Shown here: positions 1 to 35,372 of the stretch, one piece after another
Position numbering within the stretch: position 1 is the stretch's first letter
Layout: the number at the start of each line of letters is the position of its first letter
Notes under the pieces: model-generated
The model's input: the letters and a program-made list of their open reading frames with translations, nothing else
Databases searched by the model: none
What the model was told of the DNA's origin: nothing
DNA from: Lentisphaeria bacterium
GTDB lineage: Bacteria; Verrucomicrobiota; Lentisphaeria; Victivallales; Victivallaceae
Direction of reading: 5' to 3'
Assembly (NCBI GenBank): GCA_017414565.1
Contig: JAFQLP010000116.1
Coordinates: 1 to 35,372, forward strand
DNA: 35,372 nucleotides
Program-made: the position numbers and the translations under genes

Positions 1-2
1 AA

Positions 3-836
3 ACCGTCCGGCTCTGTGCCGGTATGGAGCCGGAGGGGCTGCCGCGGGAACGGCTCGCCGGGGAATGGGAGAAACTGCTGCTGCAGGGGCGGAAGCCTTC
101 GCTCGGATTGGCTTTTCTGCGCGACTGCGGCTGGGTGAAATATTATCCCGAACTGGCGGCTTTGATCGGCTGCGAACAGACTCCGGCGTGGCATCCGGAG
201 GGGGATGTGTGGAACCACACCCTGCTGGCCTGCGACCGGGCGGCGGAACGGCGGAGCGGCAACCGGGAGGATGATCTGACGGTGGCCTGTGCTGTGCTGT
301 GTCACGATTTCGGCAAGCCGGCGGTATCGGAACGCCGTCCGGACGGCACGATTTCCTGTTTCAATCACGAGCGCGCCGGGGTGGGACCGGCACGGGAATT
401 CCTGCGGCGGTTGTGGAACCGGGAGGCGTGGATCGAATCGGTGGTGCGGCTGGTGCAGGAACACATGCGGCCCTACGATTTCGGGCGGGATCTCGCTTCT
501 GACCGCGCCTACCGGCATCTGGCGGTGCGGGCGGGGCGGCTGGATCTGCTGGCCGAGGTGGCGATCGCGGATGCGCTGGCCCGGCCGCCGCTGCCGGTGG
601 ATATGACCTGTTACCGGCGTTTTCTGGAACGGGCCCGGGAATTGGCAGTCGAACAGGCTCCGCCGGAACCGTTGATCCGCGGACGGCATCTGGTGGCCCG
701 TGGTATGACGCCGGGGCGGGGGTTTGCGCCTCTGCTGGCGCGCTGTTACGAGGCGCAGCTGGCGGGGGATTTTACGGATCTGGCGGGCGGTTTGGCCTAT
801 CTGGACTCGATTGCCGGGGAATATTCGGTAAAATGA
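3..836 (+). CDS. cca: CCA tRNA nucleotidyltransferase, C-terminal part (5' end outside window)
   Basis: The reading frame is already open at base 3, so the N-terminal nucleotidyltransferase head lies upstream; an internal ATG at 24 is unlikely to be the start. What is visible is the RNA-binding linker ending in a KLLLQGRKPS-type segment and the LAFLRDCGWV helix, followed by an HD-type domain. HD-like signatures are WHPEGDVWNHTLL, then CHDFGKP, and FNHERAG about 25 residues later. This order is typical of bacterial CCA-adding/repair enzymes that carry an HD phosphohydrolase domain, which build or repair the 3' CCA end of tRNAs in the cytoplasm. About 277 codons are present. The family assignment is good; whether the HD domain is active cannot be judged here. 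Confidence 0.8.
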   Translation, partial: TVRLCAGMEPEGLPRERLAGEWEKLLLQGRKPSLGLAFLRDCGWVKYYPELAALIGCEQTPAWHPEGDVWNHTLLACDRAAERRSGNREDDLTVACAVLCHDFGKPAVSERRPDGTISCFNHERAGVGPAREFLRRLWNREAWIESVVRLVQEHMRPYDFGRDLASDRAYRHLAVRAGRLDLLAEVAIADALARPPLPVDMTCYRRFLERARELAVEQAPPEPLIRGRHLVARGMTPGRGFAPLLARCYEAQLAGDFTDLAGGLAYLDSIAGEYSVK

Positions 837-837
837 T

Positions 838-865
838 TTGAAAAAAGAAAAGACGGATTTACATT
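838..865 (+). promoter_or_regulatory. Predicted sigma70-type promoter for the oxidoreductase/ROK/nagA operon
   Basis: A TTGAAA box at 838-843 and a TACATT box at 860-865 are separated by 16 bp. This lies directly after the cca stop and leaves a leader of roughly 110 nt before the ATG at 982. The leader holds a small hairpin at 878-896 (8 bp including one wobble, GTG loop) and a very GC-rich stretch at 922-955. Box quality is moderate and there is no experimental support. Confidence 0.45.
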
Positions 866-981
866 ATTTCCGGTAGTGTGGATCGGTGCGGTCCACGTGG
901 CAGATTCTATTATCTTATGACAGGCGCGCCCGCGCGCGGCAGCGGCCCGCGGGGGATGGCGGCAGAAAACAGGGTGAAAAA

Positions 982-1983
982 ATGGGAAGAAAACTTCGGG
1001 CGGCATTGATCGGTTTCGGCGGTATGGGGCATTGCCATGCGGCCAACTATCAGGGCCAGAAGGATGTGAAACTGGTTGCCATCTGCGACAAAAATCCGCA
1101 GGTGTTTGAAAAAGGCGTGGCTGAACTCAATTTCGGCCGTACCGGTTTTACCGATGTTTCCGGTTACAATCTTTACCGGTCCTACCGGGAACTGGTCGCC
1201 AAAGAGAAGTTCGATATCCTCGATATCTGTCTTCCCTGTCCGCTCCATGCCCGCTACGCGATCCGGGCTATGGAAGACGGTTACGATGTGCTGACCGAAA
1301 AACCCATGGCGCGCTCGCTGGCGCAGGTCGATCGTATGATCGCCGCTTCCAAGGCGACCGGGCGCAAACTGATGACCGCGCAGGTGGTGCGTTTCATGCC
1401 GCAGTACCGTTATGTGGCCGATGCCCTGCGGGAAGAAAAGTTTGGCAAACTGCTCCGGCTTTCGGCGCGGCGCAATGCCGGTATGCCGAGCCGGGAGTGG
1501 TATCGCGACTGCCGTCAGAGCGGCGGCGCGCTGTTGGATCTGCATTTGCACGATATCGACTTTGCCCAGAGCATCCTGGGGGTGCCGGAAACGGTGCTGT
1601 GTCAGGGTATCACCCGCGAAAGCGGCGGTATCGACGACCTGATGGCGAGCTGGTTTTTCGGCAATGGGCCGATTGTCAACATCGAAAGCAGCTGGTGCCG
1701 CGGCGGTTTCGATGCCACACTGGCGGCGATCTGCGAAAACGGGACCTACGAGATCATCGGCCAGAAGGTCCTGATCCACTCCCGCGACGGCAAGACCGAG
1801 ACCCTCGATTTTGCCAAGGAAAAATCCGGCTACTTCCGGGAGATCGAGTATTTCGCCCGCTGTGTCCTTGATGGCACGGAACCGGAATTCTGTTCGCTGG
1901 AGAGCGTCCGGCGCAGTATGCAGGTGGCCTTTGCCGAAGACCGCTCTGCCCGCAGTTGCAAAAAAACGCGGGTCCGGGCCTGA
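982..1983 (+). CDS. Gfo/Idh/MocA family NAD(P)-dependent oxidoreductase
   Basis: Predicted product is 333 aa. The frame is open upstream to 886, but the ATG at 982 is preferred. It is preceded by AGGGTGA and begins directly with the Rossmann strand (RAALIGFGGMG). Residues 1-120 are the dinucleotide-binding domain, ending in the family motif TEKPMA with Lys at about 107. The C-terminal alpha/beta domain carries LHLHDIDF with His at about 190, the usual catalytic position. Members oxidise or reduce sugars, inositols and similar polyols; the exact substrate cannot be read. It lies 60 bp upstream of the ROK-like gene and nagA, so a role in sugar or amino-sugar metabolism is likely. No signal peptide is seen, so it should be cytoplasmic. 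Confidence 0.85.
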   Translation: MGRKLRAALIGFGGMGHCHAANYQGQKDVKLVAICDKNPQVFEKGVAELNFGRTGFTDVSGYNLYRSYRELVAKEKFDILDICLPCPLHARYAIRAMEDGYDVLTEKPMARSLAQVDRMIAASKATGRKLMTAQVVRFMPQYRYVADALREEKFGKLLRLSARRNAGMPSREWYRDCRQSGGALLDLHLHDIDFAQSILGVPETVLCQGITRESGGIDDLMASWFFGNGPIVNIESSWCRGGFDATLAAICENGTYEIIGQKVLIHSRDGKTETLDFAKEKSGYFREIEYFARCVLDGTEPEFCSLESVRRSMQVAFAEDRSARSCKKTRVRA

Positions 1984-2043
1984 TTTTTGGGGAATGAGAA
2001 AAGTTTTCCTTTGAACTTATACAATAATTAAAGGAGTTTGAAA

Positions 2044-3432
2044 ATGTCTATTCAAGTCAATCCGGCTGTCCGCCCCGAACTCGATCCCGCGTTTGTTCCC
2101 GCGGTGTTGTGGAACCGCGCCTACCGGCAGATGGTCAAAGATTCCGGCAAAGGGATTGATATCACCATCGCGCTCTACCGTCCGAACGGCACGGTCTCCA
2201 CGCTGAATACGGCGATCCTGCCGCACGAAGGCGAAAACAAGGCGTTGAATGTCCGCTATGTGGAACGCCTGGTCAAGTTCCTGCTGTGGATGAAAGGCGG
2301 TTACAAAGTTCTGATCGCCGGTTGCGCCGCGCTGGCGGATGATATCCGTGCGATCTATTCGGCGGACGGTGCCCGTGCCTTTGACTACAATATGATGGGG
2401 GAACGCATCTACGGCCGTCCCTTTGAAGTGGTCGCCTCCGATGTGGCTCCGGAATCCAACGAGATCTCGGTCCAGCTCGGCGGGCATCTTGACGGCTGCC
2501 GCATCGGTTTCGACTTGGGCGGTTCCGACCGCAAGTGCGCGGCGGTGATCGACGGCGAAGTTGTCCATACCGAAGAAGTGCCGTGGGATCCCTACTTCCA
2601 GAAAGATCCGGCTTATCACCGGGCGGGCATCATCGATTCCCTGCGCCGCGCGGCCGCCAAACTGCCGCGGGTGGACTGCATCGGCGGTTCGGCTGCCGGT
2701 GTCTATGTGGACAATCAGCCCCGGCTCGCCTCGCTTTTCCGCGGGGTCGCTGCTGATGACTTCAAAGCGCAGGTCGTCCCGATGTTCCTGGAGATCCAGA
2801 AGGAGTTCGGGGTGCCGATGATCGTCGCCAACGACGGTGAAGTGACGGCTCTCGCCGGTGCGATGTCGATGAACTCCAACAGCGTGATCGGTATCTCCAT
2901 GGGGACCAGTCTGGCGGCCGGTTATGTCAATCCCAACGGCAACATCACCGACTGGCTCAACGAACTGGCGTTTGTGCCGGTCGATTACCGCGACGATGCG
3001 CCGGCGGATGAATGGTCCGGCGACCTCGGCTGCGGCGTGCAGTATTTCTGTCAGCAGGGGGTTGCCCGGCTGGCGAAGAACACGGACCTCAATTTCCCGT
3101 CCGACATGCCTTTCCCGCAGCAGTTGATCGAAGTGCAGGAACTGATGAAGAAAAACGATCCGCGGGCCGCGGCGATCTACCGCACGATCGGTGTCTGCTT
3201 CGGTTACACGGTTGCTCATTTTGCGGAATTCTACGATATCAGCAAGCTGCTGGTGCTGGGCCGGGTTTCTTCCGGCGAAGGCGGCGAGATCATCATCGAA
3301 GAAGCCCGCAAAGTGCTGGATGTGGAATTTCCGGAACTCGCTGAACGCATCGAATTCCGGGTGCCGGACGAAAAATTCAAGCGTCACGGTCAGGCGGTCA
3401 TCGCGGCCAGTCTGCCGGAAATCAAGAAGTAA
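2044..3432 (+). CDS. ROK-like sugar kinase with extra N-terminal domain
   Basis: Predicted product is 462 aa. ATG 2044 is chosen because AAGGAG sits at 2031-2036; the TTG at 2038 is too close to it. The second half has the actin-like ATPase fold of ROK kinases: phosphate-1 motif FDLGGSDRK (Asp about 157), a catalytic-type VANDGEV (Asp about 264) and the phosphate-2 motif SMGTSLAAG. Two things differ from ordinary ROK kinases of about 300 aa. There is an extra N-terminal region of about 150 residues of unknown function, and the canonical zinc-binding H/C-x-C cluster is not evident. It sits 18 bp upstream of nagA, so a GlcNAc or related amino-sugar kinase feeding NagA is the simplest guess. A non-kinase or regulatory role is possible. 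Confidence 0.7.
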   Translation: MSIQVNPAVRPELDPAFVPAVLWNRAYRQMVKDSGKGIDITIALYRPNGTVSTLNTAILPHEGENKALNVRYVERLVKFLLWMKGGYKVLIAGCAALADDIRAIYSADGARAFDYNMMGERIYGRPFEVVASDVAPESNEISVQLGGHLDGCRIGFDLGGSDRKCAAVIDGEVVHTEEVPWDPYFQKDPAYHRAGIIDSLRRAAAKLPRVDCIGGSAAGVYVDNQPRLASLFRGVAADDFKAQVVPMFLEIQKEFGVPMIVANDGEVTALAGAMSMNSNSVIGISMGTSLAAGYVNPNGNITDWLNELAFVPVDYRDDAPADEWSGDLGCGVQYFCQQGVARLAKNTDLNFPSDMPFPQQLIEVQELMKKNDPRAAAIYRTIGVCFGYTVAHFAEFYDISKLLVLGRVSSGEGGEIIIEEARKVLDVEFPELAERIEFRVPDEKFKRHGQAVIAASLPEIKK

Positions 3433-3450
3433 ACCGGAAGGAGAAACAGC

Positions 3451-4596
3451 ATGAAAACGCTTATCAAAAATTGTCATCTGATCTCGCCGGATGTGGATCT
3501 GCTGAATGCGGCCATTCTGATCGAGAACGACAAGATCGTGTCGGTGCTGGTCGAGGGCGATTCCCTGCCTGCGGCGGATAAGGTGGTCGATGCTGCCGGC
3601 CAAATGGTGATGCCCGGTTTTATCGATGTCCATTGTCACGGCCGTTCCGGGGTGGACTTCTGCGATGCCACCGACGCGGCCATGACCACCATTGCCTGCG
3701 ACAAGTTGAGCGAAGGTGTCACCACGCTTCTGCCGACGACGCTGACGCTGCCCGAAGACCAACTGGCCAATGCGCTCGCCACGGCCCGGCATTATGTGGA
3801 AGCCGGTTCGCCGGGCTGCAGTGTGCCCGCGGTCCATCTGGAAGGTCCGTATATCAACCCCAAATGCCTCGGGGCGCAGAACCCGGCTTATGTCCGTGAA
3901 CCGGATATTGCCGAAGTCATGCGGCTCAACGATATTTTCCCGGTGAAAAAGGTGTCGTTTGCGGTTGAAATGCCCGGCGCGCCCCGGTTCGCGGCGGAAC
4001 TCATCGAAAAAGGGATCACCCCCTCCTGCGTTCACAGTGCCGCCACCTACGGCGAATTCAAAAAAGGTTACGACCACGGCCTGCGCAACTTGAGCCATTA
4101 CTGCAATCAGATGACGGCTCTTCATCACCGCGATATCGGTCTGGTCGGTGCCGGTCTGATGCATCCGGATGTATTCATTGAATTCATCTGCGACAAACTG
4201 CACATCTGCCCGGATATGATCCGTTTGATCTTCCAGCTCAAGAATGTCTGTTCCATTCAGCTGATCACCGATGCCATGCGGGCATCCGGTCTGCCGGATG
4301 GTCCGTCTGAACTGGGCGGTCTGCCGGTCATCGTCAAGAACGGCGAAGCCCGGCTTGCTTCCAACGGTGCGCTCGCCGGCAGTACGCTGCAGCTTTCCAA
4401 AGCACTGCGCAATGTCCGCGAAGTCACCGGCCTGCCGCTCAAGGATCTGGTCAAATGCACCTCCTGGAACCAGGCCCGTGCCATCGGTCTGTGCGGCCTC
4501 GGCCGTCTGGCTCCCGGCTATTATGCCGATATCGTCATGCTGGATGATGAATTCCAGGTGACCGGCGCGTTTGTCAGGGGCTGTCAGAAACTCTGA
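3451..4596 (+). CDS. nagA: N-acetylglucosamine-6-phosphate deacetylase
   Basis: Predicted product is 381 aa, the normal length for the family. It hydrolyses GlcNAc-6-P to GlcN-6-P and acetate in the cytoplasm. Key residues are in place: His61 and His63 in VHCHG, Glu131 in LEGPYI, His195 in VHSAAT, His216 in LSHYCN and the catalytic Asp274 in ITDAM. The metal ligands Glu131, His195 and His216 fall at the numbering known for E. coli NagA. A good Shine-Dalgarno (GGAAGGAG) precedes ATG 3451. It is the last gene of the operon before a strong terminator. No nagB is present in this window, so GlcN-6-P deamination must be encoded elsewhere. Confidence 0.95.
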   Translation: MKTLIKNCHLISPDVDLLNAAILIENDKIVSVLVEGDSLPAADKVVDAAGQMVMPGFIDVHCHGRSGVDFCDATDAAMTTIACDKLSEGVTTLLPTTLTLPEDQLANALATARHYVEAGSPGCSVPAVHLEGPYINPKCLGAQNPAYVREPDIAEVMRLNDIFPVKKVSFAVEMPGAPRFAAELIEKGITPSCVHSAATYGEFKKGYDHGLRNLSHYCNQMTALHHRDIGLVGAGLMHPDVFIEFICDKLHICPDMIRLIFQLKNVCSIQLITDAMRASGLPDGPSELGGLPVIVKNGEARLASNGALAGSTLQLSKALRNVREVTGLPLKDLVKCTSWNQARAIGLCGLGRLAPGYYADIVMLDDEFQVTGAFVRGCQKL

Positions 4597-4627
4597 CCGC
4601 AACGGCAGACAGATCGCATTTTTTCTG

Positions 4628-4658
4628 CTCTGCTCCGGTAAACGGGGCAGAGTTTTTT
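4628..4658 (+). terminator. Rho-independent terminator after nagA
   Basis: A 10-bp stem (CTCTGCTCCG paired with CGGGGCAGAG, one G-T wobble) encloses a 5-nt loop and is followed by six Ts. It starts 32 bp after the nagA stop. Confidence 0.9.
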
Positions 4659-4722
4659 GTTTCTGTGCCGGAAGGGATCGCTCAAAATATGCTTTTTTTT
4701 GCGTTTATCACAGTTTTATCCA

Positions 4723-4751
4723 TTGTCGAAACAGGAAAAGCGTGGTATTGT
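4723..4751 (+). promoter_or_regulatory. Predicted promoter for protein A
   Basis: A TTGTCG box (4723-4728) and a TATTGT box (4746-4751) are separated by 17 bp and followed by a leader of about 50 nt. The gene's Shine-Dalgarno at 4795-4804 (AGGAGGAGGT) is close to a perfect anti-16S match, suggesting strong translation. Confidence 0.4.
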
Positions 4752-4807
4752 TGGAAAGTTTTGCATTGTTTGGTATGTGATGCGTAAAAAACGCAGGAGG
4801 AGGTAAT

Positions 4808-6805
4808 ATGAGATATTTCAGCCGTATGCTGGTGATTCTGGGTGCCATGCTGTTGACGGCATCGGTGCAGGGGGCTTCGTCGCCGGAGGAGATCCGGGCC
4901 GTCTGGATCTGGGGCTCCGTGGTGAACAGCCAGGGGGCGGGCAACGTTGCCTCCAAATTGAGAAATGGCGGTATCAATACCGCCATGCTGCTGGTCAAAG
5001 GGGTCGGGGGCGGCGGTTCGTGGAACAGCAAAGTCTGTCTTTCTCCGAACAAGAACGATGCGCTTGCCAAATATACCTCGACATTCCGCAATTACGGGAT
5101 CAAATGCCATTTGTGGTTCATTTTCAACAGCGATGACGCGTGGCTGGCCAAGCATCCCAGCGATTTTGTGTGGCACTATGGCGAAGGGACGCCGTACATC
5201 CGCACCTCCAGCAGTTATGTCTGCCCGATCAGCGATTACCGGGCCTATTTCCTGTCGATGATCGAGGAAGTGCTGCAGAAGCCCGGTACTTACCCGATCG
5301 ACGGTATCCATCTGGACTACATCCGTTACGGTCATGCGGTGTACTGCTTCTGCCCGAAACATATCACCAAGGCCAAAGGGCTGGGGATCGATACCGACAA
5401 GATTTTGAGTTCGCTCAAGGCGGGCTTCAGCAACAGCGGTTCCGGTCAGGCCTATTTCGATCTGCTGCGCAATGGCGATCCGGATGTCACCAAGTGGGTG
5501 CAGATGCGCGAAGACGAAGTCAAATCGGTGGTCGATGATGTGAAGAAATTGATCGACAAATACCAGCCGTCGCTGACATTGAGCGCGGCTCTCATGCCGG
5601 AAGGCGGCGAAGAAGACCCGACCTTTGCCCGCTGTCATTACGGGCAGAATTACGAACAGCTCGGTCCCTCGCTGGACCTGATCTGCCCCATGACCTATCA
5701 CAAGGGCAGCAGCCGTTCCTATACCTGGTGCAGTGATATTGCCACCCGCGCCCACAGACGCAGCGGTACCAGCGTGCTGACCGGTATGGCCGGGGAAGAC
5801 TCCGTGGCCAATGTGATCGCGGATTCCCGGGCCCGCGGCGGCACGACCGGCTATATCATTTTCCGTTACAACTCTATGACCTCCACCAACTGGTCCGCCA
5901 CGACGGCGGCGGATCGGGATGCCAATCATTTGAGCGATGTCGATAACAACGGGCGGGCCGATCTGATGCTGGTCAATGCGGCCGGTAACAGCGGTGCCTG
6001 GCTGGTCAAGGCCGGCAGCACGATCGCCTGGCAGCCCATGAGCGATATGGCGGATGGTTTTGCTGTATTGGATTTCGGCTTCACCAGCCGGGCCAAACAG
6101 AATGCCGACGTTTATCTGTACAATGCGGCCGCGGGTGTGGTCGGTGCCTGGGTGACGGGTAAATCCGGTGTGACCGGCTGGCAGACCATCGGCAATTTTG
6201 ATCCGCAATCCGAGGTGTTGGGCGTGGGCGATTTCAATGGTGACGGCATTTCCGACCTGTTGCTGCGTTCCGCGGCGGGTGATGTCGGCTGTTTCCTGGG
6301 CGGCACTTCCACGCTCGCCGGCGGCTGGTATTATTTCCAGAGCCTCAGCCCCGAATGGGATATCGCGGGGATCGGCGACCTTAACGGCGACGGTTTCGAT
6401 GACCTGGTGCTGGCGCATCAGGCCGGTTACTCCGGGGTGTGGCTGATCAAGCATATGACGCCGGTGTGGAGTGATCTGGGTACGCTTACGAGCAGTACCC
6501 GGATCATCAGCTGCGGCGATTTTGACGGCGACGGTACCGATGATGTTCTGGTTGCCATCGGCAGCATTTACGGTGCCTGGATGGTCAAAGACGGTTCCGT
6601 GGTCGGCTGGCGTGATTTCGGTTTCATCAACGGCACGATCGAAGATGTTGCCGATTACAACAGTGATGGTGCCGATGATATCCGTATCCGTACGGCATCG
6701 GGGGATATCGGGTATTTGGCCGTGCCGGTGAATGGCGGGTTGCCGACCTGGAAATGGCTCGGTTCCGTCGGCGAAGAATGGATCACCGGCAAAACCGGGC
6801 TCTGA
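4808..6805 (+). CDS. Protein A: secreted GHL10-like glycosidase-type protein with six FG-GAP-like repeats
   Basis: Predicted product is 665 aa. A signal peptide (about residues 1-22, hydrophobic core then SVQGA) predicts export. Residues about 27-365 resemble the GHL10/DUF187 TIM-barrel family: an IRAVWIW opening strand, DGIHLDYIRY at 165-174 with the conserved Asp170, and ICPMTYH at 292-298. The family is linked to polysaccharide degradation, but the substrate is unknown. From about residue 377 there are six repeats of 45-55 residues. Repeats 1 and 3-6 carry DxNxDG-type loops (for example GDFNGDGISD) that resemble calcium-binding FG-GAP or propeller blades; repeat 2 lacks the loop. The same six-repeat module ends proteins B (6948-10094) and D (22037-24379). 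Terminators on both sides suggest a single-gene transcript. Confidence 0.75.
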   Translation: MRYFSRMLVILGAMLLTASVQGASSPEEIRAVWIWGSVVNSQGAGNVASKLRNGGINTAMLLVKGVGGGGSWNSKVCLSPNKNDALAKYTSTFRNYGIKCHLWFIFNSDDAWLAKHPSDFVWHYGEGTPYIRTSSSYVCPISDYRAYFLSMIEEVLQKPGTYPIDGIHLDYIRYGHAVYCFCPKHITKAKGLGIDTDKILSSLKAGFSNSGSGQAYFDLLRNGDPDVTKWVQMREDEVKSVVDDVKKLIDKYQPSLTLSAALMPEGGEEDPTFARCHYGQNYEQLGPSLDLICPMTYHKGSSRSYTWCSDIATRAHRRSGTSVLTGMAGEDSVANVIADSRARGGTTGYIIFRYNSMTSTNWSATTAADRDANHLSDVDNNGRADLMLVNAAGNSGAWLVKAGSTIAWQPMSDMADGFAVLDFGFTSRAKQNADVYLYNAAAGVVGAWVTGKSGVTGWQTIGNFDPQSEVLGVGDFNGDGISDLLLRSAAGDVGCFLGGTSTLAGGWYYFQSLSPEWDIAGIGDLNGDGFDDLVLAHQAGYSGVWLIKHMTPVWSDLGTLTSSTRIISCGDFDGDGTDDVLVAIGSIYGAWMVKDGSVVGWRDFGFINGTIEDVADYNSDGADDIRIRTASGDIGYLAVPVNGGLPTWKWLGSVGEEWITGKTGL

Positions 6806-6829
6806 TCCTTAACCGGCAGAAAATGAAAG

Positions 6830-6855
6830 GCGGCGCAGTTGCGCCGCTTTTTTTT
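6830..6855 (+). terminator. Rho-independent terminator after protein A
   Basis: A perfect GCGGCGCA/TGCGCCGC stem is followed by eight Ts, starting 24 bp after the stop codon. Confidence 0.92.
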
Positions 6856-6866
6856 ATCCGGATGTC

Positions 6867-6895
6867 TTGTAATTGATCTGTTTTTCATGTATATT
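6867..6895 (+). promoter_or_regulatory. Predicted promoter for protein B
   Basis: A TTGTAA box (6867-6872), a 17-bp spacer and TATATT (6890-6895) lie just after the protein A terminator. Very similar box pairs precede the genes at 17364 and 24819. Confidence 0.55.
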
Positions 6896-6947
6896 TCACC
6901 TGTGACAGATGTGTGCAACAGATCGTTTTAAGAAAGGGAGCCCCGGT

Positions 6948-9900
6948 ATGAAAATGAAAAAAATGTTTGCTTTACTGCTGGCTCTGCTGCCGGTAATGGT
7001 GATGGCGGCGACCGATATGTATGTCGCTCCGAAAGCCATCGGCACAGGGGATGGCTACACGGCGGCCAACGCGGCTGCCTGGACCGATGAGTTGTTCTGG
7101 ATCCATGTCCAGCAGCGGATCAAAAAAGCGGATACCACGGTACATTTTGCCGCCGGGGAATATATTGCCAGTAAAACATCGGCGCGCAATGTCTGTCTGG
7201 CACTTTCATCGCGCGGATCGGAAAAATATACGCTGACCCTGCTCGGTGCCGACAACAAGGGATCCGTTTTTATGCGGGACCCGTCGGAATCCAAGGCGCA
7301 GACCACCGCAAACCGTCTGGCGTACATCATTTATCTTTACAACTGTACCAATGTGGTGGTTGACAATCTGCACTTTACCGGTGACGGTGCGCTTGGGTAT
7401 GTGCTGTCGATTCGTACGCCGCACAATGTGCTGGTGCGCAACTGTACCTTTACCGACATGACCGGCATTTATTACGGTGCGACCGGTTCCAGTACCGGCG
7501 GTTCCGGGGTTGCCTGGGAAAACTGCGTGTTCGACAACATCGGTGTCGGCGGCACGGCGCACTGTATCTACAATGCCTACGATGTGAATGATATTCTGAT
7601 CCGCAACTGCATTTTCCGCGATTGTTTCGGGGATTATGTCCGGTTCCGGGACAAATGCCTGCGCTGTACGGTGGAAAATTGCACCTTTGAATCAACCGGG
7701 CGTTACAATGGCAATGCCTTTATCTCCTGTCCCCAGTTTAATGACGAAGATCCGGCCGAGAAAACCGATCCGGCCGATCATGAATATTTTTCGCAGAATA
7801 TTGCGATCCGCAACTGCACCTTTATCGGTTTGAACCGTTCGGTCGATAAATCCCAGTACATGCTCAAGTTTCTTCAGGACGGGTTCAATCCGATCGGCAA
7901 AGAATACCTGATCAGCAAAAGCGAGGCGAATGCTTTGACGACCATGCCGGCGGCGGAAGCCAGAGCATGGATGAAGAACCGGCTGGATATCGATCTGGAC
8001 AATCTGCAATGGGTGAACAACACCAATCTCGGTGCCGCCGGGGTGTGTCAGTATTCCTGCCGTCCCGCGTATGGAGCGGAAAAAGAGTTTCCGCTCTCCA
8101 CCTACAACAACACGGTCGATATTTCCCGGTTGCTGCACATTCAGCAGAACCGTGCGGCGCAGTTGCCGGACGAGACCCGGGCGGTATGGGTGTGGAGCGA
8201 TTCGATCAAAAACGGCGATGCTTCGGCCATTGCCTCCAAACTCAAGGCCAGCGGTATCAATACGGTCATGCTGCTGGTCAAAGGCTCCAACGGGGTGGTC
8301 TGCTGGAAGAGTTCGGTCGCATTGGCCCAGGACAGTCAGGATTCGCTGGCGGAGTGGACCCGGACATTCCGCAGTTACGGAATCGCGGTACATGCCTGGT
8401 TTGTGTATCACAGCGACCTTGCGTGGGCCAATAAGCATCCCCAGGACCGGGTTTATCATTACGGCAAAGGCGGACAGCCGGCGATCCTGACCTCCGGGAA
8501 TCTGATCTGCCCGCAGTCGGAATACCGCAGTTATTTCCTTTCGCTGGTTCGGGAACTGGTCAGCCAGCCGGGGAAATATCAACTCGATGGCATCCATCTC
8601 GGTATCCGTTATACCAATGCCGTGTACTGTTTCTGCCCGGAACATCTGGAAAAAGCGAAACAACTCGGCATCAATACGGATACTGTCCGGATCGCGCTGT
8701 ATGCCGGGTTTGGCAGCGATAACAGCGGCAACGGCGAAGTTTATTATTCGCATCTCCGCGGCGGCGACCGGAATGTGAGCGCGTGGGTCGCCATGCGGGA
8801 GGCGGAGATCAAAGGGGTTTTCGAGGATGTGGCTGCGATCCTGGCGGAATACCAGCCGTCGCTGGTACTTTCGCTTTCGGCACAGCCGGAAACGGGTTAC
8901 GCCGATCCGACCATTGCCCGCTGTCAGTATGCCCAGAATCTGGCGGATCTGGGGGATACGCTGGATCTGGTTTGTCCGACCGGCGATCATACGGCGGCTT
9001 CGCAACCGGCCTCCTGGTGCGCGGATATTGCGGTGCAGGCGGCGGCCCGCGGCGGAGTGCCGGCTCTGACCGGCATGGGCGGCAGTGATGATGTGGAAAC
9101 GGTGGTGACAGAGTCCCGGAGCCGGGGCGGGACCGCCGGTTTTGCCGTTTTCCGTTATGGAACGATCGAGGCGGTCAATTTTGAGCGGTTGGGGCGGGTG
9201 TTTTCTTCGACCTACCCGGGCGATCTGGATCACAATGGCCAGGCGGATCTGATCATGATCGATGCCGCCGGCAACACCGGGGCATGGCTGACCCGGTCCG
9301 ACGGTTCGGTTTCCTGGCGGGATCTCAGCACGCTTTCCAACGGCTTTGAGATCTTGGGCTGGGGCAGTACGGTGCGCGGTAAAGATAGCCCCGACATTTA
9401 TCTTTACAGTGCGACCTCGGGGGTGGTCGGCGCATGGTTGACCGATTCTGTGACCGGTGTGACCGGCTGGTTGACGATCGCGGCATTTGATGCCGGCAGT
9501 CAGGTGGTCGGACTGGGCGATTTCAACGGCGACGGGATCTCGGATATGCTGGTCCGTTCTGCCACCGGCGATGTCGGGTGCTGGCTGGGCGGATCGGATG
9601 ATCTGGTGAGCGGCTGGCATTATTTCCAGAGTCTGGGTGCGGAATGGATGATTTCCGGGATCGGGGATCTGAATGGCGACGGGATCGATGATGTGGTGCT
9701 GAACCATGTTGCCGGTTATTCCGGGGTCTGGCTGATCCGGCGGATGATTCCGGAATGGAGCGATCTGGGAATGCTGAATGCCGCCAGTTCCATTGTCGGA
9801 TGCGGCGATTTTGATGGTGACGGTACCGATGATGTTCTGATACGGATCGGCGAGGTTTACGGTGCCTGGATGATCGGCAATGGTCTGGTCCTGGGCTGGC

Positions 9901-10094
9901 GGGATCTGGTGGCGTTCAACGGCGATGTGGAAGATATCGTGGATGTGGACAACGACGGAGTCGATGATCTCCGGGTCCGTTCAGCCAACGGTGATCTGGG
10001 GTATTTCCGTGTCATCGAGAGCGGCGAAGCGGTCTCCTGGCATTATTACGGTTCGGTCGGGAGCAACTGGACGACTGCTTTGCAGGGGCGGTGA
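6948..10094 (+). CDS. Protein B: secreted beta-helix + degenerate GHL10-like domain + six FG-GAP-like repeats
   Basis: Predicted product is 1048 aa. ATG 6948 is chosen over upstream in-frame codons because AAAGGGAG precedes it and the product then begins with a clean signal peptide (about residues 1-20). Residues about 22-400 form a right-handed parallel beta-helix with many NCTF/NCIF-type rungs, closely matching protein C (13912-15087). Residues about 410-755 match the GHL10-like domain of protein A. Residues about 759-1048 are the same six FG-GAP-like repeats. B's GHL10 domain departs from A at two conserved places. DGIHLDYIRY becomes DGIHLGIRY (547-555, one codon shorter, Asp lost), and CPMTYH becomes CPTGDH (676-681). 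The frame is intact, so it is a full gene, but its glycosidase activity is doubtful. A carbohydrate-binding or lyase-type role through the beta-helix is possible. Confidence 0.72.
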   Translation: MKMKKMFALLLALLPVMVMAATDMYVAPKAIGTGDGYTAANAAAWTDELFWIHVQQRIKKADTTVHFAAGEYIASKTSARNVCLALSSRGSEKYTLTLLGADNKGSVFMRDPSESKAQTTANRLAYIIYLYNCTNVVVDNLHFTGDGALGYVLSIRTPHNVLVRNCTFTDMTGIYYGATGSSTGGSGVAWENCVFDNIGVGGTAHCIYNAYDVNDILIRNCIFRDCFGDYVRFRDKCLRCTVENCTFESTGRYNGNAFISCPQFNDEDPAEKTDPADHEYFSQNIAIRNCTFIGLNRSVDKSQYMLKFLQDGFNPIGKEYLISKSEANALTTMPAAEARAWMKNRLDIDLDNLQWVNNTNLGAAGVCQYSCRPAYGAEKEFPLSTYNNTVDISRLLHIQQNRAAQLPDETRAVWVWSDSIKNGDASAIASKLKASGINTVMLLVKGSNGVVCWKSSVALAQDSQDSLAEWTRTFRSYGIAVHAWFVYHSDLAWANKHPQDRVYHYGKGGQPAILTSGNLICPQSEYRSYFLSLVRELVSQPGKYQLDGIHLGIRYTNAVYCFCPEHLEKAKQLGINTDTVRIALYAGFGSDNSGNGEVYYSHLRGGDRNVSAWVAMREAEIKGVFEDVAAILAEYQPSLVLSLSAQPETGYADPTIARCQYAQNLADLGDTLDLVCPTGDHTAASQPASWCADIAVQAAARGGVPALTGMGGSDDVETVVTESRSRGGTAGFAVFRYGTIEAVNFERLGRVFSSTYPGDLDHNGQADLIMIDAAGNTGAWLTRSDGSVSWRDLSTLSNGFEILGWGSTVRGKDSPDIYLYSATSGVVGAWLTDSVTGVTGWLTIAAFDAGSQVVGLGDFNGDGISDMLVRSATGDVGCWLGGSDDLVSGWHYFQSLGAEWMISGIGDLNGDGIDDVVLNHVAGYSGVWLIRRMIPEWSDLGMLNAASSIVGCGDFDGDGTDDVLIRIGEVYGAWMIGNGLVLGWRDLVAFNGDVEDIVDVDNDGVDDLRVRSANGDLGYFRVIESGEAVSWHYYGSVGSNWTTALQGR

Positions 10095-10121
10095 ACAGAA
10101 CCGCATAGCGTTCTGACATTG

Positions 10122-10152
10122 GCAGGTCCGGGGGGCTCCCTCCGGACCCTGC
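10122..10152 (+). terminator. GC-rich hairpin after protein B, possible terminator
   Basis: GCAGGTCCGG pairs with CCGGACCCTGC with a single-base bulge, 27 bp after the stop. There is no T-tract, only TGTTGATT, so termination here is uncertain. Confidence 0.35.
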
Positions 10153-10189
10153 TGTTGATTGGCCGGGTGTTTCTTTTTTGGCCGGTATC

Positions 10190-10217
10190 TTGAAAGATAC
10201 TGCTTTATGGCTATATT
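10190..10217 (+). promoter_or_regulatory. Predicted promoter for the TetR/hemolysin-III operon
   Basis: A TTGAAA box (10190-10195), a 16-bp spacer and TATATT (10212-10217) are seen. An imperfect dyad of 23 bp at 10219-10241, with AATG and CATT ends, lies directly downstream over the expected start site. It could be an autoregulatory TetR operator. Confidence 0.45.
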
Positions 10218-10261
10218 AAATGTGTATTTGATGTATTCATTTAAAAATCAGCGGACATGGT

Positions 10262-10888
10262 ATGACCAAGCGGCAGGATGGCGAGAAAACCAAAGAGCGG
10301 ATACTGAATGTGGCGATGACTCTTTTTGCAGCAAAAGGGTTTCGCGATACCACGATTGCGGATATTGTCAAAGGTTGCGGCAATGTCAATGCGGCGTTGG
10401 TCAATTATTATTTTACCGACAAAAAATCGCTGTACCGGTATGGCTGCCGGCTGATCTATCAGCAGGCGTTGGAGGCGTATCCGCTGTTGGGCAATGCTCC
10501 GGCGGATGCGACCCCGGAAGAGCGGTTGAAAGCGGTGATTTTTGCGAGTTTGTCCCGCAATGCCGACAAAGATAATCTGGTCAATGCGATCATCCACCAG
10601 GAGATTTCCGCCCCGACAGGGTATTTGCAGGATCTTTGCGAGGAGTTGGTCGATGAAATGATCCAACTGTTGCGCGGGTGTCTGCGGGATTGTCTCGGGG
10701 CGGCGGTGCCGGAACGGGAAAAGGATCTGCTGGCTTATTCCATTCTCGGTATGCTGCTGGTGCCGATCCGCAAAATTCTGACATGGGGCAATTTTGAGAT
10801 GACGCCCTTTACGCTTGCGGAACGGCAGGAGCATGTCTGGTCGATCACGGCGGCGGCTTTGCGGGATCTCAATGCCCGCTGGTCGTGA
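10262..10888 (+). CDS. TetR/AcrR family transcriptional regulator
   Basis: Predicted product is 208 aa, a normal length. The N-terminal part has the TetR DNA-binding pattern: TKERILNVAMTLFAAKGF, then TTIADIVKGCG and a recognition segment ending NYYFTDKKSLY, about residues 10-60. The C-terminal helical domain, with NLVNAIIHQEI and a long amphipathic tail, resembles the ligand-binding domain of the CerR/YbiH-type subgroup (DUF1956). Some members of that subgroup control ABC or RND exporters. The ligand is unknown. It is 28 bp upstream of the hemolysin-III-like gene and probably co-transcribed. The exporter operon at 24819-29731 is a possible distant target, but nothing in the sequence proves it. 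The start codon has only a weak ribosome site. Confidence 0.85.
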   Translation: MTKRQDGEKTKERILNVAMTLFAAKGFRDTTIADIVKGCGNVNAALVNYYFTDKKSLYRYGCRLIYQQALEAYPLLGNAPADATPEERLKAVIFASLSRNADKDNLVNAIIHQEISAPTGYLQDLCEELVDEMIQLLRGCLRDCLGAAVPEREKDLLAYSILGMLLVPIRKILTWGNFEMTPFTLAERQEHVWSITAAALRDLNARWS

Positions 10889-10916
10889 AATATCGGAAAT
10901 TTTACCGGAGGTCGAA

Positions 10917-11534
10917 ATGAAAGAAGATAAAAACTATACGCCCGGTGAAGAATTTGCCAATGCGTTGACACATGCGGTCGGAGCGATGTTGTCGATTTTC
11001 GGCATCGTTATGCTGGCGGTGCATTCCAAGAGCCCGATGGCGGCGGCGACGACAGCCGTTTACGGCGCCAGCATGTTTTTGCTGTTTCAGGCCTCGACCT
11101 GTTATCATGCGATCACCAATGTGACTGCCAAACGGGTGTTCCGGCGGATCGACCACAGTGCGATCTATCTGCTGATCGCCGGTACCTATACGCCGATCCT
11201 GATGCTGGCCATTCCGTTTCCGCTCAACATCGGACTGTTGGCCATGATCTGGTATCTGGCTGTGACGGGGGTGGTCTTTTCCTGCCTGACACTGAAATTC
11301 CGTTATCTTTCCACCGGCTTGTATCTGGTGATGGGGTGGCTTTCGCTTTTTCTGCTGCACAAACTCTGGCAGACCAGTCCCCACACGGTATGGTGGCTGT
11401 TGATGGGGGGCGGGGTTTATTCGCTGGGGTGTATTTTTTATCTGGTAAAGATGCGTTACATGCACAGTTTGTGGCACCTGTTCGTGCTGGGCGGTGCGAT
11501 CTGTCACTACCGGGCCATCTTTTATCTGTTGTAA
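10917..11534 (+). CDS. trhA: Hemolysin III / YqfA (TrhA)-family membrane protein
   Basis: Predicted product is 205 aa with about seven hydrophobic segments. The family's conserved polar positions are visible: EEFANALTHAVGA at the N-terminus, STCYHA, IDHSAIYLLIAGTYTP in the middle and HSLWHLFVLGGAICH at the end. These His, Asp and Ser positions form the metal-site pattern of the PAQR/hemolysin-III superfamily. Bacterial members sit in the inner membrane and have been linked to membrane-energy homeostasis; direct haemolysis is not implied. ATG 10917 is preceded by CCGGAGGT. The frame is open further upstream into tetR, but that extension would be a cytoplasmic tail unlike the family. Confidence 0.9.
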   Translation: MKEDKNYTPGEEFANALTHAVGAMLSIFGIVMLAVHSKSPMAAATTAVYGASMFLLFQASTCYHAITNVTAKRVFRRIDHSAIYLLIAGTYTPILMLAIPFPLNIGLLAMIWYLAVTGVVFSCLTLKFRYLSTGLYLVMGWLSLFLLHKLWQTSPHTVWWLLMGGGVYSLGCIFYLVKMRYMHSLWHLFVLGGAICHYRAIFYLL

Positions 11535-11648
11535 AAACAGCCGGGGCGGCGGTCCGCGGAGACAGGCTGCTGATCCGGAGAGAAAATTGATAGAAAAAAG
11601 GACCCGTTACGGCGACGGTGTCCGGTATCATGGGGAATGTGAGAGGTT

Positions 11649-12889
11649 ATGAAGCGGAAAGTCAATTTGGCGATTGTTGGTATCAGCCAGCGTGGTAGCG
11701 GTTTGCTGAAGTTGTTGCTGGAAATGGACGATGTGAATATCGTCGGGGTGTGTGACCTGTACGAGGACCGGACGGCCGCCGCGGCCAAGGCTGTGGTGGA
11801 AGCCGGCCGGCCGGCTCCGGTCGCCACCAATGATTACCGTCGTCTGCTGGACCTGAAGAAACTGGATGCGGTCCTGACCCCGTCGTCGTGGACCAGCCAT
11901 GCCCAGATCCTGCTCGATACCATGGAGTCCGGCCGTTATGCGGCGACCGAAGTCGGTGGGGCCACATCGATCCAGCAGTGCTGGGATCTGGTGCGGACAT
12001 CGGAACGCACGGGGATGCCCTGTATGATGCTGGAAAACTGCTGTTACGGCCGTCCGGAAATGACCGTGTTGAAGATGATCAAAGAAGGTCTTTTCGGGGA
12101 ATGTGTCCACGCCGAGGGCGGGTACCGTCACGATTTGCGTCAGGAAATCTGCTCCGGCAAGGAAAACCGTCATTACCGGCTGGCGAATTACACCTGCCGT
12201 ACCGGCGATGTTTACACGACCCACGAACTCGGTCCCATTGCCAAATATTTCAACATCAACCGCGGCAACCGGATGGTCACGCTTTGCTCTGTGGCCTCCA
12301 AATCGGTCGGTCTGAATGAATGGTCCCGGCAGCATCGCGGGCCGATGACGAAGTCACCCGCCGCCGTTTCAATATGGGTGATGTGATCACCACGATCATC
12401 AAATGCGCCAACGGCGAAACGATCACCCTGACGCACGATACCTCGCTGCCCCGGCCCTATTCCCGCGGCAATCTGCTCGAGGGCAGCCGCGGTATCTGGT
12501 CGGAAGACAAGGACGGTGTCTTTATCGAAGGTGTTTCCAAGGCCAACGGCGAATGGGAACATTGGCAGCCCATGGAGGAGATCTACGAGCGTTTTGAACA
12601 TCCGCTGTGGCAGGAATTCCGTCAGGAAGGGGTCAAAGGCGGTCACGGCGGCATGGAATGGCTGGTGCTGCGCGGCTTCATCGAAGCGGTCAAAAAAGGC
12701 ACCCAGACACCCATCGACGTGTATGATACCGCTGCCTGGATGGCGATCACGCCGTTGAGCGAAGACTCCTGCCACATGGGCGGTATGCCGGTGGCGATCC
12801 CCGACTTTACCGATGGTAAATGGATCGATCCGCGGCCGATCGTACGCAGCAAGTATTGTTTGGATGCCTTCTGCGAAGAGTGCTTTTGA
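11649..12889 (+). pseudogene. GH109-like NAD-dependent glycosidase (alpha-N-acetylgalactosaminidase family), broken by one frameshift
   Basis: Two overlapping frames together make one GH109-like protein of about 413 aa. The first part (from ATG 11649, with GAGAGG upstream) has the Rossmann start LAIVGISQRGSGLLKLL. It then has the GH109 hallmarks CMMLENCCYGR, GGYRHDLRQE, KENRHYRLANY, THELGPIAKYFNINRGNRM and ASKSVG. The second part resumes with DDEVTRRRFNMGDV in another frame and runs to the TGA at 12887-12889. The switch lies at the GGG run at 12339-12341; one extra G there would restore HRGADDE and the whole frame. Known members retain NAD+ and cleave alpha-GalNAc by an oxidation-elimination route. 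With the sequence as given the protein truncates near 12386. It may be a real pseudogene, a phase-variable tract or a sequencing error. Confidence 0.85.
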
Positions 12890-12903
12890 GGTGAATTCCG
12901 GCC

Positions 12904-13821
12904 ATGGCGATCTTGAATCATCTGCTGGAGGCCGTCGGCAACACCCCGCTGGTGCGGATCAATAAGCTCAACCGGGGCGGTGCCGAAGTTCTTGCCAAAA
13001 TGGAATCGTTCAATCCGGGCGGCTCAGCCAAAGACCGGGTCGCGGTCGGGATGATCGAGACGGCCGAGGCGGCGGGCCTGCTGAAACCCGGAGCCACGAT
13101 CATTGAACCGACCAGCGGTAATACCGGGATCGGATTGGCTCTGGTGGCGGCGGTCAAAGGGTATCACCTGATTTTGACCATGCCGGAAACCATGAGCGTG
13201 GAACGGCGGAAACTGGCGGCGGCATACGGGGCCGAGATCGTGTTGACCGACGGGGCTTCCGGTATGTCCGGAGCCATTGCCCGGGCAGAGGAATTGCGGG
13301 CGCAGATCCCCGGATCGTTTATTCCGCAGCAGTTTGAAAATCCGGCCAATCCCGCCAGTCACAAGACCTCTACCGGGCCGGAGATCTGGCGCGATACGGA
13401 TGGCCGGGTGGATGTGCTGGTCGCCGGGGTCGGTACCGGCGGCACGCTGACCGGCGCGGGAGAATATCTGCGGGAAAAGAATCCGGCACTGCAAGTGTAT
13501 GCCGTGGAGCCGGTGGAGAGTCCGGTGCTGTCCGGCGGCACGGCCGCCCCACACCGGCTGCAGGGGATCGGCGCGAATTTTATTCCGGCAGTCATGGATA
13601 CCGCTATGCTGACCGGGGTGATCGGAGTTTCGGCCGAAGATGCCGGCAGGACCGCCCGGGCGGCGGCGGAACAGGAGGGGATGCTGATCGGTATCAGTTC
13701 CGGTGCCGCGCTTTATGCGGCGTTGCAGCTGGCGGAAAAAACGGAATTTGCCGGTAAACGGATCGTGGTCGTGCTGCCCGATACCGGGGAGCGGTATCTT
13801 TCCACCTGGCTTTTTGACTGA
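12904..13821 (+). CDS. cysK: Cysteine synthase (O-acetylserine sulfhydrylase)
   Basis: Predicted product is 305 aa, standard for CysK. It makes cysteine from O-acetylserine and sulfide using PLP. Visible motifs are the start NTPLVRINKLN, the PLP lysine in NPGGSAKDR (Lys43), the PTSGNTGIGLA loop that binds substrate carboxylate, GVGTGGTLTG that holds the PLP phosphate, and the C-terminal GISSGAA. One small oddity is Ala instead of the usual Val before Lys43. The gene follows the GH109-like gene by 14 bp, and its GAGGTGA ribosome site overlaps that gene's stop, so they share a transcript. CysK versus CysM is decided on overall resemblance, not on one residue. Confidence 0.92.
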   Translation: MAILNHLLEAVGNTPLVRINKLNRGGAEVLAKMESFNPGGSAKDRVAVGMIETAEAAGLLKPGATIIEPTSGNTGIGLALVAAVKGYHLILTMPETMSVERRKLAAAYGAEIVLTDGASGMSGAIARAEELRAQIPGSFIPQQFENPANPASHKTSTGPEIWRDTDGRVDVLVAGVGTGGTLTGAGEYLREKNPALQVYAVEPVESPVLSGGTAAPHRLQGIGANFIPAVMDTAMLTGVIGVSAEDAGRTARAAAEQEGMLIGISSGAALYAALQLAEKTEFAGKRIVVVLPDTGERYLSTWLFD

Positions 13822-13837
13822 CCGCAGAAAATAAGCG

Positions 13838-13890
13838 AAAAAAAGGGGCTGTTGCCAAACCTCAAAAAGGTGAGCAACAGCCTCTTTGTC
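13838..13890. terminator. Bidirectional terminator between cysK and protein C
   Basis: A 12-bp stem (AGGGGCTGTTGC with GCAACAGCCTCT, one wobble) has seven As on its left and TTTGTCTTT on its right. It can therefore end transcripts from both converging genes. The minus-strand T-tract is the stronger one. Confidence 0.85.
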
Positions 13891-13911
13891 TTTGCCGGAC
13901 GCAGCCGTGTA

Positions 13912-15087
13912 TCAATCGATAAAGGCGTGCGTGAGCGAGATCGTGTTGCGGTAATCTTCCGGCGGGAATTTCTTTTCCGAACCGTATTTGGGCCAGCATT
14001 CGTAAACGACGGCATCGGCCGCATTTTCCAATGTATTGCCGCTGAAAAAGATCCTGCCGGTTTGCAGGCCGAAGCGGGTATCGAGATACTGCCGCAGTTC
14101 CGGGCGGGACATTTTGGCCATGGCGGCGGCATCTTTGCGATTGACCAGATACTGCCATTCCGGCGGGTTGTAGCCGGAGATGTGGAACGCCATCATCCAA
14201 TTCCGGGGGGCCTGTTTTTTGAAGATGAATTTGTTGTTGCGGACAGTCAGACCGGTGGAGAAGTATTCGTACTGGTCCGGCTGCTCGAAATCAATGAAAA
14301 GCGGAAAGGCCAGAAACGGTGACGAATCGTAAAGCCCGTTGTCGATGAATTCGCAATTTTCCACGATCACATCACGGACCCGGTCGCGGAACCGCACAAA
14401 ATCGCCGTAACTGTCGCTCAAACGGCAGTTGCGCAGGGTCAGACCGGTGCAATTGGAAAGGTTGTAAAGGACATGGGCGTGGACATCGTACCCGATGTTG
14501 GCAAAGGTGCAGTTTTCCCAGGTGACATTGTGGGAACGCCACGCCCCGCTGGCTCCGTAATAGACACCGCGCATGTCCTTCCAATGACAATTCCGGAGCG
14601 TGATATCCCGGGATTCGCGGATCTGCAGGGCATAACCGCACATGCCGCTGCCGGTGAAATACAACTGCTCAAAGACGATGTTCCGGCAATTTTTGCGGAC
14701 TGTGACAAGATTCTGCAAATTTCTGTTTTTCGGAATGGCATCTTTGCTGTCAGCCGGATCGCGCATGAAGCAACTGGCATTGCCGGCCGCACCGCGGATG
14801 GTCAGCGTATGTTCCGGATGGCCGATATCGATCAGATTCAACCGGGTATCCGGTTTGGCCGGATAAGTGGTCACATATTTACCGGCGGCCAGTTCCAGCG
14901 TCACCGGCGCGCTCTGAAGTTGTTTCCGGACCGTCTGCCACAGCGAATGATCCCAGAGGCGGGCGGCATTTTGCGGGCTGGAGCCGTCTCCGGAACCACA
15001 GGCGGCCGGAGCGGCGTAGAGCCGGATCTCACCGGCGGCGGCGAAGACCGCCGTCAGCGACAACAGCAGAAAAGCAACAAATTTCAT
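13912..15087 (-). CDS. Protein C: secreted right-handed beta-helix protein
   Basis: Predicted product is 391 aa with a signal peptide of about 18 residues. The rest is a parallel beta-helix with rungs such as NIVFEQLYFTG, DITLRNCHW, NVTWENCTF, LTLRNCRL and VIVENCEF, of the type seen in polysaccharide lyases and some glycoside hydrolases. It aligns along its whole length with residues about 22-400 of protein B. Shared blocks include CFMRDP/VFMRDP, GVYYGASG/GIYYGATG, GDFVRFRD/GDYVRFRD and the final WPKYGSEKKFP/RPAYGAEKEFP. Substrate and catalytic residues are not identifiable. AGGAGAA precedes ATG 15087. It lies 14 bp after the T-tract of the terminator that follows the AXE1-type esterase gene, so expression probably depends on read-through. 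Confidence 0.75.
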   Translation of the reverse strand: MKFVAFLLLSLTAVFAAAGEIRLYAAPAACGSGDGSSPQNAARLWDHSLWQTVRKQLQSAPVTLELAAGKYVTTYPAKPDTRLNLIDIGHPEHTLTIRGAAGNASCFMRDPADSKDAIPKNRNLQNLVTVRKNCRNIVFEQLYFTGSGMCGYALQIRESRDITLRNCHWKDMRGVYYGASGAWRSHNVTWENCTFANIGYDVHAHVLYNLSNCTGLTLRNCRLSDSYGDFVRFRDRVRDVIVENCEFIDNGLYDSSPFLAFPLFIDFEQPDQYEYFSTGLTVRNNKFIFKKQAPRNWMMAFHISGYNPPEWQYLVNRKDAAAMAKMSRPELRQYLDTRFGLQTGRIFFSGNTLENAADAVVYECWPKYGSEKKFPPEDYRNTISLTHAFID

Positions 15088-15101
15088 ACGATTCTCCTGA
15101 T

Positions 15102-15128
15102 AAAAAAAGTCCCGGCCGGGCCGGGACT
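15102..15128 (-). terminator. Intercistronic intrinsic terminator between AXE1 esterase and protein C
   Basis: On the minus strand a perfect 9-bp stem (AGTCCCGGC/GCCGGGACT, 3-nt loop) is followed by seven Ts. It begins 14 bp after the esterase stop and ends 14 bp before the protein C start. Confidence 0.9.
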
Positions 15129-15142
15129 GAAATCAAGCGTTG

Positions 15143-16423
15143 TCAGCGGGCGAATTTCTGGAACCACGCATCACGCACATTGACATAATCCGGGGTCTGC
15201 ACATGGCCGAGACCGGGCATGTAATACATCTGCTTGGTCTTGGTGCCGAGCCGGTTGTAGGCCACGAAAACCGAACTGGGCGGGCAGGTGCCGTCGATCA
15301 GGCCGCAGGAAACGAGCGTGGGGACCCGGATGAACGTGGCAAAGTTCGCCGCATCGAAATAAGCCATGGTGCGGGCCACATCCTGGGCTTTTTCCGGGCT
15401 GGCTTTGGGGAGGGCATGGGGCCATCCTTCCGGACGGACACCGGCGACGCCGAGGTGGTCACACATGGCCGGGACATTGGCAGCGCAGACGGTGATATTT
15501 TTGTTGAGACCGGTCATGATCAGGGTCATGGCACCGCCCTGGCTGGAGCCGTGCATGATCATTTCGCGGCCGTTGTATTCCTTCATGGAGGCGACATAGT
15601 TGATGGCGCGGTCAACGCCGAGGATGACGCGGCGGAAGAAATAGGTGTCGCGGTCATGCGCGTTTTTGACGGGATAGTAGAAGCGTTTGCCCTGTTCGGC
15701 ATAGATGGCTCTGGCTTCTTTGGCATCGGTGGGGTTTTCGTATTCGTGGACATTCATCACCAGCGTGATGTAGCCCTTCTGCGCGAAAGACATTTCCGGA
15801 CCGGGCGAACCGGGACCGGCACCGGGAACGGTGATGGCGGCCGGATATTTGCCGGGTTTGTTCGGGACGGCGAGGAAGCCGTAAACCGGGCCGTTCAGGG
15901 AATCGACAACAACTTTGAATGTATTGATGTCTTTGCGCTTGTTGGGGAGCGGGATCAGTTTCACCGGACGGTTGGCGATGGCTTTGCGGCCATCCATCCA
16001 GAATTTGACAAAATCTTTCGGAATATCGCTGGCGTAGGCGATTTTTTCCGGGCTGAAAGCCAGACCGCAGGAGATCGGGCTGGGGCGTTTGCTGTCGGCT
16101 TTGTTGGTCACTTTGATCTCGCCGGGCTTGAGCGTCAGGCGGGCGATACCGGGCTGATCCATGGTCACGGTGATCTGCGCCGGATTGGTTTTGGCAAGAT
16201 CAATGCTGCCGGACGCCAGTTGGGCCAGACCGTCGTTGGTGATTTCGTACTGGATGACGCCTTCGGTCAGCGGGGCACCGTTTTCCTGTACAGAAACGGT
16301 CACAATGGCTTTTTCACCGGCACGGTAAACCGGGATCTCCCGGTCCGGGGTGACGGCGAACTCTGCTGCTGCGGCGGCCAGACAGGCGAGGGAGCCGAGC
16401 ATGGCAAGTGTCAGTTTTTTCAT
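15143..16423 (-). CDS. Secreted acetyl xylan esterase (AXE1 / cephalosporin-C deacetylase family)
   Basis: Predicted product is 426 aa. ATG 16423 follows AAGGAG and starts a clear signal peptide (MKKLTLAML...AAAAA); the frame is open further upstream but without a signal. Residues about 20-125 form an Ig-like N-terminal domain. The alpha/beta-hydrolase domain follows with the nucleophile elbow MHGSSQGG (Ser294), Asp377 in LIDGTCPP and His407 in GLGH, a complete AXE1 triad. The enzyme should remove O-acetyl groups from xylan or other acetylated sugars in the periplasm or outside the cell. Its minus-strand partner is the beta-helix protein C, which supports a role in acetylated plant or mucin polysaccharide breakdown. 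The actual substrate is unproven. Confidence 0.88.
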   Translation of the reverse strand: MKKLTLAMLGSLACLAAAAAEFAVTPDREIPVYRAGEKAIVTVSVQENGAPLTEGVIQYEITNDGLAQLASGSIDLAKTNPAQITVTMDQPGIARLTLKPGEIKVTNKADSKRPSPISCGLAFSPEKIAYASDIPKDFVKFWMDGRKAIANRPVKLIPLPNKRKDINTFKVVVDSLNGPVYGFLAVPNKPGKYPAAITVPGAGPGSPGPEMSFAQKGYITLVMNVHEYENPTDAKEARAIYAEQGKRFYYPVKNAHDRDTYFFRRVILGVDRAINYVASMKEYNGREMIMHGSSQGGAMTLIMTGLNKNITVCAANVPAMCDHLGVAGVRPEGWPHALPKASPEKAQDVARTMAYFDAANFATFIRVPTLVSCGLIDGTCPPSSVFVAYNRLGTKTKQMYYMPGLGHVQTPDYVNVRDAWFQKFAR

Positions 16424-16704
16424 GCGTTTTCTCCTTGCATTGGGTTGCAGTTGTAAAGGCTGATACAAAAAACATCGCTTTGCCGGTGTCATCCCGGTCG
16501 AACAGTCAATGTTCAAAGGGACGGCACCTGTTAGCAAAGATACTTTACTTTTTATTCCGGCAAAAAGCAACCCGTACAGCAAGATTTTTTTCCGGAAAAA
16601 TGGCAGTTTTGCGGCCGGACGACTTGTTTTTTCGAGCGGGAGGGGTTATTCTTCCGCCGGAGTCGGGGCATAAGGCTCCGTTTCAAAAAAAACGGGAGGA
16701 AAAA

Positions 16705-17247
16705 ATGAAAAAGTGTGCGATCGGGGTGGCAACGGTTCTGCTGTTCGGTTTGACCGGCTGTCTGCCGGGGGGCAGATCCACCGGTGATCTGGCGGTAACG
16801 GCCGTTGATCCGGTACGGTATTGCGGTGTGTGGTACGAGATTGCGCGTTTGCCGACCCGCTTTGAACAGGGGTTGATACATGTGACCGCAACCTATGAAC
16901 AGCAGCCGGACGGCCGGATCAAAGTCATCAACCGCGGTTGGAAAGATGGAGAGTTGCGGGAGATCACCGGCTGGGCGAGAGAAGTGGAGCCGGGCAAAGG
17001 GATCGGGGAATGGGAGGTGTCTTTTTTCCGGCCGTTCTACGGCAAATACCGTATTCTCCATCTGGCGGACGACGGTTCTTTGGCAATGGTGACTTCCGGG
17101 ACCCGGGATTACCTCTGGATCCTGGCCCGTACCCCCGCCGTGCCGGAGGCGCAGTTGGAGCAGGTGCTGGCGATGGCAAAACAGATGGGCTTTGCCGTTG
17201 ATTTGCTGGAATATCCGCAACAGGATGCCGCAAAAACGCCGCTTTGA
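16705..17247 (+). CDS. blc: Blc-like lipocalin, outer-membrane lipoprotein
   Basis: Predicted product is 180 aa. ATG 16705 is preferred because GGGAGGA precedes it and it begins a lipoprotein signal ending in a LTGC lipobox (Cys about 18). The N-terminal lipocalin signature GVWYEIARLPTRFEQG is present, followed by the beta-barrel strands and a late RDYLWILART motif typical of bacterial lipocalins. Blc-type proteins bind lysophospholipids or fatty acids and are attached to the outer membrane. This supports a Gram-negative envelope. The gene is divergent from the AXE1 gene across a 281-bp spacer. A weak box pair at 16624 and 16647 was seen but not called. No strong terminator follows. Confidence 0.88.
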   Translation: MKKCAIGVATVLLFGLTGCLPGGRSTGDLAVTAVDPVRYCGVWYEIARLPTRFEQGLIHVTATYEQQPDGRIKVINRGWKDGELREITGWAREVEPGKGIGEWEVSFFRPFYGKYRILHLADDGSLAMVTSGTRDYLWILARTPAVPEAQLEQVLAMAKQMGFAVDLLEYPQQDAAKTPL

Positions 17248-17257
17248 CGGCAGATGT

Positions 17258-17285
17258 TTGTAAATGTGCGGGGAAGGGCTATATT
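17258..17285 (+). promoter_or_regulatory. Predicted promoter for the 728-aa membrane protein
   Basis: A TTGTAA box (17258-17263), a 16-bp spacer and TATATT (17280-17285) lie about 75 bp before ATG 17364. They are the same boxes as those upstream of protein B. Confidence 0.5.
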
Positions 17286-17363
17286 ACTTTACTGTATGTC
17301 GTATTGAAATAGGGGACGGACGGCGTGCTGTATCGTCTTTTCTCTGCAAACAGGAATGTTTTT

Positions 17364-19550
17364 ATGACCAAACCCGCACATGACAAACTGACTTTTATCC
17401 GGATCGGCGGTGCCTGGCAGCCGGTCGTGACCGGATTCCATGATTTCCCTGCTCTGCTCAATCTCGATGCCGTCCATTGGGGCATGACAAGTATTGCCGT
17501 TGAGCAGCTCCGCACCGACAAAAATTTTCTGCGTTATCTCGACAGCGATGGCGATGGGAAAATCCGGGTGAGCGAGATCCGGGATGCCCTGTCATTCATG
17601 ATTTCTGTCTTCGCCGACGGTACCGGACTCGATCAGCGGAGCGATGTCCTGCATCTGCCGCATCTCAACCGGGATGATGCCGGTGGGGACAGGATCTTTG
17701 CCGCCGGCAAAGCGATCCTGCTTTCGCTCGGCAAGCCGGAGAGCAGTGATATTTCGCTGGCGGAACTGCTGGACGATGTGGCCAGCAAGAGCAGTGCGTC
17801 CTGCAATGGCGATGGCGTGATCTCCGCTTCCGGCGTTGATGACCCCGGCTTGGCTTCCCTGATCGAACTGATCATCCGTTATACCGGCGGCACTTCGGAT
17901 CTTTCGGGTGAAAACGGGGTCGACAGCGCGGCGATCGACCGGATCGAAAAACTTTACGAAGGCTGGTGCAGCTGGGCAAAACAGGATACCTTCAAGCCCG
18001 AAAAAGTGAAAATGTTTCAGGCGGCGGAGAAACTGGCCGATGCCCTCGATACCTATTTTCTGAATTCCGAGGCAATGGCGTTTCTGGCTGCCGATCCGGA
18101 CCGGCTCAAACCCTGCACCATTGCCGCAGATGTCTGTTCGTCGGACGGCGTCAGCGAGGCTCTGACCCGGTTGGTGATCGCCGCCCCGGATGCCGCCGGT
18201 GAACTGGATACGGCCGCCCGGGTGAATCCGCTGTATCGGGAGGAGCTGACGGCCCTGTTCGGGATGCCCGCATTTCAGGCGTATTTGAAAGGCGGCAAAC
18301 TGTCGGCTCCGGCATGGCGCACCCTGCGGACCGATATGAAAAAATATGCCGATTTCATGGCGACCTGTCCGGAAACGGTTTTCTCGGAAGACGATGCCGC
18401 CAGAATGGCCAAATCCGCCACCGCTGAACAACTGAAACGTTTGCGGAAACTGGTGGATGCCGATCTGGAAGTCGGCCGGGCGCGTGCCGCCGAGGATATG
18501 CTGCTGAAAGCGGTCCTGTATCAGCGTTATCTGCTTGAGTTCCTCAATAACTTCATCAACTTGAGCGAATTGTTCCGGACCGATGGCCATTGTATGCTCC
18601 AGAGCGGGACACTGGTGATGGATGCCCGGCGTTTTTCGCTGGTCGTGCCGGTCAGGAATCCGGCGGAACACCGCGCCATTGCCGCCTCCGGCAATATCTG
18701 TGTGGCGTATATTGAGATTTCCCGCCGCCAGACGGTGGAAAAATGCCAGTTGGCGGTGGCGATCACCAGCGGCAGTATGCGGAACCTGTTTGTCGGCAAA
18801 CGGGGGGTGTTTTTCAGTGCGGAAGGCGAAGAATACGATGCCCGGATCGTTCAGTTCCTCGATGCTCCGGTGTCGGTTTCCGATGCCCTGAAAGAACCGT
18901 TCTGCAAATTTGCCGGATTTTTCGGGAAACAGATGGACAAATTATTTTCCACCCGTGCCAATGATGCCCAGAAAGCGTTGAGCAACGATCTGTCCGGCGG
19001 CAAACTGCCGGTCGCTCCGGCCAACAATTCTTCGCTCAACGGCAGTATGCTGCTGATGGGCGGCGGGGTCGGTCTGGCCGCGCTGGGCAGTTCTCTGGCG
19101 TTTATCGTCAAATCGTTGCAAAATGTGTCGGTCTGGAGCGTTATCCTGGTTTTGCTGGGTATCCTGCTGGTCTTCGGCGGTCCCGGTGTAGTGGTGTCGC
19201 TGGTCCGGCTTTACCGGCGGAATCTTTCCCGCTTCTTTGAAGCATCCGGCTGCGCTTTGAACCGCAATCTGCGGATGTCGTTTGCTTTGGGCCGGGTCTT
19301 TACCTGTGAACCGGGGCGGCCGGCCGGAAGCCATTTGACCGTGCTGCCGCATCTGGAACTGGCCGAGGCAGCCGCCCGGTTCCGGTGGATCGCGCGGCTG
19401 ATACTGGTTCTGCTGATCGCTGCGGCCATCTGGGCCGGGGTGTGGTTTGTGCGCCGCCCGGCCAAAGCGGAATCCGCTCCGGCTCCGGTCCCGGAAAAGA
19501 CGGTCGAGGCTCCGGCTCCGGCTCCGACACCGGCCCCGGCGGTCAAGTGA
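17364..19550 (+). CDS. Large membrane protein of unknown function with an EF-hand loop
   Basis: Predicted product is 728 aa. ATG 17364 has only a moderate ribosome site (CAGGA); an upstream in-frame CTG/TTG start cannot be excluded. I do not recognise a family. Visible are a canonical 12-residue EF-hand loop DSDGDGKIRVSE at 60-71 and a weaker CNGDGVIS loop near 155. There is a long soluble alpha-helical region to about residue 570, then three hydrophobic segments near GGGVGLAALGSSLAFIV, VILVLLGILLVFGG and LILVLLIAAAIWAGVWF. The protein ends in a Pro-Ala-rich tail of about 25 residues, VPEKTVEAPAPAPTPAPAVK-like. No signal peptide is seen, so the large domain is probably cytoplasmic and anchored by the C-terminal helices. 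Calcium binding is suggested by the loop only. Confidence 0.75.
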   Translation: MTKPAHDKLTFIRIGGAWQPVVTGFHDFPALLNLDAVHWGMTSIAVEQLRTDKNFLRYLDSDGDGKIRVSEIRDALSFMISVFADGTGLDQRSDVLHLPHLNRDDAGGDRIFAAGKAILLSLGKPESSDISLAELLDDVASKSSASCNGDGVISASGVDDPGLASLIELIIRYTGGTSDLSGENGVDSAAIDRIEKLYEGWCSWAKQDTFKPEKVKMFQAAEKLADALDTYFLNSEAMAFLAADPDRLKPCTIAADVCSSDGVSEALTRLVIAAPDAAGELDTAARVNPLYREELTALFGMPAFQAYLKGGKLSAPAWRTLRTDMKKYADFMATCPETVFSEDDAARMAKSATAEQLKRLRKLVDADLEVGRARAAEDMLLKAVLYQRYLLEFLNNFINLSELFRTDGHCMLQSGTLVMDARRFSLVVPVRNPAEHRAIAASGNICVAYIEISRRQTVEKCQLAVAITSGSMRNLFVGKRGVFFSAEGEEYDARIVQFLDAPVSVSDALKEPFCKFAGFFGKQMDKLFSTRANDAQKALSNDLSGGKLPVAPANNSSLNGSMLLMGGGVGLAALGSSLAFIVKSLQNVSVWSVILVLLGILLVFGGPGVVVSLVRLYRRNLSRFFEASGCALNRNLRMSFALGRVFTCEPGRPAGSHLTVLPHLELAEAAARFRWIARLILVLLIAAAIWAGVWFVRRPAKAESAPAPVPEKTVEAPAPAPTPAPAVK

Positions 19551-19634
19551 CCGGCATGGATTGATCCGGAAAATTCCGCAGAGCCGCCCGGGGGGGATCC
19601 CGGCGGGTGGTTTGCCTGAATGTGAGGCTGAACG

Positions 19635-21002
19635 ATGTCTTCCAGAAAATATCAGATGGATATGTGTCACGGACCATTGCTTGGTAAAATGGTCTGGTTC
19701 ACATTGCCGTTGATTCTGTCGAGCATTCTGCAGATGGCATTTCACGCTATCGATATGATCGTTATCGGTCATTTCGCCCCGCATGAATCGTTGGCGGCAG
19801 TCGGCTCTGTCGGTTCGATCAACAGCCTGATGGTCAATGTGTTCAGTGGTTTGAGCGTGGGGACCAATGTGCTGGTTGCCAGATATTTCGGGGCAAACGA
19901 TCCGAAGCGGATCCGGCATTGTGTCCATACTTCGATGGCACTGGCGTTGTTCGGCGGGATCGGGTTGCTGCTGCTGGGGCAGGTCATTGCCACGCCGCTG
20001 TTGCGGTTGGTGGGTACGCCGGACAATGTGATGAGCGAAGCCTCGATCTATTTGCGTATCCTTTTTCTGGCCATACCGTTTCTGCTCTTTTTCAATTTTG
20101 GTTATGCCGTGCTGCGGGCCGTCGGTGATACCATGCGCCCCATGTTCTTTTTGATCATTGCCGGGGCGGTGAATGTGGTGTTGAACCTCTTTTTTGTGCT
20201 GGTGTGCGGTATGCATGCCAGCGGGGTGGCTCTGGCAACATTGATCTCGCACGCGCTTTCCGCTCTGTTCATCTATTTTGCTCTGGCCCGGAACAATACA
20301 GCCATCCGGCTGATCTGGCAGTACATCCGGATCGATTGGCGGCAGTTCCGGGAAATTCTCAAGATCGGTCTGCCGGCAGGGGTGCAAAGTTCCTGTTATT
20401 CTGTCTCCAATATGCTGATCCAGGCCTCGATCAATACATTCGGTTCTCTGGCGATCGCCGGCAGTGCGGCCGCCGGTACGATCGAAGGCTTTGTCGGTAT
20501 CAGTTCCGGCGCATGTCATCAGGCGGCACTGGCATTTACTGCCCAGAATTACGGCGGAAAGCAGTTGAAGCGGATCAAACGCAGTATTTTTCTGGCGGCG
20601 GGACTTTCAGCGGCCTGCGCGATGGTCCTGGGATTCACCCTGCTGTTGTTTGATACTGAATTGTTGCAGATCGTCAGCAGTGACCCCGGTGTTATCGAAT
20701 GGGGATTGCGGCGGATGCTGGTCATGTTTACGACCGCCTGGATGATGTGTGTTATGGATTCGCTTTCCGGCAGTCTGCGCGGACTTGGCTATTCCATGAC
20801 TTCTACCGTATCCACTTTAGCTGGTGTCTGCGGCTTCCGGATCGTCTGGGTTCTCTTTGTGTTTCCGCTGCACCCCACATTTGAAATGCTTTTCAGTTCC
20901 TATCCGGTTTCCTGGATGATGGTTGCCGTATTCAATGCTTCCGCCTTGTGCTATATCTGGAAATACAAAATGATTCCTTTAAGCCGCTCCTGGCGCCCTT
21001 GA
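19635..21002 (+). CDS. MATE family efflux transporter
   Basis: Predicted product is 455 aa, the family norm, with about twelve hydrophobic segments in two homologous halves. Typical MATE features are LPLILSSILQMAFHAIDMIVIGHFAP in the first helix pair, the loop GTNVLVARYFGANDPKRI after helix 3 and AAGTIEGFVGISSGACHQAALAFTAQNYGGKQ in the second half. It probably exports cationic drugs or metabolites with sodium or proton influx. ATG 19635 is preceded by GTGAGG. It lies 84 bp after the unknown membrane protein and may be read from the same transcript. The coding sequence ends just before an abrupt fall in GC content. Confidence 0.9.
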   Translation: MSSRKYQMDMCHGPLLGKMVWFTLPLILSSILQMAFHAIDMIVIGHFAPHESLAAVGSVGSINSLMVNVFSGLSVGTNVLVARYFGANDPKRIRHCVHTSMALALFGGIGLLLLGQVIATPLLRLVGTPDNVMSEASIYLRILFLAIPFLLFFNFGYAVLRAVGDTMRPMFFLIIAGAVNVVLNLFFVLVCGMHASGVALATLISHALSALFIYFALARNNTAIRLIWQYIRIDWRQFREILKIGLPAGVQSSCYSVSNMLIQASINTFGSLAIAGSAAAGTIEGFVGISSGACHQAALAFTAQNYGGKQLKRIKRSIFLAAGLSAACAMVLGFTLLLFDTELLQIVSSDPGVIEWGLRRMLVMFTTAWMMCVMDSLSGSLRGLGYSMTSTVSTLAGVCGFRIVWVLFVFPLHPTFEMLFSSYPVSWMMVAVFNASALCYIWKYKMIPLSRSWRP

Positions 21003-21147
21003 TCGGGGCCGCGTGGCGGCTTCAGAATGTCGCGGCGGCTTCGCTCGCCTTGATCGGGGCTGTGCGACGGGCGAGTGTCGGGCCGAAAATAAAAAGACAG
21101 ATTGTGCAAATGCTTGTAAAATGGCACTGTTTCATGGAGAATTAAGA
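20998..21147 (+). repeat. Direct repeat at the edge of an AT-rich island
   Basis: CTTGATCGGGGC occurs at 20998-21009 and again at 21049-21060, the first copy overlapping the MATE stop. After about 21080 the base composition becomes much richer in A and T and stays so to about 21800. No gene is supported between the MATE stop and 21148. The repeat may mark a duplication or an insertion edge, but no integrase or inverted ends are present. Confidence 0.4.
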
Positions 21148-21249
21148 ATGTTTGATGTAGATCATAGAGAGAAGCAAGGTCCTATCAAAGGACCTCTCGT
21201 TTTAATTCAAACAGGCCCTATTGATGAAAAGCAAGGGCCAATCAAATAG
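21148..21249 (+). CDS. Possible 33-residue peptide with internal repeat
   Basis: A short frame runs from ATG 21148 to TAG 21247-21249, with GGAGA about 7 nt upstream. It contains EKQGPIK twice, 19 codons apart, and stops exactly after the second copy. Beyond the stop the same frame continues the repeat pattern (PVILIQT matching PLVLIQT) to a second stop before the lipoprotein gene. It may be a real small peptide or a decayed remnant of a longer repetitive gene. No family is recognised. Confidence 0.35.
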   Translation: MFDVDHREKQGPIKGPLVLIQTGPIDEKQGPIK

Positions 21250-21282
21250 CCTGTCATTTTAATTCAAACGAATCATATTTAT
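21169..21282 (+). repeat. 57-bp in-frame tandem repeat, two copies
   Basis: Units 21169-21225 and 21226-21282 share AAGCAAGG-CC-ATCAAA and the block TTTTAATTCAAAC. The period is 57 bp, exactly 19 codons, so the repeat keeps the reading frame. In copy 2 the GGA codon is replaced by TAG. Confidence 0.8.
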
Positions 21283-21297
21283 TTATAAAAAGTGGTT

Positions 21298-21732
21298 ATG
21301 AAAATTTTACTGCCATTTGCTGTAATTGTTGTCATTTTTATGAGTTCATGCAATGAATCAAAACATGATACTGCAAAACAAATTATTCATTCTATACAAA
21401 ACGCGACAAATAAAATGAGACAAACTGGCGAATCGGAATTTGAAATAAAAATACCGGCGAATTCACAATATAAAGTTATTTATTTTTACCCTTATACAAG
21501 TTTCGACAACATAAGAGTTGAGAATTCAATCAAAAAGAAGTTGGAGAGGATTGCATTTTCAATGGAGAAGCCATTTTTTGTTGTTGTTGAAGATGACAAT
21601 TTGTTGGAATATTGTAATGTGGATTTTGCATTAGATCCTTCAGGAGAAATGCCCATGGTGTGGTCTGCGCATCATGGTATCATATGCATCAAAATTCAAA
21701 AAAAGCAAGATGGAGCGTATGTCTTATATTAA
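21298..21732 (+). CDS. Small lipoprotein of unknown function in AT-rich island
   Basis: Predicted product is 144 aa. ATG 21298 is preferred over a GTG two codons upstream; the ribosome site is weak. The N-terminus is a lipoprotein signal, MKILLPFAVIVVIFMSSC, with a plausible lipobox Cys at 18. The mature part is small and mixed alpha/beta, rich in Lys, Ile and Asn, with no family I recognise. Base and codon use (AAA, ATT, TTT) differ sharply from every neighbour, which suggests recent transfer. Genes of this kind are sometimes immunity or inhibitor lipoproteins, but no toxin partner is visible, so this is only a thought. Confidence 0.6.
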   Translation: MKILLPFAVIVVIFMSSCNESKHDTAKQIIHSIQNATNKMRQTGESEFEIKIPANSQYKVIYFYPYTSFDNIRVENSIKKKLERIAFSMEKPFFVVVEDDNLLEYCNVDFALDPSGEMPMVWSAHHGIICIKIQKKQDGAYVLY

Positions 21733-21832
21733 CTTCATTTTTGGGGCACCTTATTTTTAGTTCCTTGAACTACTATGTCCATCGGTTGAGGATATAGCGA
21801 TCCATTCCCATTCCATTTTATCGACAAAAAAT

Positions 21833-22025
21833 CAGGAGGCTCGGCAGAGTATCGTTTTCAAAAAAATCGCCCCTCCGCTCTGCTTTGCCTCCTGTTCCCC
21901 CTCCGCTTATATCAGCGCGTTTATCTGGCCGCGAAAGCGGCGGATAAACGCGCTCATTCAGAAGTTTTTGTAAAGGGAGAGCGCGAGAGGGGAGAAACTT
22001 TTTTCAAAAAGTTTTCCCCTCTCGC
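21833..22025. repeat. Block of three successive large stem-loops
   Basis: Stem-loop 1 is 21833-21894. CAGGAGGC and GCAGAG on the left pair perfectly with CTCTGC and GCCTCCTG on the right, with matched 3-nt internal loops. Stem-loop 2 is 21914-21954: a 12-bp perfect stem (AGCGCGTTTATC), then a 5-bp GCCGC/GCGGC stem closed by GAAA. Stem-loop 3 is 21983-22025: a stem of about 20 bp starting GCGAGAGGGG, with one bulged A and T/A runs near the loop. Stem-loop 3 begins 11 bp after the stop of protein D on the minus strand and could end its transcript. The rest of 21733-22036 holds only a 6-bp hairpin at 21758-21772 and no gene. Confidence 0.85.
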
Positions 22026-22036
22026 ATCATCTGCAA

Positions 22037-24379
22037 TTACAACACGCCGCAGCCTTTGGTGGACCATTCGGCGCCGAGGGCACCGTATTCAGCCCAGGTG
22101 GAGGCATCGGAACCGGTGATGAGAGCCGCGCCGATGATACCGCCGGTGGTGCGGAAGAGGACATCATCGGTGCCGTCGGCGTTGTAGTCGGCGATATCCT
22201 GGACTTCAGCGTCGAAGGTGCCGATACCGAAGAAACCGGTGACTGCGCCGTTGCCGCAGAGCCACGCGCCGTAGTAGTTGCCGACTTTGACGAGGACGTC
22301 ATCGGTGCCGTCAGCGTTGAAGTCGCCCGCGCCGACGATTTCGATACCGCCTTCGGTGCTGCCGAGGTCGCCCCAGGTGATGGAGCCGTCTTTACCGATC
22401 AGGTACGCGCCGACGTAGCCGCCATCGGTGTGAGCGATAGCGATATCGGTGGTGCCGTCGCCGTTGAAGTCGCCGAGGGCCTTGACCTGCCATTCGGAAC
22501 CGACGCCCTTGACTTCCTGGAACGCGCCATTGGCGAGGTAGCCGTCAGCGGTACGGAGCATGAGGTCAGAAACGCCGTCGGCGTTGAAGTCGCCGAGACC
22601 GACCTGCATCAGAGCGGATTCGCCGGCGAAGATGGTGGCGAAGTTGGCGATCGCACCGTTTTCATCGGTGACATAGGCACCGATGTATTTGTTGGAGGCA
22701 CTGTAGATGTAAACATCGCTCATGGCCTTGCCGGCAGCGGTCTTGCCCAGACCGAGGATCTGATAATCGCCGGAGAGGGTGGAGAGATCCTGCCAGACGA
22801 CCTTCTGGTCATCCATGACTTTCCAGGCACCGGTCGCGCCGAAGTAGGCGTGGTTGGTGTCGGTGATGGTCAGGACGACATCAGTGGTGAACTTGGCTTC
22901 GACGACCGGCGGCGGTTCCGGAGCAGCGGTGCCGCCGACGACTTCGAGGAGAAGTTCGCCATCTTCCATGGTCAGGGTGAAGACGCTGCCGTTTTCGCCG
23001 CGGATGGTGCCGCTGGTGTTGCTGGAGGAGAGCTGGACGGAGCCTTCGAGACCCTGAACGGTGAAGACGGTGTCCTGGGCTTCAAAACCGGTGGCCAGTT
23101 TGTAACTGCCGGACTTGGTGGTGTCGGCTTTGATGCTGACGCCGGAGGAAACGATGTATTCGTTGACGAGGTAGGCTGCGCCTTCGGTAATATCGAAGAC
23201 GAGGTTCGTCAGCTGATCGTCGAGGTAGTCGGCGATGGTGGTGGTACCGGCACCGATGACCAGTTCAGCGTAGCTGGCGGTACCGCCGTCGAGGACGACG
23301 ACTTCGCCGGAGAGTTCGACATTGGCGAGGTAAACGGAGACGGTGTCGGCCAGAACATGGTCACGGACACCGTACACGCTGGTACCGACGGAGTTGGTGA
23401 CTTTGACATAGACGTCGCCGGTTTCGACCACGCTGGAGGTGCCATAACGATGGCCGCCGACCACGCTGCGGCCCAGGACGCAGTCGTCAACGGTGATGTC
23501 GACTTTGTTGCTGGTGACGGAGAACGCAAAACCGGCCACGGAACCGAGCGCAGCAACGCCCTCCTGCCCCACACCAGTGATGGTGGAACCGGTAACGTTG
23601 ATGACGATGTCGCCGTTGACGGTGTGCTGGGAATAGGCGCCGCAGATCCAGTCCAGAGTGGAGTCTTTCACGGTGATGGTTGCGCCGGCCGAAGTGGTGT
23701 GGTCGGCAAAACCGCTGCCGGAGAAGTTACCGCAGATGGAACCGCCGGTGATTTCAACGGCGTTGATTTCGACGGTACCGCCGATCTTGGAACGGTTGGT
23801 ACCGTAAACCATCGTGAGGGTTTCGGAAAGGGTGCATTTTTCCAGGCTGATGGAGATGTTACCGCAGACCGTGCTGCCGAAGTTAGCGCCATAGATGCTG
23901 CTGCCGGTGAAGTTGCTGCCGGTGGCCTTCATGGTGACATTGCCGGTGACATAGGCTTCGGCGTTGGCCACTAACATGCCCGCGACGGTGGTGTCGGTCA
24001 GGGTCATGGAGATGTTGCCGATCTGGCTGGTGGTACCGTCCGGGCCGGGCTGGTTTCTGTTGTTACCGATACCGCCGCTGATACGGTCGGAGAAGTTACC
24101 GCCATTGACGATGATGTTGACATCGCCGAGGGTGGCGTTGTTGGCGATACGGGTGGCGTCGAAACGGGCGGTGGAGCCGGAGTCCTTATCGAAGATGAGA
24201 GTGATGCCGCTGAAATCAGAAGTGGCAGCATCCAGTTCCATCGCAGCGGACAGCACGGTGTTGATGTGCAGTTCCGTGGCGATGCCCTGCGCGACATAGG
24301 CCTTGGCCGCAGCCTGTGCATCGAGGATGTCGTCGTAGTTGAAAGTCCCGGCGCTGTTTACCAAATAGAAATTCGCCAT
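22037..24379 (-). CDS. Protein D: leaderless beta-solenoid protein with six FG-GAP-like repeats
   Basis: Predicted product is 780 aa, starting MANFYLVNSAGTFNYDD; no signal peptide is visible. AAGGAA lies about 10 nt before the start. Residues about 60-400 are solenoid rungs of the kind GNISISLEKCTL, GDIVINVTGSTI and GDVYVKVTNSV, as in large bacterial surface proteins and autotransporter-like passengers. There is no C-terminal beta-barrel. From about residue 500 come six repeats colinear with those of proteins A and B (GLGDFNADGVSD, ALGDFNGDGTTD, GAGDFNADGTDD, DIADYNADGTDD). Repeats 1 and 2 lack the acidic loop. A TolC/MacAB-type export operon is divergent from it. Surface display through that or another system is an inference. 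Strong promoter features suggest high expression. Confidence 0.75.
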   Translation of the reverse strand: MANFYLVNSAGTFNYDDILDAQAAAKAYVAQGIATELHINTVLSAAMELDAATSDFSGITLIFDKDSGSTARFDATRIANNATLGDVNIIVNGGNFSDRISGGIGNNRNQPGPDGTTSQIGNISMTLTDTTVAGMLVANAEAYVTGNVTMKATGSNFTGSSIYGANFGSTVCGNISISLEKCTLSETLTMVYGTNRSKIGGTVEINAVEITGGSICGNFSGSGFADHTTSAGATITVKDSTLDWICGAYSQHTVNGDIVINVTGSTITGVGQEGVAALGSVAGFAFSVTSNKVDITVDDCVLGRSVVGGHRYGTSSVVETGDVYVKVTNSVGTSVYGVRDHVLADTVSVYLANVELSGEVVVLDGGTASYAELVIGAGTTTIADYLDDQLTNLVFDITEGAAYLVNEYIVSSGVSIKADTTKSGSYKLATGFEAQDTVFTVQGLEGSVQLSSSNTSGTIRGENGSVFTLTMEDGELLLEVVGGTAAPEPPPVVEAKFTTDVVLTITDTNHAYFGATGAWKVMDDQKVVWQDLSTLSGDYQILGLGKTAAGKAMSDVYIYSASNKYIGAYVTDENGAIANFATIFAGESALMQVGLGDFNADGVSDLMLRTADGYLANGAFQEVKGVGSEWQVKALGDFNGDGTTDIAIAHTDGGYVGAYLIGKDGSITWGDLGSTEGGIEIVGAGDFNADGTDDVLVKVGNYYGAWLCGNGAVTGFFGIGTFDAEVQDIADYNADGTDDVLFRTTGGIIGAALITGSDASTWAEYGALGAEWSTKGCGVL

Positions 24380-24523
24380 ACCATCAGTTCCTTTTTTTTT
24401 GCGGTCGTACCTGCCTCTGACTTATTTTCCGGCAACCACAACCTGTCATGGATTGTTACGGCTGTGCGACCTGCACAACCTTTGCTTACCTAACGATTAT
24501 ACCACGGCAAAGAGAAAAAACAA
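24380..24523 (-). promoter_or_regulatory. Promoter and structured leader of protein D
   Basis: On the minus strand a TTGTTT box (24518-24523) and a perfect TATAAT box (24496-24501) are 16 bp apart, preceded by a very A/T-rich stretch (24524-24590) that could act as an UP element. The leader of about 110 nt begins with a hairpin at 24460-24480 (GGTTGTGC/GCACAGCC, 8 bp including one wobble) close to the expected 5' end, where it could protect the mRNA. Confidence 0.6.
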
Positions 24524-24665
24524 TATCCAAAAAATGTAAATAGAATGGATATTTATATTTTTTTGAAAGCATTTTTCTTTCTTTGAGGTGGCGGCAGAAA
24601 CGGCAGACGGAAAATGCCGCCGGAAAACGCCTGATTTTATTTATAATGTTTTGAGCGGATGGCGG

Positions 24666-24694
24666 TTGCAAATGTGCCGCGCCGGATGTATATT
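24666..24694 (+). promoter_or_regulatory. Predicted promoter for the exporter operon
   Basis: A TTGCAA box (24666-24671), a 17-bp spacer and TATATT (24689-24694) precede a leader of about 120 nt. A GCCGCC/GGCGGC hairpin at 24777-24794 sits just ahead of the ribosome site AGGGAG (24804-24809) and could influence translation. Together with the protein D promoter this fills the 24380-24818 gap. Confidence 0.55.
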
Positions 24695-24818
24695 CTCCGG
24701 ATGCGGAAAAAGATGCCCGGAAAACAATAAATCGAGGGGGAACTCCGTTTAACAGGGTGTTGTTTTGAGCGACAGTGCCGCCGGGAGTGGCGGCGGAAAT
24801 GACAGGGAGCGGGTGACG

Positions 24819-26276
24819 ATGATGAGATCGTGGCAGAAAAGAACAGTTGCGCTGATCGCGACCGGAATGACCGGCGTGTTCGCCGGTGGATGTCTGGATT
24901 ATCAGGCCCCGGCGGTGCCGGTGCGGGCCGAAAGTTTCAGCGGTGTGTCCGAAGATGAACGGGTCAGATTGCCGGAAGATTTGAGCGAATTGACCCTCGA
25001 AGAGGCCCAGCGGATCGCGTTGGCCAACAATCCTGATTTTTTGAGTCAGGGGTTTGCCATCGCCGCCGCCAAAGCGCGCTATTACCAGTGTTACTCCGGG
25101 TACGCCCCCACGGTGAATGCCGGAATGTCCGTCAGCCAGAGTTTCCGGCAGATGTATTCGGGGCATCATGTGAACAAGAGCCGTTCCCAGTCGGAAAATT
25201 ATACGCCGTCGATCTCCGGTCAGTGGCTGATCTTTGACTGTCTGGAACGGGAAATGAACCTGCTCGCCGCCAAATACAAATTGCGGCAGAGCCGGGAATT
25301 GGAGGAAGATGCCCGCCGTCTGCTGATGCAGGCTGTGGCTTACGCTTACAACGATATCCTGCTGGCCAAAGCACAACAGCAGATCGCCATTGCCGATATC
25401 GAATATTATCAGAAAATGCTCGATGATGCCGAGCGCAAGCAGAAAGCCGGTACCATCAAACCCAGCGATGTGCTGGATTTCCGCATTTCGCTCAAAAACG
25501 GTCAGTACGCGTTGCGGGCCAGAGAATATGCCGTACTGACCGGGAAATTCGTGCTGGCGGCATATCTCGGTTTGACCGACGGCACACTGCCCGACCGGAT
25601 CATATTTCCGGAACTCGCTTTCCCGGAGGAGGAATATCTGCCGGATGTGACCGTTTATCTGGATCAGGCGTTGGCATCCCGGCCCGACCTGCGCGCCTGC
25701 CGCGATGCGTTGAAAGCCAGTCAGTACAGTTATTGGGCCACGCTCGGCAGTTTCGGGCCCAGCATCAGTGCCTCTTATCAGTTGACACTGGACAACAGCC
25801 ACAATGTCCAGCATGTTGCCAATGCCGCCGATTCCCACAGCACCTCCACCAGCGGCGGGTTCTCTTACGGTATTTCGGCCAACTGGAACATTTTCAACGG
25901 CTTTTATGACTATTTCGCCACGCAGGCCGCCATGGCCGCGGTGGCCCAGAGCGATTATCAGTTGGCTTCGCAATGGCTGACGGTGGTCAGCGATGTCCGC
26001 ACCGCATACGCCAATTATCAACTGAATGTGGATCAGGCCAAGGCTTCCCGCGATATTCTGCAACTGACCCGGCGCAACCGGGAACTGGTGGAAAATGAAT
26101 ACAACGCCGGTAAAGCCGAGATCACCCGGCTCAATGAGGCTCAACTCAATCTGATCGCGGCCCAGAACAATCTGGCCATGTCCGTTATCAATATTTCCAA
26201 CGCCCGGGCCCAGCTCGCCGCCGCCGTGTATGCTTCGGCCGCCAATGTCGATGAACCGGTTCCGGCCGGCCGGTAA
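24819..26276 (+). CDS. TolC/NodT-type outer membrane efflux lipoprotein
   Basis: Predicted product is 485 aa. The frame is open to a TTG at 24765, but ATG 24819 (or the adjacent ATG 24822) has AGGGAG at proper spacing and begins a lipoprotein signal ending in FAGGC. The body shows two outer-membrane-factor repeats with long coiled-coil helices. The first begins LTLEEAQRIALANNPDF; the second includes VYLDQALASRPDLRACRDALKASQY and ends near YNAGKAEITRLNEAQLNLIAAQNNL. It forms the trimeric outer-membrane channel of the tripartite exporter encoded by the next three genes. This supports an outer membrane in the organism. Confidence 0.88.
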   Translation: MMRSWQKRTVALIATGMTGVFAGGCLDYQAPAVPVRAESFSGVSEDERVRLPEDLSELTLEEAQRIALANNPDFLSQGFAIAAAKARYYQCYSGYAPTVNAGMSVSQSFRQMYSGHHVNKSRSQSENYTPSISGQWLIFDCLEREMNLLAAKYKLRQSRELEEDARRLLMQAVAYAYNDILLAKAQQQIAIADIEYYQKMLDDAERKQKAGTIKPSDVLDFRISLKNGQYALRAREYAVLTGKFVLAAYLGLTDGTLPDRIIFPELAFPEEEYLPDVTVYLDQALASRPDLRACRDALKASQYSYWATLGSFGPSISASYQLTLDNSHNVQHVANAADSHSTSTSGGFSYGISANWNIFNGFYDYFATQAAMAAVAQSDYQLASQWLTVVSDVRTAYANYQLNVDQAKASRDILQLTRRNRELVENEYNAGKAEITRLNEAQLNLIAAQNNLAMSVINISNARAQLAAAVYASAANVDEPVPAGR

Positions 26277-26316
26277 CGGCAGGTCATTGTCAACCAAAGA
26301 TGAGGATTTACCAATA

Positions 26317-27660
26317 ATGAAAAAAATCAAAAAATTGTTGAAGATCACCGTGATCGCCGTTGTTATCGCCGCTCTCGGCTGCGGCGGCTGGGTGGTGTAC
26401 CGTTCCTATCAGGAAGAAGATGCCGTGGTCAGTTTCAAGACCGAGCGCATCAACCGGCAGACGATCATGCGGACCATTTCCGCCACCGGTACGGTCGAGC
26501 CGGAAGAACTGGTCAACGTGGGTGCCCAGGTCAGCGGCAAGATCATGAGTTTCGGCAAGGATACCGAAGGCCGTACCATTGATTACGGTTCCAAGATCAC
26601 CACCGGAATGGTGTTGGCGCAGATCGACGATGTGACCTACAAAGCCGAATTGCAGCAGTGTCTGGCCTCCCGGCAGCAGGCCGAAGCCGCCATCCAGAGT
26701 GCCCGGGCCGCCATCCAGCAGGCCGAAGCCAAACAGCAGTTGGCACAGCGGGAATGGGAACGCGCCCAGCAGCTTTTCCCGCTCGGTTCCATGACCAAGA
26801 GCGATTACGACAACTATGAATCGGGTATCCGGATCGCCAATGCCGATATTTCGGTGGCCAAAGCCCAGTTGGCACAGGCCGAAGCACAGCTTTCCAGTGC
26901 CGAGGCCGCGTTGGTGAAGGCCCGCCGCAATATGGAATATTGTGTGATCACTTCGCCGGTTGACGGGATCGTGATCGACCGGCGCGTCAGCATCGGTCAG
27001 ACGGTGGTTTCCAGCCAGACGGCTTCGAGCATTTTCCTGGTGGCAACGGATTTCCGGAAAATGCAGGTGTGGGTGTCGGTCAACGAAGCGGATATCGGCA
27101 GCATCCACAAAGGTATGCCGGTGGTTTTCTCGGTGGATGCGTTCCCCGGGGTGGAATTCCGGGGCGAAGTTTTCCGGGTGCGGCTCAATGCCACGCTGTC
27201 TTCCAATGTTGTTACCTACATCGTGGAGGTCAATACCGATAATGCCGACGGCAAATTGCTGCCGTATCTGACCGCCAATGTCAAATTCGTCCGCGAAAGC
27301 CGCGCCGATGTGCTTTCGATCTCCAACGCCGCTTTGCGGTTCCGGCCCGCTCCGGAATGGATCGATCCGGCCTTTGAACGCCCCGAATCCAAAGATGTGG
27401 TGTGGGTGCGTACCGATAACAATCTGCTGCGTCCGGTCGCCGTCAAAGCCGGGCTCAACAACGGTCTCCGCGGCGAGATCGTGGAGAGCGAACTCAAAGA
27501 GGGCGACGAAGTCGTGACCGGTGCCGCGTATGTGAGCGCGGCCGCATCGGTGGATTCCGGCGAGGCCAAGAATCCGTTTATGCCCAATCTGCCAAAGGCT
27601 CCGGCCCGCGGCAGTGCCGGTCAGCGTCAGCGCGCCGAAAAACGGCAGGCAGCCCAGTAA
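26317..27660 (+). CDS. Periplasmic adaptor (HlyD/MacA-type membrane fusion protein)
   Basis: Predicted product is 447 aa. ATG 26317 lies 40 bp after the channel gene, with TGAGGA upstream. An N-terminal membrane anchor (about residues 8-28) is followed by the first half of a lipoyl domain (VEPEELVNVGAQVSGKI), then a coiled-coil hairpin of about 110 residues rich in Gln, Ala and Glu. Then come the second lipoyl half (VITSPVDGIVIDRRVSIGQTV), a beta-barrel domain and a membrane-proximal domain (VVTGAAYVSA). This is the MacA-like order. It bridges the MacB-type ABC transporter in the inner membrane and the TolC-like channel. The C-terminal 30 residues are Lys/Arg/Gln-rich and probably disordered. 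Confidence 0.9.
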   Translation: MKKIKKLLKITVIAVVIAALGCGGWVVYRSYQEEDAVVSFKTERINRQTIMRTISATGTVEPEELVNVGAQVSGKIMSFGKDTEGRTIDYGSKITTGMVLAQIDDVTYKAELQQCLASRQQAEAAIQSARAAIQQAEAKQQLAQREWERAQQLFPLGSMTKSDYDNYESGIRIANADISVAKAQLAQAEAQLSSAEAALVKARRNMEYCVITSPVDGIVIDRRVSIGQTVVSSQTASSIFLVATDFRKMQVWVSVNEADIGSIHKGMPVVFSVDAFPGVEFRGEVFRVRLNATLSSNVVTYIVEVNTDNADGKLLPYLTANVKFVRESRADVLSISNAALRFRPAPEWIDPAFERPESKDVVWVRTDNNLLRPVAVKAGLNNGLRGEIVESELKEGDEVVTGAAYVSAAASVDSGEAKNPFMPNLPKAPARGSAGQRQRAEKRQAAQ

Positions 27661-27674
27661 GCCGGAGCGGGATC

Positions 27675-28376
27675 ATGGCGATCATTGAACTGCAGGATAT
27701 CCGCAAAACCTATTTTCTGGGCGAGATCGATGTGCCGGTGCTCAAAGGTATCACCATGTCGATCCAGGCCGGGGAATATGTGGCTTTGATGGGGGCATCC
27801 GGTTCCGGTAAGAGTACCCTGATGAATATTCTCGGCTGTCTGGACCGGCCCACTTCCGGGGATTACGTTTTCGATGGCGAAGAAGTGGGACGGGCATCCG
27901 GCGACCGGCGCGCCCTGATCCGCAACCGCAAAATCGGATTCGTTTTCCAGAGTTTCAACCTGCTGCCCCGTACCAGCGCGCTCGAAAATGTCATCATGCC
28001 GCTGGGCTATACCGCCACCGGGCTTTCCCACGCAGAATGCCGCCGCCGCGGTCTGGCCGCGCTGGAACAGGTGGGGCTTTCGGAGCGGGCGCATCATCAC
28101 CCCTCGCAATTGTCGGGCGGTCAGCAGCAGCGGGTGGCCATTGCCCGGGCGTTGATCAACCGGCCGCCGGTGCTGTTCGCCGACGAACCGACCGGGAACC
28201 TCGATACCAAAACCAGTCTTGAGGTCATGCAGATGTTCAGCGAACTCAATGCCCAGGGGATCACCGTGATCCTGGTGACGCATTCCGCGGAAATCGCCGA
28301 GTATGCCAAGCGGACCATTTTTCTGAAAGACGGTCTGATCGTGGATGACCGCCTCAACAAAGGAGGTGCCGCATGA
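27675..28376 (+). CDS. MacB/LolD-type ABC transporter ATP-binding protein
   Basis: Predicted product is 233 aa. All ABC ATPase motifs are present: Walker A GASGSGKST (40-48), a Q-loop in IGFVFQSFNLLPRTSA, signature LSGGQQQR, Walker B VLFADEPTGNLD and the switch histidine in LVTHS. The sequence is of the MacB/LolD/FtsE mechanotransmission class. In E. coli MacB the ATPase and permease are one chain; here they are split into two overlapping genes (ATGA at 28373-28376). It drives conformational pumping of substrate through the MacA-like adaptor and TolC-like channel. Confidence 0.92.
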   Translation: MAIIELQDIRKTYFLGEIDVPVLKGITMSIQAGEYVALMGASGSGKSTLMNILGCLDRPTSGDYVFDGEEVGRASGDRRALIRNRKIGFVFQSFNLLPRTSALENVIMPLGYTATGLSHAECRRRGLAALEQVGLSERAHHHPSQLSGGQQQRVAIARALINRPPVLFADEPTGNLDTKTSLEVMQMFSELNAQGITVILVTHSAEIAEYAKRTIFLKDGLIVDDRLNKGGAA

Positions 28377-29731
28377 GTTTCTTTGCCACTTTGATGATGT
28401 CGCTCAAGTCGCTGCGCCGCAATCCCACCCGCACCATGCTGACGGCTCTGGGGATCGTGATCGGGATCGCTTCGGTCATTACGATGATGGAGATCGGGCG
28501 CGGATCGTCGCAGGCCATTCAGGCAACCATCGCCAAAATGGGGGCCAATACCGCTATGGTCATGCCCGGCGGAATGCGGTTCGGCGGGGTTAGCCGCGGT
28601 GCCGGTGCCGCCGTGTCGCTGGTGCCGGCCGATGCCGAGGCCATCGGGGAACAGTGTCCTTCGGTGGCGATCTATTCGCCGGTGGTCCGCGGCAGCGGGG
28701 TGCAGGTGATTTTCGGTAATACCAACTGGGTCCCCGCGTACATGTACGGCGTGGCTCCGGCTTATTTGAGCATCCGTAACTGGCAGATCGGTTCCGGCCG
28801 GGCATTCACCGACCGCGAGGTGGATGCCAATGCCCGGGTCTGTCTGGTCGGTACCACGATCGTCAAGGAATTGTTCAACGGCGTCGATCCGGTGGGACTG
28901 GAATTGCGTATCGGGTCGGTCACATTCACCATTGTCGGGGTCCTGAAAAGCAAGGGGGCCAACATGATGGGGATGGACGAAGACGATGTCGTGCTGACCC
29001 CGTGGACCACCATGCGGATGCGCGTGACCGGTCTGACGACCGGAAGTGCCACCAATACATCCAGTACGATCTCCAGCAATCCTGGTGAATTGTTCGCTGT
29101 CAGCGGGCTGTCTCTGTATCCGGAGCAGGAGGCGTCGTTGACCCGGGATAAACTGTTTTACAACAAATTCACCCGGCTCAATCAGATCGTTTTTGCCGCG
29201 GTTTCCACCGACAAAGTGAATCAGGCGATCGCGGAAGTCACCCAGTTGCTCCGCCGCCGTCACCGGCTTACCATTGAACAGGATGACGATTTCCGGATCC
29301 ACAATTCCTCCGACTTTATGAGCATGATGACCTCGACCTCCGTGCTGATGACCAATCTGCTGCTGGGCGTGGCCCTGATTTCGCTGGTGGTCGGCGGTGT
29401 CGGTATCATGAATATCATGCTGGTTTCGGTGACGGAACGGACCCGGGAGATCGGGTTGCGGATGGCCGTCGGGGCCCGTTCCCGCGACATCCTCAAGCAA
29501 TTCATGGTCGAGGCTGTCGTGTTGTGTCTGGTCGGCGGTATCGTCGGGATCATGGTCGGCCACGGGGCATCGCTGCTGGTCAACCATTATCTCAACTGGC
29601 CCATCGCATCCAGTCCGGAAGCGGTCGTTGCGGCGGTGGTTGTTTCCGCTTCGGTCGGTATCGTTTTCGGGTTTTATCCGGCGTGGAAAGCCTCCAAGCT
29701 TGACCCGATCGAAGCGTTGCGTTACGAATGA
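28373..29731 (+). CDS. MacB-type ABC transporter permease (FtsX-like fold)
   Basis: Predicted product is 452 aa. It has an N-terminal transmembrane helix (MLTALGIVIGIASVITMM), a large periplasmic domain of about 240 residues and three C-terminal helices beginning NLLLGVALISLVVGGVGIMNIMLV. The MacB signature VTERTREIGLRMAVGAR follows. Its start overlaps the ATPase stop by 4 bp, so translation is coupled. Substrates of such systems include macrolides, peptides, lipopeptides and protein toxins; which applies here is unknown. Its 3' end overlaps the converging glycosyltransferase gene by 10 bp. Confidence 0.92.
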   Translation: MSFFATLMMSLKSLRRNPTRTMLTALGIVIGIASVITMMEIGRGSSQAIQATIAKMGANTAMVMPGGMRFGGVSRGAGAAVSLVPADAEAIGEQCPSVAIYSPVVRGSGVQVIFGNTNWVPAYMYGVAPAYLSIRNWQIGSGRAFTDREVDANARVCLVGTTIVKELFNGVDPVGLELRIGSVTFTIVGVLKSKGANMMGMDEDDVVLTPWTTMRMRVTGLTTGSATNTSSTISSNPGELFAVSGLSLYPEQEASLTRDKLFYNKFTRLNQIVFAAVSTDKVNQAIAEVTQLLRRRHRLTIEQDDDFRIHNSSDFMSMMTSTSVLMTNLLLGVALISLVVGGVGIMNIMLVSVTERTREIGLRMAVGARSRDILKQFMVEAVVLCLVGGIVGIMVGHGASLLVNHYLNWPIASSPEAVVAAVVVSASVGIVFGFYPAWKASKLDPIEALRYE

Positions 29732-30939
29732 TCCGGCGGCTCCTGCGGCAGTCGCAGGAGCAGGATCAGCCAACCGGCGTAACAGATGGTCTGCAGGCCG
29801 ATGAAAAGCGGTCCCAGACCATCCGGTGCCAAGAACCGTCCGGACAGAACAAAGATATGCCAGACGGCGTGAAAAAAGCCGGTCGAAAAGAGGGCGGCCG
29901 CCGCAATGGCCAGATTGCGCTGCTGTCGGGACTCCGCCCGGAAAATGCCGGTCAGATACCACACCAGCGGCAGCAGCAGCAGACATTGGTCGATCGTCTG
30001 GGAATAATTCCAGAGCGGTACCACGGCCGCCGCCGGAACGAGTTTCAGCAGCCAGTCGCGGTGATGCCGCAGTTGCCGGGAGACCAGTATCAGCACCCCG
30101 AGTGCAATGACTGCATCCGCCGCCAGCAGCCACGATGCCGGCAACACGCGGGCGAAGACCGAAAACAAGCCGCCGGTGTAGGGAGAAACAAAGGACGGAT
30201 CGCCGGAGTGAAGCAATTGCCAGGTAAGTGTCCACGGCATTTTACCGGTAAACCAGGCCGGGATGCAGGATGCCGCCGCACAAAGCCCGCCGCCCACGGC
30301 CAGCGTGCGGTATTTCCGCGCCATGAGAAGCGGGATCAGGAAAACCGCGCCGATCTGGATCTTCAGCATCAGGATCGCCAGCATGAAGCCCGCCGCCAGA
30401 TCGTGTTTGCGGTTGAGCAGCATGGCCAGTGCCAGTGCCGCCGTCGTTGCCGCAATACTGAAATTTCCCACCGATAAAGTGCGGAACAGCGGAAACAGAT
30501 CCAACAGCAATGCCGCCGCCGTCAGCAGGATCGCCCGATCCGGATCGTCCGTCCGCTCCCGGATGGTCAGCCAAATCAAACCGGCCAGCAACAGCAATCC
30601 CGCGGCATTGACCGCCAGCATCAGCCGTGCCGCCGTGATTTCGCCGGACAGCCACGCCGCCGGAAAACAGAAGCCATAGGTCCACGGGGCATAATTGTGG
30701 ATGGCCTGATTTCCCGGCTGGGGATCAAGCAGCGATACACAGCCGGGGACCTGTATCCGGTGCGTAAAGACATCAAAAGGATCGATGCCGCGCTGCAACA
30801 GCCGGAGTTCCCGCCAGCGGAGCAGCCAGTCTCCCGCATCGAATGGATTACGCGGAGCCAACAGCCAGCCGCCGGCGGCAATGGCCGCCAACAGCAGCAG
30901 GGTGGCGGCCCGGTACCGGCATTTGCGGGAAACGGTCAT
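29722..30939 (-). CDS. GT87-like (DUF2029) integral membrane glycosyltransferase
   Basis: Predicted product is 405 aa. The frame extends to 30993 inside proC, but ATG 30939 lies 4 bp after the proC stop and begins a normal cytoplasmic tail (MTVSRKCRYR) before the first helix. About ten hydrophobic segments are seen, with a periplasmic loop containing GDWLLRWRELRLLQRGIDPFD. The Asp-rich first loop followed by HNYAPWTYGFCFPAAW resembles DUF2029/GT87 polyprenol-phosphate-sugar-dependent transferases. A role in decorating cell-envelope glycans or glycolipids is plausible because it is co-transcribed with uppP, which recycles the same lipid carrier. The exact donor and acceptor cannot be inferred. 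Confidence 0.65.
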   Translation of the reverse strand: MTVSRKCRYRAATLLLLAAIAAGGWLLAPRNPFDAGDWLLRWRELRLLQRGIDPFDVFTHRIQVPGCVSLLDPQPGNQAIHNYAPWTYGFCFPAAWLSGEITAARLMLAVNAAGLLLLAGLIWLTIRERTDDPDRAILLTAAALLLDLFPLFRTLSVGNFSIAATTAALALAMLLNRKHDLAAGFMLAILMLKIQIGAVFLIPLLMARKYRTLAVGGGLCAAASCIPAWFTGKMPWTLTWQLLHSGDPSFVSPYTGGLFSVFARVLPASWLLAADAVIALGVLILVSRQLRHHRDWLLKLVPAAAVVPLWNYSQTIDQCLLLLPLVWYLTGIFRAESRQQRNLAIAAAALFSTGFFHAVWHIFVLSGRFLAPDGLGPLFIGLQTICYAGWLILLLRLPQEPPDHS

Positions 30940-30943
30940 GCGG

Positions 30944-31750
30944 TCAGTTTTGGCCGAGTTCCTGGGAGCGGCGCGCCGCCTGCCGGACGGCATCCATCAC
31001 CGCCGCGTGGAAACCGTGCCGGTGCAACGCTTCCATGCCGCGGATCGTGGTCCCCGCCGGACTGCACACCTGATCGCAGAGAACGCCCGGATGCTGTTGG
31101 GTCTTCAACACCATTTCCGCCGCGCCGAAAACGGTCCCGGCCGCCAATTCCAACGCCAGCATCCGCGGCAGACCTTCGGCCACACCGCCATCGGCGAGGG
31201 CCTGGATGAATTCAAAGACAAAAGCCGGTCCGGAACCGGAAAGCCCGGTGACGGCATCGAGGTGTCTTTCATCCAGTTCGGCGTAGTTGCCGACCGCGCT
31301 GAAGATGCTCCGGACCAGTTCTTTTTCGGCCGACAGCACATCCTGGGTCATGGCCGCCACCGCACAGCCGTTGCCGACCAGCGCGGGGGTGTTGGGCATG
31401 ACCCGGACGATCCGGGGACTGTCGGTCATGTCGTACAATTTTTCCAGCGAGATCCCGGCGGCGATGGAGATGATGAGTTTCGACTCCAGAATGCTTTTCA
31501 GACCGTTCAGGGCATCGGCCAGATATTGCGGCTTGACCGCCAGCAGTACCGCTTCGGCATTGCTCAATTCATCTTCGTTGATTTCGCCGCTCCCGCAACG
31601 GATGCCGGTAGCTGCCGTGAAAGCATTGGCGGCCGCCGGATTGATGTCGAATGCCTGCAATTCGTCGGCGGTGAAAGTTCCCGAACCGACCAACCCGCCG
31701 GCAATGGCCGTTGCCATTTTTCCGGCACCGATAAAGAAAATTCTGCTCAT
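30944..31750 (-). CDS. proC: Pyrroline-5-carboxylate reductase
   Basis: Predicted product is 268 aa, standard length. It catalyses the last step of proline synthesis with NAD(P)H. The N-terminal Rossmann motif FIGAGKMATAIAGGL is clear, followed by LLAVKPQYL, ISIAAGISLEKL, RVMPNTPALVGNG and the dimerisation-domain signature GLSGSGPAFVFEFIQALADGGVAEGL, the proline-binding region. Start and upstream uppP stop overlap as ATGA, indicating translational coupling. Operon placement with uppP and an XRE regulator is unusual for a proline gene. Confidence 0.95.
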   Translation of the reverse strand: MSRIFFIGAGKMATAIAGGLVGSGTFTADELQAFDINPAAANAFTAATGIRCGSGEINEDELSNAEAVLLAVKPQYLADALNGLKSILESKLIISIAAGISLEKLYDMTDSPRIVRVMPNTPALVGNGCAVAAMTQDVLSAEKELVRSIFSAVGNYAELDERHLDAVTGLSGSGPAFVFEFIQALADGGVAEGLPRMLALELAAGTVFGAAEMVLKTQQHPGVLCDQVCSPAGTTIRGMEALHRHGFHAAVMDAVRQAARRSQELGQN

Positions 31751-32556
31751 ATCAGTCCTTTGATGATTAAGTGGCCCAACAGCAGGGTGCCGACGGCATA
31801 CAAATACCAGGAAAAGAATGCCAGACGGCCCCGTTTCAAAAGTTTCAACAGCAATGCCAGAGAGACATAGCCCACCACGGCAGAGATCGCAAAACCGCCG
31901 GCCAGCACCGGTAACGGCAGGGCCGGTTCAGCGGCGTCTTTGATCATATCCAGCAGGTGCAGGAATGCCGCCCCGCCGATGGCGGGAATGGCCAGCAGAA
32001 AGGAGAATTCCGCCGCCGCCGCCGGACGGAGTTTGAGAAAAAGCCCGGATGCGATGGTCGAACCGGAACGGGAGATGCCCGGCAGAATGGCGACCGCCTG
32101 GGCACAGCCGATCAACAGGGCTTCTCTGAACGACATCTGCGGCAGATCGGTGCCGGAGTCCGGCGGCAGTTTCCGGGTTTGGCGTTCCGAAAACAGCAGC
32201 ACCGTAGCGGTCGTCAGAAAACCGGCCGCGATGATCCAGAGATTGCTGGCGACCATTTCATCAAGCCCCAGTTTTTTGAGGGCGATCCCCACGATCCCCG
32301 CCGGGATCGAACCCACCACGATCTTGAGGGCCAGCGGCCACCGGTCCCGCCGGAAAAAGGTCAGCAGTTCCCGGAAATAGAAAACCACGATCGCCGCCAG
32401 CGTTCCCGCGTGCAGGACGATCTCCAGCGACAGATTGGTTTCCGGATCAAATCCGAAGAGCGAGCCCAGCAGAGCCAGATGCCCCGATGAACTGATCGGC
32501 AGAAATTCGGCAATGCCCTGGACGATTGCCATGAATGCGATAAAAAGATTTTCCAT
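31747..32556 (-). CDS. uppP: Undecaprenyl-diphosphatase
   Basis: Predicted product is 269 aa with about eight hydrophobic segments. BacA/UppP signatures are EFLPISSSGHLALL near residue 20 and ILPGISRSGSTIASGL in the middle, containing the catalytic Glu, Ser, His and Arg positions of the family. It dephosphorylates undecaprenyl diphosphate so that the lipid carrier can be reused in peptidoglycan and glycan synthesis. It follows the XRE regulator gene by 22 bp and overlaps proC by 4 bp. Confidence 0.95.
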   Translation of the reverse strand: MENLFIAFMAIVQGIAEFLPISSSGHLALLGSLFGFDPETNLSLEIVLHAGTLAAIVVFYFRELLTFFRRDRWPLALKIVVGSIPAGIVGIALKKLGLDEMVASNLWIIAAGFLTTATVLLFSERQTRKLPPDSGTDLPQMSFREALLIGCAQAVAILPGISRSGSTIASGLFLKLRPAAAAEFSFLLAIPAIGGAAFLHLLDMIKDAAEPALPLPVLAGGFAISAVVGYVSLALLLKLLKRGRLAFFSWYLYAVGTLLLGHLIIKGLI

Positions 32557-32578
32557 AAAAACAGTATCCGATAAGAAA

Positions 32579-33325
32579 TCATTTGTCTGATTTTAAAATC
32601 TGTTCGGGACACAGCATCACCCCGATGATCGGCAGCCGGAGCCGCCGGTCTGCCTGGATCGTTGCCGCACTGCCGTTGTCGCCGATCCGGAAAAGCCGCC
32701 ACACCCCGCCGACCCGTTCCCGGATGCGGAATCCGCCGGTGCGGAGATGCACCAGTTCCATTTCCCGGTAGCCCGCCGGTCGGCTGGCGACGGCTGTCAG
32801 CTGGACCCGGCCATAAAAATGGATGCCGAATTCGCGCCCCGAACCTTCGACGAAGAAACATTCCGGCGGGTAGTCCTGCCACACCGGTTCGATGGCTGTT
32901 GCGTGACGGGAAGCAAAAGACAACAGGTTTTCGTTGCCGTCCCAGGCCGTCAGTTTGGTGGCCGGAAATACCGGGATCCGCCGCGGTTCCATCCGGTACT
33001 GCGCGGCCGGTTCGGCCAACAAATCCGCAACGGACGGCGTACCGGCGATATCGGGGCCGGGGGCCGCCGGTTGATGATGATCCCCGGAACGGATGGTGTT
33101 GAGCAAGCGGAGCAAATCCTCCTGTTCTGCCGCCGGTATCTGCAGCAGTTCGCAGGTCTGCAGCAGAAAACTGCGCCGGAAACTGCGCCGCCCGGACAGC
33201 ATCTGGGAAACGGCAGCAGGAGAAATATTCAGGGTTTTGGCCAGTTCACATTGCGGTATCCGGAGTTGCTGCATCCGGGCGCGGAGAATGCCTCCCAGCC
33301 TGATTTTTGGCGGCGTGGCGGTCAT
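32579..33325 (-). CDS. XRE-family regulator with C-terminal S24/LexA-like domain
   Basis: Predicted product is 248 aa. AGGAA precedes ATG 33325. The N-terminal helix-turn-helix (about residues 10-65) includes IPQCELAKTLNISPAAVSQMLSGRR. After a Pro-rich linker (about 83-95) comes a beta-rich C-terminal domain with CFFVEGSGREFGIHFYGRVQL and later LVHLRTGGFRIRERV. This order resembles the S24/LexA-like repressor domain, but the usual G-D/S-S-M nucleophile motif and catalytic Lys are not evident, so self-cleavage looks unlikely. Being the first gene of the uppP-proC-GT87 operon, it may regulate its own operon; repeats of CTGTC around its promoter are candidate sites. Confidence 0.75.
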   Translation of the reverse strand: MTATPPKIRLGGILRARMQQLRIPQCELAKTLNISPAAVSQMLSGRRSFRRSFLLQTCELLQIPAAEQEDLLRLLNTIRSGDHHQPAAPGPDIAGTPSVADLLAEPAAQYRMEPRRIPVFPATKLTAWDGNENLLSFASRHATAIEPVWQDYPPECFFVEGSGREFGIHFYGRVQLTAVASRPAGYREMELVHLRTGGFRIRERVGGVWRLFRIGDNGSAATIQADRRLRLPIIGVMLCPEQILKSDK

Positions 33326-33360
33326 GGCTGTTCCTGACGGTTGGTTGGTTTGCTCATATT

Positions 33361-33425
33361 CTGTCTGACTGTCAAAAAATTACACATCATCATTATAATA
33401 TATCATAGACAGCAGGTTCTGTCAA
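33361..33425 (-). promoter_or_regulatory. Strong promoter and candidate operator of the XRE/uppP/proC operon
   Basis: On the minus strand a perfect TTGACA (33420-33425), a 17-bp spacer and TATATT (33397-33402) form the best promoter in the window. The pentamer CTGTC or its complement occurs at 33361-33365, 33369-33373, 33408-33412 and 33419-33423, on both sides of the -10 box and overlapping the -35 box. This fits an autoregulatory operator. Confidence 0.7.
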
Positions 33426-33449
33426 TCGGAAAAACACCCCGCGCCGGAT

Positions 33450-33477
33450 TTGATTTTCCCCCCGGATGCGGTATTGT
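33450..33477 (+). promoter_or_regulatory. Possible promoter for the M24 peptidase/dus operon
   Basis: A TTGATT box (33450-33455), a 16-bp spacer and TATTGT (33472-33477) lie 40 bp before ATG 33518. The boxes are moderate, similar to those of protein A. Confidence 0.35.
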
Positions 33478-33517
33478 ATGTCCCGGAGCATCGTTTTGAG
33501 GGGGAGAAAGAGGTATC

Positions 33518-34636
33518 ATGATAAAACCACTGAAAACCGCTGATCTGATCATTGCTGCCGGTACGGATGCCGCTGATCTCCGGTATGTTTCCGGATTTGC
33601 CGCACCGGATTCGTTTTTATGGTTCCGTTGCGGCGGAGAATGCGCCATTGTGGTATCGCAGTTGGAATACAGCCGGGCTCTGGCTTCGGTCAAACCGGGG
33701 GTGAACGTGCTGTTGTTGGAAAATCTCGGCGCACGGAGTTGGGTGGATGCCGCATTGACGATCGCCCGCAGCCGCGGGATCGGGACATTCCGCGTACCGG
33801 CCGATTTTCCGTTGGCTCTGGCCGAGCGGCTCCGGGGCGGATGCGTGGGAGTGGTGGCGCAGATGGGAACATTTTGCCCGGAACGCCAATTCAAAAGCCA
33901 GACCGAAAAAGATGCGATCATCCGGGCTTTGCGGGTGACCGAGCAGGGGATGCGCCGGGCCGTTGAGGTCATCGGTGCCGCCAGCGTGGGAAATGACGGG
34001 GTACTCCGTTATGATGGTGAAATTTTGACCTCGGAACGGCTCCGGTTTGAAATCGATTCCCGGCTGCTCCGGTTGGGTGCGGTGGCGGTGGATACCATTG
34101 CCGCGGCCGGGGTGCAGAGTGCCGCGCCGCATCAGGTCGGCAGCGGTCCGATCCGGGCCGGGGTGCCGATCGTGATCGATATTTTCCCCCGGATGAACGA
34201 TTCCGGCTATTGGGGCGATCTGACCCGGACCGTGGCCAAGCAGGAAATGGCTCCGGTGGTGGCGGCGGCGTATGATGCCGTCAAGCGCGCCCGCGATCTG
34301 ACCGAGCCGATGATGGTGCCGGGGGCGATCCCGGCGGATATCCATTGCCGCGCCCAGCAGATCCTGACCGAAGCGGGATTCCCCACCGGCCGGGATCAGA
34401 ATGGGGCATACGGATTTTTTCATTCGTTGGGACATGGGGTCGGTTTGGAGATCCACGAAGATCCGCGGATCAGTCCCGGCAACCGTCAACCGCTCCGGGG
34501 CGGCGAAGTCATTACCGACGAACCGGGGGTGTATTACCCCGCGTGGGGCGGTGTCCGGCTGGAAAATATGATCTATGTCGGTCAGAACGGCGCGGAACGC
34601 CTGACCGTGATCGAAGACGATCCCGTGATCCCATGA
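33518..34636 (+). CDS. M24 family metallopeptidase (Xaa-Pro aminopeptidase type)
   Basis: Predicted product is 372 aa, typical of PepP/PepQ-like proteins. GAGGT precedes the ATG. Residues 1-140 form the creatinase-like N-terminal domain. The pita-bread catalytic domain holds the full dinuclear metal set: Asp221 in VIDIFPR, Asp234 in GDLTRTV, His306 in LGHGVGLEIH, Glu335 in DEPGVYY and Glu349 in RLENM. It should remove an N-terminal residue before proline or split Xaa-Pro dipeptides in the cytoplasm; which of the two cannot be told from sequence alone. Its TGA overlaps the next ATG (ATGA at 34633-34636). Confidence 0.9.
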   Translation: MIKPLKTADLIIAAGTDAADLRYVSGFAAPDSFLWFRCGGECAIVVSQLEYSRALASVKPGVNVLLLENLGARSWVDAALTIARSRGIGTFRVPADFPLALAERLRGGCVGVVAQMGTFCPERQFKSQTEKDAIIRALRVTEQGMRRAVEVIGAASVGNDGVLRYDGEILTSERLRFEIDSRLLRLGAVAVDTIAAAGVQSAAPHQVGSGPIRAGVPIVIDIFPRMNDSGYWGDLTRTVAKQEMAPVVAAAYDAVKRARDLTEPMMVPGAIPADIHCRAQQILTEAGFPTGRDQNGAYGFFHSLGHGVGLEIHEDPRISPGNRQPLRGGEVITDEPGVYYPAWGGVRLENMIYVGQNGAERLTVIEDDPVIP

Positions 34637-35372
34637 CATCGACCAGGGCATTTGGCGGTTGGCCGGGGCCGATGGAGGGCGTGATGACACCGGCCATGGT
34701 GCGTTCCGCCGGAGAACTCGGTTTGGTCAGTCGCTGGCTGACGCCATTTTTCCGTCTGTCGGAGGGGATGCCGCGGGAACGGATCCTGCGGCAATTCTAT
34801 GAACCGTTTGGCGCGGCCGGGGTCCCGGTCAGCGTGCAGTTGATGGGGCGTGATGCCGGCTTGCTGGCGGCGGCCGGAGAACGGTTTCTGGCAATGGGGG
34901 CGGCCGGACTGGATCTTAATTTCGGTTGTCCCAGCCGTCAGGTCACATCCGGCGGATGCGGCGGCGGCGCGCTTCGCGATCCGGCGGCGATGCGGCGGTT
35001 GGTGCGGCAGTTGCGGGCCGCGCTGCCCGACGCGACATTGAGTGCCAAGATCCGTTCCGGCTGGTGCGATGCGGCGGAATTGCCGGGGATCGTGGAGGCA
35101 CTGACCGGGGACGGGGCATTGGACCTGCTGTTTTTTCATTACCGTACCGTGGCCGAAGGATACCGGAGCGGGATAGCGGACCGGGAGGAACGGTTCGCGC
35201 GGCTGTTGGCGTTGACCGGCGGGCGTTGCCGGGTGGTGTTGAACGGCGATCTGACGGAGCATGAAATGCGGCAGTGGCGGGAATGTCCCGGTGTGGCCGG
35301 TGTCATGGCGGCCCGGGGGTGGTTGCGGGACCCCGGGATTTTCCGGCGGCTGGAGGGGTTGCCGGCAGAACC
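34633..35372 (+). CDS. dus: tRNA-dihydrouridine synthase, 3' end outside window
   Basis: The frame starts at ATG 34633, overlapping the peptidase stop by 4 bp, and is still open at the window end after 246 codons. It has a TIM-barrel start GPMEGVMTPAMVR as in the DusC-like group, VSVQLMGRD, and the active-site segment LDLNFGCPSRQV with the catalytic-type Cys at about 99. SAKIRSGW and later VVLNGDLT correspond to FMN phosphate-binding regions. Dus enzymes reduce specific uridines in tRNA using FMN and NADPH. Subfamily (A, B or C) cannot be fixed without the C-terminal domain. Confidence 0.88.
   Translation, partial: MTSTRAFGGWPGPMEGVMTPAMVRSAGELGLVSRWLTPFFRLSEGMPRERILRQFYEPFGAAGVPVSVQLMGRDAGLLAAAGERFLAMGAAGLDLNFGCPSRQVTSGGCGGGALRDPAAMRRLVRQLRAALPDATLSAKIRSGWCDAAELPGIVEALTGDGALDLLFFHYRTVAEGYRSGIADREERFARLLALTGGRCRVVLNGDLTEHEMRQWRECPGVAGVMAARGWLRDPGIFRRLEGLPAE

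Follow-up and report, generated by a model that had tools for sequence, protein, structure and literature searches.

Sequence comparison points to a real, unnamed and widespread family of bacterial proteins in which a metal-type EF-hand loop, itself real as judged from the alignments, is kept by most members. The same comparisons bring out a conserved core, conserved membrane segments, loss of the loop in a few lineages and a gene linkage in one genus. The representative studied here is encoded in the window, by which we mean the whole stretch of 35,372 nucleotides that was analysed (C60:1-35372), in a host draft genome of 2.01 Mb and 183 contigs where the protein is present as one copy. Its coding sequence, delimited by the open frame and by homologues, occupies 17364..19550 (+), from an ATG at 17364 to 19550, and specifies 728 amino acids; an in-frame GTG at 17325 is an alternative start that would yield 741. 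A promoter-like site (17258..17285, +; 9/12 matches) lies in the gap between the lipocalin gene and the EF-hand gene, and shuffled sequence contains about as many such sites as the region does. Most counts below refer to 57 distinct rows, i.e., 65 aligned rows, window protein included, minus eight near-copies that group with L009 and L010. L011, whose gene is cut off by the contig end, and L012, with a broken reading frame, were left out before counting.

The protein had originally been predicted to fit no known family, and this holds: no Pfam, NCBIfam or PADLOC match rises above cut-off. Pfam matches of the protein are confined to EF-hand and holin models, all under the curated cut-offs, the best EF-hand match being to EF-hand_6 with 17.8 bits against a cut-off of 25 (18.5 bits for the family consensus). 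NCBIfam gives no match at E <= 0.1 and PADLOC none at E <= 0.01. When 44 members are scanned singly against Pfam, weak EF-hand matches are the common theme (EF-hand_6 in 12/44 at E <= 0.1), and non-EF-hand families are each found in at most two members. Against NCBIfam, the same 44 members produce weak matches to three families, each by one member; one of these is a calcium-binding effector family. Solved EF-hand proteins are also matched weakly, with E-values of 0.39 for the single protein, 0.0051 for the profile and 0.016 for the consensus. A search of the window's own genome with EF-hand_5 returned nothing at E <= 0.001, and two of the 14 control genomes were positive. The protein resembles the EF-hand superfamily (Pfam EF-hand_1/5/6/7) in having one full-ligand loop and weak HMM matches where they would be expected, but departs from it in that these matches are sub-cut-off, only one loop is canonical, the other EF-like elements appear degenerate, and the long core and membrane part belong to no known family. 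Titles and abstract openings in the literature on EF-hand proteins of Verrucomicrobia/Verrucomicrobiota, Lentisphaerae and Planctomycetes contain no description of the family.

Twelve related loci were recognised by sequence, in genomes that include Lentisphaeria, Lentisphaerae and Victivallales and of which several come from the rumen. With the single protein as query, matches are found in 37/61 near genomes and in 207 of the 387 genomes sampled from the phylum, which we take to be the Verrucomicrobiota of GTDB; both counts include the host's own genome. A 44-member profile finds matches in 208/387 (156/310 among the better genomes), two candidates per genome being scored in the phylum searches, and the sole genome gained, G092, has a 46-position match with a stop. 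Because the profile adds so little over the single-protein query, most absences are probably real. Within the near-genome sample the protein was found in 0/5 f3, 0/2 f5 and 0/3 f8 genomes. One match per genome is the rule (183 of the 208 positive genomes), and several of the other cases are pieces of one frame. Viral contigs yielded no relative. Plasmids, searched with two protein queries, gave one and the same family fragment, L050 (1664-2710, Aeromonas salmonicida plasmid NZ_CP060033.1), which shares 43 % identity with the L051 protein across some 144 residues and passes into other sequence close to a tet(Y) gene. Relatives must thus be present beyond the phylum or have moved there by transfer.

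The EF-hand loop is a 12-residue element with D, N or S at positions 1, 3 and 5, Gly at position 6, a hydrophobic residue at position 8 and Glu or Asp at position 12. As predicted, residues 60-71 of the 728-aa protein, DSDGDGKIRVSE (17541..17576, +), satisfy this strict pattern, and the strict and permissive patterns each match the protein once, at residue 60. The permissive version accepts D, N or S at positions 1 and 3, any of D, N, S, G, T or E at position 5, a hydrophobic residue at position 8 and D or E at position 12; intact loops were called with this looser version, so that L041, L072 and similar rows qualify. Shuffling the protein 20,000 times produced a strict loop in just 13 cases. 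Among the 57 distinct rows, a strict loop occurs in 35, always at the 60-71 position, and the permissive loop is kept in 51. The original prediction had named homologues without the loop residues as evidence that would count against it: the other six rows (L009, L010, L032, L038, L039 and L061) are of this kind.

Conservation within the loop (57 rows, weighted) follows the ligands rather closely. Percentiles are 95, 89, 84, 83, 92 and 92 for columns 60, 62, 64, 65, 67 and 71, and 24 and 38 for columns 61 and 63; the alternation of ligand and non-ligand is imperfect, because column 68 reaches percentile 90 as well without providing a side-chain ligand. As far as alignments can tell, this comes close to the pattern expected from phylum-wide selection on metal ligands. 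In a tree of 68 rows (seven near-copies dropped; 759 columns, the 12 loop columns included; quick search, SH-aLRT support) 61 rows keep the loop and seven are without it, which amounts to four changes, each nested among loop-keeping rows. We read these changes as probable losses in four lineages that retained the protein. A chance origin of the loop was considered and is ruled out by conservation, the tree, and the shuffle and row counts. Together with the weak Pfam EF-hand matches, these are the observations on which the loop assignment is based, and a helix follows the loop in both of the low-confidence AlphaFold2 models described below.

A weaker second loop, which had also been proposed, is doubtful. 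Residues 146-157, SCNGDGVISASG (17799..17834, +), fail even the permissive pattern and carry an acid at neither position 1 nor position 12, where the rows most often show Pro (15/57) and Ala (32/57), respectively. The region nevertheless contains a conserved, EF-like NGDG motif, traced by column counts, pattern and a weak consensus match: G149, D150 and G151 are present in 62/65, 56/65 and 65/65 rows, the GDG ranks among the best-kept motifs of the family, and the family consensus, which reads LNGDGVITPD at residues 148-157, matches EF-hand_5 weakly (E 0.034, below cut-off). Column counts and percentiles single out a further EF-loop-like motif, D-x-S-G-x-x-G-[IV] at residues 179-190 (17898..17933, +), whose position 12 has no acid. 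Both motifs are best described as putative degenerate EF-hand elements. As to the pairing usual of EF-hands, the pattern finds no second canonical loop, the EF-like elements at 146-157 and 179-190 are the candidates at hand, and the models are of low confidence. Three short homologues of family f39, L079, L080 and L081 (frames of 505, 599 and 570 aa; the L079 frame used stops early, stops having been flagged by the search), are without residues 106-188 approximately and hence without both EF-like motifs; they retain the strict first loop.

Beyond these motifs, the protein had been described as helical over some 400 residues. Helices do extend over a long stretch in the low-confidence model (residues about 188-397; 17925..18554, +), but strands appear between 418 and 499, so that about half of the description stands (mean pLDDT 51.7). 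These strands belong to a conserved core at residues about 396-513 (18549..18902, +), delimited by conservation, with G415, H436, Y449, G478, P502 and P512 as near-invariant residues. Searched on its own, the core consensus matches no Pfam family at E <= 1 and a single solved structure at E 0.21. The full-length AlphaFold2 model has a mean pLDDT of 51.7 and a pTM of 0.33. A separate N-terminal model has a mean pLDDT of 49.1, and most of the N-terminal elements of the full-length model recur in it; both were built on 11-row alignments (the window and ten related loci). Given the low pLDDT and the empty Foldseek search with the full-length model (no match at E <= 0.001), no fold is claimed for the protein.

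Weighted column scores over the 57 rows place the best-kept stretches of the family protein at 381-520 and 561-640, and G151, N288, G415, P512, P607 and N633 are invariant across 44 members. That the core and the membrane part are better conserved than most of the N-terminal half is one of three observations in line with the EF-hand being a static structural metal site, which would hold the N-terminal domain without any sensing while the core and the membrane pair act alone; the others are the presence of only one canonical loop and the four losses of the loop while the rest of the protein stayed. The ligand pattern, however, spans the sampled phylum and the shortest forms, which would seem needless for a dispensable brace. 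We regard a static site as a serious possibility, of less than even likelihood but as likely as the explanation preferred below.

The C-terminal part was predicted to contain three membrane segments, and hydropathy does reveal three hydrophobic stretches, the first two close together and the third further on. Segment 1 is glycine-rich (residues 562-583; 19047..19112, +), and segment 2 (residues 590-613; 19131..19202, +; about 588-614 by hydropathy) contains P607, the proline that is invariant in 44 members; both are also marked by conservation. Segment 3 (residues 673-697; 19380..19454, +; about 671-698 by hydropathy) varies in the family when rows are compared and is found in 50/57 rows. Alignment conservation continues beyond segment 2 in a stretch at residues 615-653 (K/R-L-x-x-R ... 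E-A-x-G-W-A-x-N; 19206..19322, +). The predicted Pro-Ala tail is confirmed by composition, with nine Pro and nine Ala among the final 30 residues (699-728; 19458..19547, +), and row comparison indicates that it varies across the family.

The conserved glycine-rich segment 1 and the invariant proline in segment 2 also invite the idea of a channel or pore formed by oligomers of the helix pair and gated by metal on the cytoplasmic domain. Residues 560-620 bear a weak likeness to Phage_holin_3_6 (PF07332; E 0.013, below cut-off), which is seen in 2/44 members at E <= 0.1. The match is nevertheless far from the cut-off (16 bits vs 28.4), the holin model covers 116 positions as compared with 728 residues, and the family consensus does no better (E 0.11). 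Moreover, only two segments are general and no channel family is matched, so a gated pore is rather improbable.

The side of the membrane on which the EF-hand lies can be approached from hydropathy and charge. In no row of the 57 does an N-terminal stretch of 15 residues exceed the hydropathy threshold applied. The simplest model is then one with two cytoplasmic parts, the N-terminal domain and the residues following segment 2, and a periplasmic tail. Lys and Arg are densest after segment 2, where the 57 rows have on average 7.3 in 38 columns (0.19 per column), compared with 1.0 in eight columns between segments 1 and 2 (0.12 per column) and 1.7 in 17 columns before segment 1 (0.10 per column). 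Since Lys/Arg before segment 1 is no denser than in the presumed outside loop, the charge rule is only half borne out. The cytoplasmic placement of the original prediction is favoured by the N-terminal hydropathy and by the charge after segment 2, but the bias is modest and there is none before segment 1; a cytoplasmic EF-hand loop is, on these sequence properties, plausible.

The opposite orientation would place the N-terminus outside the inner membrane, where the EF-hand would read periplasmic calcium, as proposed for EfhP of Pseudomonas aeruginosa. EfhP is listed with two EF-hands, is predicted to be periplasmic and is a proposed mediator of calcium responses, and a periplasmic or secreted location is given for several bacterial EF-hand proteins (PMC9132961). 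Such precedents, and the lack of Lys/Arg enrichment just before segment 1, are compatible with a periplasmic N-terminus; the highest Lys/Arg density after segment 2 and the complete lack of N-terminal hydrophobic stretches over the threshold argue against it, and we consider it quite improbable. By description, the only basis of the comparison, EfhP and the 728-aa protein are both bacterial EF-hand proteins, but in the latter a single canonical loop sits in a domain that is probably cytoplasmic, and the C-terminal part is membrane-embedded; as to an export signal of the EfhP type, an N-terminal stretch over the hydropathy threshold occurs in 0/57 rows. YtfA of Bacillus subtilis is listed as a membrane protein with one EF-hand whose function concerns sporulation (PMC9132961); set beside the 728-aa protein by description only, it is alike in the first two respects and differs in the listed function.

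Gene context was examined at several distances. The window has a lipocalin-domain gene on one side of the EF-hand gene and a MATE transporter gene on the other, an order that was discarded as conserved context because it is absent from ten close relatives. When the 15 other window genes were compared with the loci of these ten relatives, only the 27675-28376 gene was matched, in 5/10 and with 26-32 % identity, and the matches fall in the MsbA-like gene of L096, L098, L099, L102 and L104. This gene resembles ABC exporter ATPases and follows TolC-like and MacA/RND-adaptor-like genes; the genes at 24765-28376 are probably a tripartite efflux set. Elsewhere in the window, a 189-aa frame at 12320-12889 matches the GH109 C-terminal domain (187 positions) only over positions 109-186 and overlaps another ORF, possibly being a truncated or frameshifted gene, and the GC content falls to 0.465 at 20001-22000, the other 2-kb steps ranging from 0.54 to 0.61.

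A phylum-wide shared operon was likewise rejected: single linkage of 30 loci found common neighbours confined to the closely related L002-L013 or to few loci, a longer antisense frame masking the family gene in five loci. L053, L058, L060 and L063 do share neighbours, but these do not adjoin the family gene. In distant families, 17/20 neighbouring genes have Pfam matches, and these are heterogeneous, ranging from seryl-tRNA synthetase to catalase.

One related genus, g15, has a more regular arrangement. In 12/19 of its loci (L096, L099, L102, L104, L106-L112 and L120) the family gene lies 1-161 bases upstream of a co-oriented DegT aminotransferase gene, followed by MsbA-like and MurC-like genes, the MsbA-like one being missing in L108. 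The gene names come from the L099 annotation, and "MsbA-like" and "MurC-like" are the safer forms because the cut-offs of the MsbA and MurC models themselves are not reached. Compared with the protein of L099, which is among the 12, the family proteins of the linked loci show 38-82 % identity, and a gene order kept at such identities suggests a working link in g15. The same genes are nearby but rearranged in L098, the 13th of the 19 loci. The remaining six have no DegT/MsbA-like/MurC-like set within the stretch read, and three of these carry divergent family copies (28-29 % identical). Upstream of the family gene, L096 (5994-7759; kinase by NCBIfam, below cut-off) and L098 (2747-4376) carry a McsB-type arginine kinase gene together with a small adjacent gene.

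As a rule for the whole family this linkage was dismissed, since it occurs in 0/11 loci of other genera of the order (two of them with short downstream sequence, 389 bases in L125 and 868 in L101). Five of nine genomes (G137, G217, G024, G033 and G006) have the DegT, MsbA-like and MurC genes together on one contig and the family gene on another, and the window genome has DegT next to MsbA-like on C10 and MurC on C172. The g15 linkage is a hint, no more, of an envelope role of the family protein. Against such a role stand the limitation of the linkage to one genus and the fact that DegT and MsbA-like genes adjoin elsewhere without the family gene, window genome included.

Our best explanation, to be taken as tentative and held at less than even confidence, is an inner-membrane protein working at the cell envelope, in which a cytoplasmic EF-hand domain that binds Ca2+ or Mg2+ shapes the membrane-proximal part. 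The C-terminal glycine-rich helix pair would anchor the protein in the inner membrane, the third helix and the tail being presumably lineage-specific additions. In the cytoplasm, the N-terminal domain would hold the one metal-binding EF-hand and the degenerate EF-like elements, and the metal, which we infer to be Ca2+, or Mg2+ at rest, would set the shape of this domain. The change in shape may then be relayed by the helical stretch and strand-rich core to the membrane-proximal part and alter its activity. The output of such conformational switching would most likely concern the assembly or upkeep of the cell envelope. That four lineages lost the loop and kept the protein speaks against this explanation.

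A roughly 700-residue protein that occurs in about half of the sampled phylum genomes, with a selected metal site and no matching model in the three protein-family libraries searched, is a good target for deletion and structural work, and the lineages without the loop provide natural comparisons. In its broadest and admittedly unlikely form, the proposal would amount to phylum-wide intracellular Ca2+/Mg2+ sensing, in which a single cytoplasmic EF-hand tunes envelope assembly (lipid export, cell-wall precursor synthesis) via an undescribed membrane-embedded core. If the loop does sense metal in the cell, the family would bear on calcium or magnesium as an internal signal in these bacteria.

Follow-up and report, generated by a model that had tools for sequence, protein, structure and literature searches.

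A repeated hairpin with a mirror-image third strand behind stop codons: a candidate transcript-end element in Lentisphaeria and other bacteria

Three large stem-loops follow one another at positions 21833-22025 of the window, the 35,372-nt stretch of a Lentisphaeria bacterium contig (JAFQLP010000116.1) analysed here. Are they one unit, and what do they serve? An initial annotation had offered an interspersed element of the REP/BIME type, a single structured RNA or a complex 3' UTR. The stem-loops themselves are present, with the positions and sizes first given to them: the segment 21800-22060 folds with -100.4 kcal/mol as compared to -65.4 +/- 4.5 for shuffled sequences (z -7.85; 0 of 200 as good). 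A plus-strand open reading frame ends at 21732 on the far side of the block, and a minus-strand gene ends at 22037, with S1, S2 and S3 lying directly beyond its stop codon. The block is therefore best read as the 3' UTR of the minus-strand gene, as had been proposed, and its likely sense strand is the minus strand. In the sense direction the order is stop codon, 11 nt spacer, S3, L, S2, S1 and a T6 run. Two of these parts, L, which goes with S3, and the T6 run after S1 on the minus strand (21831-21826), had been overlooked. The features are as follows.

22037 to 24379, minus strand: FG-GAP repeat gene, the owner of the 3' UTR.
21983 to 22025, minus strand: S3, conserved hairpin with arms R and R' and an A/T tip (fold, covariance-model match of 84.3 bits, covariation in the family).
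21962 to 21982, minus strand: L, putative third strand, mirror of the S3 5' arm (mirror tests in the family, orthologous copies).
21914 to 21954, minus strand: S2, companion palindrome downstream of L (fold, own-genome copies, palindrome count in Lentisphaeria).
21826 to 21894, minus strand: S1 hairpin and T6, terminator-like (sequence; fold z -2.5).

L is 21 nt long and reads AAGTTTTTGTAAAGGGAGAGC on the plus strand and GCUCUCCCUUUACAAAAACUU on the minus strand. S3 has about 20 bp and, together with L, forms part of the most conserved stretch. S2 has about 17 bp and a loop that is GAAA on the plus strand and UUUC on the minus strand. The GAAA tetraloop had been taken to favor a function in RNA; on the likely sense strand the loop is UUUC, so that argument does not carry over. 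Two more FG-GAP proteins, with weak matches to GHL-type glycoside hydrolases, are encoded elsewhere in the window (4808-6805 and 6909-10094).

The three hairpins are three different things, not one unit. S1 (21833-21894) consists of two helices with an internal loop and is followed by GATTTTTTG on the minus strand, so that it resembles an ordinary intrinsic terminator serving the minus-strand gene; its long loop kept it off the list of a simple terminator scan. Elsewhere in the same genome, a 2.0-Mb assembly of 183 contigs, S1 has only short weak matches. The idea of a single structured RNA of three stems is not supported, since S1 lacks a long copy and looks like a separate terminator. Relative to the copy on contig C51, S1 with its flank (21833-21912) is placed between S2 and the T run, with a CTGAT direct repeat at the borders, as if a terminator-like hairpin had recently been inserted here or the segment had been deleted from C51.

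S2 and S3 recur together in the same genome on C51 and C176 and, in a decayed form, on C133. The arms of S2 vary among these copies and its pairing is kept in C51. A palindrome follows L in 71 of 98 Lentisphaeria elements, 49 of them with at least 12 bp, a size found in 0 shuffled sequences. Such a variable palindrome may be common to two facing elements in Lentisphaeria. A T run accompanies 13 of the 71, and the palindrome was dropped as a candidate for a general canonical terminator. Another repeat, GGAATAGGGCTATTGCTCCGTTGTCGCAATAGC, lies upstream of the element and is common to the C51 and C133 copies (L018:3740-3860, L020:8300-8500).

The stretch common to other genera is 21962-22025, i.e., AAGTTTTTG, a purine run and S3. 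A covariance model of this S3+L module finds about 20 copies in two subfamilies in the genome itself. It also matches 58 of the 78 genomes in the family (the other 20 being without the module) and 31 of 195 in the phylum. When named genomes were scanned with a pattern, the matches listed included Oscillospiraceae, other Clostridia, Desulfovibrionales, Lentisphaeria, groundwater Deltaproteobacteria, Magnetomicrobium and Zipacnadia. One Clostridia genome has 160 occurrences of the tip sequence with one mismatch or less, and one groundwater Deltaproteobacterium has 102, in counts that take some palindromic variants on both strands; the reversed tip pattern had 0 occurrences. Part of the copies was found through a tip pattern. 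In Rfam no match above the gathering score was found. A phage feature was rejected, with one exact pattern match in 2.9 million viral contigs. In one Clostridia subfamily (L095, L111, L119, L135 and L167) the linker between L and R holds an extra hairpin and the R arm is partly missing; the G/C runs are kept there by L and R' only.

The hairpin is maintained by compensatory changes. In 105 distinct Lentisphaeria rows 95.6% of the cells are paired, and 16 of 17 hairpin pairs have two-sided changes; two-sided cells number 290, versus 91 after shuffling and 66-85 with the partner slid by one column, exact numbers that lean towards structure because the alignment was fitted to the structure. Copies in the genome and its relatives, and covariation among them, were what the initial annotation had asked to see for a repeat element or an RNA; many copies and compensatory changes are what is found.

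L bears a different relation to the hairpin. Its letters mirror those of the 5' arm and are neither the complement nor a direct copy: L read towards the hairpin gives the same letters as the 5' arm read away from the linker, for example AAGAGAGAGGG TACA GGGAGAGAGAA (L099) and GAAAAGGAAGAGC G CGAGAAGGAAAG (L025). A mirror repeat forms no ordinary base pairs; it is the layout needed by a third strand in the major groove. Over 143 copies the mirror score of an element's own L and R is 7.02, versus 5.46 when partners are swapped within a length class (z 18), and the direct-repeat control gives 4.92 versus 4.43 (z 8); for Lentisphaeria alone the values are 9.30 versus 6.88 (z 13; direct-repeat control z 7), these swaps leaving the kinship among copies in place. 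Pairing of L with the hairpin as a direct repeat, of the antiterminator kind, is weaker than the mirror. The mirror register is sharp, identity falling from 73-80% to 55-68% one base off (a drop of 12 to 18 points). The window copy by itself gives a modest signal, with 408 of 20000 shuffles as good (p about 0.02). Among 252 hairpins of the S3 type, 210 retain L.

The letters of L also follow triad rules, with G over G-C in 483 of 513 cases and A or T over A-T in 705 of 753. T in L stands opposite A-T pairs 80 times and opposite G-C 6 times, much of this T signal coming from one preferred position. At orthologous sites in sister genomes all three strands differ together, e.g., L GGAGATGGGG/AGGGTTGGGG, R GGGGAAGAGG/GGGGAAGGGG and R' CCTCTTCCCC/CCCCTTCCCC, a comparison in which some sites have clearly been refilled by another subfamily. 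At the family level, then, three consecutive blocks obey the rules G.GC and A/T.AT. The sharp register, the higher scores of own over swapped pairs and the three-strand changes together point to the layout of an intrastrand triplex of the PIT/BoxC/TMECO kind; that the triplex forms we infer from this layout.

The element is tied to the ends of genes in one orientation. In 82 of 129 copies a long open frame ends with its stop codon 0-30 nt ahead of the hairpin, the hairpin then coming before L; on the L side of the same 129 copies there is no stop-codon peak. The median distance from stop to element is 26.5 nt in Lentisphaeria. In stretches of two Clostridia genomes, with crude gene calls and on contigs picked for carrying at least one tip, the element is at 44 of 149 transcription-unit ends (gap of at least 60 nt), 2 of 72 short tandem gaps (one per genome) and 2 of 26 divergent gaps, and canonical terminators are at 30 ends. 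Convergent gene pairs often have two elements that face each other. In the genome itself the element serves ordinary and diverse genes: a class II tRNA synthetase, MetW, GH35, MATE, HSP90, ATP-grasp, an AMP-binding enzyme, a Clp ATPase and PGK. After CAAAAACTT the next base is T in 88% and the second in 51%, then background. S3 has no U tract directly behind it; the third strand and CAAAAACUU lie in between. The element is thus not a textbook terminator: a short U run follows the third strand, at about 20 nt from the hairpin. A solo hairpin of another sort, GGCTGTTGCCAAACCTCAAAAAGGTGAGCAACAGCC, stands between convergent genes at 13840-13890 of the window, flanked by A6 and TCTTTG. GGCTGTTGCCAAA occurs 34 times in the genome, and the hairpin looks like a repeated bidirectional terminator.

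Position after stop codons favors a role at transcript ends. With moderate confidence we read the block as a 3' UTR whose core, the hairpin with its third strand, is a transcript-end element, acting as a terminator, a 3'-end protector, or both; the probable role of S3+L is to mark message ends or to protect them. The minus-strand hairpin has a purine-rich 5' arm, an A/U tip and a pyrimidine 3' arm, followed by the mirror strand, and L could be placed in its major groove to make the intrastrand triplex. On the minus strand, as RNA or single-stranded DNA, this would be a pyrimidine motif (class III), and the plus strand, as single-stranded DNA, would make a purine motif (class I) with a T5G stretch that would bind in parallel to the A5G of the other arm. 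Either molecule, class III RNA or class I DNA, may be the one that acts. As the end of the message leaves the polymerase, the hairpin and third strand could aid termination and/or block 3' exonucleases. The Hoogsteen strand would end about 9 nt before the weak CAAAAACUU(U) stretch, which could help to release the message or to protect its 3' end. Facing pairs would do the same for both genes of a convergent pair. Weighing against this reading are the short and distant U run, the lack of the module in 20 of 78 genomes in the family, and the reported failure of the related E. coli PIT elements to act as terminators (PMC4666352).

The best surviving alternative is possible, if rather doubtful: S3+L may be a selfish repeat, MITE- or REP-like, that inserts or survives by preference directly behind genes, its fold serving its own single-stranded DNA copying or recognition by a transposase, with little gain to the host. 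The type 2 copies of the genome do sit in 200-330-bp units with inverted ends (GAGGCTGTTGCC...GGCAACAGCC), similar units occur in other genera, the distribution is patchy, and subfamilies replace one another at orthologous sites. A selfish repeat would not be expected to keep so strict a distance and orientation to stop codons, nor to form facing pairs in convergent regions, and the three-strand covariation implies upkeep after copying. Inverted ends were not seen around the window copy and copies of its type, nor were target duplications seen. A Y1 (RAYT-type) transposase, PF01797, was found neither in this genome nor in G102 (it is present in G046 and G105), and a RAYT-driven REP was rejected for this genome. 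The proposal of an interspersed element thus stands for S2+S3, with copies in the genome and the family and with the many extragenic palindromes expected of REP/BIME, and lapses for REP proper. The GGCTGTTGCCAAACCTCAAAAAGGTGAGCAACAGCC hairpin sequence also makes up both inverted ends in the type 2 units, whose palindrome (L218-L233 in the same genome) has its loop in both orientations, ATCGTCACCGAT and ATCGGTGACGAT, as if inverting.

It is improbable that the element works as a DNA structure, the single-stranded plus strand folding (class I) during replication or behind the polymerase to make a barrier or a site of instability, the role suggested for TMECO in E. coli. The preference of T in L for A-T pairs, tolerated by the purine motif only, and the T5G/A5G tip match, which fits only the plus-strand reading, would suit it, as would the report that purine-motif triplexes do not form in RNA (PMC4666352). 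The T signal comes largely from one preferred position, and a 0-30 nt distance from stop codons in one orientation would be left unexplained. Very unlikely, lastly, is an ordinary hairpin terminator or 3' UTR in which the mirror reflects no more than a common gradient, with A close to the tip and G close to the base, or in which L competes for pairing (AAGUUU with AAACUU): the location after stop codons, the ability of AAGTTT to pair with AAACTT and a direct-repeat control that is also above the swaps (z 7-8) agree with it, but swapped pairs share the gradient and yet score lower than own pairs, the register is sharp to one base, the competing pairing is at odds with box and tip combinations such as AAGTTTTTTG with CC/GG tips, and L is retained in most such hairpins.

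If S3+L does act at transcript ends through its third strand, bacteria would have an intrastrand triplex that serves the cell. The formation and role of such triplexes in bacteria have been an open question; three-strand covariation and a fixed position at gene ends, added here, make a direct functional test possible, and some genomes carry more than 100 copies of the hairpin tip. More tentatively, these elements might be cross-phylum transcript-end signals in which a Hoogsteen third strand replaces the U tract or gives a protected 3' end, possibly by way of an alternate-strand triplex that switches between the hairpin arms. Alternate-strand triplexes, in which the third strand passes between arms, are known from model oligonucleotides.

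Known systems share parts of this layout. Like intrinsic terminators, S3+L has a hairpin 0-30 nt past the stop codon and an A/U-rich stretch ending in a few U, and is absent inside operons; it differs in that a conserved, C-rich third strand of about 20 nt separates the hairpin from the short U run. Like REP/BIME, it consists of short multicopy intergenic palindromes, in facing pairs about a central palindrome; its third strand and fixed stop-codon distance set it apart, as does the failure to find a Y1/RAYT transposase in its own genome. The type 2 units resemble MITEs in being short with inverted ends, whereas in the window copy such ends were not seen, nor was a target duplication, and no autonomous partner was identified. 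In a search of the literature by theme and sequence, the only close relative found was the work on the PIT/BoxC/TMECO intrastrand triplex motifs (Hoyne and Maher, as cited in Holder et al. 2015, PMC4666352). These too are intergenic and multicopy, with a third strand, a purine arm and a pyrimidine arm as consecutive blocks on a single strand, and, for G/C-rich parts, a class I motif on one strand makes its complement class III. The E. coli PIT elements are reported to have neither terminator nor promoter activity, to give no in vivo footprint and to have no link to gene orientation (PMC4666352). TMECO is class II, G/C only and mostly proteobacterial; S3+L is unrelated in sequence and would be class I, its purine strand changing arms at an A/T tip. 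By eye, the TMECO/BoxC pattern CCCTCNCCC-N3-6-GGGNGAGGG-N3-GGGNGAGGG does not match the window sequence, which has a different order and the A/T tip. S3+L is found in Lentisphaerota, Clostridia and Desulfovibrionales and is linked to stop codons in one orientation. As read from its copies, the S3+L family is thus distinct from PIT/BoxC/TMECO in sequence, tip, phyla and 3'-end position, and the comparative evidence for a three-strand layout tied to transcript ends is good.
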